Of a stretch of DNA of 64,000 nt, positions 1-64,000 are shown one piece after another (position 1 is the stretch's first letter; every line of letters starts with the position of its first letter). The stretch spans positions 1-64,000 of the forward strand of contig NZ_FNLC01000001.1 in NCBI RefSeq assembly GCF_900104065.1. Direction: 5' to 3'. A program made the translations under genes and the position numbers. Below the pieces are notes generated by a model that was given only the letters and a program-made list of their open reading frames with translations, was not told the DNA's origin and searched no databases. The stretch comes from Natronobacterium texcoconense (GTDB lineage Archaea; Halobacteriota; Halobacteria; Halobacteriales; Natrialbaceae).

Positions 1-1
1 A

Positions 2-73
2 TCGGTAACTACTGGAGTGGGAGACCCTCTGGGAACGCCGATTCGCCGCCCCATTCATACTCCATTTCAGTAA
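2..73 (+). CDS. Possible C-terminal end of a gene entering from the left
   Basis: An open frame enters the window at base 2 and stops with TAA at 71-73, giving only 23 residues. Seven bases after the stop begins a near-perfect terminator hairpin (80-114), which is the main reason to think a rightward gene ends here. The third codon positions are not GC-rich, unlike the rest of the window, so this may instead be non-coding sequence. No function can be assigned. Confidence 0.25.
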   Translation, partial: SVTTGVGDPLGTPIRRPIHTPFQ

Positions 74-79
74 TTGAGA

Positions 80-114
80 GCCGCAGGTACCGTCGAGGTG
101 CCTGTGGCTTTTTT
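80..114 (+). terminator. Hairpin terminator with T-run
   Basis: Twelve consecutive pairs (two of them G-T) join 80-91 with 97-108 around a five-base loop, followed directly by six T residues (109-114) on the + strand. It would end transcription of a rightward gene whose body lies left of the window. Confidence 0.65.
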
Positions 115-222
115 CATGTAATTCGGCCCCGAGTGGTAACACTAGCTAGAACTGCGGTAATACTATTTTATACCAACAATCCGAACTGTTGCTGTCGCTG
201 CCAGCCGTTGCTTTCGTCTCCG

Positions 223-441
223 TTATTGCTCGTCACTCGAGCCTTCGTCCATCCGGTCGAACAGTTGCCAGAGTCCGAAGAGGATAAAGAAAAACGCCAG
301 TCCGATCGAGCCTCGTAGTGCCAGTTCCTCCCAGCCCGTTACCTCTGCGTGGACGAGACCACCTGCCCAGCCGCCGACCAGGACGGCGAATCCGGTCGCG
401 ACGACGAGCATGACCAAGAGCCGATCAGTGGGAACGTTCAT
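223..441 (-). CDS. Small two-helix membrane protein
   Basis: This 72-residue protein has two predicted transmembrane helices (about residues 8-30 and 44-61) joined by a short loop, and a short acidic C-terminus ending in SSDEQ. No catalytic motif is visible and I do not recognise the family. It is divergent from the gene at 516 with about 75 bp between starts. A membrane role is inferred only from hydrophobicity. Confidence 0.6.
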   Translation of the reverse strand: MNVPTDRLLVMLVVATGFAVLVGGWAGGLVHAEVTGWEELALRGSIGLAFFFILFGLWQLFDRMDEGSSDEQ

Positions 442-515
442 CGGCGAACGTCGGTCACGGAGTCGGTTAACCGATGAGCCTGAATTTTATACTGGATCGA
501 GCGGCCACGATTGCT

Positions 516-887
516 ATGATCGATATCGAGACGGAAACGGAACGGCGTCACGGAGTCACGTTCGTCAACGCGGCCGTGACGAACGAGCGATCGACACCGC
601 AGTTGATTCTCCTCGAGCCACGTGTCGACGGACAGATCTGGTCGCCACGACCCGGGACGGCGACGGCGGCCGAGTGGACTGACGGTTCGTGGTCCGGCGT
701 CGTCGAGCCGGGACGCACTCGTGGACTCGGATTTGCAACTCCCGAATCGCCGACGGACCGGCCACTCGAGTTCGTCTCCGCGACGCGCGTCTCGAGTGAT
801 GAGGTTTCGAGGCCGGAACGGAGGCTTGCGACGCTCGAGGGATGGTCGCCGACCAGTGCTGTCCTCGCTCGGGAGCCACGCGGATGA
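516..887 (+). CDS. Uncharacterised haloarchaeal protein coupled to a MinD ATPase
   Basis: The start is placed at the ATG at 516 (MIDIETETERR); an upstream in-frame ATG at 474 gives an extra 14 residues and is less likely. The product is 123 residues, soluble and beta-rich, with a run resembling a conserved haloarchaeal domain of unknown function found next to MinD genes. Its stop overlaps the start of the MinD-like gene as ATGA (884-887), so the two are probably co-translated. A role connected with the ATPase is inferred from this coupling alone. Confidence 0.7.
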   Translation: MIDIETETERRHGVTFVNAAVTNERSTPQLILLEPRVDGQIWSPRPGTATAAEWTDGSWSGVVEPGRTRGLGFATPESPTDRPLEFVSATRVSSDEVSRPERRLATLEGWSPTSAVLAREPRG

Positions 888-1576
888 TCGTCGCGGTCGG
901 TGGCGGCAAGGGCGGCGTCGGTAAGACTACGGTCGCAGTAAACCTCGCGCGCGAACTCGGGGCGGTGGTCGTGGATGGTGATCTTGCGACAGGCGACGTC
1001 CCGAAAGGAGATGGACCACTCCTTCAGGACGTGCTGGCGGGACGGGTTCGTCCGGTCGCAGCGGTCGACGATCGTGACCCGATCAGGATGCTCTCGAGCG
1101 GCCGGACGCTCGCTGCCGCTCGTTCCTCGGATCTGTCGGCGCTTCCGGCAGTCCTACGGTCCCTCGAACGCGAGTTCGGCCGCGTCGTCGTCGACTGTCC
1201 GGCAGGGATCGCACGTGATGTGGGGTATCAGCTATACAGTGCGACGATAGCCGTCCTCGTAACGACACCCGATCGAGCTGCACTGGCGGATGCGATTCGG
1301 ACGCGGGATCTCGCTTCGGATCTCGAGACGCCAGTTGGTCTCGTCGTTCTCAACCACGTTTCTCGAGACGGTGCGATCGAAACGACTGTCGATCGAATCG
1401 AGGAAACGCTCGGTGTCTCGGTATCTACCCTCGAAACGCGGTCGACCATCGCCGAGTCTTTCGAGTGCGGTCAGCCAGTCCGAGACGCTTTCCCTTCTTC
1501 TCCAGCAGTTGACTCCTTTGCGGAAATTGCCCGTCGAATCGATGCTATCGAGGAACGTGGAACTTCGTTACGATAA
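884..1576 (+). CDS. MinD/ParA-type ATPase
   Basis: The start is the ATG at 884, within the ATGA overlap with the preceding stop. The 230-residue product opens with the deviant Walker A motif of the MinD/ParA/Mrp family, GGKGGVGKTT (residues 7-16), where the first lysine marks dimer-forming, membrane-positioning ATPases. A conserved VVDCPAG segment fits the switch/Walker B region. No typical C-terminal amphipathic membrane helix is obvious. Family members place protein machines or plasmids in the cell; in haloarchaea a MinD paralogue affects polar placement of archaella. The 3' end overlaps the convergent fusion gene by 9 bp. The substrate is unknown. Confidence 0.85.
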   Translation: MIVAVGGGKGGVGKTTVAVNLARELGAVVVDGDLATGDVPKGDGPLLQDVLAGRVRPVAAVDDRDPIRMLSSGRTLAAARSSDLSALPAVLRSLEREFGRVVVDCPAGIARDVGYQLYSATIAVLVTTPDRAALADAIRTRDLASDLETPVGLVVLNHVSRDGAIETTVDRIEETLGVSVSTLETRSTIAESFECGQPVRDAFPSSPAVDSFAEIARRIDAIEERGTSLR

Positions 1577-2881
1577 GTCACCAGCTTCGACTTCGGGCCA
1601 GTCGGCACCGGTCTCCGTCTTATCATTCGAGCAGAGGTCGTGATCGAACTCGATCGTCTCTGCTACTCGTCCATCGAATCGGAACTTCGGAACTGACAGC
1701 CGGTGGGTAACACCCATATTTTCTCCTGCCGTAATCGTCCGGAGGTCGAAGACGGCATCGACGAGGTGGCGGGTTACCGTCCGGTTCTCGGAACTCGTGG
1801 GTTTCAAGCAGTGGAGAACGGCGATTCCACGAGTTTCGTGCATTCGATCCACGATCCCGTTCAGGAACTCGAGATAGTCATCACGATTTGTGCGTTCGAG
1901 AGCGTTCATCGAGTCGACGACGAGGTTCGCACCGTCCGGTAGTTCGTCGACGAGTCGCGTGGCATGCTCGAGCGGGTCGTTCTCGAGGTGTCGAACAGTC
2001 GGATTTCCGGTTCGAACCGTAGCCGAGCCGATCGCAGCTTCGACGGCGGTGCCCGTTCGATCTGTCGTCAGGTAGAGCGTTCCCCGGGTTGCGGTCGCCT
2101 GGTAGAGGAACTGTTCCGATTGACTGGCCGGATCCGCTGTCAGCGCAATCGTCGTTCCTGGCGGGACACCACCCTGGAGAGCGCGATCGATGGCCTGGTT
2201 GCCGACCGGGAGGCGATTGTCGTTGTATTCACACCTTCTTCTGTACGATTCGGAGCCACCGACCGTTAGCCGTGCTGCGATATCGTCGAACGCCTCACGG
2301 GTCGCTGGTCCAGTCAATGGCGATTCGTGCTCCGGGATCGTCCCGAGAACCGGTGCCTCCAGTTTCGACTCGAGTACGTCCGTCACGCCGCTACTTTGGT
2401 TGATGACTATCCCTGCGATGGGAACGTCGAGCCGATGAGCGACGTCGATCGTCGTTCCGGCACCGCGCAGACCGCGATCGGTATTCGTGGCCACGACGAC
2501 GACCCTGTCGGCGTACTCGAGTGCTTCGATCGCGTCGGGACCGGCTCCCGAGGGACAGTCTACCAGCACTCGTTTCGGACTCCGCCGCAGCCGACCGATT
2601 GCTGCCTCGAGATCGATCTGCTGAGTGGTCGTCGCTGCGGGGAGAACACCGACGTCGTCTGTTTCTGTCCGACTATGGGTGATTTCGTCGATATCCGTCG
2701 CGTTCTCGAGTTCCGCGATCGTTGGTTCTCGATCCACGTCGGCGAGGACGTGCAGGTTCGGTAGCTGTCGGTCGGCGTCGACTGCTACGGTCGGCGTTCC
2801 ATTTCGCGCGAATGCATCCGCGAGGCCGAGCGTTATCGTCGTCTTTCCACAGCCGCCTTTCGCGCCAGCGATTGCGAGCAT
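1568..2881 (-). CDS. MinD-like ATPase fused to a degenerate RecA/KaiC-like domain
   Basis: The 437-residue protein has two parts. Residues 1-210 form a MinD/ParA ATPase with deviant Walker A GAKGGCGKTT (6-15) and a VLVDCPSG switch region. From about 222 a RadA/KaiC-like fold follows: the entry sequence reads like the RadA N-terminus (LPVGNQAIDRALQGGVPPGT), but where the P-loop GxxxxGKT belongs the sequence is ADPASQSEQ, so nucleotide binding by this half is probably lost. A Walker B-like strand, NLVVDSMNAL, remains. It converges on the other MinD gene. The double architecture suggests a regulator or adaptor; function is unknown. Confidence 0.8.
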   Translation of the reverse strand: MLAIAGAKGGCGKTTITLGLADAFARNGTPTVAVDADRQLPNLHVLADVDREPTIAELENATDIDEITHSRTETDDVGVLPAATTTQQIDLEAAIGRLRRSPKRVLVDCPSGAGPDAIEALEYADRVVVVATNTDRGLRGAGTTIDVAHRLDVPIAGIVINQSSGVTDVLESKLEAPVLGTIPEHESPLTGPATREAFDDIAARLTVGGSESYRRRCEYNDNRLPVGNQAIDRALQGGVPPGTTIALTADPASQSEQFLYQATATRGTLYLTTDRTGTAVEAAIGSATVRTGNPTVRHLENDPLEHATRLVDELPDGANLVVDSMNALERTNRDDYLEFLNGIVDRMHETRGIAVLHCLKPTSSENRTVTRHLVDAVFDLRTITAGENMGVTHRLSVPKFRFDGRVAETIEFDHDLCSNDKTETGADWPEVEAGDLS

Positions 2882-3052
2882 GACGCCGTTGGCCGCGTCT
2901 TCCTTTTTGAACCTCCAGATGCCGGTGCTCTCGCTCGAGTAATGACGGTGATGCGTATCTTCGAAATCGCGAACGAATCTCCGATGCCATAACTAATAAC
3001 CAAAAGTGTAAATACAGTCTGGGTCGGATAAAATTCACGAAGTGAAGATTGG

Positions 3053-4282
3053 ATGAAACGAAGCGAACGCACTCGCCGCCAGTGGCTGACCACCTGTGTC
3101 GCCACGACGGTTGGTCTTTCCGCACTCGCCGGTTGTACGGACAATTCCGACGAAACTGATCGTGAGAACGGAGCAGAATCGAGTACTAACGGTTCACTCG
3201 ACGCAGGATGGCGAATGTACGGTGTCGACCTCGCTAATACTGGCCATCAGTCGAATGCATCTGGTCCGACGGAGGACGTCGACGTCGACTGGACGTTCGA
3301 AACCGGGGATTCGCTCGCAGCGACGCCGATCATCGTCGACGGCATCCTGTACGTCGGTTCCCACGACGAACATTTCTACGCACTCGACGCCGAAAACGGG
3401 GACGAAGAGTGGTCGGTCGATCTAGGAACGTCGGCTCGCCGAACTCCTGCCTATGCTGATGGCAACATCTACATCTCGGGGAGTCGAGAGTTGCTGTCGA
3501 TCGATGCGGAAACCGGTGAGATTCGATGGCGCGAAGACGGAACGGATTCGAACCCCTATTATCCACTCATCGTCGACGAGGAAACTGGCATCGTCACTGA
3601 CGATGAGTACATCTGGAGGTTCGACCCAAAGACTGGTTCGCTCGAGCAAGTGATCGACTTGCTTCCCGATCCGTTCGAGATGGGCGTCTCCGGAGCGCCT
3701 GCTATCGCTGACGGGATCGCATACGTCGGCTACGAGGATCGTCTCGGAGCGATCGATCTCGAGACCGGCGAACGGGAGTGGGAGTTCGAGAACGAGACCG
3801 GTGAGATATTCCACCAGATCAGCCCAGCCGTCGCGGACGGACTGGTGTACATTGGTGACGTCGACGGGAACTTTTACGCTGTCGACGCCGAATCTGGTGA
3901 TCTCGAGTGGGAGTATAACGAGGCTACTGAGGTCGCCTCGAATCCGTCAGTAGCCGATGGGATGGTTTTCTTTGGTGATAGTGATCGAGTCGTCGCTCTG
4001 GAAGTCGATAGTGGAAATAAAGAGTGGGAAGCCGATGTTGGCCCGACACCAGATGTTCAGCCAACAGCTACCAATGAGACGATATATTTAGCTGTACATA
4101 GGTTTCTCTATGCAGTTGAGGCTAAGACCGGTAACAAAATATGGTCGCATGAATTTGGGTCTCATGTAGATGAACCACGTATAGGCACTAATTATGCAAT
4201 GCAGGCTCCACCTATAATCGTGGACGGATCACTATACGTCACGACATCGAATAATAAGATTCACAAATTCAAGACTAGATAG
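3053..4282 (+). CDS. Tat-exported lipoprotein with PQQ-type beta-propeller
   Basis: The 409-residue protein starts with RTRRQWL, a twin-arginine signal, and a lipobox LAGC ending at residue 27, so it should be folded before export and lipid-anchored outside the cell. The remainder is a run of YWTN/PQQ-like blades, each with a pattern like ADGxxYVG...xxALDAxTGxxxW, typical of BamB-like and quinoprotein propellers. No PQQ active-site residues are recognisable, so binding or scaffolding is likelier than dehydrogenase activity. A TATA-like GGATAAAA lies about 25 nt before the ATG, and a TTCAC-GAA-GTGAA hairpin (3034-3046) sits 7 nt upstream. The last third is clearly AT-richer than the rest. Confidence 0.85.
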   Translation: MKRSERTRRQWLTTCVATTVGLSALAGCTDNSDETDRENGAESSTNGSLDAGWRMYGVDLANTGHQSNASGPTEDVDVDWTFETGDSLAATPIIVDGILYVGSHDEHFYALDAENGDEEWSVDLGTSARRTPAYADGNIYISGSRELLSIDAETGEIRWREDGTDSNPYYPLIVDEETGIVTDDEYIWRFDPKTGSLEQVIDLLPDPFEMGVSGAPAIADGIAYVGYEDRLGAIDLETGEREWEFENETGEIFHQISPAVADGLVYIGDVDGNFYAVDAESGDLEWEYNEATEVASNPSVADGMVFFGDSDRVVALEVDSGNKEWEADVGPTPDVQPTATNETIYLAVHRFLYAVEAKTGNKIWSHEFGSHVDEPRIGTNYAMQAPPIIVDGSLYVTTSNNKIHKFKTR

Positions 4283-4295
4283 GTATCGCATTATC

Positions 4296-7172
4296 TCAAT
4301 CTTCGTACTCGAATTCCGGACCAGTACTCTCCCAAGTCACTGACTGATTCTCATCAGTTCCAATATTTCCAATACCTGGTGATCCTCGAGTCAAAAGCGT
4401 CGGGCTAGGAACGAAAGCGACAACCGGAACCGAGTTCTCGAACTCGATTGCCTCGACTGACCCTGCTTCGAGTTCCGTTTCGGGCCTAACGTCGAGATGC
4501 ACGTCTTTATCCTCGCGAACGTACGTCGTCGAGTCCGTACTCGAGCCGTCCCCACTGGTGGATTTCACCTCGAATCTGGCGTACTCTCCCTGGACTTCGA
4601 CCTGCCAGGCATCGAGTTGCAGGAAGAAGAACTGTGGCCACGGGATAACCGGTGCGCCGGGGAATCCGACCTCGTTCTCGTATTTCGATCCCAATGGAGC
4701 GTGTGTCGTTCCTGTGGGGTTCACAGGTCCCTCCTCTTCTGGCCGGACGGCAGGAACTTCCTCGCGTTCGACCGGTTCGAGTTGTAGATACGTCGGCGAT
4801 CCGTCGACGGTGATGTGGACGTCCTCTTTCAGTGGTGAGCCGTCAGCTCTCGCCAGTTCGTCGTCCGATTCGTCCTCGAGGATGTGTTCCGAATCGGCTA
4901 TCATTCCCTGGGTAAATCCGGCACTTTCCTCGAGTATGCCGTTCGCACCACCGAGGAGATCGTCGATCATGCTGTCGGCTGCGTCGTTCGAGTCGTCGTG
5001 AATTTCGCCCATTACGTCGATCCAGGCGTAGAGATTGTCGAAATATCGCTGCCGGAGTTCGACTCGTGCCATATCGGGTGGGTTCTCGTACTCTCCGTCG
5101 ACTCCCTCGTAGACGAGTTCCTCTTCCAACTGCTCGACCTCGGACTCAAGTTCGTAGATCGGACTGTCTCCCTCGATCATTTCGAACAGATCGACCTCGA
5201 GCGGCTCGACTTCGGTAACGACAGTCACGTGTGTGATCGCTAGCTCGTTTTCTAACCACGCATCGAGGTAGCCGCTCTCGAGGTCTATCTTACCATCTGT
5301 CTCGTAATCGATCGCGGTCTCGAGATCGCTTTCACTGAGGATGTCTCGTGATTGAGCTTCGATTCGACTCTCGATCGTACTCTCATATCGTGTGCCGAAC
5401 AGCTCGTCGAGCGCCTTACCGGGCGCATCGTCGAAATTACTTCCAGCCACAGGACCGACTGATCCTCCTTCCTCGAGTGCCGTCTCGATTCCTTTCGACC
5501 GATCGATGTTCGAATCAGGCGCGAAGGAGCCCGAAATCGTAAACGTAGCCGTGTATCTGATCTGTCTCTCTTCGGAGCGAATCGTTACGTTGGTTGCGTT
5601 CTCGTTGCCTTCCCACGTTGCTCGTTCCTGGACCGTGTTCCGAAACTCGACGTCGATATTGACGAGATCTCTATCTAGGTCGTCGGACTCGTCGTCGCAC
5701 TCGGAAATCGTAACGTCAGCGTCATCGCTCGAGACGACGTGGTACTCCGATCCTTCGTAGGTGTGGTTCTCACTCCCAATCGGTCCCTCGCTGTAGTCGA
5801 CACTGGGTAGAGTTCTGTGTTGTGTGGTGTCATCAGTGAGATCTACTTGGGTATCATAAATCCTTGATTTGCTATCAGACAACTCTTCACTCCTCTCTGC
5901 ATCGTCACTCAGCCGTTCTATATCATCTAAAATACTATTAAAAACATCAATTTCTTCAGCATTACCTAACTCTTCCTGATAATGTGAATCCAAATACTCC
6001 TCTTCGAACCGCTCCGTCTCCACAAGCGTTTCGTTAAACTCGTCTTCCATATCACCCATTCTGAACGCCGTCGTCTCGGAAAAAGCAGCTTCGGCGAACG
6101 GATGCACCTGCAACTCGAGTTCCATCTCTCCTTCCACGTAATCTTCGAGCAGCCACAGCAACAATTCCTGTACCGTCGGCGGGTCCTCGAGGTCGCCATC
6201 CGCATCACCGAACAAATACTCGCTCTCACAGAGCGTTTCGAGGTCTTCAAGGTCGGCTTCAACGACGTCGTCACCGAGGTCGACGGCGAGACAGGCTGCA
6301 GCGCCACGCATCACGCGGTCCTCGTAGGGGTCGGCAGCCCCTTCGCCGAACGCGTCCTCTTGTACTGCAAAGACCGCGTCGTTTGCCAGCACCTCGGTGT
6401 GGTTGTGTGGCGTGACGTTCTCGAACGCTCGATCGGCTGGGTCGCTGTCGAGACGATCGTAGTAGGCTTTCGCCCACGTCAGTGCATACAGCCTGGTAGC
6501 GAGCGTTCGACTGAATCCCTCGTATCCGTCTGCCTCGAGGAATTCTGTCTCGAGTTGCTCTTCGAACTCCTGTGTTCGTTCTCGAAGTTCGAACAGCGTC
6601 GTGCCCACGGTGACGGTGACCTCGCGTTGTTCTCGAAGCTGGGTGTCTCGTCCATCGAGATGGATCGAGACGGGGTCGAGGGTCACTTCGAGCGTACCGT
6701 CGCCGGCCTCGAGGTCGACGCGATCGATCGCGTCTTCGATGCTTTCCGGGTCGTCCCAGTCGACGGACTCGAGTTCGACGGTCGTTTCGACGTCACGAAG
6801 TTCTTCTCCGGCAGCCGGAAGCGACTCCTGTGCCTCGAGGTAGATCAGTAGCTTCAGGTAACGTTCGAACTCGTCCTCGCGGGGATCGTCGATCGCGTTT
6901 CCGACGGGAGTGTCGGCCGTCGTCGCCAGCGGTGCTCTCGCGGCCTCGTCGGTCGCACGGAGTGTGGCCTCCCTGAGTTCGGACTGGACGAGCGGTTCCG
7001 TTCGGTCGATCGCGAGCATCGGATCGACGTCGGTCTCGGGCGTGTCGCGCGACTCGAGGATTCCGACGACGGTGACGCTGCTCACCAGGAGTAAGACGCC
7101 GATGATCGCGAACGGGACGCGTGCGCGTTCGTCGACGGTAAACGAGACGGTTCGTGGTCGGTTTCCGGTCAT
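4296..7172 (-). CDS. Large anchored extracellular protein of a type IV pilus-like operon
   Basis: This 958-residue protein is the last and largest gene of the leftward operon. One hydrophobic helix (about residues 19-41, after RARVPFAIIG) anchors a long, very acidic ectodomain. The placement of a basic residue just before the helix recalls archaeal type IV pilin or PilX-like signals, but a clean cleavage site is not certain. It resembles haloarchaeal DUF728x-series proteins found with TadA/TadC genes (number not verified). It begins 2 nt after the stop of its neighbour. A roughly 250-bp AT-rich tract at about 5810-6060 encodes Ser/Asp/Glu-rich sequence and looks like an insertion. It may be an adhesin or a pilus-tip or cell-wall component. 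Confidence 0.7.
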   Translation of the reverse strand: MTGNRPRTVSFTVDERARVPFAIIGVLLLVSSVTVVGILESRDTPETDVDPMLAIDRTEPLVQSELREATLRATDEAARAPLATTADTPVGNAIDDPREDEFERYLKLLIYLEAQESLPAAGEELRDVETTVELESVDWDDPESIEDAIDRVDLEAGDGTLEVTLDPVSIHLDGRDTQLREQREVTVTVGTTLFELRERTQEFEEQLETEFLEADGYEGFSRTLATRLYALTWAKAYYDRLDSDPADRAFENVTPHNHTEVLANDAVFAVQEDAFGEGAADPYEDRVMRGAAACLAVDLGDDVVEADLEDLETLCESEYLFGDADGDLEDPPTVQELLLWLLEDYVEGEMELELQVHPFAEAAFSETTAFRMGDMEDEFNETLVETERFEEEYLDSHYQEELGNAEEIDVFNSILDDIERLSDDAERSEELSDSKSRIYDTQVDLTDDTTQHRTLPSVDYSEGPIGSENHTYEGSEYHVVSSDDADVTISECDDESDDLDRDLVNIDVEFRNTVQERATWEGNENATNVTIRSEERQIRYTATFTISGSFAPDSNIDRSKGIETALEEGGSVGPVAGSNFDDAPGKALDELFGTRYESTIESRIEAQSRDILSESDLETAIDYETDGKIDLESGYLDAWLENELAITHVTVVTEVEPLEVDLFEMIEGDSPIYELESEVEQLEEELVYEGVDGEYENPPDMARVELRQRYFDNLYAWIDVMGEIHDDSNDAADSMIDDLLGGANGILEESAGFTQGMIADSEHILEDESDDELARADGSPLKEDVHITVDGSPTYLQLEPVEREEVPAVRPEEEGPVNPTGTTHAPLGSKYENEVGFPGAPVIPWPQFFFLQLDAWQVEVQGEYARFEVKSTSGDGSSTDSTTYVREDKDVHLDVRPETELEAGSVEAIEFENSVPVVAFVPSPTLLTRGSPGIGNIGTDENQSVTWESTGPEFEYED

Positions 7173-7174
7173 GG

Positions 7175-8242
7175 CTATGAGTCCCAGGTCTGGATCGTGA
7201 TCGTCAGTTCGCCGACCGAGACCGACTCCGCGAGGAGCTCGCCGACCCGTTCGTTCGCGGCGTCGCCGTCGTACTCCTCGTCGATAGCGTCAATCTCGTC
7301 CGCGAGCGCTTCTTCAGTGATGTCCTCGGCGATCAATGCTGCGAGGCCGTTTGCTTCGTCGTCGCCGATGAGCCACTCCCAGAAATCCTCGAGAAACACG
7401 TTCCGGTCCTCGTCGCCGTAGACGAGTCGCTCGTTTGCGGCCGTCGCGTTCGCTCCCGTCCTGCTGAGTGGGCTCTCCCCGTCGTCGGGATCGTCGAACT
7501 CGACGTTGGTCGCGGCTGCGGTCTGCTGGTAGTGGTAGACCTTCAGTGACCGATCGATCCCCTGGCTCTCGAGGGCGTGCTGTGACGCCTCGTGGTCGAA
7601 GTAGCCGTCGACGATCCGTTCGGCGATCAACTCGGAGACTAGGGCGATTCCTTCCTCGCGGTCGTCGCCGTTCTCGTAGGCTTCCCTGATGGTCTCTTCC
7701 TCGAGGTCGGTCATCCCGCTCGAGACGGTCAACGTGGCGCTGCCGACGTCCTCGTCGGGTGGCGATCGCTGACCGGCAGTTGCTTCGCCCCGGACGGTAG
7801 CGTTCTCGTAGGGTTCCCAGACGGCGACGGCGTAGACGTGGTGGTTCGACCCCACGAGCGTACTGCCGATCGAGGCGTCGACGGCGTCTTCGTACTCGTC
7901 GCCGTAGGTGAGCAGTCGGTCGTCGTCGACCCGCGCGTTCGTCACTGCTGCGTCGGCGAGTAACCCGGTCGCCGGTCCGTACTCGGTTCGGTCGTACGTG
8001 TTCGCCGAGGTTTTTTCAGGTGGAACGAACTGATCACCCTCCTCGACGGCGCTCAGGTCGTACTGGACCGAAATCGTCGTGGCGGCGAGCGTCTCCGCAG
8101 TGCGATCGGCGTCCGTCTCCTCGAGTCCGTCGTCGGAGTCCTGCAGGTAGAGCCCGAGAACCAGGACGCTCGCGCTGACCAGCAAGAGCGCGAGTGCCAC
8201 GTCGAGGACGGTGCTGACGGCTCTCTCGTTCACGGCGACCAC
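7175..8242 (-). CDS. Pilin-like anchored protein
   Basis: Starts at a GTG (8240-8242). The N-terminus contains NERAVSTVLDVALALLL, close to the archaeal type IV pilin signal (basic residue, A/G, V-S, then a hydrophobic stretch to about residue 32), so cleavage by the prepilin peptidase PibD is plausible. The 355-residue length is large for a major pilin and suggests a minor pilin or pilus-associated protein. The body is acidic and soluble. It overlaps the stop region of the next gene upstream by 13 bp, indicating tight co-translation. No peptidase gene is present in this window. Confidence 0.75.
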   Translation of the reverse strand: MVAVNERAVSTVLDVALALLLVSASVLVLGLYLQDSDDGLEETDADRTAETLAATTISVQYDLSAVEEGDQFVPPEKTSANTYDRTEYGPATGLLADAAVTNARVDDDRLLTYGDEYEDAVDASIGSTLVGSNHHVYAVAVWEPYENATVRGEATAGQRSPPDEDVGSATLTVSSGMTDLEEETIREAYENGDDREEGIALVSELIAERIVDGYFDHEASQHALESQGIDRSLKVYHYQQTAAATNVEFDDPDDGESPLSRTGANATAANERLVYGDEDRNVFLEDFWEWLIGDDEANGLAALIAEDITEEALADEIDAIDEEYDGDAANERVGELLAESVSVGELTITIQTWDS

Positions 8243-8694
8243 ACCTCCACGCGAAGCGTCCCGCCACGGACGTCTCCTGGCTCGAGTTCGACTGGAACCG
8301 GTCGTTCCGCGACGCCAGCGTTTTCTGGCGGATCCTCGAGTGCGTCGGGATCGAGAGCGTCACCAGCGGCGTCGAATCGTGCCTCGGTGACGAGGCGATT
8401 TTCTCCGTTCTGAACGGTCGTAACGGCAATCCGGACGTTCTCCCCCTCGGGAAGTGACGCCAGCCGAACCCGGTCCGCTATCGGTTCTCCCTCGCCACCG
8501 ACAAACACGCCCGTCTCCGAGACGTCTTGCCAGACGCGCTCGAGAGTGACGTCTTCCGGCGAGCGGTCGGTCGTCTCCGAGAGCACGCCGGTGAGATAGC
8601 CGCTGTACAGCCCCAGTGCGATCCCGATCACTGCGACGGCGACGAGTGCGGCGAGCGGTTCGGTCTGTGCTCTACGCGTCGACGAGCGTAACAT
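8230..8694 (-). CDS. Small pilin-like protein
   Basis: The start is set at the ATG at 8694, which overlaps the end of the upstream gene; a longer in-frame extension to 8850 would run into that gene's body. The 154-residue protein opens with RRAQTEPLAALVAVAVIG, a short basic head plus hydrophobic helix with a Glu near its start, as in class III signal peptides of pilins. The rest is a small beta-rich domain. It is probably a minor pilin of the same apparatus. The call rests on the N-terminus and operon context. Confidence 0.75.
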   Translation of the reverse strand: MLRSSTRRAQTEPLAALVAVAVIGIALGLYSGYLTGVLSETTDRSPEDVTLERVWQDVSETGVFVGGEGEPIADRVRLASLPEGENVRIAVTTVQNGENRLVTEARFDAAGDALDPDALEDPPENAGVAERPVPVELEPGDVRGGTLRVEVWSP

Positions 8695-9571
8695 GGTATA
8701 CCTCCGATTCTCCGGTCGCTGATCGCTCGAGGTAGCCGACTTCGTCGGTGTCTTCGTCGATCTCGATAGATCCTTCGTCCCGATCACATATCTCGACCGT
8801 CTCGCCGGCACCGTCGCTCTCGATCGTCTCCTGGCAGACGCGTGCTCCACTCGTCCAGATGTCGACGGTTATCGGGAACTGGAGCGTGTTACTCTCGATC
8901 GCGGTGTGATCGATCGTCACCTCGCCTGTTCCTTGCTCGGACGTAGTGTAGGTCTCTGCCTCCATTCCGTTCGCGCCCTCCGCCCGAAACGAGAAATCGA
9001 CTGCGCGGTTCGTCTCGTACTCGAACGCGAGTTCGTCGGTCTGGATCCCCGGCAGGTCCTCGGTCGCCACGGATGCAGAGACGGCGGGTGTCGGCATCGT
9101 TCGCACCGTCGTAGCGCGCAACTTGCCGTCTGCAGATCGCCACTCGCCGGCGGTTTCCACGTGGGCCGTTTCGACGTCCTCGAGGAAGGCGTCGATCCCG
9201 GTCTCGCCGGGGGCCTCGATCTCTGCGGCGTACTCGTCTTCGATCGCCGTCCCGTGGGTGACGTTCTCGAGTCGGTCGTGGCCCATCACGGGGACGACCT
9301 GGCCGTAGGCGATACTCGAGTGGGCCGTCCCGTGCTCGTTTCGCATGGAGACGGTCTTGCCGTCGATCTTGACTGCGTTGGCCTCGTGTCTGTAGCTGGT
9401 TGTCGCTTCGTAGGTGTCGGCTCCGCTCGCTCGTTCGATGGTGTTTGCGGCTTCGGCCGCGTCGGGCGGCGGTCCGGTCGGGAGTCCGATCGCGACGGCG
9501 GCCATCGCGAGGCTGACGATGCTGACCGCCAGCCAGACGTACCACGCGTCGGCGGGCGCCTCGAGATCCAT
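8672..9571 (-). CDS. Membrane-anchored extracellular protein of the pilus-like operon
   Basis: This 299-residue protein has one N-terminal transmembrane helix (about residues 10-29, WYVWLAVSIVSLAMAAVAIG) and an extracytoplasmic acidic, beta-rich domain. It lies between the TadC-like platform gene and the pilin-like genes and overlaps the following gene by 23 bp. It resembles a haloarchaeal DUF728x family seen in the same gene order elsewhere (from memory, unverified). An assembly or alignment role is inferred from position only. Confidence 0.7.
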   Translation of the reverse strand: MDLEAPADAWYVWLAVSIVSLAMAAVAIGLPTGPPPDAAEAANTIERASGADTYEATTSYRHEANAVKIDGKTVSMRNEHGTAHSSIAYGQVVPVMGHDRLENVTHGTAIEDEYAAEIEAPGETGIDAFLEDVETAHVETAGEWRSADGKLRATTVRTMPTPAVSASVATEDLPGIQTDELAFEYETNRAVDFSFRAEGANGMEAETYTTSEQGTGEVTIDHTAIESNTLQFPITVDIWTSGARVCQETIESDGAGETVEICDRDEGSIEIDEDTDEVGYLERSATGESEVYHVTLVDA

Positions 9572-9622
9572 GCTCCCAGTGGCCCGACGTTCGTATTTAA
9601 ACCTCAGCGCGGGAGTCGGCGG

Positions 9623-11353
9623 TCAGAACGACAGCAGGAGATCGATCGCGACCACGGTGATCACGTACACTGTCGTCGCCGAGAGCAGCGCCCGGCCGAC
9701 GTGGTAACCAAAGAGCGCTCGATCGAGCCCGTAGCGCAGGGCATAGGAGAGCGGGATCAGGACGAAACAGAGCACGAGGACGAACGCGCCGATCGAGAGC
9801 GCGAGCGACTCGGTCGGGAACGCTGCCGACTCGGTCGTCGCCTCCACGTCGATTCCGCTCATCATGTCCGCGAGTCCGACCGTCGCGCCGGCGACAAGCG
9901 GTCCGAAGTAGGCGGCCGTGTTGTCCAGGGTTCCCGTTACCTGCTCGAGGTCGCGCTGGGTCTCGCGCTCGAGGTCCTCGAGTTCCTCCAGGTGGTCCGC
10001 CATCGCGACGATCGCTCGTCCTGCGGGCTGACCTTCGTCGGTGGCGATCGCGAGCAACGACGCCGTTCCCCGCGCTCGAGGACTCGGAACGTGCCGGAGC
10101 GCGCCGTACTCGCCGAGGAACGCTTCGTCGACGCCGACGTGGAGGCGACGCTGGAGGTCGGCGGCTGCCTCGAAGACATCACCCGTTTCTGCGGGCACGC
10201 GCTCGCCCGCGAGTGCGATCGCCGACTCGACGGATTCGCCCTCGGCGACCTGTCGACCGACGAGGTAGAGGGCGTCGGTGAGGTGTTTCTCGACGTCGCG
10301 AACGTAGTGACGGACCGAGAGTATCGGGCTGTAGACGGCCAGTAGCCCGATTCCACCACCGAGGCCGAGGCCTGCGATCGGTGCGAGGTGAGCGTAGCCG
10401 GCCTGTCCCGTCGCGACGTAGGCGACGCCGCCGATGACCAGGCCAGCCACGAACCGGAGCCACAACTTCTCCGGGAGATCGGGATGGGTACGATCGATCG
10501 ACGGCGGCGGGAAGGCGACGGGTCGACGGACGAGCAGCCAGAGACTCGCGGCAACGAGAACAGTCGGAAGGACGACGTTGTACAGCAGGACGACCATCCA
10601 GATGTTGACCGAAACCCCGACCATCGGGACGGCCGGAACGAGCGCGACGAGCGCGAGGGGTAACATTACGCCGAACGCGAACAGCGCACTCGTGGGTGCA
10701 CGGATCGCGGCCGTAAACGTCGCCATCTGTTCTCGAGTCCCGTTCAGGATCGCACCCAGCGCCCGGTCCAGCGTTCGCGACCGTTCGCCTTCCGGAGCGT
10801 CCTGGGCGGTCGCGAGCAGGTGACTCGAGCGTCGAAGGGCGGGAAACCGGTCGGCCCACTCGTCGGCGAACGACAGTAGCCCCGTCTCGGACGTCCCCAT
10901 CGACCGGTCGACGTGGGCGGCGAGACTCGCCGACAGCGGGCCGCGTCCGGTGTCTGCCGCGAACCGGATCGCGCTCTCGAGGGAGGGCTGGACCTGCATC
11001 CGCAACACTGCCCGGCCGACGAGGTTGGGCGCGTCGCCGAGTGCTTCCGTGCGTCTGAACGCCGCGAGTAGCTTCGGAAGTTCGTGTACGACCTGGATCG
11101 TCGCGAGCGGAACGACGAGCAGGAAGAAGGCGAGAACGGCGACCGGTATCGACGTCACGGCGAGTGCGAGCAGCGGGACTGTCGAGACGATGCCGGCACC
11201 GTACCCTGCACGAACGACGGTTTCGGGGGCAACTTTCGACTCGAGAAAGGATAGCGACTCGGTGAGTTCCTCGCTCGCCTCGACCGGCCAGGGGTACAGC
11301 CTCGCGAGCGTACGGGCGAGCGAGACGAGGTTCGAAGTCGGGTCGTCTCTCAT
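9623..11353 (-). CDS. Type II/IV secretion platform protein (GspF/TadC/FlaJ-like)
   Basis: The 576-residue integral membrane protein has several hydrophobic segments arranged as two repeats, as in archaeal FlaJ/TadC platform proteins. These sit in the membrane and couple the hexameric ATPase to pilin extraction and assembly. The start codon overlaps the stop of the ATPase gene as ATGA (11350-11353), the classic ATPase-platform pairing. Conserved stretches such as VGRQVAEGESVESAIALAGE and the GxPxGRAI-like region of the second repeat support the family. A gap of about 50 bp follows before the next gene. Confidence 0.9.
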   Translation of the reverse strand: MRDDPTSNLVSLARTLARLYPWPVEASEELTESLSFLESKVAPETVVRAGYGAGIVSTVPLLALAVTSIPVAVLAFFLLVVPLATIQVVHELPKLLAAFRRTEALGDAPNLVGRAVLRMQVQPSLESAIRFAADTGRGPLSASLAAHVDRSMGTSETGLLSFADEWADRFPALRRSSHLLATAQDAPEGERSRTLDRALGAILNGTREQMATFTAAIRAPTSALFAFGVMLPLALVALVPAVPMVGVSVNIWMVVLLYNVVLPTVLVAASLWLLVRRPVAFPPPSIDRTHPDLPEKLWLRFVAGLVIGGVAYVATGQAGYAHLAPIAGLGLGGGIGLLAVYSPILSVRHYVRDVEKHLTDALYLVGRQVAEGESVESAIALAGERVPAETGDVFEAAADLQRRLHVGVDEAFLGEYGALRHVPSPRARGTASLLAIATDEGQPAGRAIVAMADHLEELEDLERETQRDLEQVTGTLDNTAAYFGPLVAGATVGLADMMSGIDVEATTESAAFPTESLALSIGAFVLVLCFVLIPLSYALRYGLDRALFGYHVGRALLSATTVYVITVVAIDLLLSF

Positions 11354-13296
11354 CGCTCCCGTTCCCGCTCGAGTCTTCGATCCGCGTACGCCGTGGCAAC
11401 CTCTTCGGGATTCGTCCGCTCATCTGCCGCGAGCGACGCGAGCAGTTGCCGTCGCTCGTCGATTGCCTTTCGGACGTTCGCGTACGAAGTGTCCGGCCCA
11501 GTCAACTGATCGACGAGACGACTCTCGCCGCGGTCGATCCGGCCCGTCGGACGGGCGCTGTCGCCCTCGATAGTGTACAGCGGTTCGAACCGGATCTCGT
11601 CGCCGCTGCCGACGACTTCCTCGATCAGCGCGAGCCGTCGTTTTCGGCCTCCAGCCGTTCGGTAGGCCTGGACCGTGACCACCAGGTCGGTCGTGCCGAA
11701 CGAGGAGGGTTCGACGTCCAGGTCCGAGACGACGCGTTCGTAGACTTCGTCCGCGCCGTCGCCGTGGATCGTCCCGAGGACGGCGTTTGCGTTCGCGCCG
11801 ACGCGCATCGCTTCGTAGAGGACGCCCGCTTCCTCGCCGCGAATTTCACCGACGACGAGCGCCCCGTCGCCAAGCCGGAGTGCGGTCCTGAGCGCATCTT
11901 CGGGCGTGATCTCGGGCCCGTCTCCGGTTCCGGTCCGAAGCGCCTGGACGTCCCTGCCGACGGACTGGAGCGGATCGACCGGGAGTTCGGGCGTGTCCTC
12001 GATCACGACGGTCCGGACGTCCGGTGACAGTTCGTACAGCAACGTCCCGAGAAGCGTCGTTTTCCCGGCTCCACGGGTTCCCGCGATGAGCGCTGCCGCG
12101 TTTCGCTCGACCGCAACCGATAGAAGGGCCGCTGCTTCCGCCGGCATCGTTCCGTTCGCGACGAGTGCGGGCAGCGTGAAGCTGTCGTCGGCCTGCTCCC
12201 GGAACGCGAAGGCGGTCCCGTCGGCGACCGGATCGGTGACGCCGGCGATCCGCAGTTCGGTTCCGTTCTCGAGTGCAGCCGTCGCGTCGACTGTCGGCGT
12301 CGCCCGGGAGAACGCCCGTCCGCTAGTCCGGCGCACGCGAGAGCCCAGTGCTCGAGCGCCTTCGTCGGTCAGGCGGACGTTCGTCGCCATCGATTCGCCG
12401 TCGACGACGACCCGCAACGGGTTCGTTTCGACGGGGGCGGTTGCGTAGACGTCAGTTACCGCTGAATCGGCAAAGAGGTCCTCGAGAATCCCGTAGCCGG
12501 CCGTGTGTTTCGCGAGGATCGAACTCAACTGCGGATCGACCGGGCCGTCGCTGACGCGTTCGATCGCTCGTGATGCGGCTCGCTCGCCCTCGACGACACC
12601 CGTCGCGATCGCCTCGTAACCGTCGATCAGCCGCGATCGATCCTCGGCCGAGAGCGAGAGATCGACTACGTCCAGCGCGTACAGCGGGACGCCGTCGGCT
12701 CGAGCGTAGATCCGTGCCTCGCTACCGGTCTCGAGCGAGCGAACGTCTCGGAGGCTGGATTCCTCGCGCGAGCGATCGAGGACGTAGTGACCGATCTCGA
12801 GACCGACCGACGGCGTGAGATCGGTGTAGCTCTCGAGTCCGTCGGCGGCGGCGACCAGTCCGGCTTCGGCCCCGAGTTCGCCGATTCGATCGACGCGGGA
12901 TCGAAGCTCCGTGGCGACCGCGAGCGGATCCGTGGCGGCGGTCTCAGCCAGTCGTTCGTTGTGATCGCCGACCAACTCGAGAAAGCGGCCGGCCGCACAG
13001 AAGAGTGCAACGGCGCGGTCGCCGTATCGGTATTCGAGACCGTTCGACCTGACCGTCAGCTGTCGGACTCTGTGGTCGACGAGCGCGTCGACGACGGTCC
13101 TTCGACACGATTCGTCGTCGATCAGGTCGCCCGAGCCGTCACAGTCGCTGGCGTCGACAACGAGGGTCCGATCCTCGAAGTGGGTCGTACACGAGCAGGG
13201 CCGATCCTCGCCATCAGCGGCGCTCAGTGCGAACAGTCCCTCGAGTCCGACGCGCTCCAGCGTGGCCTCGAGTCGGTCGGGACGGTCCCGGATCAT
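11350..13296 (-). CDS. VirB11/TadA-type secretion ATPase
   Basis: This 648-residue protein has an N-terminal region particular to haloarchaea and a C-terminal type II/IV secretion ATPase domain. Walker A GTRGAGKT is at 406-413, the Asp box IEDTPEL at 432-438, the Walker B region GALVVGEIRGEE at about 478-489, and the His box GTIHGDGADEVYERV starts at 508. It should power pilus-like fibre assembly from the cytoplasmic face with the neighbouring platform protein. An early CSC pair (35-37) and Cys64 could bind metal. Four-base overlaps on both sides bind it into the operon. Confidence 0.93.
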   Translation of the reverse strand: MIRDRPDRLEATLERVGLEGLFALSAADGEDRPCSCTTHFEDRTLVVDASDCDGSGDLIDDESCRRTVVDALVDHRVRQLTVRSNGLEYRYGDRAVALFCAAGRFLELVGDHNERLAETAATDPLAVATELRSRVDRIGELGAEAGLVAAADGLESYTDLTPSVGLEIGHYVLDRSREESSLRDVRSLETGSEARIYARADGVPLYALDVVDLSLSAEDRSRLIDGYEAIATGVVEGERAASRAIERVSDGPVDPQLSSILAKHTAGYGILEDLFADSAVTDVYATAPVETNPLRVVVDGESMATNVRLTDEGARALGSRVRRTSGRAFSRATPTVDATAALENGTELRIAGVTDPVADGTAFAFREQADDSFTLPALVANGTMPAEAAALLSVAVERNAAALIAGTRGAGKTTLLGTLLYELSPDVRTVVIEDTPELPVDPLQSVGRDVQALRTGTGDGPEITPEDALRTALRLGDGALVVGEIRGEEAGVLYEAMRVGANANAVLGTIHGDGADEVYERVVSDLDVEPSSFGTTDLVVTVQAYRTAGGRKRRLALIEEVVGSGDEIRFEPLYTIEGDSARPTGRIDRGESRLVDQLTGPDTSYANVRKAIDERRQLLASLAADERTNPEEVATAYADRRLERERER

Positions 13297-13754
13297 TGGC
13301 TCGCGACGACGACGGGTTCGTCCCGCTCGTCTCGTTCGACGGTGAGCGTGAGGGTTCGGTGTTCGCCGACGCCGCCGAGTTCGACCGTCTCGTTTTCGTG
13401 CGGGTCGGCGTGGACGATCGGTGCGTCGATCGGGTGCTGGTGCTCGCTTCGGCCTGTCGCTGCGAACGTCGCGAGGCTTCCTGTCTCGTGGATCCGTTCG
13501 ATCCGCAGGTACTCGACCGGCGTCGAGGTCAGCGAGTCGTCGGGGAAGGGAAGCGACACCGTTCGCCGCGGGGCAGGAACGCCGTCGGGCGTCGGCTCTT
13601 CGTTCTCGAGCAGCGACACCGCCGCGTCGTCGATCGCAGCGAGGTCGCTCTGGAACTGTCGCTCGGTACTCACCGCCGCAGCGTGGTCGATTGCAGGGAT
13701 CGACAGGGCGACGAGCGCGACCGCGAGGAGCGCGACGAGAACGTACCGGATCAT
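13293..13754 (-). CDS. Small single-helix anchored protein of the pilus-like operon
   Basis: The 153-residue protein begins MIRYVLVALLAVALVALSIP, one hydrophobic helix at the extreme N-terminus with almost no leader, followed by a small soluble domain. It overlaps the ATPase gene by four bases (ATGA) and the coiled-coil gene by four bases. It resembles the haloarchaeal families found in this same position (DUF73xx series, unverified). It is probably an extracytoplasmic accessory or minor pseudopilin-like factor. Confidence 0.72.
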   Translation of the reverse strand: MIRYVLVALLAVALVALSIPAIDHAAAVSTERQFQSDLAAIDDAAVSLLENEEPTPDGVPAPRRTVSLPFPDDSLTSTPVEYLRIERIHETGSLATFAATGRSEHQHPIDAPIVHADPHENETVELGGVGEHRTLTLTVERDERDEPVVVASQ

Positions 13755-14416
13755 AGCTTCGCCCGGAGCGTCTCGAGAACGCTCATCTCCTCGTTTGTCT
13801 CTGCCTCTCGCGCCTCCTCGCGGTCTCTATCGTCTCCGTCGTCGGTCGGTATCGGCCGCTCGAGGTAGCGTTCCACTGAACGCTGATCCGCCGGTGTGAC
13901 GGTCTTTTCGTCCTCACTATCGCCGCGTTCGTTCCTCCGGGGGTCTCCGGTACTCGTCTCGCTAGCCGTGGGTTCGAGGACGCGCTCGGCTGTCTGTCCC
14001 GGAGAGGGCTCGGTTTCGGACGTCGTGCGTCCGCTATCGGCGTCGTCGGTTGCATCGGTGGAATCGACCTCGTCCGCTCGATCCGCGCTCTTCGACGACT
14101 CGCTGACTCCACCATCTGCTTCCTCGAGTGCGTCCAGTCGCCGCTCGAGTCGATCCACAGTAGCGACGGCCGTCGCAGCCTGTCGTTCCACGTCGTCGTT
14201 GACCGCGCGTATCTCGCCGGTGAACCCCTCGAGCGCTCCCGTTCGTCCCTCGAGGTCGGCGATCCTGTGTTCGAACTCCTCGAGGCGGGATTCGAGGCGC
14301 TCGAGGTCCGAACGCGTCGACTCGAGGTCCGCGAGGTCGGCGACTGCGGCGTCGCCGTCGACGACCGCCCGTTCGACGGCGGCGAGTCGCTGTTCGAGTC
14401 GCTCGGTATCGGGCAT
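13751..14416 (-). CDS. Coiled-coil cytoplasmic protein of the pilus-like operon
   Basis: The start is the ATG at 14416 (MPDTERLEQRLAAVERAV); the longer upstream frame would cross into the ATPase gene region. The 221-residue product has a heptad-like coiled coil over about residues 5-115, dense in Leu, Glu and Arg, then a low-complexity Asp/Ser/Glu/Thr tail and a short conserved C-terminus (SVLETLRAKL). No transmembrane segment is seen. It sits between two ATPase genes, so a scaffold or regulator linking them is a reasonable guess. Confidence 0.75.
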   Translation of the reverse strand: MPDTERLEQRLAAVERAVVDGDAAVADLADLESTRSDLERLESRLEEFEHRIADLEGRTGALEGFTGEIRAVNDDVERQAATAVATVDRLERRLDALEEADGGVSESSKSADRADEVDSTDATDDADSGRTTSETEPSPGQTAERVLEPTASETSTGDPRRNERGDSEDEKTVTPADQRSVERYLERPIPTDDGDDRDREEAREAETNEEMSVLETLRAKL

Positions 14417-14441
14417 GGCCCGTTTCGCCGCCCGTTCGTAC

Positions 14442-15509
14442 TTAAACCTCAGTCTCGTGGGGCGCGACGAAATCGCTCGCCTGTGGACTATCGCCGCCGT
14501 GTGGGGTGTCGCGCGCTCGAATCCGGGCTGCGTGGACGGTTTCAGTCGCGTCGTCGACGACGACCACCTCGCCCGGACGCTCGGGCATGCGATCGGACAG
14601 CGACGCGTCGACATACGTCGGCTGGGCCGACTCGAGTGCCTCGAGGTCCGCACCGGCGGTTAGTCGGTGGGAGACGAGCACGTCCGACTGGGAGACACCG
14701 ACTGGCGGGACGGCGCTCGGTCGCTGGGTTGCAGCGACGAGCGTGACACCCGGCGCGCGGCCGCGCGTGAGAATCGTCCGAAGCGCGGGTTCCGCGATGC
14801 CGTCGAAGAACGCGTGGGCCTCGTCGAGCAACAGCCACGGCAGGCGGTCGATTCGGTCCGTGACGCGAGCACGATAGAGCGCCTCCGCGATACCCCGACA
14901 GACGGCATTCATCGGTGCGGCGTCGAGTCCGGCAACGTCGACGACGGTCACCTCCGGGCCGGCGAGCTCGGCCGCCGAGAGGCCGTCAGGATCGAAGATC
15001 CCCCACGACTCTGCGAGCGTGAGGTGGTTGATCGCCGCTCGTCGGTCCGCCTTCGGTGCGTCCGCCGCGTCGACGGCGTCACACATCTTAGCGACCGCCG
15101 ATTCAGTTCCGGCGGCCTGCCAGACCAGTCCGCCGGGTCCGCTCTCGGGCTCGAGTCCGAGCAGTTCACACCACGAGCGCGGGTCGAGCGCCGACGGGGA
15201 GACGGTAGGATCGTCGAGAACCTCCGCTGGAACCGGCTCGCCGTCGGCTGGGTCGGCGAGCGAGCGAAACGCCCCCATCGGATCGACGATAACGGGGGCG
15301 AGTCCGACCGACCGAGCCAGCGCCTCCGCGACGACCCCGAGCGTGTAGGACTTGCCGTAGCCTCGTTTCCCCACGACCAGCACTGCGTGCGGTCCGTCGA
15401 GGTCGAGGTAGAGGGGTGCGCCGTCGCTCCCGTCCAGCGCTCGATAGCTCCCGAGGTGTCCAGCAGGTCCGTCCTCGAGATCGGTGTCGCGTCCGAGTAC
15501 GAAACTCAT
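14442..15509 (-). CDS. HerA/VirB4-like ATPase heading the pilus-like operon
   Basis: The 355-residue protein has Walker A VGKRGYGKS (46-54), a Walker B WLLLDEAHAFF around residue 225, and a sensor-like VAATQRPS segment, all typical of HerA/FtsK-type hexameric translocases. HerA proteins usually work with NurA nuclease in DNA end resection, but no NurA gene is near and the operon is for a pilus-like machine; some secretion systems use a VirB4-like ATPase of this fold. It is the first gene of the leftward operon, 25 bp before the coiled-coil gene, and divergent from a pilin-like gene with a 75-bp shared promoter region. Confidence 0.85.
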   Translation of the reverse strand: MSFVLGRDTDLEDGPAGHLGSYRALDGSDGAPLYLDLDGPHAVLVVGKRGYGKSYTLGVVAEALARSVGLAPVIVDPMGAFRSLADPADGEPVPAEVLDDPTVSPSALDPRSWCELLGLEPESGPGGLVWQAAGTESAVAKMCDAVDAADAPKADRRAAINHLTLAESWGIFDPDGLSAAELAGPEVTVVDVAGLDAAPMNAVCRGIAEALYRARVTDRIDRLPWLLLDEAHAFFDGIAEPALRTILTRGRAPGVTLVAATQRPSAVPPVGVSQSDVLVSHRLTAGADLEALESAQPTYVDASLSDRMPERPGEVVVVDDATETVHAARIRARDTPHGGDSPQASDFVAPHETEV

Positions 15510-15584
15510 CGACGGGAGTTGTCCGGTGCTGTCGTTTCAACCCTCGGACGGGAGTTTAAGTCGGAAGGCGGGACCAGGCAGGGT

Positions 15585-16097
15585 ATGCGATCGATAGCAA
15601 TCGGCGACGAGCGTTGCTCGCGGCCGAACCCTGGCCGATCGTTCGTCGACGACGACCGTGGGATCGAGGGACTACCGATTCGGCTCGTGATCGCGCTCAC
15701 CGTCGGCGTCGCCGCACTGGCGCTCATGCTGAACATGCTCGGCGGCATCGGCGACGTCGGCGACACCGAGGTTACGGTCGAAGTCGCCAACGACGATCAG
15801 GTCATCGAGGAAGGTGAGGACGTCGACGTCTCGATGTACGTGATCGACGAGAACGGAAACGATGTCACGGACGCGACGGTGCTCGTCTCGGCAGGCTCCG
15901 CACAGTTAGACGGCGTCGAAGAGGCCCACACCGGCGAGAGCGGGGCCGACGACCACGAGGCGATAGTTTCCCTCGAGAACCACGGGCTCCGGGCCGACCA
16001 GGACATGGGAACGCTCGAGATCGACGTCGTTCCGCCGTCGGATAGCAACTACATCGACGAACAGCCGAATCCGGAGATCATCGTCACTGAAGGCTAG
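15585..16097 (+). CDS. Pilin-like protein divergent from the pilus-like operon
   Basis: The start is the ATG at 15585 (MRSIAIGDERC). In this 170-residue protein the segment DRGIEGLPIRLVIALTVGV (from about residue 24) resembles a class III signal: Arg-Gly followed by a Glu-containing hydrophobic helix. The C-terminal part looks like a bacterial Ig-like or invasin-type domain (EVANDDQVIEEGEDVDVSMY). It may be the structural subunit or adhesin displayed by the neighbouring machine. It ends one base before the next gene and is probably co-transcribed with it. Confidence 0.7.
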   Translation: MRSIAIGDERCSRPNPGRSFVDDDRGIEGLPIRLVIALTVGVAALALMLNMLGGIGDVGDTEVTVEVANDDQVIEEGEDVDVSMYVIDENGNDVTDATVLVSAGSAQLDGVEEAHTGESGADDHEAIVSLENHGLRADQDMGTLEIDVVPPSDSNYIDEQPNPEIIVTEG

Positions 16098-16098
16098 T

Positions 16099-17436
16099 AT
16101 GTTCGAACTCACGACTGCCGTCATCGTCGCCGTCGCGTTCGGACTGGTGCTCGGCGTCGGGCCCGCAATTACTGTCGGCGTTCTGACCGGCGGGTTCGCC
16201 GTCCTGGATCGAGCCGTCCCGCGTTCGGGAGCGGCGGTCGTCGCCCTCGTTCTCGCGGGACTCAACGGCTACGCCGTCGGCGTGACGGACGCTGCCACGT
16301 TCTCGAGCGACGCCACGGTTGCCAGCCTGTCGGTCCTCGTTGGCGGCCTCGTCGTCGCCGGACTCGCACTGTACGCGCACAGCCTAGCCGAAACGGTCGC
16401 CGACGACCTCCCGTTCGACGTCGCTCGGCCAGTCCGACGCGAGCGCGGACTCTCGGCGGAAGCGATCGACGCCGTCGACGGTGCGGGCTGGATCGTGGTC
16501 CGTTCGACCGGATCGGTTCGCGACGTCGACGGCTACCCACCGCTCGGACCCGAATTACGGGCGATGCTCGAGGAAGACACCTGGCGATTGCCGGCCGATC
16601 TACCGCTGTCGGCCCTCGAGTCGCGACTCGAGGCGCGGCTTCGAACGACCTACGATCTAGCGACTGTGTCGGCCTCGATCGACGAACGCGGTCGGGCGAC
16701 GATCGCTGCAGCGCCGCCGTCGAACGAAATCGCGAACCGAATTCCGGAGGGGTGGCGGACCGTCACGGTGTGGGCCCTGCTGCCGACCGGTCTGGCGCCT
16801 GGCGACGTGGTTTCTGTCTCTCCGGAGACGGCGGCCGACACCGTCACGGGTCGGGTTATCGACATCGACCGCACCGACGAACTGGATCGAGGCGGGTCGA
16901 TCGACGATCCGATCGAAATCGGGACGGTCTCCGATCGAGTCGTCCGTCCATCTACCGCCGAAACGCCCGGTGGGGAGGGTCGAATTACCGTCGCCGTTCC
17001 GACGACCGACGCCGGCACCCTGCTGGAACGCGATCGTGCCCGGATCGTGGCTACGTCCGGAACGCCGAACGCCGATCGTGCCGCGTTCGCCGTCCTCGAG
17101 CGTGCGGGCCAGTCAGTTCGTTCAGTATCCGTCGGCCGATTGCAGGCGGTGATCGAATCTGCCGATCTAGCCGTCACGCACGAGGACGTTCGCGTTCTCG
17201 CGGGCTGGATCGACGGCGAGGACGACGGCTGGATCGAAACGTCGGAAAGCATCCGACCACAGCTGGTCGTCGAACCCGACCTCTCGACGCTCGAGGCCGA
17301 CGACGAGGTGTTCGTGGCCGGCGACTCGGTATCGCTGCGACGGATCGTCGACGATCAGGCCGACGTGGAACCGACGGAATCGGAGACTGCCCGTTCGCCG
17401 ACGACGACGGAGCGACGGGCGGTGGAGGCGAGTTGA
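16099..17436 (+). CDS. TrkA-like membrane protein, first of a tandem pair
   Basis: The 445-residue protein has three to four N-terminal transmembrane segments (to about residue 95) and a cytosolic part with two regions resembling TrkA-C/RCK-C modules, for example VVSVSPETAADTVTGRV and DDEVFVAGDSVSLRRI. Haloarchaeal homologues are commonly labelled potassium transporter TrkA. No pore-forming TrkH sequence and no Rossmann GxGxxG of RCK-N is visible, so ion gating is inferred only. Two bases separate it from the related gene at 17439. Confidence 0.7.
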   Translation: MFELTTAVIVAVAFGLVLGVGPAITVGVLTGGFAVLDRAVPRSGAAVVALVLAGLNGYAVGVTDAATFSSDATVASLSVLVGGLVVAGLALYAHSLAETVADDLPFDVARPVRRERGLSAEAIDAVDGAGWIVVRSTGSVRDVDGYPPLGPELRAMLEEDTWRLPADLPLSALESRLEARLRTTYDLATVSASIDERGRATIAAAPPSNEIANRIPEGWRTVTVWALLPTGLAPGDVVSVSPETAADTVTGRVIDIDRTDELDRGGSIDDPIEIGTVSDRVVRPSTAETPGGEGRITVAVPTTDAGTLLERDRARIVATSGTPNADRAAFAVLERAGQSVRSVSVGRLQAVIESADLAVTHEDVRVLAGWIDGEDDGWIETSESIRPQLVVEPDLSTLEADDEVFVAGDSVSLRRIVDDQADVEPTESETARSPTTTERRAVEAS

Positions 17437-17438
17437 CG

Positions 17439-18590
17439 ATGTCGGACGTCGCTGTTGTGATCCTCACTGCGACGATCGTAACCGAGTGGACCGAAGTCGC
17501 GCTCGTCAACGTCTTCGGTTTCGCCGTCCTCGCGACCGTCGCTTCGATGGTCGTCTCGTTCGCCTACCGGCGGTACAGCACTCGCCCTGTTCCGCCCGGC
17601 GTCACGGCTCTCGTCGGTCTCGCCGTCGTCGGTGGCTGGCTGAACGTCGCCGGGATCGGGCGGTCGACGATCATCGACGAAACGTCGCTGTTTCACCACG
17701 CGACTGCCGTCTACTTCCTCGGGGCGTTTCTCACCGGCGTGGTCGGAGCGGAAGGCGGCCGTCACGTCGGCGACCACCTCGCTCGAGAAGTCTACGGGAT
17801 CGATTCGGTGGCGGCGCCGGGAACGGCCGCGTCGATCGTCCGTGCAGGCAGACGATCGATCGAACTCGACCTCCCCGAGACGATCACGGACGCGGACGGC
17901 TATCCGCCTGTCGAGGAGTCGGTCAAACGAACGCTTGCGGGGAAACCGATGCTGTTCCCTGCACGTCTCTCCGTCGACGACCTCGAGTCCAGACTGGTCG
18001 ATCGACTCGAGCGCGACTATGGAATCGGCTGTGCGACCGCCGATCTTGCGCCCGACGGGACGGTCGAGCGGCTGGCGATCGGCCGCCGGCGGTCGGGACT
18101 CCATCGGACGCTTCCGCCGGATACTGCCGCCGTCGCGATCCGTTCTGATCCGCCGGCGGACGCGAGCGTCGGTGATCCGATCGAGGTGTGGGACGACTCG
18201 AGTCACCTGGTCGCGACGGGGATGCTTCGAGCAACTGCGGGCGACGTCGTGACTATCGTGGTCGACGAGAACGACGCGGGTGCGTTCGACTGCGGGCCCG
18301 GAACACGGTATCGGCTGGTTATCCGTCCCGAGTCGCCTACTGCAGTTCCCGCGTTCGTCGCCGCTCTTCGTAGCGCGGACGAGACGATCGTCTCGGCATC
18401 GGTTCGACCGGAGTCGGAACTCGTGAACGAGTTCGTCGGGTGGATTCCGGGAACGGTCCTCGCCCTCGTGCGAGACGACGGGGACGAGGTTCTCCCGTTC
18501 CCCGACGACGAAGAGACGCTCGTCGCCGGCGACGACCTGTACGTGCTCGGGCCGCCGACCGCGGTACAGAACCTACAGTCGGCCGGCTGA
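17439..18590 (+). CDS. TrkA-like membrane protein, second of a tandem pair
   Basis: The ATG at 17439 lies just after the TGA of the preceding gene. The 383-residue protein has about three N-terminal helices, then a soluble region sharing with its neighbour a DADGYPPVEESVK-like motif and an RCK-C-like end (ETLVAGDDLYVLGPPTAV). The two genes are therefore paralogous in layout and may form a hetero-oligomer. No channel subunit is adjacent. The role in cation homeostasis is a family-based inference. Confidence 0.7.
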   Translation: MSDVAVVILTATIVTEWTEVALVNVFGFAVLATVASMVVSFAYRRYSTRPVPPGVTALVGLAVVGGWLNVAGIGRSTIIDETSLFHHATAVYFLGAFLTGVVGAEGGRHVGDHLAREVYGIDSVAAPGTAASIVRAGRRSIELDLPETITDADGYPPVEESVKRTLAGKPMLFPARLSVDDLESRLVDRLERDYGIGCATADLAPDGTVERLAIGRRRSGLHRTLPPDTAAVAIRSDPPADASVGDPIEVWDDSSHLVATGMLRATAGDVVTIVVDENDAGAFDCGPGTRYRLVIRPESPTAVPAFVAALRSADETIVSASVRPESELVNEFVGWIPGTVLALVRDDGDEVLPFPDDEETLVAGDDLYVLGPPTAVQNLQSAG

Positions 18591-18631
18591 TGGGATCTCT
18601 CGTCACGGCCTCGAGACGGAACAGCGACGGT

Positions 18632-18907
18632 TCAGACGTCGACGTACTGTCTTTCCCACTCCCGTCGCTGTTCGATCTGTTCCACCCCCATATCGGTTAT
18701 CTCGTAATAGTTCGTTCGCCGGTCGAGTTGTCCCTTCTCGACGAGTTCCCTGTTGACGAGGGTATCGAGGTTGGGATAGAGTCGGCCGTGGTTGATCTCC
18801 GAACTGTAGTACGTCTCGATCTCGCCTTTGACGTCCTGTCCGGACGGCTGGTCGGCGCCCGCGATTACGTACAGGAGGTCACGCTGGAATCCAGTCAAAT
18901 CGTCCAT
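18632..18907 (-). CDS. PadR-family transcription regulator
   Basis: This 91-residue protein is a stand-alone PadR-type winged helix: a FQRDLLYVIAG first helix, a GQDVKGEIE segment, the recognition element NHGRLYPNLDTLV and a wing RRTNYYEITDMG. PadR proteins are usually small dimeric repressors, often of transport or stress genes and often autoregulated. It converges with the TrkA-like pair and has a 319-bp spacer upstream, so its target may be its own promoter or the transporter at 19227. Confidence 0.85.
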   Translation of the reverse strand: MDDLTGFQRDLLYVIAGADQPSGQDVKGEIETYYSSEINHGRLYPNLDTLVNRELVEKGQLDRRTNYYEITDMGVEQIEQRREWERQYVDV

Positions 18908-19226
18908 GTTTCATCCGTTTAATTACACCACACGACTGACTATTTGTTATCGATCACGTATCGCGACTGTGCAGGCCGTTTTTGACGAGTTACTGTGTGT
19001 TGTATCCGATTGAGGGACGTTTTATCGTCCATAATGAATTTTTGATGACAGCAATCGATACGATCGACCGATAGGCGGTCCGTCGACTGCCGTCGATTTC
19101 ATCGTGAGGTTCCGTATTCTGTCCGTATCGACGTTATTAGCTCCCAACACACAGCGTTTCGTCGTTCAATGTGTTCCCGGTTCGATCTCGAACCGTTTAG
19201 GTGTCGTCGATGGATACGCGACGGTT
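18908..19226. other. Intergenic spacer between PadR gene and transporter gene
   Basis: A 319-bp stretch between divergent genes, AT-richer than its surroundings. It should contain both promoters. I see AT-rich blocks near 18918-18930 and 19022-19044 but no convincing operator, RNA gene or repeat. Confidence 0.5.
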
Positions 19227-19964
19227 ATGGCCCACTCTCACGCAGAGTCACCGCCGCGTCGCGGCGTACCGACAGTGCCACAGGTGGCACTGATCGGTCT
19301 GTTCGTGACGGCGCTGGTGACGGCGCAGGTGACTGCATCGAAGGTGCTCGCGTTCTCGATTCCGTTCTCGTTACCGGTTACGGGTTCGGAACTCGTCTTG
19401 CCCGGTGCGGCACTCGCCTACGCGCTCACGTTCATGGCGAGTGACTGCTATACCGAACTCTACGGTCGGCGAGCGGCCCAGATCGTCGTCAACGTCGCCT
19501 TCGCGTTGAATTTTGTCGTGCTCGCGCTCGTCTGGTCGACGATTGCGGCGCCGGCCGCCGAGACGAGCATCGATCCGGGCATGTTCGCCGACGTGCTCGG
19601 TGCGTCGACCAACATCGTCCTCGGAAGCCTGCTGGCGTACCTCGTCAGCCAGAACTGGGACGTGATCGTCTTCCACCGGATTCGCGAGTATACCGGTCGG
19701 AGCAAACTCTGGCTGCGCAATATCGGCTCGACGGCGACCAGCCAGGCGATCGACACCGTCATCTTCGTCGCGATCGCGTTCGCGATCGCTCCGGCACTGC
19801 TCGGCGTCGGGGTCGTGCTCCCGCTCGAGGAGATCGCGGCGCTGATGATCGGCCAGTACCTGCTGAAACTAGCCATCGCGGTCGTCGACACGCCGATCGT
19901 CTACGCGATCGTCGCACTCGTCCGCTCGCGAACCGACGGCGAGGTCGCGACGACGGCGTCGTAA
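19227..19964 (+). CDS. Queuosine-precursor transporter family (YhhQ/DUF165)
   Basis: The start is taken at the ATG at 19227 (MAHSHAESPPRRG); an earlier in-frame ATG at 19104 gives an unlikely extension. The 245-residue protein has about six transmembrane helices. Family marks are TASKVLAF, the FMASDCYTELYGRR loop and the QNWDVIVFHRIRE loop. YhhQ imports 7-deazaguanine precursors such as preQ0 in bacteria; in archaea the likely use is archaeosine in tRNA. Confidence 0.88.
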   Translation: MAHSHAESPPRRGVPTVPQVALIGLFVTALVTAQVTASKVLAFSIPFSLPVTGSELVLPGAALAYALTFMASDCYTELYGRRAAQIVVNVAFALNFVVLALVWSTIAAPAAETSIDPGMFADVLGASTNIVLGSLLAYLVSQNWDVIVFHRIREYTGRSKLWLRNIGSTATSQAIDTVIFVAIAFAIAPALLGVGVVLPLEEIAALMIGQYLLKLAIAVVDTPIVYAIVALVRSRTDGEVATTAS

Positions 19965-20032
19965 CTCGATTCTCCCGCTGTCTATCCGTCGCGAACGGCT
20001 GGAATTTTGTACCCCGCTCCTCACTGTCGGGT

Positions 20033-21115
20033 ATGGACGAACGCGTTCGCGAACACGCCGAGGTACTGGTCGACTGGAGCGCTCGCATCGAGGAGGGCGA
20101 CGACGTCGTCCTCTCGGTGGGTCCAGACGCACACGAACTGGCCGTCGCCGTCGCCGAGAAACTCGGCGAACGCGGGGCGAACCTGCTTGCAACCTACAGT
20201 TCCGGCGAGATCACGCGAGCGTACCTCCGCGCTCACGACGGCGAGTTCGACGAGAACCCCGACCACGAACGAGCGCTGCTCGAGGAGACCGACGTCTACC
20301 TCTCGATCGGCGGTGGGCGGAACACGAGCGCGACTGCTGACGTCCCCGGCGACGTTCGAAGCGAGTATCGCGACGCCCGCACGGAGATCCGAGAGGCCCG
20401 TTACGATACGCGCTGGGTGTCGACCTACCATCCGACGCGGGCGCTCGCACAGCAGGCCGAGATGGCCTACGAGGAGTACCAGGAGTTCGTCTACGACGCA
20501 GTCCTTCGCGACTGGGAGTCGCTGGCCGACGAGATGGCACAGATGAAAGAGCTGCTAGACGAGGGATCGGAAGTGCGACTCGTCTCCGAGGGGACCGACC
20601 TCACGATGCAGATTGACGACCGAACCGCCGTCAATAGCGCGGCCTCGGTCGCCTACGACTCGCACAACCTCCCGAGCGGCGAGGTCTTTACCGCACCCTA
20701 CGGGACGGAGGGAGAGGTCACCTTCGACGTCCCGATGACGCTGCGTGGCGAGTCGGTCCGGAACGTCCGCCTCGAGTTCGAGGACGGCGAGGTCGTCGAC
20801 CACGAGGCCGAACAGGGCGAATCCGTCGTCGGCGACATTCTCGAGGCCGACGAGGGGGCTCGGCGACTGGGCGAACTCGGGATCGGGATGAACCGTGCGA
20901 TCGACCGCCACACGGACAACATCATGTTCGACGAGAAGATGGGCGACACCGTCCATCTGGCGGTCGGGCGCGCCTACGACGCCTGTCTTCCCGACGGCGA
21001 GTCGGGCAACGACTCCGCGGTCCACGTCGACATGATCACCGACGTCAGCGAGGATTCCCGACTCGAGATCGACGGCGAGGTCGTTCAGGAAAACGGCCAG
21101 TTCCGCTGGGAGTGA
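20033..21115 (+). CDS. M29-family metallo-aminopeptidase
   Basis: The 360-residue protein matches the M29 (thermophilic, AmpS/PepS-type) aminopeptidases across its length. Likely metal ligands and active-site residues are in PSGEVFTAPYG (Glu), FDEKMGDTVHLAVGRAY (Glu, His, Tyr) and SAVHVDM (His and Asp). These cytosolic enzymes remove N-terminal residues from peptides with broad specificity using Zn or Co. The gene stands alone with a 68-bp upstream gap. Confidence 0.88.
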   Translation: MDERVREHAEVLVDWSARIEEGDDVVLSVGPDAHELAVAVAEKLGERGANLLATYSSGEITRAYLRAHDGEFDENPDHERALLEETDVYLSIGGGRNTSATADVPGDVRSEYRDARTEIREARYDTRWVSTYHPTRALAQQAEMAYEEYQEFVYDAVLRDWESLADEMAQMKELLDEGSEVRLVSEGTDLTMQIDDRTAVNSAASVAYDSHNLPSGEVFTAPYGTEGEVTFDVPMTLRGESVRNVRLEFEDGEVVDHEAEQGESVVGDILEADEGARRLGELGIGMNRAIDRHTDNIMFDEKMGDTVHLAVGRAYDACLPDGESGNDSAVHVDMITDVSEDSRLEIDGEVVQENGQFRWE

Positions 21116-21379
21116 ATCGCCCCCTCCCTGGCTACGAGTAAGGGGTGCTTACGGTCGTTTAGTCGGCGGTGAACACAGGAATCCGACGTATACTAATACG
21201 GCAATCGGTCGTCGTACCCAGTACCGCCTCGACCGGTGGCGGCCAGTAACCGGTTGGGACATCGCGTCCCTCCTCCCCCGTTTTCGACAGTTGTCTGCCC
21301 GCCCCGCCGGAGGCGGAAGATATCCGGCATCACCCGTCTTCGCCGACAGGCACACAGTTCTCCAGGCCCAACCGACGGT

Positions 21380-21997
21380 ATGCGCGAGCAGCTTCGGGCA
21401 GGTGCCGCCATCTACAACGACGGTTACTACCACGCCGCTCACGACGCCTGGGAGGAGTACTGGCTCGACCTCGAGTCGGGGACCGACGACGAACTGTTGC
21501 TCCACGGGCTGATCCAGCTTTCCGGGGCCGTCTACCACGCCCGAACCGGTAACTGGGAGGGAGCGGTCGGACTCGCCGAGAGCGCGGACGACTACCTCGA
21601 GTCACTTCCGCCGACGTACCGAGACGTCCCGCTCGAGGGAATTCGATCGTATCTCGCCTCGCTCGCGGCGGATCCGGAACTCCTCGAGCGCAGACCGCCA
21701 GTTCGAATCGCACACGAGGGAGCGGTCCCGACGCTCGAGACGCTGGACGTCGCGGCAACGGCTATCGCGGCGGTCGTCCTCGCGGAGGAACTCGGGTTCG
21801 ACGAGGAACCGGTCGCGAGGGCCCGAACGTACGCCCGACGGGACCTCGAAGCGGGCGAAGACGACAGCCAGTTCATCGCGTTGCTCTTCGATTTCGTTCG
21901 GGAGGACGACCACCGCGGCCTCGTCTACCAGCGGCTGTCGGAACACGTCAGCCGACGGCAGTCCCGTGAGGAAGACGTCGAAGGGCTGTTCGGGTAA
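21380..21997 (+). CDS. DUF309-family protein
   Basis: The start is set at the ATG at 21380 (MREQLRAGAAIYNDG). The 205-residue helical protein carries the family signature in YYHAAHDAWEEYW, where His and Glu residues face a helical core, followed by a GLIQLSGAVYHARTGN helix. The family function is not established. The 264 bp upstream holds no recognisable gene. Confidence 0.75.
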   Translation: MREQLRAGAAIYNDGYYHAAHDAWEEYWLDLESGTDDELLLHGLIQLSGAVYHARTGNWEGAVGLAESADDYLESLPPTYRDVPLEGIRSYLASLAADPELLERRPPVRIAHEGAVPTLETLDVAATAIAAVVLAEELGFDEEPVARARTYARRDLEAGEDDSQFIALLFDFVREDDHRGLVYQRLSEHVSRRQSREEDVEGLFG

Positions 21998-22179
21998 TCG
22001 ATTGATTTCAGTACGTTTTCCTGCTCGATGTGGTAACGAGTTCGAGGCACATCCGGACGCGAACGCGGTCCAGCGCGGATTCTGCAGTCCCGCGTGTACG
22101 CTCGTGTCCTCGAGTTAAGTTCCTGAAATAACGCTTCGATTCTTTTTCGACGCTTGTCGTCCGACAACGAGACGCCGTC

Positions 22180-22929
22180 TCAGTCGTGCTCGGCGGAGTT
22201 GTCCTGTGGGTTGTATCCGAGCACTTCTCGAGCGCGATCGATCGAGTAGTACTTCCGGTCGTTGTCGGAGATGCCGTAGACGATTTCGTAGCCGTAGTCG
22301 GCCTGGATGCAGCGATCGAAGAGGTGTGCACAGTCGCGGTAGGAGAGCCACATCGCCTGGCCGCGCTCGTAGTCGATCGGCGGGTGGCCTTCGGTGAGGT
22401 TGCCGATCCGGACGCAGGCGACCGAGAGGCCGTACTCGTCGTGGTAGTATCGTCCCAGAGTTTCGCCGGCGGCCTTCGAGACGCCGTAGAGGTTGCCCGG
22501 CCGGGGAAGTTCGGAACCGTCGAGCAAGAAGTCGTCTTCCTCGCGGTACATCTCGGGTGTTCGCTCGTCGGTTTCGTAGGCGCCGACGGCGTGGTTCGAG
22601 GAGGCGAAGGCGACCTTCTCGACGCCGGCGTCGACCGCGGCCTCGTAGACGACCCTGGTGCCGTCGATGTTGTTCGGCAGGACGCTCTCCCACGGTGCCG
22701 TCTTACGGGGGTCGCCCGCGAGGTGGATGACGGCGTCGATCCCCTCCATCGCCTCGCGGACGGCCTCCTCGTCGGTGATGTCCGCGACGACGAACTCGCC
22801 CGGATGATCCTCCGTCGGCGGATCTCGATCCAGCAGCCGCCACTCGTAGTCGCGTTCGTCCACGAGACCGTCGAGAATCGCCGTCCCGACGCGCCCCGCA
22901 GCCCCAGTAAGGAGGACGGACTGTGCCAT
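22180..22929 (-). CDS. Extended SDR, possible NAD-dependent glucose-6-phosphate dehydrogenase (Azf type)
   Basis: The ATG at 22929 gives a 249-residue protein. The nucleotide site is TGAAGRVG (8-15); catalytic Tyr and Lys are in NLYGVSKAAGE, with FASSNHAVGAY supplying the Ser strand. The lack of sequence-specific sugar-nucleotide motifs and the HLAGDPRKTAPWESVLPNN stretch recall the haloarchaeal Azf enzyme, which oxidises glucose 6-phosphate with NAD in the oxidative pentose-phosphate route. That identification is from memory of the family; a general NAD-dependent epimerase is the alternative. Confidence 0.8.
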   Translation of the reverse strand: MAQSVLLTGAAGRVGTAILDGLVDERDYEWRLLDRDPPTEDHPGEFVVADITDEEAVREAMEGIDAVIHLAGDPRKTAPWESVLPNNIDGTRVVYEAAVDAGVEKVAFASSNHAVGAYETDERTPEMYREEDDFLLDGSELPRPGNLYGVSKAAGETLGRYYHDEYGLSVACVRIGNLTEGHPPIDYERGQAMWLSYRDCAHLFDRCIQADYGYEIVYGISDNDRKYYSIDRAREVLGYNPQDNSAEHD

Positions 22930-23041
22930 TCGTTCGGTGTGAGGGAAAGCGCCGATAAGTAACGTGCGATTCCGGACGGGTGCGGTCGTCGATGGCACGC
23001 GGACCACAATTCCCTTCCCGACCGCCGGCGAGTGCTCGAGT

Positions 23042-23401
23042 ATGTCCGAAACGACGCCGACGGACGCCGAAGCCGCCTGTTTCGAGGCTGGAATCAAGTT
23101 CGGGTCGCTCTACCACCAGTTCGCCGGGACGCCGCTGTCGCCCGACAGCGCAGCGAGCATCGAGACCGCGATGGAAGAGGCCATCGAGAACCAGCCCCAT
23201 TGCGAGGAGGTCACTGTCGACGTTCGCGAAGACGAACTCGAGGCCGCACTCGAGGAAGCGGCTGCCGACTACACCGAACTGACTGGCCGATTTCTCGAGG
23301 TCGAGATCATCGTCGACTACGATGGCTGTGAGGTCGTCACCCGAATGGCGATGGAAGACGGGTATCCGCTGATGCGACTCGAGTCGGTTCGGGAGCGGTA
23401 A
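23042..23401 (+). CDS. mptD: Archaeal dihydroneopterin aldolase (MptD family)
   Basis: The start is the ATG at 23042 (MSETTPTDAEAACFEAG). The 119-residue protein has the conserved CFEAGIKFGSLYHQF block of the MptD/DUF372 family, which cleaves dihydroneopterin to 6-hydroxymethyl-dihydropterin plus glycolaldehyde in methanopterin or folate biosynthesis. It is unrelated in sequence to bacterial FolB. It is divergent from the SDR gene with a 112-bp gap. Confidence 0.85.
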   Translation: MSETTPTDAEAACFEAGIKFGSLYHQFAGTPLSPDSAASIETAMEEAIENQPHCEEVTVDVREDELEAALEEAAADYTELTGRFLEVEIIVDYDGCEVVTRMAMEDGYPLMRLESVRER

Positions 23402-23477
23402 GCCGGGAGTCGTTCAATGTCGGACTCTGGACAACTGCCAGTAGATTCATTTTAATTGAATCAGCTACTTTGGGTGT

Positions 23478-24950
23478 ATGTCCACAGGCACCAATCAGTC
23501 GGGGACGATAGAGCGGGTCGGCTATCGGCTCGCGAGTGTAGTCGAACGGTGGATGCCGAGTCCATTCCTGTTCGCGATTCTCTTGACGTATCTGGTCTTC
23601 GTTGCAGCCCTCGTTCTGGGCGAGTTCGGTCTCATAGAGTCTGCAGAAGGGGGTGCTGCCGGTCCGTTCGCCCTGGTCGAACACTGGTTCGACGGGTTCT
23701 GGAACTTCCTCGAGTTCGCGATGCAGATGACGCTGATCCTGATGACTGGATTCGCGCTCGCGTATCATCCGCGGGCCAACGATCTGCTCGTCCGACTCGC
23801 CAAAGTGCCCGATACGGCGCCACAGGCAGTCATACTCGTCGCCGTGTTCTCGATGGCGATCGCCTGGATTCACTGGGGCTTTAGCCTCATTCTCGGCGCG
23901 ATTTTCGCTCGCGAGATGGGGAAGGTCGCCTACGAGAAGGGTATCGACGTTCACTATCCGCTGCTCGCGCTGTCGGGATACATGGGGCTTGCGCTCACCT
24001 GGCACTGGGGGCTGTCCGGTTCCGCACCGCTGTTGCTCACGGATGCAGCCCAGGTCGGCGAAGGAACGGCGTTCCACATGGTCCCAGAGGAGGGGATTCC
24101 GCTCAGTCAGACGATCATGCACGGCTACGGTATCACGCTGACCGTTCTCTCCATCGTGTTCGCCGCGCTCGTGCTGTACCTCATCACGCCGTCCGGCGAA
24201 CGGTCGCGCGACATCACGGAGTACATTCCCGAAAGCGAACTGTTCGATACCGCTGGTGACGGCGGTGAGACTGTAGAAACCGAGTCCGAACCGTCTGAGA
24301 AACCAGCCCCGGCCGAACGAATCGATAACAACCTCGTTCTCGGTGGGCTTATCGGATTAACTGGGTTCGGCTACGTCCTCTACCTGCTCGTTTCGCAGGG
24401 TATCGACGCACTGAACCTCAACGTCGTCAACTTCGGGTTTCTGATGGCCGGACTGCTCATCTGGACGAACCCCTCGGCGTACCGTGACAAGTTCGGCGAA
24501 GCGGCCACGGCCGCCGCGGGCGTCATCCTGCTGTTCCCCTTCTTCGCCGGCATCCAGGGGATCATGGCCGGCTCCGGGCTCGCTGCCGAAATCGCCGACG
24601 CCATGGTCGGACTCGCGACCGAGTCGACGTTCCCCGTCATCGCGTGGCTGACGGCCGCGATCGTCAACGCGTTCGTTCCGTCCGGTGGCGGCGAGTGGAT
24701 CATTCTCGGGCCGTCGATCCTCGAGGCTGCAAACGATCTCGGCGTCGACCTCGGTCACGCCACGATGGCCTATGCGGTCGGTGACGCCCACACGAACCTG
24801 CTGAACCCGTTCTGGGCGATCCCGCTGCTGGCGATCACGCGAATCAAGGCTCGTGAGATGTTCGGCTACGCCATCGTGATGATGCTCGCGCTCTTCCCGT
24901 TCCTGGCAGCGGTCCTGTACCTGCTGCCGTACGAAGCGCTGGCGTTCTGA
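23478..24950 (+). CDS. atoE: Short-chain fatty acid transporter (AtoE family)
   Basis: This 490-residue protein has about twelve transmembrane helices and the AtoE hallmarks: WMPSPFLFAILLT near the N-terminus, IAWIHWGFSLILGA in the middle, and FVPSGGGEWIILGPSIL followed by GDAHTNLLNPFWAIPLL near the C-terminus. AtoE proteins take up acetate- to butyrate-size fatty acids. A charged, variable loop (about residues 240-280) separates the two halves. The 76-bp upstream gap contains a TTTTAATTGAA element suited to a TATA box. Confidence 0.88.
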   Translation: MSTGTNQSGTIERVGYRLASVVERWMPSPFLFAILLTYLVFVAALVLGEFGLIESAEGGAAGPFALVEHWFDGFWNFLEFAMQMTLILMTGFALAYHPRANDLLVRLAKVPDTAPQAVILVAVFSMAIAWIHWGFSLILGAIFAREMGKVAYEKGIDVHYPLLALSGYMGLALTWHWGLSGSAPLLLTDAAQVGEGTAFHMVPEEGIPLSQTIMHGYGITLTVLSIVFAALVLYLITPSGERSRDITEYIPESELFDTAGDGGETVETESEPSEKPAPAERIDNNLVLGGLIGLTGFGYVLYLLVSQGIDALNLNVVNFGFLMAGLLIWTNPSAYRDKFGEAATAAAGVILLFPFFAGIQGIMAGSGLAAEIADAMVGLATESTFPVIAWLTAAIVNAFVPSGGGEWIILGPSILEAANDLGVDLGHATMAYAVGDAHTNLLNPFWAIPLLAITRIKAREMFGYAIVMMLALFPFLAAVLYLLPYEALAF

Positions 24951-25048
24951 ACACGAACAGCTACTCTCCGTTGCTTTTTTCGGCGATCGGTTCCGTCAGA
25001 AGCCTGCCACAACTGGAGTTCGAAAGCTGACGACACGATCCGTTTCGA

Positions 25049-25252
25049 TCAGGCAGTCCACGTATCGCCCCACTCCGACTGGGGAATCGTAACCCGGTCC
25101 TGTTCACCCTCTCCGTCGACGGGTTCGACGACGATTGCCTGTATCTTCCCGACGGAACTCGTCTCCTTCTCGACGACTCTGTACTCGCCAGTGTCGGTTC
25201 CTTCGACGTTCCGGATGATGTCGCCGACCTCCATCGAACTAATGTCTTCCAT
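25049..25252 (-). CDS. Small acidic haloarchaeal protein
   Basis: The 67-residue protein begins MEDISSMEVGDIIRNVEG and looks like a small beta-barrel (alternating hydrophobic residues, TGEYRVVEKE, KIQAIVVEPV). No catalytic residues or membrane helix are visible. Coding-like composition and the clear beta pattern support a real gene. The function is unknown. Confidence 0.6.
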   Translation of the reverse strand: MEDISSMEVGDIIRNVEGTDTGEYRVVEKETSSVGKIQAIVVEPVDGEGEQDRVTIPQSEWGDTWTA

Positions 25253-25313
25253 CGTCGGGACAATCGACTGTCATTCGCTTAAGTCCGCCGGGCGTTCCGA
25301 CCCGATGGGAGAG

Positions 25314-25397
25314 TATAGTAACAACTGCAACTATTTACACACTGATCGCACAGCTGTCGTGCGATCAGGTGTGCATTGACTTGCAGTGGCTACTATA
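25314..25397. repeat. 84-bp imperfect palindromic repeat, copy A
   Basis: The element begins TATAGTAACAACTG and ends CAGTGGCTACTATA, so the ends are inverted repeats, and most of it folds into one long hairpin with an apical AGCTGTC region. A second copy at 39574-39657 is the same length with 9 differences. Changes at element positions 15/70 and 30/54 preserve base pairing. No clear target-site duplication flanks it. It could be a miniature non-autonomous mobile element or a structured RNA or DNA element. Confidence 0.8.
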
Positions 25398-25516
25398 TTC
25401 GCATCGATCCTGGATCTGTGCGTATTCACGATTCGATCGATTACTGACCGCTCGAGCCGATTTTTACTTTCACTTTCGGGAAATCTTTTAACCACAGTCG
25501 CGGTGAACGTGGTAGC

Positions 25517-25945
25517 ATGAGTCAAGCGACGCTCGGCGACGACGACGAACTGTTCGGCGAAGCGGCCAACGAGATGCGCGAGGACGTCGAGGCCTCGCTC
25601 GAGGAAGCGTGGGCAGCGTTGCCCGCGGCCGACGACGTCTGGGAGACCGACGCCGACAACGTCCTGGGCGTGCTCAACGGTCTCAACTCCGCGCTCGATG
25701 CCGGCAACGCCGAGGACCACCTCCGGGACGCCAAGAAGTGGTTCACCATGGGCAAGCGAGCCGACGCCTTCGAGGACGCCGACGACCTCGAGGCTGAGAT
25801 CGCCGACCTCGAGGATGCGATCGAGGACATCGCTGCCGCCGGCGAGCAGGTCGGCGAACTGACCTCGACGATCCCCGCGCTTCGCGGTACGCTCGAGGAA
25901 GCCGGTCCCGACGAGAACGCTGACGAGAGCGACGACGAGGAGTGA
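25517..25945 (+). CDS. Acidic helical protein (DUF5790-like)
   Basis: The 142-residue protein is very acidic and mostly helical, with a conserved core around EAWAALPAADDVWETDADN and LRDAKKWFTMGKRADAF, and a coiled-coil-like stretch at about residues 90-125. I associate it with the haloarchaeal DUF5790 family, from memory. No enzymatic motif is visible. It converges with the creatininase-family gene. Confidence 0.75.
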   Translation: MSQATLGDDDELFGEAANEMREDVEASLEEAWAALPAADDVWETDADNVLGVLNGLNSALDAGNAEDHLRDAKKWFTMGKRADAFEDADDLEAEIADLEDAIEDIAAAGEQVGELTSTIPALRGTLEEAGPDENADESDDEE

Positions 25946-25971
25946 CGTAGCGGTCCGTCGTCGCTCGTCGA

Positions 25972-26709
25972 CTACTTTACTTCCGGCCGCGAGACGTCTC
26001 GCTCGGCGACCGCCTCGAGCAGTTTCGCCAGCGCTGCACTCGCCAGTTCCAGTAACTCTTCGCCTCGATCGGCGTCTCCTTGCCGTGGATCACCGACGAC
26101 GCCGTTGTCGGAAAACTCCGCGGAGTCGTAGGCCAGGTTCGCGTAACTGACCCATTCCCCCCAGCCGTCGGCAGCTCCCTCGCTCGCCTCGTCGATACGA
26201 TCCTCCCGGACGAGGTCGGGTACGATGTGTCGGGCCAGCGCCGTCTCGAGCGGCCCGCCGTGGCCCATGTCGCTCGAGTGGTCGCCGACGGCGTCGAACC
26301 AGGTGAACGGGACCGCGTAGGCGTCGCCGTCCCTGGTGAGCCGCGCGCCGACTTCGCGCAGGGCATCGACGTTCCCGCCGTGGCCGTTGACGAGGACGAC
26401 CCGTTCGAAGCCGTGCGAGGCGAGGCTCCCGACCGACTCGCGGACGTAGCTCCGGAAGGTATCCGCCGAAACCCACATCGTCCCTGGGAACTGGCGGTGT
26501 TCCTCGGCGACGCCGATCGGGATCGCCGGCGCGCGGACGACCTCGCGATCGATCCGCTCACAGCCGGCGTCGGCGATCGCTTCGGCGGTCAGGACGTCCG
26601 TACCGAGCGGCGCGTGCGGGCCGTGCTGTTCGGTGCTGCCGACGGGGACGACCGCGAGATCGGTCTCGCAGTCGCGGACGTCGGTCCAGGTCGCGTCCGT
26701 GAGGTGCAT
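25972..26709 (-). CDS. Creatininase-family amidohydrolase
   Basis: The start is placed at the ATG at 26709 (MHLTDATWTDVRDCETD); an ATG at 26736 would add nine residues. The 245-residue protein has the metal site of the creatininase family: Glu and His in GSTEQHGPHAPLGTD, NGHGGN, and Glu in GHGGPLETALAR. Members include creatininase, mycofactocin proteins and archaeal ArfB, a deformylase of riboflavin and F420 synthesis. ArfB is a fair candidate in an archaeon, but nothing in the context decides it. Confidence 0.85.
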   Translation of the reverse strand: MHLTDATWTDVRDCETDLAVVPVGSTEQHGPHAPLGTDVLTAEAIADAGCERIDREVVRAPAIPIGVAEEHRQFPGTMWVSADTFRSYVRESVGSLASHGFERVVLVNGHGGNVDALREVGARLTRDGDAYAVPFTWFDAVGDHSSDMGHGGPLETALARHIVPDLVREDRIDEASEGAADGWGEWVSYANLAYDSAEFSDNGVVGDPRQGDADRGEELLELASAALAKLLEAVAERDVSRPEVK

Positions 26710-26808
26710 ACGGGAGGACTCCGGCCGTGCGGACATGAAACCACCGACCCGGGCACCGTGGCGAGCGCAGGCTCAACGGGTTTGGTGCTGGTTGCTCTGT
26801 ACCCGACT

Positions 26809-27153
26809 ATGACCGACGATAGCCGCGAGCTCGGCGTCGAGTTCGGCGACCTGGGCGACGACCTCGAGGACGTCGAGTATCCGATCAGTCAGGACGACCT
26901 CCTCGACGAACACGGCGACCGCGAGATCGACTTCGGCGAGGAGACGATGAACCTCGAGGAACTGATCGGTCCGTTGAACGAAGACGAGTACGCCTCCTAC
27001 GACGAAGTCCAGCAGGCGATTATGAATATGGTCGGCGACGAGGCGATCGGACGGAAGAATTACAGCGACCGGACGCCGCCCGCGATCGGCGAGGATCGCC
27101 AGGACGAGGGTGCGCCGGACCAGGAAGGCCAGCGCGAACAGGAGTCGTTCTAG
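26809..27153 (+). CDS. Small acidic protein (DUF5789-like)
   Basis: The start is the ATG at 26809. The 114-residue acidic protein has the pattern EYPISQDDLLDEHGDREI and NLEELIGPLNEDEYASYDE, then MNMVGDEAIGRKNYSDR, which I associate with the haloarchaeal DUF5789 family. No activity is known. It ends 2 bp before the convergent ABC transporter stop. Confidence 0.75.
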   Translation: MTDDSRELGVEFGDLGDDLEDVEYPISQDDLLDEHGDREIDFGEETMNLEELIGPLNEDEYASYDEVQQAIMNMVGDEAIGRKNYSDRTPPAIGEDRQDEGAPDQEGQREQESF

Positions 27154-27155
27154 TT

Positions 27156-29105
27156 TTAGTCGTCGTCACCGGCGTCGACGTCGATTTCCGTCCGCGCCTG
27201 TCGGCGCTGGGCTCGTTCGATGAACTCCTGTGGTAACTCGTCGATCTCGCCGGCCTGAACGCCCCAGAGGTGCGAGTAGAGTCCTTCGTTCTCGAGCAGT
27301 TCCTCGTGCGTTCCCCGTTCGACGATCTCTCCGCCCTCCAGAACGAGGATCGTGTCGGCGTCTTTGATCGTCGACAGCCGGTGGGCGATAGCGAAGGTCG
27401 TCCGGTCTTCGGCGAGTTCGTCGATCGATCGCTGGATGAGCATCTCCGTCTCGGTGTCGACGTCGCTGGTCGCCTCGTCCAGAACGAGAATGTCGGGGTC
27501 TTTGAGGATCGCACGAGCGATCGAGATCCGCTGGCGCTGCCCGCCAGAGAGCTTGACGCCGCGCTCGCCGACCTCGGTGTCGTAGCCGTCCGGGAGGTTC
27601 TGGATGAAGTCGTGGGCTTCAGCCATCTTCGCGGCCTCGACTACCTCCTCGCGATCGGCGTCGAACGTGCCGTACGTGATGTTCTCCTCGACGGTGCCGT
27701 AGAACAGGAACGTATCCTGGCCGACGTACCCCATCGACCGCCGGAGACTCGAGAGTGAGACGTCCCGGACGTCCTGGCCGTCGATCAGGATTTCGCCCTC
27801 GTCGACGTCGTACAGCCGGAGCAGGAGTTTCAACACGGTCGATTTCCCGGCTCCGGTCGGACCGACGAGCGCGACCGTATCGCCGCCGTCGGCTTCGAAC
27901 GAGATGTCGTCGATGATCCGCTCGCTCTCGTCGTAGCCGAAGTCGACGTTCTCGTACTCGACGCGGCCGTCGTAGACCTCGAGTTCGTTCGCCTCCTCGT
28001 CGCGTTCGATCCGGCCCTCCTCGTCCATCAACCCGAAGATGCGCTCGCTCGAGGCCTCCGCGCGCTGGTACATGTTGATGACCTGGCCAAACTGGGCCAT
28101 GGGCCAGACGAGTTGCTGAGTGTACATGATAAAGGCGACGAAGACGCCGGTCTCGAGCGTGCCAGTGAATGGGCCGGGCGCACTCTCCATGAACACCCAG
28201 TAGCCGCCCACGAGGAACGTGAGGACGAACCCGATCCCGGAGATCACCTGCAGGCCGGGGAAGAACTTGATCCGCAGCCAGATGGCGTCCCAGTTCTTGT
28301 CGTAGTAGTTGCGCGAGACGTCCTCGACGCGGTCGGACTCGAACGCTTCGGTGTTCGAGGATTTGATGACGTTGATCCCGCCGAGGTTGTTCTCGAGTCG
28401 CGAGTTGACCTTGCCGACCGACGAGCGGACGGCGGCGTACTTCGGCTGGATCTTCTTGACGAAGACGTAGGTGAAGATTGCGATCAGCGGCACGGGCGCA
28501 AGCGATACGAGCGCGAGCTGTGGGTTGAGCCAGAAGAGCAGGCCAGTGATCCCGACGACCATCACGATCAGTCGCGTCGCGGAGTTCATCCCCTCGTTCA
28601 GGAATCGCTCGAGCTGGTTGACGTCGTTGCTGAGCACCGACATCATCTCGCCGGTCTGTTTGTTCGCGAAAAACTCCATGTCCAGTCGCTGCATCTTGTC
28701 GTAGGTCGCGGTCCGGACGTCGTGCTGGACGCTCTGTGAGAAGGCGTTGAATCCCCAGTTGCGCAGCCAGTGGAAGATCGCTCCCAGCGTGAACGAGCCG
28801 GCGATCACGATCACGACGAACCAGAACTGCTCTAAATCGCTCGTCGGTAACCATGCCTCCGGCAGAACGACGAGCGGAACCTGTTCGGCGAACGCCGCGT
28901 CGTAGAAGATCGCGTCGATCGCGACGGCGAGCATCAGCGCGGGCAACAGATCCAGCGCACGCGCGAAGACGCTCGAGACCAATCCAACTGCCATCGAGAA
29001 CCAGTATGGACGCCCGTACTCGAAGATCAGCCGTCGCATCGGACTTTCGACGTCCTCGCGCTGCTCTTCGAACGGATCGTCTTTCTCCCAGTCGACGCCG
29101 TCCAT
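27156..29105 (-). CDS. ABC exporter half-transporter (fused membrane and ATPase domains)
   Basis: The 649-residue protein has a six-helix ABC-type exporter domain (about residues 30-345) and a nucleotide-binding domain. Walker A GPTGAGKST begins at 415, Q-loop GYVGQDTFLF, signature LSGGQRQ, Walker B ILVLDEATSDVD and the switch His in IAHRLS are all intact. Such MsbA/LmrA-like proteins work as homo- or heterodimers and export lipids or drugs. No partner gene is adjacent, so homodimerisation is likely. The substrate cannot be read from sequence. Confidence 0.92.
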   Translation of the reverse strand: MDGVDWEKDDPFEEQREDVESPMRRLIFEYGRPYWFSMAVGLVSSVFARALDLLPALMLAVAIDAIFYDAAFAEQVPLVVLPEAWLPTSDLEQFWFVVIVIAGSFTLGAIFHWLRNWGFNAFSQSVQHDVRTATYDKMQRLDMEFFANKQTGEMMSVLSNDVNQLERFLNEGMNSATRLIVMVVGITGLLFWLNPQLALVSLAPVPLIAIFTYVFVKKIQPKYAAVRSSVGKVNSRLENNLGGINVIKSSNTEAFESDRVEDVSRNYYDKNWDAIWLRIKFFPGLQVISGIGFVLTFLVGGYWVFMESAPGPFTGTLETGVFVAFIMYTQQLVWPMAQFGQVINMYQRAEASSERIFGLMDEEGRIERDEEANELEVYDGRVEYENVDFGYDESERIIDDISFEADGGDTVALVGPTGAGKSTVLKLLLRLYDVDEGEILIDGQDVRDVSLSSLRRSMGYVGQDTFLFYGTVEENITYGTFDADREEVVEAAKMAEAHDFIQNLPDGYDTEVGERGVKLSGGQRQRISIARAILKDPDILVLDEATSDVDTETEMLIQRSIDELAEDRTTFAIAHRLSTIKDADTILVLEGGEIVERGTHEELLENEGLYSHLWGVQAGEIDELPQEFIERAQRRQARTEIDVDAGDDD

Positions 29106-29178
29106 TACCTTGGCGTCCGGCTCCGCAGGTCATAAGGGTTTGCTACGAACCGAAACACGCCGGTTCTTCGCGAGCCGG

Positions 29179-29673
29179 TCACTCGTACTCGATTTCGACC
29201 TCGTCGCCGACCGCCATCCCCGTCTCGTTTGCGTACCCACGCGGGACCTCGAGCACGTACTGTGCCTGTCCGGTGTACTGCAGGTCTTCGCCGTCCTCGC
29301 CGGCTTCGGGAGCGCGTGCGTGTTCGATGGTCGTGATTTCGCGGTCGGCGTCGATGAAGACGATGTCGATGTCGAAGTCCATATCGCGCATAACGTACGT
29401 GCGCTCGCTCTCCCTGTCGTGAACGAACAGCATTCCCTCGCCGTCCTCGAGGGAGTCGTGGTCGCTCAACCCGGTGTATCGCTCGTCCCAGGTGTCCGCG
29501 ACTTCGACGTCGACGGCCGCTTTCGGCTCGTCGCTCCCGTCCTCGAGGACGTGGACTTCCGCGCGGTCTTCGCCCCAGGGCGCCGAGACGACACCACCCT
29601 GGACGAGGAAGAATCCGACGAGCAAGACCGCCGCGACGACCAGTAGCGTCTTCCAGACGCGCTCGAGGACCAT
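29179..29673 (-). CDS. DUF192-family exported protein
   Basis: The 164-residue protein has one N-terminal hydrophobic helix (about residues 8-26) and a DUF192 domain with the marks VEVADTWDERYTGLSDHDSL, GMLFVHD and DFDIDIVFIDADREI. The fold is known from small secreted proteins of unknown function. It likely faces outside, anchored by the helix. It lies 61 bp from the tRNA-Val start and is divergent from it. Confidence 0.85.
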   Translation of the reverse strand: MVLERVWKTLLVVAAVLLVGFFLVQGGVVSAPWGEDRAEVHVLEDGSDEPKAAVDVEVADTWDERYTGLSDHDSLEDGEGMLFVHDRESERTYVMRDMDFDIDIVFIDADREITTIEHARAPEAGEDGEDLQYTGQAQYVLEVPRGYANETGMAVGDEVEIEYE

Positions 29674-29688
29674 ACTCGGTCTGCGACG

Positions 29689-29708
29689 CGAGAAAGTAAA
29701 GGTTATTC
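29689..29708 (+). promoter_or_regulatory. Probable promoter of tRNA-Val
   Basis: A purine-rich BRE-like GAGAAAGT followed by an AT-rich AAGGTTATT lies about 26-35 nt before the first base of the tRNA, the expected archaeal TATA/BRE position. Confidence 0.45.
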
Positions 29709-29733
29709 GGACGGGCCGACTTGGTTCGGGTGC

Positions 29734-29807
29734 GGGCTCGTGGTCTAGCTGGTTATGACGCGGCCTTTACAAGGCCGAGGTCGGTGGTTCGAACCCGCCC
29801 GAGCCCA
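29734..29807 (+). tRNA. tRNA-Val (anticodon TAC)
   Basis: A 74-nt cloverleaf: acceptor GGGCTCG/CGAGCCC with discriminator A at 29807, D arm around GTCTAGCTGGTTATGAC, anticodon stem CGGCC/GGCCG with loop TTTACAA giving TAC, and T arm with GGTTCGAAC. No intron and no encoded CCA. Two further exact copies of its last 24 bases lie downstream. Confidence 0.95.
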
Positions 29808-30033
29808 TTTCTCTGGCGAACAACACCGTGAGCCAGAGAAATGTATATGAGCGGCGGTTCGAACTAGACGAGACGCGCGCAACGTAGTGAGCACGTCTCG
29901 GCGTGGTTCGAACCCGCCCGAGCCCACTTCCCCCGCTGCGAGCAAACTCGCGAGCAGCAGGTATGTGGATCGAGGGCGGGTTCTAATCAGAGAGGAGCTT
30001 GCTCCGACCGTGGTTCGAACCCGCCCGAGCCCA
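29807..30033 (+). repeat. tRNA-Val 3'-end copies with GARC/GYGA hairpins
   Basis: The last 24 bases of the tRNA (29784-29807) recur exactly at 29903-29926 and 30010-30033. Between them are hairpins: 29807-29842 (11-bp perfect stem, loop GAACAACACCGTGA), 29869-29900 (loop core CAACGTAGTGA) and 29935-29958 (stem GCTGC/GCAGC, loop GAGCAAACTCGCGA). A partial T-arm copy GGCGGTTCGAAC is at 29853-29864. No open reading frame of note is present in the 443 bp between the tRNA and the next gene. Confidence 0.9.
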
Positions 30034-30250
30034 CTCTACTCGAGCAGCCCGCAGCTTTACCGACGTCTCATCTGTAAGCGAGTCGCCTGAACCGTTTCCA
30101 ACCGCTCGTAACCGCGTCACTCGAGAATCCGTCGAACGTCTCGGACGATAATCCGTCCAGAACAGCCAAAGAATCCCTCCCCCGCTTTCGACTCGAGTCC
30201 GTTGTAATGGATCACTGTCGACCCCGTATTCGCATACGGGTCGGGAGTAG

Positions 30251-30697
30251 TCACTGCTTGAGTCGTGCGACGTTTTCCCGGATCTGGCTGAAGAACCCGT
30301 CCCCGGATTCTGCCTGCAACGCCGAGTGCAGCCTCGAGTTCTCGGGTTCGTCTCTGATGACGACCCGGAGGTACGGCTCGAGTTGTTCGAAATTATCGGA
30401 GAGCACGACGGTGTGGTTCTCCTCGTTGTGGTCGACGACGCCCGCGTCGGCCAGTTTCGGGACGTGGCACTGGACTGATGAGACGTAAACGCTTTTGTAC
30501 TCGTTTTTCGCGACGTCGTCCGGTTCGACGTCGTGTTCCCAGCCGGCGATCTGTTCGGCGAGCGTGGATAGCTCTATCGGGTCCTCTCGGCCCCGCAGCG
30601 CGTAGAGGAGGTATCGCCGACGCCGGTTGGCGAGTAACTCGAGGATGGTGTCGGCCGAGAGTTTTTCCTCCGTTTGACTCGAGGTAAGGGATTCCAT
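30251..30697 (-). CDS. Winged-helix protein (DUF7344-like regulator)
   Basis: The 148-residue protein has an ArsR/DUF7344-like winged helix: LELLANRRRRYLLYAL, ELSTLAEQIAGWE, and a YVSSVQCHVPKLADAGVVDH recognition region with a wing ENHTVVLSDN. This pattern marks a large haloarchaeal family of putative one-component regulators. No sensory domain is obvious. It is flanked by tRNA repeat regions on both sides; its target is unknown. Confidence 0.82.
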   Translation of the reverse strand: MESLTSSQTEEKLSADTILELLANRRRRYLLYALRGREDPIELSTLAEQIAGWEHDVEPDDVAKNEYKSVYVSSVQCHVPKLADAGVVDHNEENHTVVLSDNFEQLEPYLRVVIRDEPENSRLHSALQAESGDGFFSQIRENVARLKQ

Positions 30698-30880
30698 AAC
30701 ACAAGGTTACTTCCCGGAGCGGAAAAGCGTGACTTGAATATCCGTATATCCAACAGGCAGCCGTTAACGCGTGGAGGTACGATGCGTATCCGGTGCATAC
30801 TTCGCCGTTTCTCGCCCGATTGGGCCGCAAACTCGATGAAACGGACGATCGCCGTCACGTCGTTCGATCCTCGTCGCAAT

Positions 30881-30898
30881 TCGAAATCCTTTTTTATA
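30881..30898 (+). promoter_or_regulatory. Promoter of tRNA-Phe (BRE and TATA box)
   Basis: CGAAAT (BRE) is followed by TTTTTTATA ending 22 nt before the tRNA's first base, the standard archaeal spacing for a tRNA promoter. Confidence 0.7.
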
Positions 30899-30920
30899 CG
30901 ATGGACGGAGTGAGAGGTAA

Positions 30921-30994
30921 GCCGCCTTAGCTCAGACTGGGAGAGCACTCGACTGAAGATCGAGCTGTCCCCGGTTCAAATCCGGGAGGCGGCA
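30921..30994 (+). tRNA. tRNA-Phe (anticodon GAA)
   Basis: A 74-nt cloverleaf with acceptor GCCGCCT/AGGCGGC and discriminator A, anticodon stem CTCGA/TCGAG with loop CTGAAGA giving GAA, and T arm CCGGTTCAAATCCGG. No intron. It is followed by a long array of partial copies and hairpins. Confidence 0.95.
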
Positions 30995-31033
30995 TCCGGA
31001 TTCTACACGACTTCCATTCGAGAAGCTTGCCCG

Positions 31034-31313
31034 CTCGAGTGAAGATCGAGCTGTCCCCGTTCCCGCGAGCGAAGCGAGCGGGAAGTCGAAAGACGAGCGC
31101 AGCGAGTCTTTCGGAAGTTCAAATCCGGGAGGCGGCATTTTCCTGCGAACGAAGTGAGCAGTGAAAATGCTCCCGAGCGGATTTGTAATCCTGAAAGTCA
31201 CGCGCAACGAGCGTAGCGAGTGAGCATGTCTTTCTTCGGTTCAAATCCGGGAGGCGGCACTTCTCACCGCGAACAACTCCGTGAGCGGTAAGAATGCGAT
31301 CCGAGAGGCGGCA
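31034..31313 (+). repeat. tRNA-Phe partial copies with GARC/GYGA hairpins
   Basis: The anticodon arm is repeated at 31034-31058 (24 of 25 bases as in 30948-30972). T-arm/acceptor copies ending in GGCGGCA lie at 31117-31137, 31237-31259 and, shortened, 31301-31313. Hairpins: 31060-31084 (TTCCCGC stem, loop GAGCGAAGCGA), 31087-31113 (CGAAAGAC stem, loop GAGCGCAGCGA), 31136-31169 (loop GAACGAAGTGA), an outer stem GAAAG/CTTTC at 31193-31234, and 31261-31294 (loop GAACAACTCCGTGA). The 461 bp between tRNA-Phe and the next gene hold nothing else I recognise except that gene's promoter. Confidence 0.9.
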
Positions 31314-31413
31314 TTGCATTGTTTCTATCCCGGTGAAAACGACTTCCGGGAGCGCGAATAGAATCCCTCCGCGCGGCGTTCAGAGAATCGATCGGAGACG
31401 TTTGGACGGGTTT

Positions 31414-31433
31414 GTGAAAACGTCCTTTATATG
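31414..31433 (+). promoter_or_regulatory. Promoter of the acidic secreted protein gene
   Basis: GTGAAAACG (BRE-like) and CTTTATATG (TATA) end 23 nt before the ATG at 31456, so transcription should begin at or next to the start codon, giving a leaderless mRNA. Confidence 0.7.
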
Positions 31434-31455
31434 GGGAATTGATCCTTAGACCGTG

Positions 31456-32415
31456 ATGATCGCGAAAAAACTACTCACGGCGTTCGTCGTGATGCTGCTG
31501 GTAACGGCCGCTATCTCCCCCGCCGCCGCAGCGAGCGGTGGTGAAGGAGAAGTCTCGGAATCGATCACCGTAACGATCGAAACCGATGAAGAGGAAACCC
31601 TCGTGACGGTCGAACGCGCTGGCTCGGCTGCAGCGGGCGCCGACGTGACGGTATCGCCGCTCGGCACCGAGACGAACGCCGAGGGAAGCTACGAAACCGA
31701 CGCGAACGGGACGGTTTCGATCCCGACGCCCGACGCAGACGCGACCGTGGCCCTCGAGATCGAGACAGAGAACGTATCCGCGACCGGAACGGTGACGCTT
31801 CAGGCATACGACGGCCAGGAGCGGACGATCACCGTCGAACTCGAGGGCGACGCAGCGGTCTCGAGCGAAGTCGAGTCGGGTGAAGACCGTGAAAGCGAGA
31901 GCGACGAAGCTGATGACGAGACCCACGCCGACAACGAGGATGCCGCCGACGAAGCGGACGACGAGACCGACGAGGAGCGTGGTGTCTGGCTGACGGGACT
32001 GTTCTCTTCGGCGCTCGAGTTAGCCGCCGAGACGCCGGTCGTCGACGCCGAAACTGCTTCCGAGATCGGAGGCGAGTTCGCGTCGGGAGCAAACGACGAT
32101 GGTGACGATACCGAGTCCGACCGAGACGAGGGGTCTGCTTCGATCGAGGCGGACGCGAACCTCGACTCGAACGCGAGCGTCGAGAACACGACTGAGGTCG
32201 GCGTCGAGAGCGAAACCGAAGCCGGTGTGTCCATTACGGGCGACGAATCCGATAGCGACGAGACGTCGAACGACTCGTCGGCCTCGGTCGAGGCGAACGC
32301 AAGCGTCGAGTCGAGTACCAGCGTCGAGGACTCGACCGAGACCACTGTCGAGAGCGAAACTGACGGCGAGATCGCTGTCGGTGGGTCGGACGGAGACGAC
32401 GATACCCAAGGCTAA
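31456..32415 (+). CDS. Secreted acidic repeat protein
   Basis: The ATG at 31456 is preferred to an overlapping GTG at 31453. The 319-residue protein has a Sec-type signal peptide (about residues 1-26, cleavage near AAA-SG), a beta-rich domain that looks like a carboxypeptidase-regulatory or Ig-like fold (TNAEGSYETDANGTVSIPTP), and then a long Asp/Glu/Ser/Thr-rich part. Two degenerate tandem units near the C-terminus share the pattern SAS(I/V)EA-A-N/S-S-V-E. No membrane anchor follows the signal, so it is probably released or cell-wall associated. It precedes a related acidic membrane protein gene. Confidence 0.75.
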   Translation: MIAKKLLTAFVVMLLVTAAISPAAAASGGEGEVSESITVTIETDEEETLVTVERAGSAAAGADVTVSPLGTETNAEGSYETDANGTVSIPTPDADATVALEIETENVSATGTVTLQAYDGQERTITVELEGDAAVSSEVESGEDRESESDEADDETHADNEDAADEADDETDEERGVWLTGLFSSALELAAETPVVDAETASEIGGEFASGANDDGDDTESDRDEGSASIEADANLDSNASVENTTEVGVESETEAGVSITGDESDSDETSNDSSASVEANASVESSTSVEDSTETTVESETDGEIAVGGSDGDDDTQG

Positions 32416-32566
32416 CGTAGTCCAAAGCAGGGCGGAACTGTTCGGACGATAGTACTCGTCCGGTGCGCTTCGATCGCGTCCCCGCTACCGCTCCGCCGGC
32501 GATCGGCAGTTCAAAACACATTTGATCGAAGACGTGGTAATTCTCCGGTAAGCGACTTACAATCTT

Positions 32567-33880
32567 ATGGACGCGTCGAGTCCGGTCGTCGTGTTGCTGC
32601 TACTGGCAGTCGCGGGACTCGTAGTAGCCGCGCCGGCGAGTGCGGCAGGAACGAGCGGAGATGGTGTGGTTTTCGATAGTGCGGACGGGGACGTAACGAC
32701 TCTCGCGTCTACGGAAACGTTCGACGACGAGACGTCGGCCGACGTCGAAGACGATACGGTTTCGGATTCCGAGGACTCCGACGATACGGTCGCCGATTCC
32801 AACGACTCCAACGACGTGCTCGAGGATTTGGACGGTGACTCGGCAGACACCTCCGAGGACGACACCGACGCCGAGGACGATTTGTTCGAGGACACCGAGA
32901 CGCTCGACGACGTCGACGAGACGATCGAAGAGTCGGACGAGGTCGTCGACGACGTGAACGAAACGGCAGGTAACGCGACTCCTTCGGAGATCATCGCCGA
33001 GACGGGCGTAATCGTCGGAGCGAACGGGACGGTACTCGATGCGGACCTCGAGGCTGACACCGAAGCGCCGACGAACGAGTCGGACGGCGAGACGGCAAGC
33101 GACGACTCGACTGACGACGACTCGGGCGAACCGGCGGCCAACGGGGAGTCGAACGCCGACGATGACGGTGACCTCACCGGCTCGATTCCTGGTGGAGCCG
33201 CGGGTGCAGGTGTCGCGGCCGGCGCGAGTGGACTCGCACTGCTTGCGCGCCGGTTCGGAACCGCCGCGGCGCTCAATTCGAGCCAGGGAGCGGGCGCGAT
33301 CGGATCCACGTTCTCTTCGCTCCTGACAGCGGCTCGTGAGTGGGGCTGGCGGGTATTCGGTCTGTTCGGGTATCAGCGGTTCAGCGACGACGATCCCCTA
33401 GAACACGACGGACGGCGAACGTTGTACGAGTATATCCGGTCTTCACCGGGGTCGTACTTCAGCGAGATCAGCGAAGAGACCGGCGTTCCGCTTCAGTCGG
33501 CACGATACCACCTCCGAATACTCGAGTTCGAGAATCTGGTCGAGAGCGAACGGATCAGGGGACGCCGACGGTACGCTCCCGTCGGGGTCGACTCGGCCGA
33601 ACTCGAGGCGGCGCTGAACGACGACGCGACGGCGGCCGTCCTCCGGACGCTGGCCGACGAGGGACCGGGTTCGGTCAGCGAACTCGCCCAGCGGCTCGGT
33701 CGCGACCCGAGTACGATCAGTCACCACCTGAACCGACTCGAGAACGAGGGGCTGGTCGAACGCGAACGTGAAGGGCGGAGCGTCGTTACCCGACTTCCCG
33801 ACGACGTCGAACGGGCGCTCGACCGACGCGAACCCGCGGAGAGTACGGCCGCTTCCGTGGACATGGCGAGTCGTCCGTGA
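32567..33880 (+). CDS. Membrane-anchored winged-helix protein with acidic ectodomain
   Basis: The 437-residue protein has an N-terminal signal or first helix (residues 6-27), about 175 residues of Asp/Glu/Ser/Thr-rich sequence that should lie outside, a second helix near 206-230 (GGAAGAGVAAGASGLALLA), and a cytosolic part with two winged helices. The first is at about 285-345 (FSEISEETGVPLQSARYHLR) and the second at 355-430 (SELAQRLGRDPSTISHHLNR, wing EREGRSVV). This is a one-component sensor layout, possibly released by proteolysis. Which gene it controls is unknown. Confidence 0.8.
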   Translation: MDASSPVVVLLLLAVAGLVVAAPASAAGTSGDGVVFDSADGDVTTLASTETFDDETSADVEDDTVSDSEDSDDTVADSNDSNDVLEDLDGDSADTSEDDTDAEDDLFEDTETLDDVDETIEESDEVVDDVNETAGNATPSEIIAETGVIVGANGTVLDADLEADTEAPTNESDGETASDDSTDDDSGEPAANGESNADDDGDLTGSIPGGAAGAGVAAGASGLALLARRFGTAAALNSSQGAGAIGSTFSSLLTAAREWGWRVFGLFGYQRFSDDDPLEHDGRRTLYEYIRSSPGSYFSEISEETGVPLQSARYHLRILEFENLVESERIRGRRRYAPVGVDSAELEAALNDDATAAVLRTLADEGPGSVSELAQRLGRDPSTISHHLNRLENEGLVEREREGRSVVTRLPDDVERALDRREPAESTAASVDMASRP

Positions 33881-34023
33881 AGAGCAGAAATGTGATCCGA
33901 GGAAATAGGATTCGTTTCTGTCGTTTCACGTCGACTGGTACTGAACGGCACCCGCTACTGCCGGTCGCGGCAGATGTGTAGCCAGCTACTCGACCCGTCG
34001 CCTCTCGCTGCCGGATAGCGTTC

Positions 34024-35286
34024 TCAGTCGTCAGACCACGGCCGAGGATCGGCGTCGATCTCCGGATCGTAGCGGTGGCAGGCCACGGGACGGCCGTCGT
34101 GATCGACGGTCTCGGGCGAACAGCGCTCACAGACCGTTTCGATGGTGTCGGCGAGCCGAGCGGCCGCACGTTTGTGATCGTCGGTCGTGACGGCCGTGAT
34201 CGCGTCGTCGACGGCTCGTTCGAGGTCGTCGTCGGGGATGGGATCGGGGAGACCGAACCGCTCGCGTATCGTTGTATCGGTCTGTCCGTGGTCGGCGAAT
34301 TCCCCCGTCTCGAGCGTGAACCGGAACGCGGCGACGGCGGTCCACGTCTCGGGGGAGAGATCGGCGTTCGTTGGCGGAATCACCTCCGGGCAGCGGGTGT
34401 GGAACGAACAGCCGTCCGGCGGGTCGGCGGGGTCCGGAATCGTCTCCGTGAGCGGGCGTCCGAGGCTTCGGTCCGTGGGATCGAGACTCGGGACGGAACG
34501 GAGCAATACCCGCGTGTAGGGGTGGGCCGGCGCGTCGAGAACCTCGTCGATGGGGCCTCGCTCGACGATCTCTCCGAGGTACATTACTGCGACTCGGTCG
34601 CAAAACATGCGGACGGCGTCGATGTCGTGGCTGATGAACAGCACCGAGACGTCGTACTCTCGCCGGATGCGGTCGAGTAATGCGAGGACGTCGGACTTGA
34701 CGCGGCTGTCGAGGGCACTGGCCGGTTCGTCCGCGACGATGAGGTCCGGATTGACGACGAGTGCGCGAGCGATCGCGATGCGCTGTTTCTCGCCGCCGGA
34801 GAACTCGTGTGGGTGGCGGTCGGCGTCGGCAGCGGACAGCCCGACGCGCTCGAGCAGGTCGGCGACGATCGCTCGACGTCGGTCGGCGTCGTCCATCCCG
34901 TGCAGTCGTAGCGGTTCCGCGACTGCTTCGCCGACCGTCATGCGCGGACTAAACGCGTCGTCCGGGTTCTGGACGACGAGCTGGACTCGTCGCTGGAACG
35001 CCCGGCGATCCTCGCCCTCGAGGTCGTCGACGGGAGTTCCTCCGAACCGGATCTCGCCGTCCGTGGCCGTCTCGAGGCCCATGATCGTTCGGGCGACGGT
35101 CGATTTCCCGCTGCCGGACTCGCCGACCAGTCCGAGCGCCTCGCCGCGGCGAAGGTTGAAACTGACGCCGTCGACGGCGCGGATGCGACCGACCTCGCGT
35201 CGGAGCCACCCTTTGTGGATGGGGTAGTGGGTCTTCAGGTCCTCGACGGTCAGGATGGGCTCGTCGGTCGCGGACGGATCAGTCAT
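34024..35286 (-). CDS. Peptide-type ABC importer ATPase (DppF/OppF-like)
   Basis: The ATG at 35286 overlaps the stop of the upstream ATPase gene. The 420-residue protein has Walker A GESGSGKST, signature SGGEKQRIAIARAL, Walker B LIVADEPASALD and the C-terminal oligopeptide-importer extension with GCSFHTRCPEV. A further C-terminal Cys-containing part (CERCSPETVDHDG) is longer than usual. It pairs with the neighbouring DppD-like ATPase to energise uptake of dipeptides, oligopeptides or similar solutes. Confidence 0.9.
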   Translation of the reverse strand: MTDPSATDEPILTVEDLKTHYPIHKGWLRREVGRIRAVDGVSFNLRRGEALGLVGESGSGKSTVARTIMGLETATDGEIRFGGTPVDDLEGEDRRAFQRRVQLVVQNPDDAFSPRMTVGEAVAEPLRLHGMDDADRRRAIVADLLERVGLSAADADRHPHEFSGGEKQRIAIARALVVNPDLIVADEPASALDSRVKSDVLALLDRIRREYDVSVLFISHDIDAVRMFCDRVAVMYLGEIVERGPIDEVLDAPAHPYTRVLLRSVPSLDPTDRSLGRPLTETIPDPADPPDGCSFHTRCPEVIPPTNADLSPETWTAVAAFRFTLETGEFADHGQTDTTIRERFGLPDPIPDDDLERAVDDAITAVTTDDHKRAAARLADTIETVCERCSPETVDHDGRPVACHRYDPEIDADPRPWSDD

Positions 35287-36337
35287 CCGTCTCACCTCCG
35301 GTCGTCCCGGCGACGGCGCCGTCCGTGAGGATCTCGCTCGGCTCGCCGTCGGGTGCGTAGTGGACGCAGGAGATTTCGTGCCGGCCCCGATCCCGGCCGG
35401 GTGGTGAATAAAATGTCGGCTGTTCGCCACCGGCACAGTCGTCGACAGCGTGGGGACACTCCTTCCGGTATCGACAGCCCGTGGTCGGGACGTCTGCTCG
35501 AGCGTAGCGACTGGAGCGACGTGTAACGCCCTCGTAGCTCTCGAACAGCGCCTGCGTGTAGGGGTGTGCCGGCCGGTCGAATACGTCGGTGACTGGTCCG
35601 CGCTCGACGATCGTTCCGCCGTACATGACCAGCACGCGATCGGCGAGCGAGGCGACCACGCGGAAGTCGTGGGTGATCAGTAGGACTGCGACGTCGCCGT
35701 CGGTCAGCGTCCGGAGGAGTTCGATCAGTCGTGCCTGGACGGTCACGTCGACGGCGGTCGTCGGTTCGTCGGCGATCAACAGGTCGGGGTCGGCTGCCAG
35801 CGCGATGGCGATGGCGACCCGCTGTGCCATCCCCTGCGAGAACTCGTGGGGGTAGTCGTCGACGCGGCGTTCGGCCTGTGGGATGCCGACCTCGCGGAGG
35901 AGTTCGATCGCGCGGGTTCGAGCCTCGGCCGTCGCACAGTCCTCGTGGATCTGGATGGTTTCGACGATCTGATCGCCGACGGTGTAGACGGGATCGAGCG
36001 CCTCCTGTGGTTGCTGGAAGACGTGTGCGATGCGGTTTCCTCGAATCTCTCGGAGTCGGTCTTCCGTCGCGTCGTGAAGCGGAACGTCGTCGAAGCGGAC
36101 GGTGCCGCCGACGAGTTTCGCCGGCGGTTCTGGGACGATCCGGGTGAGCGACTCGCAGGTGACGCTCTTCCCGCTGCCGGATTCGCCGACGAGACAGACC
36201 GTCTCACCAGGGTCGACGGTGAAGCTCACGCCGTCGACCGCGTGAACCGTGTGGTCGTCGGCTCGAATGTGTGTCTTCAGGTTCTCGACCGAGAGCAGCG
36301 GTTCCCGGTCGGCCGTTCCGGACGTCGAGTCGGTCAT
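35279..36337 (-). CDS. Peptide-type ABC importer ATPase (DppD/OppD-like)
   Basis: The 352-residue protein has Walker A GESGSGKSV, signature FSQGMAQRVAIAIAL, Walker B LLIADEPTTAVDV and the oligopeptide-importer tail with CRYRKECPHAVDDC. It overlaps the DppF-like gene by eight bases and the permease gene by four, consistent with a single transcript. As in other Dpp systems, the two different ATPases would form a heterodimer. Confidence 0.9.
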   Translation of the reverse strand: MTDSTSGTADREPLLSVENLKTHIRADDHTVHAVDGVSFTVDPGETVCLVGESGSGKSVTCESLTRIVPEPPAKLVGGTVRFDDVPLHDATEDRLREIRGNRIAHVFQQPQEALDPVYTVGDQIVETIQIHEDCATAEARTRAIELLREVGIPQAERRVDDYPHEFSQGMAQRVAIAIALAADPDLLIADEPTTAVDVTVQARLIELLRTLTDGDVAVLLITHDFRVVASLADRVLVMYGGTIVERGPVTDVFDRPAHPYTQALFESYEGVTRRSSRYARADVPTTGCRYRKECPHAVDDCAGGEQPTFYSPPGRDRGRHEISCVHYAPDGEPSEILTDGAVAGTTGGETDD

Positions 36338-37551
36338 CGGCGCTCACCTCGCGGATCGAGGGCGTCCCGGAGTCCGTCCCCGAGGAGTTTGAACGAGACC
36401 ATCGTCAGCGTCAGTGCCAGCGCGGGGAGCGTGGATAGCCACCAGATCTGGTAGGCGGGAACCGACGCCCGCGTCTGATGCTGGCCGGCTATCTCCGCGG
36501 TGATCGATTGGCTGATGGTCGATCCCCAGGAGTCGACGCTCGCCTCGTGGAAGCCGAGAAACGCGACGCCTGCCTCGTAGAGGACGAGCAACGCGAGGAG
36601 GTGACAGACTGCCGGCAACAGCGTATTGGTGATGTTCGGAAGCACGTGACGCTTGACGACGTACAGCTCCGACGCGCCGAGACTGCGTGCGACGGTCACG
36701 TGTCCGTCGTCGCGACGCTGTAGCACCTCGCTTCTGACCAGACGGGCGATACCACCCCAGCTGAACAGCCCGAACGCGAGCAACAACACCAGCAACGACG
36801 GCCCGTAGTACATGTAGACGACGAAGTAGATGAGAATCGCCGGGATCGAGAGCTGTAGGTCGACGTACGACATCAGTAGCTTGTCGACGAGTCCTCCCCG
36901 AAGTCCGGCGATCACGCCCACGGCGGTCGCGATGGGGACGACGAGAACACCGCCGATAGCGAGCACGTACAGCGCCGGTCGAGCGCCAGCGAGCACGAGC
37001 AGTTCGGTTCGCTCACCCATACTGTCGGTCCCGAGCGGATACTGCAACGTTCCGTAGCAGGTCTCGTCGAGCGGATCGCCAGCCGTCGAGCCGAAACACT
37101 GCGCGTGGACCTCACTCGTAAAGCCGACGGGCGGGTTGTAGTGATAGACCGTCGGACTCGAGCCCGGATCGAGAAGCGGCCAGAGGAGGCCGACGATACC
37201 GAGCAGCACGAGGTAGCCGCCTGCCGACAGCACCAGCGGTCGTGAGCGGAGTCGGCGGAGCGTCCTGACGACCGTCCGTCGACGCTCGAGTGCGGGGACG
37301 ATACCGTACGCGAGAACGACGACGATGGAGACGAGAAACACCCAGTCGATCCAGTCGCTGCGCCAGTCGGCGATCAGGTAGACGTGAGCGACCAGACTGT
37401 CGTAGAGAAAGAGTGCACCGACGATTGCGAGGCCGATCAGAAGCGTCGCTCGTGCGGGCGTGACGAATCGTCTCGACCGATTGATCTCGTCCCAGTCGAC
37501 ATCCTCGAAACGGGAGTTCGTGTCAGTTTGTGACGTGCCAGTACCACTCAT
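36334..37551 (-). CDS. Peptide-type ABC importer permease (DppC-like)
   Basis: The 405-residue protein has two extra N-terminal helices before the normal permease core. The core has the EAA-loop VARSLGASELYVVKRHVLPN, which contacts the ATPases, and the usual set of helices. A long outside loop with CFGSTAGDPLDETCYG contains two cysteines that could pair. It heads the leftward importer operon and is divergent from its partner permease with 198 bp between starts. Confidence 0.88.
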   Translation of the reverse strand: MSGTGTSQTDTNSRFEDVDWDEINRSRRFVTPARATLLIGLAIVGALFLYDSLVAHVYLIADWRSDWIDWVFLVSIVVVLAYGIVPALERRRTVVRTLRRLRSRPLVLSAGGYLVLLGIVGLLWPLLDPGSSPTVYHYNPPVGFTSEVHAQCFGSTAGDPLDETCYGTLQYPLGTDSMGERTELLVLAGARPALYVLAIGGVLVVPIATAVGVIAGLRGGLVDKLLMSYVDLQLSIPAILIYFVVYMYYGPSLLVLLLAFGLFSWGGIARLVRSEVLQRRDDGHVTVARSLGASELYVVKRHVLPNITNTLLPAVCHLLALLVLYEAGVAFLGFHEASVDSWGSTISQSITAEIAGQHQTRASVPAYQIWWLSTLPALALTLTMVSFKLLGDGLRDALDPRGERR

Positions 37552-37749
37552 GGAGGGCGTACGGTTCTGTTATAGAAATAACAATAAATAAATCCATTGA
37601 TCGGTTTTGCCCATCAGGACACTCGTGGCGCCTGAACCCGATGTTGGGTTGAACGACCGACACTTTTAGTACGGTTTCGTGGTAACTTGGTCCATGGTCC
37701 CTGGTATCGGATATCGAGACAGTCCACTCACTCCGAAAATTCGAGAGAG

Positions 37750-38712
37750 ATGACGTTCCTCCGAATCCTCGCCAAACGGTTCGTCGCAGGGCTGGTGACC
37801 GCCTGGGCCGTCCTGACGACCGTTTTTCTGGCTTTCTCGGCAACAGAGGACTGGGTCGCTTCCCGAATCGAGGGACGGATCCGCCACGCCAGCGGCGGCT
37901 TCGACCCGATTCCAGAGGAGGAACTCGAACAACAACTCGAGGAAGCGATGGCCCAGCACGCCGGTCCTAGAGACCTCGACCGACCGCTTCGCGAGCGGTA
38001 CGTCGACTGGATGGGGAACATGGCGACGTTCGACTGGGGCTACTCTCACGAGACCGGCGAGGCGGTGTTCCCGCTCGTAATGAGCGCAACGGCCCGGACC
38101 GCAACGTACGTCCTTCCTGCGATCGTCCTCGCAGTGGCGCTGGGAATGGCCATCGGCCTCTACGCTGCACTCCGACCCGAGAGCCGACTCGCCGACTCGA
38201 GTCGAATCGGCTCGTACGTCCTCTTTGCAGCCCCCGGGTTCTGGATCGGTGGGTTGCTCCTCTCGTCCGCCCAGGAGGAAGTCATCGGCCCAAGCCCGTT
38301 GCTGTTCGATCACGTTCTCCCGATCGTACTCGTAGCGGTGACGCTGCTGGGCGGCTACGTCAGCTACTCGCGAGCACACGCACTCGAGTACGCGGCCGCG
38401 GATTTCGTCACGCTGGTCGAGGCGAAGGGAGGCGGTCCGTTGCTCGTCGCACGCCACGTCGTCCGAAATGCGGCGATACCGCTGTTCTCGATGCTGTTTA
38501 CCGAGGCGCTCGGTCTGCTCGTCATCGGTATCTTCGTCATCGAGGTGTTGTTCGGAATCGAGGGGTTCGGACTGACGTTCTTCTTCGCTATCGACGCTCG
38601 CGACGTGCCGGTCCTGCTCGGCTCGACCATGGTCATCATCGCGGTCGGGATCCTCGGAAACATCGTTCAGGATCTGTCCTACCAGTTCCTCGATCCGCGC
38701 GTCGACGGGTGA
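37750..38712 (+). CDS. Peptide-type ABC importer permease (DppB-like)
   Basis: The ATG at 37750 (MTFLRILAKRFVAGLVTAW) gives a 320-residue protein; an upstream ATG at 37687 is less likely. It has the N-terminal helix and six-helix core of DppB permeases and an EAA loop FVTLVEAKGGGPLLVARHVV. It is transcribed away from the DppC-like and ATPase genes, an unusual split for this importer class. No substrate-binding protein gene follows. Confidence 0.87.
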   Translation: MTFLRILAKRFVAGLVTAWAVLTTVFLAFSATEDWVASRIEGRIRHASGGFDPIPEEELEQQLEEAMAQHAGPRDLDRPLRERYVDWMGNMATFDWGYSHETGEAVFPLVMSATARTATYVLPAIVLAVALGMAIGLYAALRPESRLADSSRIGSYVLFAAPGFWIGGLLLSSAQEEVIGPSPLLFDHVLPIVLVAVTLLGGYVSYSRAHALEYAAADFVTLVEAKGGGPLLVARHVVRNAAIPLFSMLFTEALGLLVIGIFVIEVLFGIEGFGLTFFFAIDARDVPVLLGSTMVIIAVGILGNIVQDLSYQFLDPRVDG

Positions 38713-38837
38713 GCAGACGCCGAATCGTTCTCGAACGAGAGCGTATCCGGGAGAACCGTCGGGTCCCGGAACTACAAGTGGACGAGTCGGCGATCGATCG
38801 GATGGTCGACTTTCCGTCGGCACCCTGGAACCAGTAA
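38709..38837 (+). CDS. Possible 42-residue protein after the DppB-like gene
   Basis: A GTG at 38709 overlaps the DppB-like stop (GTGA) and opens a 42-codon frame ending at TAA 38835-38837, with GC-rich third positions. The product is basic and acidic in blocks and ends VDFPSAPWNQ. It may be a real coupled micro-protein or a leftover C-terminus of a lost gene. No homology is recognised. Confidence 0.35.
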   Translation: MSRRRIVLERERIRENRRVPELQVDESAIDRMVDFPSAPWNQ

Positions 38838-38857
38838 CCCTGTCGAACAGCAGCGTC

Positions 38858-39514
38858 TCAGGGGCCCACGCCGTACTCGACGCGAGTCGCGACCTCGTTG
38901 CGCCGGAGGAACGGGAGCGTCCAGGGGGCGTCGTATCCCATGTAGAACGGTTCTCGGGCAGGTGTGAGGCCCGCACGCTCGAGCGTTTCCAGAAGTCGCT
39001 CGCTCTCGCGGGCCACGCGGTCGTCGGTACGGCGGCCGGCGAACCGGCGAACGGCGAGGATCCGTTCGGGAGCGGTGACGAGTTCGACATCGTCGCTCGT
39101 CGGCCGAGGCGCCGACTCGAGATCGTACTCTTGCGGGAGATAGAACGCCATCCGGACTTCTTCACCGTCACTCGAGGCGGTTTCGACCGGTGCCGTCATC
39201 GGTATCTGCTGGCTTTCCGCGCCGAGTTCGACGGGTGCAGTCATCGAGACGGAGTCGGCGCTCTCGTTTTCGCCGCTGATGTACCGGAACAGTCGGCGGA
39301 ACGCCTCGCGATCGGAAGCGGCGGTCGTCTCGACGAGAATCGTCGGCGGATACCGACGGAGTTCGAACTCACCCACGCGGTCGACGACCGTGTACGGGAC
39401 GGTCTCGGTCGTTCGTCGCTGGTAGAAACTCCAGAGGCCACTGGCGGTGACGATACCCGCGACACCGGCGAGACCGCCAGCCAGCGCCAGAGCAAGTGAC
39501 GATTTCCGAACCAT
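38858..39514 (-). CDS. SOUL/HBP-family heme-binding-like protein
   Basis: The 218-residue protein has an N-terminal hydrophobic helix (about residues 6-29) and a SOUL domain: GEFELRRYPPTILVETTA, then SVSMTAPVE and QIPMTAPVE, and a C-terminal PFYMGYDAPWTLPFLRRNEV. SOUL proteins bind heme or porphyrin loosely or act as chaperone-like factors. The helix suggests membrane attachment. No heme-pathway gene is next to it. Confidence 0.87.
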   Translation of the reverse strand: MVRKSSLALALAGGLAGVAGIVTASGLWSFYQRRTTETVPYTVVDRVGEFELRRYPPTILVETTAASDREAFRRLFRYISGENESADSVSMTAPVELGAESQQIPMTAPVETASSDGEEVRMAFYLPQEYDLESAPRPTSDDVELVTAPERILAVRRFAGRRTDDRVARESERLLETLERAGLTPAREPFYMGYDAPWTLPFLRRNEVATRVEYGVGP

Positions 39515-39573
39515 CGGGATTCGTAGAACGGCGGGGCCGATAGTTCTTGGCCCGAGACCGAGGACGGCCGAGC

Positions 39574-39657
39574 TATAGTAACAACTGAAACTGTTTGCAC
39601 ACCGATCGCACCGCTGTCGTGCGATCGGGTGCGCACTGACTTTCAGTGGCTACTATA
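39574..39657. repeat. 84-bp imperfect palindromic repeat, copy B
   Basis: Same length and termini as the copy at 25314-25397, with 75 of 84 bases equal. It lies between the divergent SOUL and cupin genes, ending 42 bp before the cupin start, so it could affect that promoter. Two base-pair substitutions relative to copy A keep the hairpin intact. Confidence 0.8.
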
Positions 39658-39698
39658 TTGGCAAGAAATCATTACGGTTCGGTGAGAGACCTCTTGAT

Positions 39699-40190
39699 AT
39701 GGGAAAGACGAACGCGGACGACCTCGAGTGGTCCACCCTCGAGCGCGGTGAGACGAAGTTCCGTCGAAAGCAACTCGCTGCGGCCGCTGGCGGCGAGGAA
39801 CTCGGCTGTAGCCTCTACGAACTCCCCGAGGGACGCCGCTCGTGGCCCTACCACTACCACACCGGCAACGAGGAAGCGCTGTTCGTCCTCGAGGGAACCG
39901 GCACCCTGCGACTCGACGGCGAGACGCTCTCGCTCGAGGACGGCGATTACGTCGCCCTCCCGAGGGGCGAAGACGGCGCACACAGGATCGTCAACGACTC
40001 GGATGGGCCGCTACGCTACCTGATGCTCTCGACGATGACCGATCCCGACGTCACCGTCTATCCGGACTCCGGGAAGGTCGGCGTCTTCGCCGGTTCGCCA
40101 CCTGGCGGCGACGGCGACCGGACCGTCAGCGGCTACTTCCGGGAGGACGACGCCGTCAGCTACTGGGAAGACGAAGAACAGGAGTCCTGA
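39699..40190 (+). CDS. Cupin-domain protein
   Basis: The 163-residue protein has both cupin motifs: motif 1 in WPYHYHTGNEEALFVLEGTG (two His and a Glu) and motif 2 in LPRGEDGAHRIVND (His), so a metal site is likely. The region FAGSPPGGDGDRTVSGYFRE resembles other archaeal single-cupin proteins of unknown substrate. Its stop codon abuts the stop of the convergent gene. Confidence 0.87.
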   Translation: MGKTNADDLEWSTLERGETKFRRKQLAAAAGGEELGCSLYELPEGRRSWPYHYHTGNEEALFVLEGTGTLRLDGETLSLEDGDYVALPRGEDGAHRIVNDSDGPLRYLMLSTMTDPDVTVYPDSGKVGVFAGSPPGGDGDRTVSGYFREDDAVSYWEDEEQES

Positions 40191-40766
40191 TTACAGGTCC
40201 TCGAGCTCCCAGCCGACGAACGGGGCCTCGAGGTCGACGTCGAGCGCCTGGAGCACTCGAGCGAGTCCGAGGTAACAGCCCGCGAGCATCCCGATGCCGA
40301 GAATCCGCTCCTCGTCGTAGTGCTCGGCCAGCCGTTCGTGAGTCCCGTCGTCGACCGATCCCTCGACGAACGCCTCGACGTACTCGACGATAGCCGCGTG
40401 TTCGGGCTCGAGCCGATCGAGTTCCTCCGCTGAAATCGCAGCGATCTGTTCGGGCGTCATCCCCGCATCCAGCGCGACACGGACGTGCTGTTGCCACTCG
40501 TAGCTCGTCTCCGCGTAGTAGCCCGTCGCCAAAATGGCGAACTCCCGCTGGTGATCGGTGAGCCCGCTCTCCTGCCAGACCGTGGATCCATAGTCACGGA
40601 ACGCCTCGAGCAAGTCGACGTTGCGCCCCATCGTTCGGTAGACGTTGAGGGTGCCGCCCTCGAGGGAGTGTTCGTCCGACCCGCTCTCGTCGTCCGAGAG
40701 CGTGTCGAGAAGTTCGCGCTTTTCGGGTGGCAGATCTTCCGGATCGGCGTACTCGATTCGTGCCAT
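40191..40766 (-). CDS. Carboxymuconolactone decarboxylase (AhpD-like) family protein
   Basis: The 191-residue helical protein fits the CMD family: REFAILATGYYAETSYEWQQH followed by ALDAGMTPEQIAAI. The CxxC pair of AhpD peroxidases is absent, so disulfide reduction is unlikely; a decarboxylase-like or unknown activity remains. It is convergent with the cupin gene. Nothing else in the context points to an aromatic degradation pathway. Confidence 0.85.
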   Translation of the reverse strand: MARIEYADPEDLPPEKRELLDTLSDDESGSDEHSLEGGTLNVYRTMGRNVDLLEAFRDYGSTVWQESGLTDHQREFAILATGYYAETSYEWQQHVRVALDAGMTPEQIAAISAEELDRLEPEHAAIVEYVEAFVEGSVDDGTHERLAEHYDEERILGIGMLAGCYLGLARVLQALDVDLEAPFVGWELEDL

Positions 40767-40868
40767 GGTGGTGGATATCTCTCGAGGGTGATTATGCTGT
40801 GGGTTACTGTCACGTGATAGGTTGCTGGAGTCGTTGGTTGCTCGCGACTCGAGGTGGCTGTTTAGAAC

Positions 40869-41152
40869 GTCCGGGTGCGAGAATCGAACCCGACTGCGAG
40901 ACTCGCTTCGCTCACGGCTTCGCCGTTCGCATTTTCGAGATCGTAAAGCGATCTCGCACCGCTCGTCTCGCGTGGTTCGATTCTCTGCGGATTCCTGCGG
41001 CTCACGTATTTGTTCGCCGCAGGAAGTCCGGGTGCGAGAATCGAACCACGGTCGATCGCTTCCTTCCTCACTTCGCTCGGAAGACTGCGCTCTCCCTGAT
41101 TCGATTCTCGCCTTCCGGCTTTTCCACTCCTCACTTCGTTCATCGTGAAAAA
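40869..41152 (-). repeat. tRNA-His 3'-end copies with GARC/GYGA hairpins
   Basis: The tRNA 3' end recurs at 41026-41047 (22 bases) and 40869-40892 (24 bases). Hairpins between: 41120-41151 (imperfect, loop core on the tRNA strand GAACGAAGTGA), 41063-41083 (stem CTTCC/GGAAG, loop GAGCGAAGTGA), 40992-41025 (perfect 10-bp stem, loop GAACAAATACGTGA) and 40936-40956 (CGAGATCG stem without the loop motif). A variant GAAC-N9-GTGA occurs at 40912-40928. The region shows no credible gene. Confidence 0.9.
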
Positions 41153-41225
41153 GTCCGGGTGCGAGAATCGAACCCGCGTCTCAGCCTCCACAAGGCTGAA
41201 GGATAACCACTACCCCAACCCGGAC
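41153..41225 (-). tRNA. tRNA-His (anticodon GTG)
   Basis: A 73-nt cloverleaf on the minus strand including the extra 5' G typical of tRNA-His paired with the C at the discriminator position. The anticodon stem is CAGCC/GGCTG with loop TTGTGGA, giving GTG; the T arm contains GGTTCGATTC. No intron. Confidence 0.95.
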
Positions 41226-41385
41226 ACGCTTGCAGATTAGTTTACGCGTGGTCTGACTGAAATACGTTACGACTCGAGCACGGTAGTGTGGGTGTCCGTA
41301 CCGTGCGATTTCCAGCCATCCGACCACACAACCGCACTCACAACCGAGACGTTTTTCGCTCGAGGCCAGCTAGACCCACCAACGC

Positions 41386-41841
41386 GTGGCCATCACCGAC
41401 AAGATCTACGTCAAGAACCACCGCCAGCTCAGCTCCCAGCTCGAGACGAATATCCCCAAGGGCGCGTTCAAGGGGGCGACCCTCGACATGCTCTTCCAGG
41501 GCGAGGGCTTAGAGAAACTCGACGACGCAACCCAGGAGCGGGTACTGGACTTCTCGAGTGACTTTCTGGACTGTGCGTGTGACAACAACCCCTACTGTGG
41601 CTGCCCGGAACGGAAGTTCGTCCAGTACCTGCTGGACCTGCGCGCACAGGGGCTGGGACCCGATGCCATCGTCGACGTGATGACCGACGACTACATGGTC
41701 TATGCCTATCCCGGCGACGTCCTCTCCTTCCTGGACGACGGCGTCCGTACGCTCGAGGCGGCAGAAGCACTCGCAGGCGTCGAAGGAGACGGTGAGAAGC
41801 GAGACGAGATCCGGCAGGCAAAGCAGGAACTCGAGCGGTAG
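41386..41841 (+). CDS. Cysteine-containing protein, possibly a stand-alone DUF5814-like domain
   Basis: Starts at a GTG (41386). The 151-residue protein contains a compact cysteine group DCACDNNPYCGCPERK (about residues 63-78), plausible for a zinc or iron-sulfur site, followed by VDVMTDDYMVYAYPGDVLSFL. This region recalls the C-terminal domain of some haloarchaeal SF2 helicases, from memory. No helicase domain is adjacent, so it would act alone. The function is unknown. Confidence 0.7.
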   Translation: MAITDKIYVKNHRQLSSQLETNIPKGAFKGATLDMLFQGEGLEKLDDATQERVLDFSSDFLDCACDNNPYCGCPERKFVQYLLDLRAQGLGPDAIVDVMTDDYMVYAYPGDVLSFLDDGVRTLEAAEALAGVEGDGEKRDEIRQAKQELER

Positions 41842-41850
41842 TCGGCTCCG

Positions 41851-42264
41851 TTATCGAAGCTGGTACGTTTCCTCGTCCTCGTCCAGATCGTCGAGCAGGA
41901 GGACTTCCTCTTCTTCGTCTTCCAGCCGATCCTGCAGGCCGTTGACGTACGCCTTGTACTCGTCGAGCTGTTCCCGGAGGTGTTCGGCCTCGAGTTCCAG
42001 CCGTTCGTGTTCCCGGATGAAGCTCTTGGGTACCTCGACGCTCGGTGGGAACGAGGCGTCGTCCTCGTCGGAGTCCGTGATCGTTCGAGACTCGAGTTCC
42101 GACTCCGGCACGACCGCCACCTGGCCGTCGTGTTCGACCAGCAGGTCGACGTAGTCACGGAAAACAGCGGACAACGAGATGTCGCGCTCCTCGGCGATGT
42201 CCTGGAGCGATTCGAACGCGTCCTCGTTCACGCGAAACGAGATGGTCTTGTTCTTGTTGCCCAT
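41851..42264 (-). CDS. Ribbon-helix-helix protein with coiled coil
   Basis: The 137-residue protein has an RHH DNA-binding N-terminus (TISFRVNEDAFESLQDIAEE, then SLSAVFRDYVDLLVEH) and a C-terminal coiled coil of about residues 82-120, ending in an acidic tail. RHH proteins bind DNA as dimers; the coiled coil would reinforce this. It converges with the cysteine protein and is divergent from the VOC enzyme. Confidence 0.85.
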   Translation of the reverse strand: MGNKNKTISFRVNEDAFESLQDIAEERDISLSAVFRDYVDLLVEHDGQVAVVPESELESRTITDSDEDDASFPPSVEVPKSFIREHERLELEAEHLREQLDEYKAYVNGLQDRLEDEEEEVLLLDDLDEDEETYQLR

Positions 42265-42376
42265 TCGTCTCTCGTCAACCCGATTCTTGTTCGTGATACT
42301 TAACGCTTCGTCAGACGACCATCGCCGCAGCCGTCTACCCGACAGGCTATCCCGCTCGAGCCCGAACGACGACCCG

Positions 42377-43342
42377 ATGGTTACGGATACGCCGGGAATT
42401 CACCACGTTACGGGAATCGTCGGTGATGCCCAGGAAGCCGTCGACTTCTACACTGGCGTCCTGGGTCTCCGACTCGTCACCCTGACGGTGAACTTCGAGG
42501 ATATCCTCCAGCACCACCTCTACTTCGGCGACGCTACGGGATCGCCGGGGACGGTGTTCACCTGCTTTCCCGACCCGCACGGCGACACGGGTCGCGTCGG
42601 GAGGCCACAGGTCGAAACGGCGTCGTTTCTGGTCCCCGACGACGCCCTCGAGTACTGGCGCGACCGACTCGAGAAACGAGAGAGAGACGTCCAGTCGGTC
42701 GAGCGATTCGACGACCGCGCGCTCCGGTTCGAGGATCCGGTCGGGACGCGCCTCGAACTGGTCGCTGGAACGACCGACGAACTCGCGGCTGCCGGCGATC
42801 CGTGGACTGACGGCTCCGTCCCGGCCGACGCTGCCGTCCGTGGACTCCACGGGGTCTCGGTGCTGTCGGTCAACCCGTACGCGACCGCGGGCACGCTCGA
42901 GACGCTCGGATTCGAGTACGAAGGCGAACGGGACGACCGTGTCCGGTACCGGGCACCGGGAGCCCGGGCGACGGTCGTGGACGTCCTCGACCGTGACGCA
43001 CCGTACGGCCGCGAGGGAACGGGGACGATCCACCACGTCGCAGTCCGCGTCGAGAGCGAAGACGACCTGCACGAGTGGCGCGAACTCTTCGACGACCGCG
43101 GGTACGACGTCTCCCGCGTGAAGGACAGACACTTCTTCCACTCGCTGTACGTCCGCGAGCCCGGCGGCGTCCTCTTCGAACTGGCGACCGAGACGGACGG
43201 CGTCGCCACGACTGACGAGAACGACCTCGAGCCGTCGATATACCTCCCGGACTGGTTCGAGCCGGATCGCGACCTGATCGAGAGCCAGTTGCCAGAGTTG
43301 ACGGTTCCGCTGAATGGAGGACCCAGCGATGAACGACGATAG
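42377..43342 (+). CDS. VOC-family ring-cleaving dioxygenase-like protein
   Basis: The ATG at 42377 gives 321 residues with two VOC modules. Metal-ligand candidates are His in GIHHVTGIV, His in GTIHHVAVRV and Glu in GGVLFELATE, matching extradiol-dioxygenase layout. The region VTLTVNFEDILQHHLYFGD is typical of the BRP-like subgroup. It overlaps the esterase gene by 14 bp. Together they may oxidise and hydrolyse a ring compound, but no pathway genes are near. Confidence 0.85.
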   Translation: MVTDTPGIHHVTGIVGDAQEAVDFYTGVLGLRLVTLTVNFEDILQHHLYFGDATGSPGTVFTCFPDPHGDTGRVGRPQVETASFLVPDDALEYWRDRLEKRERDVQSVERFDDRALRFEDPVGTRLELVAGTTDELAAAGDPWTDGSVPADAAVRGLHGVSVLSVNPYATAGTLETLGFEYEGERDDRVRYRAPGARATVVDVLDRDAPYGREGTGTIHHVAVRVESEDDLHEWRELFDDRGYDVSRVKDRHFFHSLYVREPGGVLFELATETDGVATTDENDLEPSIYLPDWFEPDRDLIESQLPELTVPLNGGPSDERR

Positions 43343-44042
43343 CGAAAGCGACGCCTCGAGGCGAACGCGACGGTCAGTTCCGGGTCCACACGGCGGACAA
43401 CCCGTCGTCACCGCGGGCGCACCTGCACTGGCCGCGGACGCCGCCCTCGTTCTCTGTCACGGCCGTGGTGCGACCGCACAGGGCGTCGTCAACCTGTTGG
43501 AGCCGGTCTATCGCCACGGCGTTACCGTCATTGCGCCCCAGGCCGAGCGAAGCCGCTGGTTTCCCACCCCCGCGTCGGCACCACGGTCCGACAACGAGCC
43601 GTGGCTCACCTCGAGCGTCGAGTGCGTCGACGCTGCGCTCGAGGCTGCCCGGGAAATCGACGTTCCCGCCCATCGAACCGTCATCGGCGGCTTCTCGCAG
43701 GGTGCCTGCGTCGCCGCCGAGTTCGTCCGCCGCCGACCGGCGCGGTACGGTGGCCTCTGTTGTTTGTCGGGAACGCTACCGGGATCGAAAGCAGACGACC
43801 TGTCGATCGACACCGATTCCGACGGTAACGCGGCTCTCGAAGGGACGCCCGTACTCGTCGGCTACGGCGAAGACGATCCGTACGTCGATTCCGACCGCGT
43901 CGCGGAGACGGTTCGAACGTTCGAGGAGGCTGGAGCCACCGTCGACGAACGCGCCTACGCCGGTGTCGGCCACGAGGTCACCGACGACGAGTTCGACGCG
44001 ATCGGTGCGTTGCTCGAGCGGATTCTCGAGGACGCAGCGTGA
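43329..44042 (+). CDS. Phospholipase/carboxylesterase-family alpha/beta hydrolase
   Basis: The start at ATG 43329 has GGAGG at 43316-43320, eight bases upstream; another ATG at 43314 is possible. The 237-residue protein has the nucleophile elbow GGFSQG, an Asp in GYGEDDPYVDSD and a His in GVGHEVTDDE, a complete triad. It overlaps the VOC gene and is probably co-translated. The substrate is unknown. Confidence 0.88.
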   Translation: MNDDSESDASRRTRRSVPGPHGGQPVVTAGAPALAADAALVLCHGRGATAQGVVNLLEPVYRHGVTVIAPQAERSRWFPTPASAPRSDNEPWLTSSVECVDAALEAAREIDVPAHRTVIGGFSQGACVAAEFVRRRPARYGGLCCLSGTLPGSKADDLSIDTDSDGNAALEGTPVLVGYGEDDPYVDSDRVAETVRTFEEAGATVDERAYAGVGHEVTDDEFDAIGALLERILEDAA

Positions 44043-44055
44043 CGACGACCACTAG

Positions 44056-44547
44056 TTAACCGGAGTCGGGAGCCATCCCCTTTTCCGCAAGCTCCTCGAG
44101 TGCTCCTTCGGACTTCTCGAGTCCCTCGAGGCCCATCCCCTTGAGGACATGGTCGGCTTTCGTGAACTGGATCTCCTCGTAGTCGACGATCTGGACGCGG
44201 TTTCCCCACGGATCGTGGAACTCGAGACCGGGAACGTCCAGTCGTTCGACGTCAGTCTCCTCGAGTCGCGCTTCGACGGTCTCGGCGTCGTCGACGACGA
44301 GCCCGAAGTGGCGAGCGTCGTCCGTCTCGACCGTTGCCTCGTCGGTTTCGGCGAGTGCGACGAACTGGTCACCCATGTCGAGAAACACCTTGGTGTCGCT
44401 TCGGCCGCGGAGTTCGAACCGGAATAGCGACTCGTAGAACTCGAGGGCCTCTTCCACGTCGCCGACCTCGAGGGCGACGTGGTTACTGCCGACGAGTCGA
44501 GCGCGATCCGGATCGTCGTCACTGGTGTCGGATTCAGAAGCGGTCAC
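44056..44547 (-). CDS. VOC-family (glyoxalase-like) protein
   Basis: The 163-residue protein has one glyoxalase/VOC domain: SNHVALEVGDVEEALEFYES, DTKVFLDMGDQFVALAE, and FHDPWGNRVQIVDYEEIQF. It keeps His and Glu residues expected at a metal site. No GSH or mycothiol pathway is evident. It faces the esterase gene on the other strand. Confidence 0.84.
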   Translation of the reverse strand: MTASESDTSDDDPDRARLVGSNHVALEVGDVEEALEFYESLFRFELRGRSDTKVFLDMGDQFVALAETDEATVETDDARHFGLVVDDAETVEARLEETDVERLDVPGLEFHDPWGNRVQIVDYEEIQFTKADHVLKGMGLEGLEKSEGALEELAEKGMAPDSG

Positions 44548-44623
44548 GGTCGCCGTACGACCTGGGGAGCGATACCGTCGCTGCTGGACAATGCAGCCGA
44601 AAAAACGAATCCGCCGAGTCGTC

Positions 44624-45259
44624 CTATGCCGTCGCTTCGGCGTCGTCGACTTCCTCGAGCTGCTCGAGTGCCTGGATGACGTCGCGGCGGTAGTTCTCGA
44701 CCGGGGAGTCGTACCGCTCGCGGGACATCTGGGCGTACTCGTTGGTCGGCGCGGTCGACCCGCTCTCGGGTGCTTCCTGTTCGGCTTCCCACTCCTGGAA
44801 CGCCTCGATGCGCTCTAAGGTGCGTTCGGCGGTTTCGACGACCCAGCGATCGCGGGTCGCCTCGTCGACGACCGAGATGGATTCGGGTCGGACGGAGACG
44901 TTGACGGTGCCGTCTTCGGTCTCGTAGGTTCGGGGTTTGCCGACGACGGAGACGTAGGCCGGCGGCTCGGTATCGCGGAGCGCTGCGGCTGCTTCCGGCT
45001 GGTACTGGCCGGCGTAGACGAAGAACGTCCCGGTCGGGTCGACGACCCGGCCGCGCCAGTACTCGCTGTCCTCGCCGACGTCTTCGGTTTCGGTGAGCGT
45101 TCCAACGAAGAACACGCGGTTCGCGCGGTCGCCCGTCGGCATGAGCGCGTAGTTGGGCGCGCGTTCGTCGTCGCTTTCCTTGAACGAATACGTCGAGTCG
45201 TTGAATTCCGAGGCGAAGACGCGGCGTGCGACTTCGCGGGTGAGTTCTGCCTGGCTCAT
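44624..45259 (-). CDS. RPA-associated protein (Rpap3-like)
   Basis: The 211-residue protein starts one base after the RPA gene's stop and matches the COG3390 family that always accompanies haloarchaeal RPA genes. It has an OB-fold core (NRVFFVGTLTETEDVGEDSE, GRVVDPTGTFFVYAGQY) and a helical tail. In Haloferax the partners of RPA1 and RPA3 act with them in DNA repair. The pairing with the zinc-finger RPA suggests the Rpa3 system. Confidence 0.87.
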   Translation of the reverse strand: MSQAELTREVARRVFASEFNDSTYSFKESDDERAPNYALMPTGDRANRVFFVGTLTETEDVGEDSEYWRGRVVDPTGTFFVYAGQYQPEAAAALRDTEPPAYVSVVGKPRTYETEDGTVNVSVRPESISVVDEATRDRWVVETAERTLERIEAFQEWEAEQEAPESGSTAPTNEYAQMSRERYDSPVENYRRDVIQALEQLEEVDDAEATA

Positions 45260-45260
45260 G

Positions 45261-46190
45261 TTACATCGACCTCGCTTTGATCAGCAGGTCCTCCGCATCG
45301 GCTGGTCCGTCCAGTTCCTCGACCTCGTCGGCGAGCACGTAGCGGCCGAAGGTCGGCCCTTCGATCCGGTAGTAGGTGCCGACGACGTCGTCGGCGATCT
45401 CGTCCGCGACGATCGTCGTGTCGAGTGCGTCCATCGCCATGTCCTTGGCTTCCTCGAGACTGAGCCCCGTCAGTTCCTCGGTGGCGTCCTTGTCGAAGAT
45501 GACTTCGTGGGCGTCGATGCCGTCGTCGACGACGGCCTTGATCCGGAGGTCGAACTCGCCTTCGACCTCGCCGTGTTCGTTACAGCGGCCGTTCTGGAGG
45601 ACGCGGGTACAATCTTCCTTCGGACAGCGCTTGATCAGTCCGCTGCCGCTTTGCATGTCGACGAGCGCGCCTTCGATCTCGCTGGTGTCGTCGCCGACTT
45701 CGATATCTTCCTCGAGTTCCTCGATCACCGTCGTCGAGTTGAGTTTGACCGAGTATCGGCCCTGATACTCGTCGGTGACGATGTTACGAAGCTCGTAGAC
45801 ACCGCCTTCCTCGAGTGCGGGCAGGTCGGACTTGGCCCACTTGGTGAACTTGATCGTTCCCGTGGGGTCGCCCAGCAGCCCGACCTGGGCGACCGAGTCG
45901 CTCCGTGGGTCCCAGAGTTCGATGACCTTGGCGGTGAGGTCGATCCACTGCTCGGGTTCGTCGACGTCCTCGATTTTGGCGTCGTCGCTCGAGCCGCTCG
46001 CAATGTCTTCGCGCTCGAGGTCTGCCTCCTCGAGGTAGTGGTTGGTGACGCTGCGGCGTGCCTCGTCGGTCGGCACTTTGTACTCGTCGACGAGTGTCGT
46101 CAGGCGGTCCTCGATCTCGTCGACGCTGACGTCTATATGGTCTGAAAACTGCTCGTGTATGTCCTCGGCGTGCTGTCGTACGTCGCTCAT
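45261..46190 (-). CDS. rpa3: Single-strand DNA-binding replication protein A (Rpa3-like)
   Basis: The ATG at 46190 gives 309 residues. An N-terminal helical region is followed by an OB-fold (TAKVIELWDPRSDSVAQVG, TGTIKFTKWAKSDL), then a zinc-finger-like Cys-x4-Cys ... Cys-x2-His cluster near residue 195, and a C-terminal OB-like part. Size and the adjacent COG3390 partner fit Rpa3. It binds single-stranded DNA in repair and replication. The two genes are almost contiguous. Confidence 0.87.
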   Translation of the reverse strand: MSDVRQHAEDIHEQFSDHIDVSVDEIEDRLTTLVDEYKVPTDEARRSVTNHYLEEADLEREDIASGSSDDAKIEDVDEPEQWIDLTAKVIELWDPRSDSVAQVGLLGDPTGTIKFTKWAKSDLPALEEGGVYELRNIVTDEYQGRYSVKLNSTTVIEELEEDIEVGDDTSEIEGALVDMQSGSGLIKRCPKEDCTRVLQNGRCNEHGEVEGEFDLRIKAVVDDGIDAHEVIFDKDATEELTGLSLEEAKDMAMDALDTTIVADEIADDVVGTYYRIEGPTFGRYVLADEVEELDGPADAEDLLIKARSM

Positions 46191-46309
46191 TGTGTCACGC
46201 CTCCTCTTTCGTTTCACTGGGAGGCATACACCTATTCGCGCCCAATCCTATTTAAACTACGGTGACCGGAGCGAAAGTGGACGTTCCGTTCGAAACGCTC
46301 GAACCGTGG

Positions 46310-46903
46310 CTACCCGTCGTTTCCGTACTCCGACAGCGACTGGTCGGTCGTCTCTTTGCGGTGGCTCGTCGCCAGTCCCGCGAGGTGAGGCGTTTCGGGG
46401 ACGATGAGTTCTTCACAGGCAGTCTGGCACGCGCCGGTACTTCCGGGAATACAGAACACCGGCGTGTCGACGGCGATGCCGGCTGTTGCACGCGAGGCGA
46501 TCGCTCGAGTCCCGATCTCCTCCCACGAAAGGGCCCGAAACCGTTCGCCGAAGCCGGGCAGTTCGCGCTCGAACAGCGACGAGGTCGCCTCCGGCGAGAC
46601 GTCGTCGGCCGTGACGCCCGTCCCGCCGGTCGTGACGACGACGTCGATGTCCCGCCGAGCGACGAGTCCCCGTACCGTCGTTCGAATCGACGAGTAGTCG
46701 TCCCGGACGAGCAGTCGTTCCTGGACCTCGTGGCCTTCGGCCTCGAAACACTCCTGGATGGTGTCGCCGCCGGGATCGTCGGGATCCTCCTCGTCCGCCT
46801 GTGCGCGTGAACTCGAGACCGTCACGATTCCGACGTAGAGCGGATCGATGATATCGTGACCGTGGTCGTCCGTGCTGCGTCGATCGCTGCGGTCGGTTGG
46901 CAT
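46310..46903 (-). CDS. moaB: Molybdenum cofactor biosynthesis protein MoaB/MogA
   Basis: The ATG at 46903 gives 197 residues. The MoCF domain shows GIVTVSSSRAQADEE, the VVTTGGTGVTADDVSPEA signature and FCIPGSTGACQTACEEL. MoaB/MogA adenylylates molybdopterin before metal insertion. No other moa gene is near. An N-terminal Arg/Asp-rich extension is typical of haloarchaeal copies. Confidence 0.9.
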   Translation of the reverse strand: MPTDRSDRRSTDDHGHDIIDPLYVGIVTVSSSRAQADEEDPDDPGGDTIQECFEAEGHEVQERLLVRDDYSSIRTTVRGLVARRDIDVVVTTGGTGVTADDVSPEATSSLFERELPGFGERFRALSWEEIGTRAIASRATAGIAVDTPVFCIPGSTGACQTACEELIVPETPHLAGLATSHRKETTDQSLSEYGNDG

Positions 46904-46993
46904 GTGTACGTGTCCACAGTCCACCGCCATAAGATGTCGCGTCGGTTCCACCTTCGGAACGTTTTACTGCGTTTCGGACGACTTTCATCGCAG

Positions 46994-48454
46994 ATGTTCG
47001 GACGCGGTGTCGCCGACGAAGTTCCGCCGGCCGTTCGATTCGTGCCGATCCTCCTCGCCAATCTGGTGCCGCTCGTCGGCGTCCTCGCGTACGGTTGGGA
47101 GCCGTCGACGCTGATCGTCATCTACGCCCTCGAGGTGATACTCGCGCTCCCGCTGGCGGCGGTGAAGGCGCTGTTCGCCGGACAGCCACCGCGAATCGAG
47201 GAGCTAGAGACAGACGAGGACGAGAGCGACTCGAGCGTGATCAGCGTCGGGAACACCGATCTCGCACGAAAGCGCGGGAGCGTCGAACTGGTTTCGTGGC
47301 TTCCGCCGGTCTATCCGCGGAACCTGCCGTTCGTCGGTGCAGTGCTCTTCGCGACCGTATGGGTCGTCCTCTTCGTCGTGGGTGCCCTGGCAGAGATCGC
47401 CGTCGGCGAGGCGCTCACACGACCGGAGGTCTGGCTTAGCGTCGCCGGACTGATGGTCGGACAGGGTCTCGAGACGTGGCACGACTACCTCCGTGATGGT
47501 CGGTACGAGACGGCGTCGCCGTACGCCGTCATCGAGACGCCAGCGCGTCAGGGGTTTTTCCTGATGGCCGTCTTGCTCTTCGTCGCGGAAGCCGGCGGGA
47601 TTGCCGTGCTCGCGACGTTCGTCGCCGTCAAACTGCTCGTCGACTGGTCAGCGTTTCGCGCGACCCACGGCGGTGGCGGACGGTTCACGGGATGGCTCTC
47701 CGGACCCGAGAACGCGGGCGAACTTCCCAACCCACCACAGCTACCCGATGGCGATCCGGACGCTCGATGCAGGACGCATACGCGCACGGTACTGCTCACT
47801 GGACTTCTCAGCACGCTGGTGAAACCAGCCCCATTCTACACCGGCATGGTCCTTCTCGCGTGGTTCGTCACCCTCGCCGTCCTCGGCAGCAGTGGCGAGT
47901 ACACCATCGTGCTTACGGCCGTCGTCACTCTCGGAGCGCTCGCGGCACTCGTCGCGTTTCTGGCGAGCAAGACCGCCGAACACGTCCTCGAGTACGCCCC
48001 GCTCGAGTACCGCCGGTACGACGACCGTCTCGTCGCGTACGACACGTGGGTCGAGGAACCGCAGTGGAGCGTTCCGATCCACGAGATCCGTGACGTCAGC
48101 CTCGTCTACGACCGGTTTCCGGATCGCGTATTCGACACCCGGACGCTCGAGGCACAGATGGGATGGGGTGACGACGAGACGACGCGAGAACTCGGCCCCG
48201 TCGTCGACGTCGAGTCGTTCGTCGGGTCGTTCGACTTGCCGGTTCGAACGGCCGAGTTGACGCTAGAGCCGATCGACCGCCGACTCGCTGGGCTCGCCGT
48301 CACCCCCATCGGTGTCGTCTTCGCTGGAGCCGGCGCGTTCGCGGCTGGTCCGTGGCCGCTGGTGGTCGCGTTACCGTACGTCGTGTTCGGCCTCCCCTTC
48401 CTCGCGCTCGTCCTGCAGTTGCTCTGGCGGCAGGCGTATCCGGATCCCGAATAA
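46994..48454 (+). CDS. Multi-pass membrane protein (DUF6498-like)
   Basis: The ATG at 46994 gives 486 residues with about ten hydrophobic segments and one acidic cytosolic loop (ELETDEDESDSSV). Early residues FVPILLANLVPLVGVLAYGW match the start of the DUF6498 family. A soluble region (HVLEYAPLEYRRYDDRLVAYDTW) precedes the last two helices. No transport motif is recognised. Confidence 0.75.
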   Translation: MFGRGVADEVPPAVRFVPILLANLVPLVGVLAYGWEPSTLIVIYALEVILALPLAAVKALFAGQPPRIEELETDEDESDSSVISVGNTDLARKRGSVELVSWLPPVYPRNLPFVGAVLFATVWVVLFVVGALAEIAVGEALTRPEVWLSVAGLMVGQGLETWHDYLRDGRYETASPYAVIETPARQGFFLMAVLLFVAEAGGIAVLATFVAVKLLVDWSAFRATHGGGGRFTGWLSGPENAGELPNPPQLPDGDPDARCRTHTRTVLLTGLLSTLVKPAPFYTGMVLLAWFVTLAVLGSSGEYTIVLTAVVTLGALAALVAFLASKTAEHVLEYAPLEYRRYDDRLVAYDTWVEEPQWSVPIHEIRDVSLVYDRFPDRVFDTRTLEAQMGWGDDETTRELGPVVDVESFVGSFDLPVRTAELTLEPIDRRLAGLAVTPIGVVFAGAGAFAAGPWPLVVALPYVVFGLPFLALVLQLLWRQAYPDPE

Positions 48455-48476
48455 CCGGGGTGGCGCTCGAGCCAGG

Positions 48477-49733
48477 TTAGACCGGGTCCTGGTCGGAGAT
48501 AACGGTTGTCTCACCCATCGCCGTCGGCGCAGGATTGTCGTACTCCTGCCAGTCGTCGTCCATCTCGGCGTCGGTCAGCAGGCAGTCGTCCAGCCGGTCC
48601 TCGAGGTCGTCGAACTCGAGGTCGCGCCCGATCACCGCCAGTCGCGTCTCGCGGTCGCCCCACTCTTCGTCCCACTCGAGGTGAGGCTGGCCCTGCCGGT
48701 ACGTCTCCTGGCGTTCTTCGGAGAAACTGGCGATCCAGCGGCCGGTCACCTCGAGGCTCGTCTCCGTTCCGGCGTAGCTCATCGTGATGGCCTGATCCTC
48801 GCGGCCGGCGATCCAGCACAGTCCTTTCGCACGCACGAGGCCGTCGGGCAGGTCGGCGAGGAGGGCCGCGAAACGTTCGGGGTGGAACGGCCGCCGACGG
48901 TGGTAGCCGTCGACGCCGATCCCGTAGCGTTCGGGTGGATGTGCGTGGTCGTGGCCGTCTCCGCTGTGCTCGTGACCGTAATCGTGGTCGCCGTCGCCCT
49001 CGTCCGCGTGGTCGGCTTCGATCGCCTGCTTCCAGCCCGCCGATTCGCTCGCGGCCTCGAGGTCGAACCGCTCGACGCCGAGCAGTTCGTCGGGATCGAT
49101 CCCGCCGTACTCCGCCGTCACGACGTCCGCGCGGGGCTGGAGCGCCTCGAGCAAGGCGACGACTCGCTCGCGTTCGTCGGCGTCGACGAGGTCGCATTTG
49201 TTGACGACCAGCAGATCACAGAATTCGACCTGCTCTACGACGAGGTCCGCGAGCGGGCGCGTCCCGTCGTCCTCGCTTTCGCCTCGAACGGCAGGCACCT
49301 CGTCCTCGTCGAGGTCGACGTCGGCGAACCGGTCGTGGAACCGGCGAGCGTCGACGACCGTGACGACGGCCTCGAGATCGTATGGCCCACCAGCGGGACC
49401 ACGGACGAACTGCCGCGCGATCGGTTCGGGTTCGCCTACTCCCGACGCTTCGACGACGAGGTGGTCGAACTCGTGTTCCTTCCACAGTTGAACCACCGCT
49501 CGCGACAGTTCGCCGCCGAGACTACAGCAGATACAGCCGTTCTCGAGCGCGACGACCTCCTCGCCGGTGGCGAGGTCTGTACGGGCTTCTACGAGGTCGG
49601 CGTCCACGTTTACAGCGCCGACGTCGTTGACCAGGACGGCGATATCGCGGTCTGCGGACTCGAGTAGTCCCGACAGCAGCGTCGTCTTTCCTGCGCCGAG
49701 TTCTCCACAGAGGACGGTGACCGGGACGGACAT
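48477..49733 (-). CDS. CobW/COG0523 metal-chaperone GTPase, first paralogue
   Basis: The 418-residue protein has Walker A GELGAGKT (10-17), the metal-binding CICC motif at 67-70, NKCDLVD as the guanine-specificity site and a CobW C-terminal domain. A His-rich loop (DHDYGHEHSGDGHDHAHPP) sits between the domains and can bind metal. COG0523 GTPases deliver Zn, Co or Ni to client proteins. It lies 3 bp after the second paralogue and may share its transcript. Confidence 0.92.
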   Translation of the reverse strand: MSVPVTVLCGELGAGKTTLLSGLLESADRDIAVLVNDVGAVNVDADLVEARTDLATGEEVVALENGCICCSLGGELSRAVVQLWKEHEFDHLVVEASGVGEPEPIARQFVRGPAGGPYDLEAVVTVVDARRFHDRFADVDLDEDEVPAVRGESEDDGTRPLADLVVEQVEFCDLLVVNKCDLVDADERERVVALLEALQPRADVVTAEYGGIDPDELLGVERFDLEAASESAGWKQAIEADHADEGDGDHDYGHEHSGDGHDHAHPPERYGIGVDGYHRRRPFHPERFAALLADLPDGLVRAKGLCWIAGREDQAITMSYAGTETSLEVTGRWIASFSEERQETYRQGQPHLEWDEEWGDRETRLAVIGRDLEFDDLEDRLDDCLLTDAEMDDDWQEYDNPAPTAMGETTVISDQDPV

Positions 49734-49736
49734 TCC

Positions 49737-50942
49737 TTACTGGTCCGCGAGCGCGAGTTCACGTCGTTCTTCCGGTTCGAACGGATCGGGGTAGTCGTTC
49801 CAGTCCGCTTCCATCTCGGCGTCGGTCAGGAGACAGTCGTCCAGCCGATCTATCAGGCCGTCCTCGTCGAACTCGCGGGCAATGAAGACGAGTCGGGTCA
49901 TGCGGTCGCCCCACTTCTCGTCCCAGTCGTCTTTCAGGTCCGGTCGGGCGGCGAAGTACTGCTCGCGTTCCGCTTTCGGCAGGTTCGCCAGCCACGTTCC
50001 GGCCGGTCCCGCACGCACGGACGTTCCAGCCTTGTCGACGCCCATCGCGACGTCTTCCCGACCCGCACTCCAGAAGAAGCCCTTCGCCCGGATGATCTCG
50101 TCGGGGAGATCAGACAGCAGCGCGGCGATCCGCTCGGGGTGGAACGGCCGGTCGCGCTGGTAGACGAAGGAGGTGACGCCGTGTTCTTCCTGTGGGTCGT
50201 GGTGGTGGTCGTGCTGGAGTTCGTGCTTCCAGCCCGCGGAGTTCTGGGCGCGCTGAAAGTCAAAGCGTCCGGTCCCGAGAATTCCGTCGGGGTCGACGTC
50301 ACCGAACTCCGTCCGGACGATCTGCGCACGCGGCTGGAGTCGCTCGAGAACGGCCTCGATCTCTTCCAGATCGTCGTCTGGAACGAGGTCACACTTGTTC
50401 AACAGGAGGACGTCACAGAACTCGATCTGATCGAGCAGGACTTCCTCCGGAACGCGTCCCGAGTGATCCTCGAGTTCGTCGCCGGTCAGCGCCGAACCGG
50501 AGTCGAACGACTCCCAGAAGCTGTGGGCGTTGACGACCGTCACCATCGTGTCCAGCCGGTAGGTGTCGGTCGGATCGAACTCCGCGTCCTCGAACCCGAG
50601 TGCGAACGTCTGGGCGACGGGGACCGGTTCGGAGATCCCCGAGGACTCGACCAGCAGGTAGTCGAACTCCCGGCGGTCGGCGAGTCGGCCGACCTCCTCG
50701 AGCATGTCGCCTCGCAGCCGACAGCAGATGCAGCCGTTGGACATCTCGATGATCTCTTCCTCGCTACCCAGGTCGGACTGCTGGGCGACGTGTTCGGCGT
50801 CGACGTTTACCTCGCCCATGTCGTTGACCACGACGGCGACCTCGAGGCCGTGGTCTGCAGTCAGGACGTGGTTGAGGACGGTGGTCTTTCCTGCGCCGAG
50901 ACTTCCACTCAGAACGGTGACGGGGATACGGTCGTCAGTCAT
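49737..50942 (-). CDS. CobW/COG0523 metal-chaperone GTPase, second paralogue
   Basis: The 401-residue protein has Walker A GSLGAGKT (13-20), CICC (71-74), NKCDLVPDD for guanine and a C-terminal CobW domain, with a shorter His stretch HELQHDHHHDPQEEHG. Sequence and length are close to the downstream copy, so the pair arose by duplication. It is divergent from the NikR-like gene, with a dyad in the 103-bp spacer. Confidence 0.92.
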   Translation of the reverse strand: MTDDRIPVTVLSGSLGAGKTTVLNHVLTADHGLEVAVVVNDMGEVNVDAEHVAQQSDLGSEEEIIEMSNGCICCRLRGDMLEEVGRLADRREFDYLLVESSGISEPVPVAQTFALGFEDAEFDPTDTYRLDTMVTVVNAHSFWESFDSGSALTGDELEDHSGRVPEEVLLDQIEFCDVLLLNKCDLVPDDDLEEIEAVLERLQPRAQIVRTEFGDVDPDGILGTGRFDFQRAQNSAGWKHELQHDHHHDPQEEHGVTSFVYQRDRPFHPERIAALLSDLPDEIIRAKGFFWSAGREDVAMGVDKAGTSVRAGPAGTWLANLPKAEREQYFAARPDLKDDWDEKWGDRMTRLVFIAREFDEDGLIDRLDDCLLTDAEMEADWNDYPDPFEPEERRELALADQ

Positions 50943-50981
50943 GGCTCGTTGTGAATACGAACTCTGTGTTTGTTAATGTTA

Positions 50982-51012
50982 GTTATTACGCCACCGGTGC
51001 CCTGTGAATAAC
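50982..51012. promoter_or_regulatory. Candidate operator dyad between CobW and NikR-like genes
   Basis: GTTATT at 50982-50987 is mirrored by AATAAC at 51007-51012, 19 bases apart, with a perfect CACCGGTG (50992-50999) between. NikR operators in bacteria are two six-base half-sites about 16 bases apart, so this spacing is similar. A second GTGAATA direct copy lies at 50951-50957. Binding is untested. Confidence 0.45.
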
Positions 51013-51015
51013 AGA

Positions 51016-51027
51016 TATTATTATATC
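51016..51027 (+). promoter_or_regulatory. TATA element of the NikR-like gene
   Basis: TATTATTATATC ends 18 nt before the ATG at 51046 and overlaps the spacing expected for a leaderless start. It adjoins the candidate operator at 50982-51012, so a regulator bound there could block it. Confidence 0.55.
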
Positions 51028-51045
51028 CTATGTGGGGTTTCATAT

Positions 51046-51468
51046 ATGCCCGTAGTCAGCGTGTCGATGCCCGAGGAGTTGATCGAACGGCTGGACTCGT
51101 TCGCCGACGAGCACGGATACACCGGCCGAAGCGAAGTCGTCCGCGAGAGTGCTCGAGGCCTCCTCGGCGAGTTCGACGACAACGGTCTCGAGGACCGGCG
51201 TCTCGCGGGCATCGTCAGCGTGCTCTACGACTTCGGAAACCGGTCGATCGAGCGTCGCGTCACGGAACTGCGCCACGACTACGAACACGCCATCGTTGCG
51301 AACGACCACAGCCACGTCGCGGACTACTGTCTGGACCTGTTCGTGCTCGAGAGCGACCTCGAGGAAATCTCCGGGTTCATCTCCAGCTGTCGCGCGATCG
51401 AAGGTGTCGACACCGTCGACTACTCGTTCGTGCCGCTGGATGCCCCGGAGACGCTCGAGGAGGTCTGA
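51046..51468 (+). CDS. NikR-like metal-responsive regulator with altered ligand spacing
   Basis: The ATG at 51046 gives 140 residues. The N-terminus is an RHH DNA-binding domain (VVSVSMPEELIERLDSF, then GYTGRSEVVRESARGLL), followed by an ACT-like metal-binding domain. In characterised NikR the C-terminal site reads H-x-H-x5-C; here the matching place reads H-S-H-V-A-D-Y-C (H-x-H-x4-C), one residue shorter, with another His about ten earlier. It may sense another metal or bind Ni differently. It is divergent from two CobW genes. Confidence 0.83.
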   Translation: MPVVSVSMPEELIERLDSFADEHGYTGRSEVVRESARGLLGEFDDNGLEDRRLAGIVSVLYDFGNRSIERRVTELRHDYEHAIVANDHSHVADYCLDLFVLESDLEEISGFISSCRAIEGVDTVDYSFVPLDAPETLEEV

Positions 51469-51473
51469 ACCGC

Positions 51474-52442
51474 TCACGCCGTCGCTTCCGGTTCCCGCTC
51501 GACCGTCAGCCGACCGTCGATCGCTCGACCGTAGATCGATAGCAATCGATCCACGACCTCCCGCTGGCTCACCTCTCTGGCTGCCTGCCGGCCGTTCGAT
51601 CGCTCGCCCCGTTCGAGTCCCTCCTCGAGTCCACGAACGAGTTCGGCGTCGCTCGTCGCGACCGTGGAGGGGTCGACGCCCTCGAGTCGTTCGCGGACGT
51701 CGCCGACGTCGGTGGCGACGACCGGGAGGTTACAGGCGAGTGCCTCCTTGACGGAGGTCGGCGATCCCTCGTGTTCGGAGGTGAGCAGGAGTGCGTCCGC
51801 GGCGTTCATGTAGGTCGGAACGCGCTCGTGATCGACCCCGTGGACGACCTGAAGATTGACGGGGCGGTCGACCCGGTCGTCGACGGCGTCGACGATCTGC
51901 TTTGCCCGCGGATGGTTCTTGACCGTTCGCTCGGGTGGGTACGGGAAGAGGACGTGGTGTTCGTCCGGATCCCAGTTGACTCGTTCCTTCGCCGCGTCCG
52001 TCGGTTCCGGTCGAAAGAGATCCAGGTCGATCCCGAACGGCAGGACCGTACAGTCACTGCCCAGTTCCCGGCGCATGTCCTCCGTCATGACGACGACTTC
52101 CTCACAGCGGGGCGCACAGAACCGGCTGACCGGTCCGCCAGGCCCCTCGAGGTCGGTTCCCCACAGCGTGAGCACGACCGGCACCTCTCGCTGTGCGAGT
52201 GCCATCGGCGCGGTCAGCCCGTAATGGGCGTGCACGAGGTCGTAGTCGCCCTGTCGCACTTCCCGTCTCACCTGGGGGAAGAATCGGAGGTAGTCCAGGA
52301 CGCTCCGCGATTCCTCCGCGGAGACGTGGCCGGAGACGGTGAGAGTGTCGACGGAGAGCCCGCGGGATTCGAGGGCGCTGATCTGCTGGTTCAGAAACGG
52401 TGACTCGTCGTAGGTCGTCAACACGAGGACGTTCACGCTCAT
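51474..52442 (-). CDS. Glycosyltransferase family 4
   Basis: The ATG at 52442 gives 322 residues in the GT-B fold. The donor site shows EHEGSPTSVKEALACNLPVV, with the Glu-x7-Glu signature, and the acceptor half has DYDLVHAHYGLTAPMAL. It transfers a sugar from a nucleotide sugar. It converges with the NikR-like gene and is divergent from the sugar dehydratase, so it may add sugars to S-layer proteins or an exopolysaccharide. Confidence 0.88.
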   Translation of the reverse strand: MSVNVLVLTTYDESPFLNQQISALESRGLSVDTLTVSGHVSAEESRSVLDYLRFFPQVRREVRQGDYDLVHAHYGLTAPMALAQREVPVVLTLWGTDLEGPGGPVSRFCAPRCEEVVVMTEDMRRELGSDCTVLPFGIDLDLFRPEPTDAAKERVNWDPDEHHVLFPYPPERTVKNHPRAKQIVDAVDDRVDRPVNLQVVHGVDHERVPTYMNAADALLLTSEHEGSPTSVKEALACNLPVVATDVGDVRERLEGVDPSTVATSDAELVRGLEEGLERGERSNGRQAAREVSQREVVDRLLSIYGRAIDGRLTVEREPEATA

Positions 52443-52725
52443 CGATCGGTCGTCTCGGACGTCCGGCGTGGGACACATTGTTAATTCGTTCGCTTACGGA
52501 GACGGTCACTGCGAGACACCGGTTAAGGAGGGCGAACAGCCGTTTTCGATCCGACTTCGGCGATTCGGCGTCGATTCCAGCCGCCCGTTCGCCGTCGGTA
52601 ACGCGAGTTTCGTCGCCGATCGATCGTCCGGACTCGAGCCAGAGATCGCTGTAAGGCGAGCCAACGCCGTCCGTCTCGGTGTAGCGTTCGGATTACAAAG
52701 GCCGACCGAGGGGTGGCTACGCCAC

Positions 52726-53793
52726 ATGTCGACAACGCTTGCGGGGCGGAACGTACTCGTTACCGGCGGCTGTGGCTCGATCGGAGCCGAAGTCGTCTCG
52801 GAACTGGTCGACGACGATCCCGACCTGATCCGTATCGTGGACAACAGCGAGCAGGGACTGGCGTCGTTCAGAGGATCGTTCGGCGACGTCGAGCCGACGA
52901 TCGACTGCGTTCTCGCGAACATCCGGGACAAAGACCAGCTCGCGGTCGCGATGCGCGACGTCGACGTCGTCTTCCACGTCGCGGCGATGAAACACGTCCC
53001 GATGGTCGAGGACAACCCCTACGGGGCCGTCCAGACCAACGTCACCGGGACCAGAAACGTCGTCGAGGCGGCGGCCGAGGCCGGCGTCGATCGACTGCTC
53101 GGGGTCAGCACGGACAAGGCGGCGAACCCGACCTCGACGATGGGCTCGACGAAACTCATCGCCGAGCGAATCATCTCCTCGTTCGACAAACACCGGCCGC
53201 CCGAGGACCTCACGCTCGGCTCCGTCCGCTTTGGCAACGTCGTCGGAACGAAGGGGTCGGTCGTCCCCCTGTTCTACGATCAGCTCCGCTCCGGCGGCCC
53301 ACTAACGGTGACCGATCCGTCGATGACCCGGTTCGTCATGCGACCGCGAGAGGCCGCCCGGTTCGCGATCGACTCCTGTCTCGAGATGGACGGCGGCGAG
53401 GTGTTCGTCAAGAAGATGCCCGCGCTGACCGTCGGCGACCTCGCGGAAGCGATGCGCGACCACTACGCGCCCCAGTTCGGCTACGATCCCGACGAGACCG
53501 AGATCGACCTGATCGGCCCGAAACCGGGCGAACGGTACCACGAGAAACTGGTCGCCAGAGACGAGATCCGGTACGCCGACGAGCGAGAGGACCGGTACGT
53601 CCTCTATCCGCAGGCGGAGAATCCCGACGTCTCGAACGACCTCGAGGACGAGTACACCTCCGCCAGCACGCGACAGATGTCCCACGACGAGATCGTCGAG
53701 ATGGTTCGGGGGACGATCGACGACGTCGAGACGGACGACAGGGAAACGGTTGCACCTGACGGGGGAACTGACGTCCATAGAAACGATGAGTGA
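52726..53793 (+). CDS. CapD/PseB-type nucleotide-sugar 4,6-dehydratase
   Basis: The ATG at 52726 is preceded by GAGGGGTGG and gives 355 residues. The nucleotide site is TGGCGSIGAEVV. The catalytic segment STDKAANPTSTMGSTKLIAE has Met in place of the usual SDR Tyr, as in FlaA1/PseB/CapD inverting dehydratases that act on UDP-GlcNAc. It overlaps the next gene by 8 bp. The 283-bp spacer upstream is without a gene. Confidence 0.87.
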   Translation: MSTTLAGRNVLVTGGCGSIGAEVVSELVDDDPDLIRIVDNSEQGLASFRGSFGDVEPTIDCVLANIRDKDQLAVAMRDVDVVFHVAAMKHVPMVEDNPYGAVQTNVTGTRNVVEAAAEAGVDRLLGVSTDKAANPTSTMGSTKLIAERIISSFDKHRPPEDLTLGSVRFGNVVGTKGSVVPLFYDQLRSGGPLTVTDPSMTRFVMRPREAARFAIDSCLEMDGGEVFVKKMPALTVGDLAEAMRDHYAPQFGYDPDETEIDLIGPKPGERYHEKLVARDEIRYADEREDRYVLYPQAENPDVSNDLEDEYTSASTRQMSHDEIVEMVRGTIDDVETDDRETVAPDGGTDVHRNDE

Positions 53794-54706
53794 CCGAGTC
53801 GGGGTCCTCGGTGCGACCGGCTACGTGGGAGCGGCGGTCGTTCAAGAACTCGGGGAGCGAGGCTACGACGTCCGGCCTGCGGCGGGATCGGATCACGAGG
53901 AGTATCCTGTGGTCGACGTCTGCGACCGGGAAGCAGTCCGCTCGTTCGTCGACTCCGTCGATTATCTGGTCAACGCCGCCGGACTGGTCGGAATCGACGC
54001 CTGCGAACGTCGCCCGGAGGCCGCCTTCGCGATCAATGGCCTCGGTGCCGCGAACGTCGCGTGGGCGTGTACACGCGCCGACGTTCCGCTCGTCCACCTC
54101 TCGAGCGTCGCGACGATCGGCGACCCCGACGACCTGCCGATCACCGCAGCTACCTCGAGAAACCCGACCACGACCTACGGACGCACCAAACTGGCCGGCG
54201 AACGCGCCATCCGGACGCTGACCGACGGCCACGTCCCATCGATCACGTTCTCCGTAACGAACGTCTACGGCGGCGGCGGTAGGTCGGTCGTCGACTACTT
54301 CCTCGAGCGAGCGACCGCCGGCGAGGACCTGACGGTCCACCGGCCGGGAACCCAGGAACGAGATCTGATCCACGTCCACGACGTCGCTTCCGGAATCGCA
54401 ACTGCCGTCGACCGCCTCGTAGACGCCGACCCAGTCGCCCGATCGTACGTACTCGGCCGCGGCGAGTCCTACAGCGTCCTCGAGTTGGCGGAGCTGGTGG
54501 CTCACGAACGCGAAGCCGTCACTGGCTCTTCGGTCGGTATCGAACTCTGCGAGCGACCGAACTCCGGTTCACCCGTTCTCGAACGGTTCGACGTCGACCT
54601 CGAGCGCGTCCGCTCGGAACTCGGGGTCGAACCAGAGCGTAACCTCGAGGAGTGGGTGGAGATGGAACTAGAGCGGCGGCTCGAGCATCGAAGCAAGGTG
54701 CAGTAG
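53786..54706 (+). CDS. NAD-dependent sugar epimerase/reductase
   Basis: The ATG at 53786 overlaps the previous stop. The 306-residue SDR has GATGYVGAAVV (9-19), SSVATIGDP for the Ser strand and TTYGRTKLAGE with the catalytic Tyr/Lys. A RmlD-like reductase or epimerase role downstream of the 4,6-dehydratase is likely, giving an amino or deoxy sugar for glycosylation. Confidence 0.86.
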   Translation: MSDRVGVLGATGYVGAAVVQELGERGYDVRPAAGSDHEEYPVVDVCDREAVRSFVDSVDYLVNAAGLVGIDACERRPEAAFAINGLGAANVAWACTRADVPLVHLSSVATIGDPDDLPITAATSRNPTTTYGRTKLAGERAIRTLTDGHVPSITFSVTNVYGGGGRSVVDYFLERATAGEDLTVHRPGTQERDLIHVHDVASGIATAVDRLVDADPVARSYVLGRGESYSVLELAELVAHEREAVTGSSVGIELCERPNSGSPVLERFDVDLERVRSELGVEPERNLEEWVEMELERRLEHRSKVQ

Positions 54707-54770
54707 GACGGGAGCGCCGAAGCCAGGACTCGAACAGGTGCGAGACGGTCGGCCTCACTTCGTTCGGCCG
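54703..54770 (-). repeat. tRNA-Asn 3'-end copy and GARC/GYGA hairpin
   Basis: The sequence 54703-54735 repeats 54860-54892 with one difference, covering the tRNA 3' end plus 12 bases beyond it. The hairpin 54750-54770 has a perfect CGGCC/GGCCG stem and, on the tRNA strand, the loop GAACGAAGTGA. It overlaps the end of the epimerase gene by four bases. Confidence 0.87.
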
Positions 54771-54871
54771 CGTGCGACTCGCGTGCTCGAGTCTGGCTTG
54801 TTCCGCGCCCGTTATACCAGATCCGTTCGCTCGGAGCTAGCGCTCCTCGCGAGAGTTCGGTAGAACGGGAG

Positions 54872-54944
54872 CGCCGAAGCCAGGACTCGAACCTGGGACA
54901 ACCTCGTTAACAGCGAGGTGCTCTACCATCTGAGCTACTTCGGC
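54872..54944 (-). tRNA. tRNA-Asn (anticodon GTT)
   Basis: A 73-nt cloverleaf on the minus strand: acceptor GCCGAAG/CTTCGGC with discriminator G, anticodon stem CTCG/CGAG region with loop CTGTTAA giving GTT, and T arm CCAGGTTCGAGTCCTGG. No intron. Confidence 0.95.
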
Positions 54945-54964
54945 TCAACTTCGAGTAGTCGAGT

Positions 54965-54983
54965 GTATTTGATAGGGCTTTCG
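54965..54983 (-). promoter_or_regulatory. Promoter of tRNA-Asn
   Basis: Read on the minus strand, CGAAAGC (BRE) then CTATCAAATAC (TATA) end 21 nt upstream of the tRNA 5' end at 54944, the standard distance. Confidence 0.65.
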
Positions 54984-55039
54984 TTTTCGCTTCCCGTGGT
55001 TCGACACCCTTTCACGCACCGCTCGAGTAGGATCGAGTA

Positions 55040-56446
55040 ATGAGCGACGATTCGGACGACCACGGGAACCGCGACCGTGACGAGGAGTCGGACGACCTCG
55101 AAGCCGTACTGACTACCGTTCGCGACCGCGTCGACCCCGATGCGGACGAACGTGGGCGGCTCCGCGAGGTCGCGGACAGACTCACCGAACGTGCCGAGGC
55201 CGCGGCGACCGACCGCTGTGCGGACGCCGACGTCATTCTCGTCGGCTCGACTGCGAGAGGAACCTGGACCAGCGGTGACCGCGACATCGACGTCTTCGTC
55301 CGTTTCCCGCCGGATCTCGATCGGGAAACCCTGGAAGAGTACGGTCTCGCCGTCGGCCACGCCACACTCCCCGAGGGCCACGAGGAGTACGCCGAACACC
55401 CCTACGTCAAGGGCACCGTCGAGGGGTTCGACGTCGACGTCGTCCCTTGCTTCCGGCTCGAGTCGGCGACCGAGATCCAGTCTGCCGTCGACCGGACGCC
55501 GTTTCACAACCAGTACCTCCGCGAGCGACTCGACGACGACCTCGCGGCCGACGTCCGCCTCACGAAGCAGTTCCTGCGCGGGATCGGCTCCTACGGCAGC
55601 GATCTCCGGACGCGAGGGTTCAGCGGCTTTCTCACCGAACTTCTCGTCTGCGAGTACGGCGGTTTCCGGGAACTACTCGAGGCTGCACGCGAGTGGCACC
55701 CCCAGATCGAACTCGATCCCGAGGACCACGGCCGGGAGACGTTCGGTGACCCGCTCGTCGTCGTCGATCCGACGGACCCGGAGCGCAACGTCGCCGCCGT
55801 CTGTTCTGAAGAAAACGTCGCACGACTCCAGCACTACGCCCGCGAGTTCCTCGAGGACCCCAGCGTCGACTACTTCGACCCCGTCGACCCCGAACCGCTG
55901 ACCGAGAGTGAACTCCAGAATCACCTCGAGCGACGCGAGACGACGCCGATCGCGGTTCGGTTCGACGCGCCGAACCTCGTCGAGGACCAGCTCTACCCAC
56001 AGCTCGAGAAGTCGATCGAGGGGATCACCAGCGGACTCGACGACCGCGGATTCAAGGTCTTCCGCGGGACGGCGATCGCCGACGACGCCGCGGTAATCTT
56101 CGTCGAACTCGCCGTCAGCGAACTGCCGGCCGTCGAACGCCACGAGGGACCACCAGTCCACGTCCGAGGCCACGCAGAAGGGTTCTACGACGCCTACACC
56201 GACGACCCGGACGCCTACGGACCGTTCATCGAAGGCGGTCGCTACGTCACCGAACGCGACCGCGAGTTCACCACCGCACGGGAATTCCTCGAGAGCGACC
56301 GCCTCTTCGACGTCGGACTCGGCGCGCACATCGAGACAGCACTCGAGTCCGACTACGAAGTCCTGGTCGAGGACGAAGTGACGGCACTGCTCGAGGAGTT
56401 CGGTCGCGAATTACGACAGTACTTCGAGCCGTCGCCTCGTCGCTAA
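55040..56446 (+). CDS. cca: Archaeal CCA-adding tRNA nucleotidyltransferase
   Basis: The 468-residue protein is a class I CCA enzyme. The nucleotidyltransferase head has VGSTARGTW at about 68-76 and the metal-binding Asp pair D82-I-D84. The body and tail domains follow, with VDRTPFHNQYLRERL and RLTKQFLRGIGSYGSDL. It adds CCA to tRNAs, which here lack encoded CCA. It lies next to the tRNA-Asn gene. An acidic leader (residues 1-20) is typical of halophiles. Confidence 0.93.
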   Translation: MSDDSDDHGNRDRDEESDDLEAVLTTVRDRVDPDADERGRLREVADRLTERAEAAATDRCADADVILVGSTARGTWTSGDRDIDVFVRFPPDLDRETLEEYGLAVGHATLPEGHEEYAEHPYVKGTVEGFDVDVVPCFRLESATEIQSAVDRTPFHNQYLRERLDDDLAADVRLTKQFLRGIGSYGSDLRTRGFSGFLTELLVCEYGGFRELLEAAREWHPQIELDPEDHGRETFGDPLVVVDPTDPERNVAAVCSEENVARLQHYAREFLEDPSVDYFDPVDPEPLTESELQNHLERRETTPIAVRFDAPNLVEDQLYPQLEKSIEGITSGLDDRGFKVFRGTAIADDAAVIFVELAVSELPAVERHEGPPVHVRGHAEGFYDAYTDDPDAYGPFIEGGRYVTERDREFTTAREFLESDRLFDVGLGAHIETALESDYEVLVEDEVTALLEEFGRELRQYFEPSPRR

Positions 56447-57471
56447 ATATCGACGTCGTCTTCCAACCCGTGTTCTTCGAGGACGTCTTCGATCGTCGAA
56501 ACTGCCCTGTCACCGATCTCACCGTCGGGTTCGATCGGTTCCCGGCCGTCGAACGTCTCGTGAACGATCGAGACGCTGTCGGCTAACACGTCGAGACTGT
56601 ACCCGCCCTCGAGGACGAACGCCAGCGCCGCGTCGGTCCTGTCGGCCAGATCCCGGAGCCGATCGGTCATCAGGGCGTAGGCCTCCGACGAGAGACGGAT
56701 TCGCGAAATCGGATCGTGACGATGGGCGTCGAACCCCGCGCTGACGATTAGCAGGTCCGGATCGTACGACTCGAGCGCGGCGGCGATCGGACCGTCGACG
56801 ATTGCGAGGTACTCGTTGTCGTCGGTGCCGGCGGGCATCGGGACGTTCATCGTCGTCCCCTCGCCGTCCCCCGTTCCCGTCTCGTCGATATCGCCGGTGC
56901 CGGGATACAGTCCCTGCTCGTGAATCGAAACGAAGTAGACGTCGTCCCGGTCGTAGAAGATGTCCTGTGTCCCGTTACCGTGGTGGACGTCCCAGTCGAC
57001 GATCGCGACCCGATCGACGTCGTAGTCGTCGGCCTCGAGCGCTCGCTGGGCGGCCACCGCGACGTTGTTCACGAAACAGAAGCCCATCGCGTCGTCGACG
57101 ACCGCGTGGTGGCCCGGCGGCCGACCGATCGAGAACGGCGTCTTTCGGCCAGTCGCGCCCTCGAGTGCTTCCTCGACCGCCCAGCAAGCCTGTCCCGCGC
57201 TGTACCGGATCGCGTCCCAGGTCTCCTCGACGGCACCCGTATCCGGATCCCAGTTCCCACCACCCTCGGCACAGAACTCTTCGACTGATTCGACGTACGA
57301 GCGGTCGTGGACGTCCGCGATCGTATCGATCCCGACTGGATCGCCCTCCACGTACTCGACGCCGTGTTTTTTCTTCAGCCGCTCCCTGATCGCTCGCAAG
57401 CGGTCCGGCGTCTCCGGATGCCGTTTTCCGGGATCGTGTGCGAGACAGACCTCGCTGTAGCCAAATTGCAT
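56443..57471 (-). CDS. Histone deacetylase-family protein
   Basis: The 342-residue protein has the class II-type HDAC pocket: RPPGHHAVVDDAMGFCF (His121, His122), DWDVHHGNGTQDIF (Asp161, His163), FVSIHEQGLYPGTG and SAGFDAHRHDP. It removes acetyl or acyl groups from lysine or polyamines. It lies next to the histone gene and overlaps the convergent CCA gene by 4 bp. The related Haloferax gene is reported essential; that is from memory. Confidence 0.9.
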   Translation of the reverse strand: MQFGYSEVCLAHDPGKRHPETPDRLRAIRERLKKKHGVEYVEGDPVGIDTIADVHDRSYVESVEEFCAEGGGNWDPDTGAVEETWDAIRYSAGQACWAVEEALEGATGRKTPFSIGRPPGHHAVVDDAMGFCFVNNVAVAAQRALEADDYDVDRVAIVDWDVHHGNGTQDIFYDRDDVYFVSIHEQGLYPGTGDIDETGTGDGEGTTMNVPMPAGTDDNEYLAIVDGPIAAALESYDPDLLIVSAGFDAHRHDPISRIRLSSEAYALMTDRLRDLADRTDAALAFVLEGGYSLDVLADSVSIVHETFDGREPIEPDGEIGDRAVSTIEDVLEEHGLEDDVDI

Positions 57472-57472
57472 C

Positions 57473-57904
57473 TCACTCGAACAGCGAGAAGTACGTCTCG
57501 ATGTCGTCGTCCGTGATGGTGCGTCGGTCGGCGTGTCGAGCGAGGATCGCCGCCGCCTCTGCTACGTTGTCGGCGTAGTCCTCGAGAATGTCCGCCAGCG
57601 CGATGCGAGCGTCCATCGAGACGCGGTATCGGTCGTCGATTTCCAGTCGTGCGATTCGGTCGACCGGCGCAACCGGTAACTCGAGGTCGTCCTTGTCGAC
57701 GACCTGTTCGACGCCGAAGTCCTCCGCCATCAGGGTCTTGCGACCGTCCTCGGTCGCGTGTTCGGCGGCGTCGATTGCGAGTTCGCTCCCGTGTTCCTGG
57801 ATCCGCGTTGCGAGTTCCTTCGACGCATCGGCACTCACCCGAAGATCGCCCGCGTTCCGCCGGATGATCGTGTCAACCGGGGCGAACGGGAGTTCGACGT
57901 TCAT
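57473..57904 (-). CDS. hstA: Archaeal histone doublet
   Basis: The 143-residue protein has two fused histone folds (about residues 1-70 and 75-143): LPFAPVDTIIRRN with RVSADASKEL, and LPVAPVDRIARLE with RVSMDARIAL. Haloarchaeal histones are such doublets. They bind DNA weakly and act partly as regulators. The gene ends two bases before the deacetylase gene and may share its transcript. Confidence 0.92.
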   Translation of the reverse strand: MNVELPFAPVDTIIRRNAGDLRVSADASKELATRIQEHGSELAIDAAEHATEDGRKTLMAEDFGVEQVVDKDDLELPVAPVDRIARLEIDDRYRVSMDARIALADILEDYADNVAEAAAILARHADRRTITDDDIETYFSLFE

Positions 57905-57970
57905 ATCATGATAGGCGGAACTGACCCCCTTAACGCTTTTCCTAGCCGTTCGAGGCGTTCGTTCGCCGTC

Positions 57971-59392
57971 TCAGAACACGTCGTTTGCCTCGAGACGCCC
58001 GTCACGGACGACCCCTCGGGCGGTTACTTCCTCACCGAGGCCGACGTCGGCGTCGGTTTCGACGCTCATCGTCGTCTCGCCGTCGTCCAGGACGACCGGC
58101 TCACCGGCCTGGACCACGACGCCGGTGAACTCGAGTTCCTCGCCGTCGGTGGGATCGTCTTCGTCCTCACCCGAACCAGCCTCGTCGTCGCTACTCGCCG
58201 TGCTCTCGGCGTCGCTTTCACCGCCCGCGAAGTCCGAAAGCCCCGCGTTGTCGTCGCTTCCCTCGTCGGCTTCTGCAGTGGCACTCGAGTCGGACTCGAG
58301 CACCGTGATCGTCGACTGCCAGCCCGCGGAGGCCTCGAGGTCGTCCTGCCAGCCGTCCTGGATCTCGACGTCGCCCAGCGCGACCTCGTCGCCGGGACCG
58401 ATCTCGAGGTCGGCCTTCTCACCCCAGAGCGCGACGCGGATGTCGTCGGTCGCGTCCTGTACTCGGATGTTGCGCACCTGCCCCTCGGAGCCGTCGTCGC
58501 GGTCGAAGGTCCGTTTCGGATCTGCCGAACGAACGACACCCGCGAGATCGACCGTCTGGCCGATCTCGGCGCCCTCGATCGGCGTGCTGTCGGGGACGTA
58601 GTCGACCTCCTCGTCGACCTCCTCGATCGCGCCACGGTTGCCGACGTGCAACTCGAGGTTCCCGTCCCGTTCCCGGACGTAACCGTCGACGACCTCGACC
58701 GTCGTGTCGGGCTCGAGTTCCTCGGCCAGATCCGCCTGCTCGTCCCACAGCGTCACGCGAATTCTGCCGGTCGAGTCGCCGAGCGTGACGTTCGAGACCT
58801 TCCCTTCGGAGCCGTCGTCGCGGTCGAAGGTTCGGACGCTGTCGGTGTCCAGTACGAGTCCGACGAGATTGACGTTCGAAAGGCCAAGCGAGAGGTCCTC
58901 GACGGCGTAGGTATCCGAAAGCTGGACGTCGATCTCGGTGTCCGGATCCGGTTCGGCCTGATCGACGCTGACCTCGACGCCGGAAAAGCCGTCCTTCGGC
59001 CGGCCCTTGATCCGCAACACGTCGCCCTCCTCGAGTTCGTCGGTCGCTGCCTCGGCGTGCTCGTCCCAGAACGCCGCTCGCACGGAGCCGGTCTCGTCGG
59101 CGACCTCGACGTTGACGACACGGCCGTCCTCGTCCTCACCGTCGCGTTCGAACGTCCGGACCTCGCCGATCGAGATCACCTTCGCGACGAACTTTGCCTC
59201 CTCCATTCCGGGTTCGATGTCCGCCACGCCGCCGACTTCGCTCTCGCCGACCTCGTGAGCGACGAGCATCGCCGCCGTCTCCTCGTCCGCGAGTCCACCC
59301 ATCTGCTCTACTTTCTCCTCGACGGCCTCGCGAAACTCCTCGAGAGAGACGTCGGCCTCGAGATCCTCGTAGACACCCTCGATGTCGCTCAT
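57971..59392 (-). CDS. rpa2: Single-strand DNA-binding protein with repeated OB folds (Rpa2-like)
   Basis: The ATG at 59392 gives 473 residues. Three similar OB-fold units are clear, each with an (R)TF(E/D)RD core and a V-x-L-W-D/G-E end (VRAAFWDEHAE, IRVTLWDEQAD, IRVALWGEKAD). A low-complexity acidic linker (about 370-425) precedes a short C-terminal OB-like domain (ELEFTGVVVQAGEP). It coats single-stranded DNA in replication. The gene order Rpa2-histone-deacetylase matches Haloferax, from memory. A TATA-like CTTATGC lies about 30 nt upstream. Confidence 0.9.
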   Translation of the reverse strand: MSDIEGVYEDLEADVSLEEFREAVEEKVEQMGGLADEETAAMLVAHEVGESEVGGVADIEPGMEEAKFVAKVISIGEVRTFERDGEDEDGRVVNVEVADETGSVRAAFWDEHAEAATDELEEGDVLRIKGRPKDGFSGVEVSVDQAEPDPDTEIDVQLSDTYAVEDLSLGLSNVNLVGLVLDTDSVRTFDRDDGSEGKVSNVTLGDSTGRIRVTLWDEQADLAEELEPDTTVEVVDGYVRERDGNLELHVGNRGAIEEVDEEVDYVPDSTPIEGAEIGQTVDLAGVVRSADPKRTFDRDDGSEGQVRNIRVQDATDDIRVALWGEKADLEIGPGDEVALGDVEIQDGWQDDLEASAGWQSTITVLESDSSATAEADEGSDDNAGLSDFAGGESDAESTASSDDEAGSGEDEDDPTDGEELEFTGVVVQAGEPVVLDDGETTMSVETDADVGLGEEVTARGVVRDGRLEANDVF

Positions 59393-59615
59393 TCTATAGT
59401 TGTGCATGCATAGGCCGCGCATAAGCATTGTCCATTCGGTGGCGCTTTCTCTCGCCGAACCCGCGACAGTTCCGTCCGCCTGCTGGCGTTCTCGAGCGTT
59501 TCGGGACCCACGGTCGGTGCGGAGTCATACGACCGCTGGCCGCGTCTCGGTATATAAATCTGGGCGACGCGCTCGATCGAATGCCACGGTGACTCACGAC
59601 GCGGGGCCGGCGTTT

Positions 59616-59630
59616 CGAAAGGGCTTTATT
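59616..59630 (+). promoter_or_regulatory. Promoter of tRNA-Arg
   Basis: CGAAAG (BRE) followed by GGCTTTATT (TATA) ends 24 nt before the tRNA. Another TATATAAA at 59551-59558 may serve a gene on either strand. Confidence 0.65.
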
Positions 59631-59654
59631 GGTATCCCGGCTACAAAGAGATGA

Positions 59655-59727
59655 GTCCTGATAGGGTAGTGGACTATCCTCTTGGCTTGCGGAGCCAGGG
59701 ACCGGAGTTCAAATCTCCGTCAGGACG
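59655..59727 (+). tRNA. tRNA-Arg (anticodon GCG)
   Basis: A 73-nt cloverleaf: acceptor GTCCTGA/TCAGGAC with discriminator G, anticodon stem TTGGC/GCCAG with loop TTGCGGA giving GCG, and T arm GGAGTTCAAATCTCC. No intron. Confidence 0.94.
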
Positions 59728-59737
59728 CTCACTTATC

Positions 59738-59831
59738 GCGGGCGCTTCGCATTGCTCAGCGCCCGCTCTTGCGTTCGCGACCTGACGTGCCCAACGCTCG
59801 CTGCGCTCGCGTTGGACTCCGTCAGGACGCT
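59738..59831 (+). repeat. tRNA-Arg 3'-end copy and two GARC/GYGA hairpins
   Basis: The last bases of the tRNA plus two flanking bases (59715-59729) recur exactly at 59817-59831. Hairpins: 59738-59766 (perfect GCGGGCGCT stem, loop TCGCATTGCTC) and 59791-59815 (CCAACGC stem, loop TCGCTGCGCTC). Here the GARC/GYGA motif is on the strand opposite to the tRNA. The copy ends one base before the stop codon of the next gene. Confidence 0.88.
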
Positions 59832-59832
59832 T

Positions 59833-60306
59833 CTACGGTGGATTGTCCGCCACGTTGAGATGTTCGAAGTCGTCGTGCTCGTAGGCACGTCGCCACAGTT
59901 TCAGCACGGCTCGAGCAACGAGTCGCGATTCCTCGACCTCGATACAGGACGAGACAGCAGTATCGGGTTCGGCGTCGGGTGGTTCGTGGAAGTGTCGTAG
60001 GGGAGAGTGTGGATTCGGATGGTTGTCGAAGCGCCAGTTCACGCCGGTTTCGTCGACGTAGTGGAATCGATAGGCTCCCGACGTGTACCACGTCACGTCG
60101 AGCCGACACCAGTCCGCAGCACCGATTCCGTCGGCGAAGCAGATCCGGACTTCCTGTGGGTCGAGGACGCTGTCGAACTGTGCCGTCTCGACGAGCGGTT
60201 CTTCCCCAGCGAATAGATCGCGGATACGCCGCATCACGCTTACATCCGGCGTCCCGAGATCGCTACTGCGCTCTTTCGGTGGGATTCCCGGTGTACCGTC
60301 GGTCAT
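59833..60306 (-). CDS. TumE-like toxin candidate
   Basis: The 157-residue protein contains YRFHYVDETGVNWRFDNHP followed by a His-containing PLRHFHEPP, very like the TumE (DUF6516) family pattern of Tyr-x-His-Tyr, Arg-x-Asp-Asn, and downstream His residues. TumE toxins act with an HTH antitoxin, TumA. The start overlaps the stop of the upstream HTH gene as TAATG, so they are translationally coupled. Function here is inferred. Confidence 0.75.
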   Translation of the reverse strand: MTDGTPGIPPKERSSDLGTPDVSVMRRIRDLFAGEEPLVETAQFDSVLDPQEVRICFADGIGAADWCRLDVTWYTSGAYRFHYVDETGVNWRFDNHPNPHSPLRHFHEPPDAEPDTAVSSCIEVEESRLVARAVLKLWRRAYEHDDFEHLNVADNPP

Positions 60307-60884
60307 TAGGCAGGGAGATCACCGGCGTCGTTCGCGAACGAACCACGGGAGTCCGAGGCCGAACCGCTTTCGCCGTCGGGATCGAAGTCGTACAGCGAGA
60401 GGGCTGCCTGAGCGAGTTTCAGGTTCTCCTCGAGCGCTCGCCACCTCGAGACTGCGGTCCAGCCGTCGCCGTCGTCGGCCTCGAGTTCGACCGCGAGTTC
60501 GTCTGGGTCTATCGCATCGTACTCGTCCTGGAATTGCCGGATCTGTGATTTGAGGTCTCGGATGCCGTCGACGAGTTCGTCTTTCGTCAGCTCAGAGTGT
60601 AACTCCTGAATCCGACTCATCGCGACGGTCTCTCGAGAGCGTTTGTATCTCGTTCCTTTCCCGGCGTCGTCGGTATCGGCGTATCCCGCTTCGGCGAGCG
60701 TGTTCAGGTGCTTTCGAGCACTGGGTTCGCTCACCCTCGCACGTTTGGCGATCGACTTCGCGTACTGGTACGACGTGGTCTCGAGCAGCACCTCCTTGAC
60801 GCGGTCGAACGGAGACGTCTCCGCTTTCCACTCGTCGACGACTGCATCGTTCACGTTGCCTTCCCAGAGCGGTTCCTCGGGCAT
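60306..60884 (-). CDS. HTH antitoxin candidate (DUF7342-like)
   Basis: The ATG at 60884 gives 192 residues; a TTG at 60914 would add ten. A winged helix at about residues 25-65 (KSIAKRARVSEPSARKHLN, AGYADTDDAGKGTRYKRS) is followed by a helical, coiled-coil-like region. It resembles the DUF7342 family of haloarchaea. Lying first in the coupled pair, it fits an antitoxin and autorepressor. AT-rich sequence at 60925-60955 is the probable promoter. Confidence 0.78.
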   Translation of the reverse strand: MPEEPLWEGNVNDAVVDEWKAETSPFDRVKEVLLETTSYQYAKSIAKRARVSEPSARKHLNTLAEAGYADTDDAGKGTRYKRSRETVAMSRIQELHSELTKDELVDGIRDLKSQIRQFQDEYDAIDPDELAVELEADDGDGWTAVSRWRALEENLKLAQAALSLYDFDPDGESGSASDSRGSFANDAGDLPA

Positions 60885-61048
60885 TGGTCTGCTACCGGGT
60901 ACGGCCTGGAACAAAAAATAGATTTCCTATAGATAGCTATATTTTCTTTCACGGCCGCAAGCTGCCCGACTGTCTCGACTAAATTGCACTAACTACTGAA
61001 TTCGTTAGCTAACGCGGGTGAGTCTATCTCGAGGAGACTCGTTCGACT

Positions 61049-61225
61049 CTACGTCGACACGCCGCCAAGTCCGGTGAACCCGCCTATGCTGCCCCCATCA
61101 ATACCGAGGGCGTAGACGAGGCCGACGCCGACGAGACCATATGCGAGCAACAGGACCACGAGTCGCGTTCCCTCGGGGAGTTCGTTGAACTGGTCGACAG
61201 CGGTGGCAGTGGCCTTTTCTGACAT
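61049..61225 (-). CDS. 58-residue membrane micro-protein
   Basis: The ATG at 61225 starts MSEKATATAVDQFNELPEG, followed by one hydrophobic helix (about residues 21-41, RLVVLLLAYGLVGVGLVYAL) and a Gly-rich end GGSIGGFTGLGGVST before TAG at 61049-61051. Codon use is GC-rich at third positions. It may be a subunit of a membrane complex; the family is not recognised. Confidence 0.65.
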   Translation of the reverse strand: MSEKATATAVDQFNELPEGTRLVVLLLAYGLVGVGLVYALGIDGGSIGGFTGLGGVST

Positions 61226-61362
61226 ACTGATAGCCCAGCGGTTTCGAACCCAGGTGAATATGAATTCTGGCCGACCAGTAAACTACTCACCATGTAGTGG
61301 CTCGACGGGTCTTGGCCCAGGAATCACAACGCTCATCTCGAAACGTCAACGATTCGTACTGA

Positions 61363-62568
61363 ATGCCCTCCAGACGCGAACTCCTCCTCGGCGTCGGAGC
61401 CGCGAGCACTGCGGCAGTCGCCGGCTGTCTCGGGAGTCGTACCGACGAGCCGGGAACCGACGACGACTACGCGTGGACCACCGTCGGCGCGGACCTCCGG
61501 AACTCGAGAACCATCTCCGACGGCGCGGCACCACGGGACGACCCGGACGTCGAGTGGTCGGTCGACCTCGAGTCCGGCATGGCGACGGGCGAACCGATCG
61601 TGACCGACGACACCGTTCTCGTGAACACGGGGCGCGACGTCGTCGCGTTCGACAGAGAGACGAGAGAACGACGCTGGTCGATCAATCCCGAGAACGAGCC
61701 CTACTCCTACTATGGCTCGCCGACGGTGTTCGACGATACAGCGTACGTCCCCGAACGCGAGACGCTGACGGCTCGAAATCTCGAGACGGGCGAGGTCGAC
61801 TGGTCGTTCGACCTCGAGCGGATCATCAGCAATAGCTCCCTCACGGTAACGGACACGGACGACGGTCGGGTGTACGTGGCTGGCGGCAATACCGTCCACG
61901 CGCTCGACGCGGAGAGCGGCGAGGAACTGTGGGAGCAGGAACTGCTCGGGATCGCAAGCTACGTGATCGCGAAGTACGCGGACTGGCTGTTCGTCGCGAC
62001 CAGGGGCGGGGAACTGTACCGGATCAACCGCTGGGAAGGCCGCATCGAGTGGCGACGGACGATCGAGGCTGGCATCTCGAGCGCGCCGATCGTCCTCACC
62101 TCGAGTGACCGCCGGGTCGGTCACGGCGTTGCGGTCGCGGGCGGTGACGGCTCGGTCACTTACTTCGATCTCAGCGGCAAACGTGAGTGGCGAACGGAAC
62201 TCCACGCGTTCGGAAACGACGGCCTCGCGATCGGCCACCGGACCGTCTTCGCTCGGTCGGGTTCGACGCTGTACGCGCTCGACGCGAACGACGGTGACGA
62301 ACGCTGGCGCGTCGACGTCGGACGTAGTTCCCGGAATCCGCCGATTATCGTCGGCGACACGGTGTACGTCGGCGGCGATCGGCTCCGTGCGTTCGACGTC
62401 GGCGGCGGATACGGGATTCGATCGCTACGGATCGGCGGGAAGCGGTTCGAGCGCGAGAGAACAGGCGATGTCAACTACGTTACCGCAGCCGATGGGAGGC
62501 TGTTCGTGACGACGGACGTCGGTCGGTTCGAGGGCGACGACACCGCGGAGTTGCTCGTGTTCTCCTAG
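61363..62568 (+). CDS. Tat lipoprotein with PQQ-type beta-propeller
   Basis: The 401-residue protein has SRRELLLG (twin-arginine) and lipobox VAGC, so it is lipid-anchored outside. Blades repeat patterns like DDTVLVNTGRDVVAFDRETRE and VYVAGGNTVHALDAESGEEL. It is related in layout to the gene at 3053 but shows low obvious identity in the leader. Ligand unknown. Confidence 0.85.
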   Translation: MPSRRELLLGVGAASTAAVAGCLGSRTDEPGTDDDYAWTTVGADLRNSRTISDGAAPRDDPDVEWSVDLESGMATGEPIVTDDTVLVNTGRDVVAFDRETRERRWSINPENEPYSYYGSPTVFDDTAYVPERETLTARNLETGEVDWSFDLERIISNSSLTVTDTDDGRVYVAGGNTVHALDAESGEELWEQELLGIASYVIAKYADWLFVATRGGELYRINRWEGRIEWRRTIEAGISSAPIVLTSSDRRVGHGVAVAGGDGSVTYFDLSGKREWRTELHAFGNDGLAIGHRTVFARSGSTLYALDANDGDERWRVDVGRSSRNPPIIVGDTVYVGGDRLRAFDVGGGYGIRSLRIGGKRFERERTGDVNYVTAADGRLFVTTDVGRFEGDDTAELLVFS

Positions 62569-62622
62569 GATACCGGAAGCTGCCTGCACGAGGCCTACTC
62601 GCCTCGAGTCCTCACTCGAACC

Positions 62623-63513
62623 GTGAGCGAACCGCACGCCCGAACGGACGGCAACGGCGACGAGGAGAACTCGAGTCGAGTCAGTAGACGCCACCTGCTC
62701 GGATCGGTGGCGGGTGCGAGCGTCGGCGTCGCGGGTCTCGGTGCTGCGACCGACTCGGCTTCGGCGGCGGGCTTCACCGGCTGTGACGACTGGCTGGACG
62801 CGCCCGCGGAGTATCCCGAGATCGATCTTACGAGTTCGAATCCGACCGCGTCGAACGTCGACGCCCTCGAGGACGAGGACGAATTCGCCGTCTACGTCCA
62901 CGGCTGGCTCGGGCTCGAGACGAGCACGGACCAGGCGTACACGCTCGAGCAGGCGCTCGAGGACGAGGCGTACGACGCGCCGGTCGTCGCGGCGTCCTGG
63001 GAGGCGGACACGCTCAACTACTGGCGAGCGGAAGGGCGAACGGAGACGGCAGGTCGGCGACTCGCCTCCTGGCTCTCGACGGTGGCGGATACCGAGGACG
63101 CGACGATTCGCCTCGTCGGTCACTCGCTCGGTGGACGAGTCTGTCTCGAGACGCTGCTGGCACTGGAAGACACCGCCGTCGAGAGCGTCGCCCTCCTCGG
63201 CACCGCCGCGGACGACGATTCGGTCTGTACGGACGGCCGATACGCCTACGGCATCGCGACCAGCGGGGCCGACGTCTACAACTACCATTCGGGAGACGAC
63301 GACAGCGTCTGTTACGGCTACGACGTCCAGTCGCTCTCGAGCGGCCTCGGCTGTGGCGGAGCCGACTGTACCGGGAGCCTGTTCACCGACGATCAGGGGA
63401 CGACGCCGGAGGAGTACACGGACGTCGACGTGACCGATACGGTCGACGATCACTGCGATTACGCGAAACCAGACGTCGGCTGTGTGCCACGGGTCGTCGA
63501 CGACTTCGAGTGA
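62623..63513 (+). CDS. Tat-exported lipase-like alpha/beta hydrolase
   Basis: The start is a GTG at 62623. The 296-residue protein has a Tat signal (SRRHLLGSVAGASVGVAG, cleavage near ASAAG) and a lipase elbow LVGHSLGGRV; Ser lies in GHSLGG, with Asp and His expected later (VDVTDTVDDHCDYAK). Nine cysteines in the mature part suggest disulfides. It is secreted in folded form and likely hydrolyses esters. Confidence 0.85.
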   Translation: MSEPHARTDGNGDEENSSRVSRRHLLGSVAGASVGVAGLGAATDSASAAGFTGCDDWLDAPAEYPEIDLTSSNPTASNVDALEDEDEFAVYVHGWLGLETSTDQAYTLEQALEDEAYDAPVVAASWEADTLNYWRAEGRTETAGRRLASWLSTVADTEDATIRLVGHSLGGRVCLETLLALEDTAVESVALLGTAADDDSVCTDGRYAYGIATSGADVYNYHSGDDDSVCYGYDVQSLSSGLGCGGADCTGSLFTDDQGTTPEEYTDVDVTDTVDDHCDYAKPDVGCVPRVVDDFE

Positions 63514-63552
63514 CTCGAGTGTGGCCACTCAGGTACGAAAAGCGGGTGAGAG

Positions 63553-64000
63553 GAGTAAGCCCCCTTCTGTTCGTCCCGGCATTCGGCTGAGCGTCCGTGC
63601 CGTTCCGCGGAAACCGCGGGACGTTCGGGCTACCACGGCACGGACTTGCACCGGTGAGGGTTCGCCGTTCCATCGCTCCTCGGCCGTCCGGGTGCAGTCA
63701 ATCGCGCCTGCGTGTTCGACGGCTCGCGCCGTCTCACTTGGTCGCGGTTCTCGCGTCGGAGACGCGTCGAACCGCGCTCGCGATTCGTGGATTCGAACCA
63801 CGAGATATCGACTGCACTCCCTCTGCGGGTTATCTCCCCTTCCTTTCGGTCGGGTTCGCGCGCATCATCGGTCGGGCCGAGACGTGTCGTTTCTGTTCCA
63901 GAGCCAGCGGTCTCCCGCTCCGGACTTGCGCCCGGTCACCTGCCCGAACAGGTGGGGGGACTTTCCTCGCGGGCGTGACACATCCCGAAGGATGAATCAC
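63553..64000 (-). ncRNA. rnpB: RNase P RNA (5' end cut by window edge)
   Basis: Read on the minus strand, the conserved CR-I segment GAGGAAAGTCCCCCC appears near the right edge, AGCGGGAGACCG and ACAGAAA inner elements follow, GGTGCAAGTCCGTGCC is present, and the 3' end has ACAGAAGGGGGCTTAC, the conserved P4/CR-V strand. A CATCC-TTCG-GGATG hairpin at the edge (P3) means the P1/P2 5' strands lie beyond base 64000. It is the catalytic RNA that matures tRNA 5' ends. Confidence 0.9.

Follow-up and report, generated by a model that had tools for sequence, protein, structure and literature searches.

The tRNA-Phe locus

The window analysed here is a stretch of 64,000 nucleotides of the haloarchaeon Natronobacterium texcoconense (contig NZ_FNLC01000001.1, positions 1 to 64,000 of the forward strand). 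It carries on that strand a tRNA-Phe(GAA) gene at 30921-30994, detected by ARAGORN and Rfam, which hosts an array of hairpins and partial copies of itself. The first copy, at 31034-31059, runs from the anticodon arm to base 52 and is identical to 30948-30973 at 25 of 26 positions. Two GARC/GYGA hairpins, recognizable in sequence and fold, occupy 31060-31112 between tRNA positions 52 and 53 of this partial copy: TTCCCGCGAGCGAAGCGAGCGGGAA at 31060-31084 and GAAAGACGAGCGCAGCGAGTCTTTC at 31088-31112. An exact sense copy of tRNA-Phe bases 53-73, GTTCAAATCCGGGAGGCGGCA, then lies at 31117-31137. The same interrupted partial tRNA is present in the congener G003. Further downstream, 31138-31259 holds a canonical unit composed of a hairpin A, an antisense T arm, a hairpin B and a second exact GTTCAAATCCGGGAGGCGGCA copy (31239-31259); it is supported by its fold and by a match of 76.5 bits (E 1.4e-13) to the covariance model R1 introduced below. 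The array ends at 31260-31313 with a decayed distal unit reduced to hairpin A and a 15-nt 3' remnant bearing one mismatch (31299-31313; R1 29.7 bits, E 0.003; fold). The tRNA copies and hairpins had been placed here by an initial annotation of this DNA, and the sequence bears out their positions. Two open reading frames on the same strand were judged by eye: an acidic low-complexity one adjoins the array (31453-32415), and another nearby (32567-33880) has a signal-peptide-like start and an apparent winged-helix regulator domain.

Arrays at the other tRNA genes of the window

All five tRNA genes in the window have an array on their 3' side. The arrays of tRNA-Val, -His, -Asn and -Arg, which the initial annotation had not reported, are comparable to that of tRNA-Phe, which is thus one instance of a general feature. 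Two forward-strand units follow tRNA-Val(TAC). The first (29808-29926; R1 104 bits, E 1.1e-19; fold) comprises hairpin A (29808-29841), the antisense T arm (29853-29864), the hairpin-B core (29865-29905) and an exact sense copy (29906-29926), and the second (29927-30033; R1 65.2 bits, E 4.3e-11; fold) also ends with an exact sense copy. On the reverse strand, tRNA-His is followed by one unit at 41026-41152 (R1 76 bits; fold) and another at 40869-41025 (R1 52.3 bits; fold), and tRNA-Asn by a single unit at 54715-54871 (R1 45.7 bits) which is missing from the congener G001. The hairpin A of this tRNA-Asn unit consists of the native flank and an inverted copy of that flank, and its direct repeat extends about 12 nt beyond the tRNA. 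A decayed unit with an inverted cap hairpin lies behind tRNA-Arg(GCG) on the forward strand (59728-59829); it is recognized by its fold, its R1 match being not significant. Nine occurrences of the cap motif GARCGNAGYGAG were counted in the window, against 0.56 expected, and each is situated on the 3' side of a tRNA, no more than a few hundred bases away; none of 100 shuffles reached nine, and the enrichment is not due to chance. Searching the window with Rfam at gathering scores returned only tRNAs and RNase P, the archaeal RNase P RNA gene lying at 63544-63986 on the reverse strand (116 bits), and nothing credible at E<=5 was found in 29600-31500.

Anatomy of the unit

In the source genome (G000), 34 of the 44 scorable tRNAs are followed by units of a common plan, as detected by regular expressions tuned on that genome; a third unit initially counted at tRNA-Gly(CCC) belongs to the neighbouring tRNA-Asp array and was left out. 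The units have a median length of 121 nt (quartiles 114-136), occur in tandem, are devoid of genes or open reading frames and encode nothing. From 5' to 3', each is made of hairpin A, a spacer, the antisense T-arm copy, hairpin B and, at its end, bases 53-73 of the tRNA in sense orientation. Hairpin A begins at the last base of the tRNA or no more than a few bases from it; it is usually T-rich and carries a conserved GAAC-AA..C-GTGA cap. The antisense copy found in most units, another element beyond the initial annotation, corresponds to the T loop and T stem of the tRNA itself, from base 53 to about base 65; a full-length antisense acceptor copy was rejected as a general rule, identity falling near background beyond about base 65. 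Compared with about 31 T arms, the antisense arm was closest to that of its own tRNA in 28 of 62 units, against 2 expected, a figure to be read as an upper estimate because the units had been pre-selected for some match. Hairpin B displays a G-A tandem and a GNA cap, with the overall pattern GARC-GNA-GYGA. The terminal sense copy ends at the discriminator base and starts at G53: identity with the tRNA drops to 0.59 at base 52 and to 0.23-0.44 at bases 51-48. The suggestion that hairpins sit at a fixed position of the tRNA is borne out by this sharp boundary. The accompanying idea that they are inserted into a duplicate tRNA fits the Phe relic only, which does look like an interrupted partial tRNA; the usual unit lacks the 5' part of the tRNA and contains an antisense T-arm copy and a separate hairpin A.

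Several variations on this plan were observed. An extra pyrimidine in the T loop of the sense copies (GTTCAYAATC for GTTCAAATC) recurs at tRNA-Lys, tRNA-Thr and other unrelated tRNAs and genomes. Inverted cap hairpins (CTCACTTCGTTCG) lie between the copies at two loci behind tRNA-Ala (L124 and L129), and the 3' copy of tRNA-Val forms a tandem repeat of 31-bp period at a Natrarchaeobius locus (L187).

Conservation of the fold and choice of strand

The pairing of the units is conserved beyond their sequence. Sixteen of 20 pairs had changed on both sides in a first alignment. Among 116 model matches from many genera, 17 of 20 pairs were doubly changed and 91.2% of cells were paired, the latter value being somewhat inflated because the alignment was fitted to the structure. 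The covariation score amounted to 0.564 versus 0.211 in shuffles, none of 500 shuffles scored as high, and sliding the partner by one column abolished the signal. Three of the four helices are not derived from the tRNA. Hairpins were counted 150 times on the tRNA strand versus 14 times on the other, and 40 kb of 5' flanks contained only one. Mismatches within stems are G-T in 49 cases versus A-C in 27, and for the pair flanking the T-arm helix the counts are 26 versus 1. These strand data say that it is the tRNA-like strand that folds, as RNA or single-stranded DNA alike. Mutations correcting palindromes could generate covariation without selection, but not an asymmetry between strands. Triloops are of the GNA type in 62 of 76 cases, and a single GNRA was found among 22 tetraloops. 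GNA caps are unusually stable in DNA; the preference hints at single-stranded DNA and proves nothing. Two known motifs were set aside by eye: the G-A tandem lacks the three-nucleotide bulge of a K-turn, and the internal loop is not a bulge-helix-bulge.

The units could be transcribed together with the tRNA as structured 3' trailers acting as terminator, processing guard or small RNA; selection would then keep the fold while copy number drifted by unequal recombination between the 21-bp repeats. The strong covariation, the strand bias and the excess of G-T over A-C mismatches all suit this explanation, as do the presence of units throughout the order and their T-rich first bases, which resemble the T-stretch terminators of Haloferax (PMC7237163). 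Against it, T-rich starts are almost equally common at tRNAs without units, the exact acceptor copy (bases 66-73) takes no part in the pairing of the folded unit, distal units decay, and many tRNAs do without units altogether (25 of 46 in G003 and 26 of 42 in G001 by the same criterion). We regard a functional trailer as unlikely, although it is the foremost of the competing explanations.

Distribution among the Halobacteria

The covariance model R1 was built from 18 units, and its E-values are rough. It returned 42 matches at E<1e-4 in the source genome, 41 of which lie 3' of a tRNA, and the sole exception comes after a displaced tRNA 3' end. On contig C1, 24 of 46 cap motifs fall within 600 nt 3' of tRNAs, a space representing 0.74% of the contig. 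R1 matches were found in 116 of 117 Halobacteria genomes, covering all 45 genera. A phylum-wide draw of 197 genomes yielded 32 positives, all from this one order, and none among the about 164 genomes outside it. In 29 foreign loci that were scanned, the match usually starts at the end of the tRNA, with exceptions such as L130 and L132, where the units come after a displaced tRNA 3' end. Units also occur on plasmids, as exemplified by tRNA-Val(CAC) on the Natronorubrum bangense megaplasmid NZ_CP031306.1. In the negative genome, that of the haloarchaeon G018 (47% GC in the stretches examined), no tRNA copies were found behind the 29 tRNAs examined; the units are thus dispensable, which also speaks against a functional trailer.

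Since tRNA 3' ends are standard attachment sites in archaea (PMC8371274), each copy might be the attachment-site remnant of an integrated virus or plasmid that was later lost. The anticodon-arm copy at 31034-31059 is consistent with this origin and is probably an old attachment-site relic. Displaced tRNA ends point in the same direction: at four loci (L125, L128, L130 and L132) units follow a displaced tRNA 3' end that no tRNA precedes, and we read these ends, with their intact units, as the distal limits of elements that integrated between a tRNA and its array. The arrays at these displaced ends are nevertheless already made of complete units. Scars would, moreover, hardly display so narrow a range of lengths or a conserved, covarying two-hairpin fold, and the units contain no genes. 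Two pattern scans of IMG/VR and a blastn search against phage records returned no match, and viruses were dropped as vehicles of the units. As a general account, attachment scars are already very improbable.

Polarity of the arrays

The arrays are polarized. In 43 arrays of at least two units, edits relative to the tRNA were more numerous in the second sense copy than in the first for 29 arrays, equally numerous for 14 and fewer for none (p 4e-9). Where homologous flanks are followed by different numbers of units, the distal unit is common and the extra unit adjoins the tRNA; the pair L147/L150 is clear in this respect, and L161/L180 and three weaker pairs, which are not independent, agree. 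The tRNA-Val gene, shared by 50 named Natrialbaceae loci, most of them with one to three units, is followed by arrays in which a few hairpin-A types and several hairpin-B types appear in mixed combinations. Over 180 units have copies starting at base 53 with no upstream extension, and the gradual loss series from intact tandem tRNA genes that would have spoken against the insertion idea was not seen.

One locus displays a precise difference among the genomes compared, which represent one per species. In G003, exactly 126 bp, consisting of a unit and its 22/22 exact copy, separate tRNA-Leu(CAG) from a flank which directly follows the tRNA in G000 and G001 with 88-89% identity. This corresponds either to a gain in G003 or to a loss in both other genomes by recombination between repeats; gain is favoured because of the polarity and core sharing, and is not counted as proven. 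A close donor for this fresh unit was sought and none was found. The hairpin-B cores are indeed shared between loci: that of tRNA-Ser(CGA) is identical to that of tRNA-Pro(TGG) over 42 of 42 nt in G001, those of tRNA-Gly(TCC) and tRNA-Arg(CCT) are near-identical in G000, and one core family extends across six isoacceptors. The presence or absence of the 126-bp segment, the polarity and the cores common to several tRNAs make the suggestion that the hairpins are mobile or added at tRNA ends largely right.

Errors of replication or repair offer another origin. Hairpins would cause the nascent strand to fold back, two template switches would leave sense, antisense and sense copies of the tRNA end, and repeat recombination would multiply them without a dedicated recombinase. 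The layout of the unit, with hairpins at the turns, and the tRNA-specificity of the antisense arm are what such events would produce; the tRNA-Asn unit, with its flank-derived hairpin A and its long direct repeat, is the best case for fold-back. However, cores not derived from the tRNA are common to different loci and species, nearly all units have identical boundaries, to the base, and none was found beyond one order although tRNAs are universal. These considerations make an artefact of this kind quite improbable.

A proposed model of site-specific insertion

What is established is the anatomy of the units, their structural constraint, the polarity of the arrays, one locus with a precise presence or absence, the occurrence of common hairpin-B cores at different tRNA loci and a distribution that spans the order. 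On balance, and by a slight inclination, we favour the explanation that the arrays are made of short non-coding units of one family, or 'hairpin cassettes', which insert site-specifically at tRNA gene 3' ends. Each unit would fold as a single strand into two hairpins, and in hairpin B the antisense T-arm copy would pair with the terminal sense copy. Entry of a new unit would take place where the T stem meets the T loop, at about bases 52-54, and would leave the tRNA intact; the old positions 53-73 would be pushed outward as a direct repeat, and arrays would therefore be extended next to the tRNA and decay distally. The first Phe copy is an older partial-tRNA relic with its hairpins at the same 52/53 position; lying between these bases of an otherwise normal partial tRNA, they provide the best case for direct fixed-position insertion. 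By analogy with integron attC sites, units may be gained by strand exchange on the folded strand, catalyzed by a putative recombinase, a route that we infer in preference to fold-back copying or homologous exchange between 21-bp repeats.

Insertion is favoured by the polarity, the tRNA-Leu(CAG) presence or absence, the shared cores, the fold, the bias toward one strand, the dispensability seen in G018 and the spread over the order. Against it, neither an enzyme nor an excised form was found, the units encode nothing, no gain between strains was observed, the precise absence could be a precise loss through 21-bp repeat recombination, and the fresh tRNA-Leu(CAG) unit has no close donor. The weakest point is the tRNA-specificity of the antisense arm, a feature that simple cut-and-paste from a different tRNA fails to explain. 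Three routes might lead to it: loci might exchange cores via the GTTCAAATC/GATTTGAAC sequences, which are near-universal; the arm might arise by fold-back copying; or folded-strand recombination might be followed by correction. More broadly, the Halobacteria might possess a genome-wide system of folded-single-strand site-specific recombination whose attachment sites would be the T arms of tRNAs. It would be the archaeal equivalent of integron cassette arrays and would have operated at the majority of tRNA genes from the order's ancestor onward; this larger proposal is speculative and we would not presently expect it to hold.

Comparison with known systems

The resemblance to integron cassettes and attC sites is manifold: arrays would grow at one end beside a fixed site, where new units would be added, palindromic sites keep their fold rather than their sequence, one strand is used, and a repeated core starts with GTT. 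The integron core consensus is RYYYAAC/GTTRRRY. The units do not conform to it, their core being GTTCRA instead of GTTRRRY and set by the tRNA T loop; in addition, the fixed site is a tRNA T arm and the units have no open reading frame. REP/BIME palindromes and RAYT-mobilised REPINs are likewise short, non-coding, non-autonomous hairpins tolerating G-T in stems. Unlike REPs, which are defined by a GTAG or CGTC tetranucleotide at one hairpin end (PMC3733652), the units have no such tag at their ends, are tied to tRNA 3' ends instead of being dispersed and carry copies of the host tRNA. The attachment sites of tyrosine integrases (SSV, SNJ2 and pNOB8 types) share the direct repeat of the tRNA 3' part up to the last base. 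Between such repeats, however, a median of 121 bp of structured non-coding sequence takes the place of an element body with genes: the units, of about 120 bp, contain neither cargo nor integrase and are distinguished by a conserved two-hairpin fold and an antisense T-arm copy. The MITEs, PATEs and SMRs of Haloquadratum walsbyi are also small non-coding haloarchaeal elements, MITEs having terminal inverted repeats and PATEs near-terminal palindromes without target duplication; as that report describes them, they are not tRNA-specific (PMC3119063). No family among the Rfam covariance models matches the units in the window searched. The units lack the defining features tested for the known families and are in that sense new in kind, a claim that does not concern mechanism.

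Searches of the open-access literature retrieved no description of the units, and a prior account is possible among subscription papers, which lay outside their scope; the consulted portions of four related articles (PMC3119063, PMC7237163, PMC7714728 and PMC3733652) do not mention them.

Biological significance

A structured repeat thus stands at tRNA 3' ends throughout an order of archaea, absent from Rfam and from the open-access accounts searched. It is relevant to the questions of how mobile DNA comes to land at tRNA genes and how invaded tRNA 3' ends stay intact, and it can be directly tested in genetically tractable haloarchaea. In practice, partial tRNA copies behind haloarchaeal tRNA genes should not automatically be taken for provirus scars. 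The units possibly also bear on the origin of folded-strand recombination, as found in integrons.
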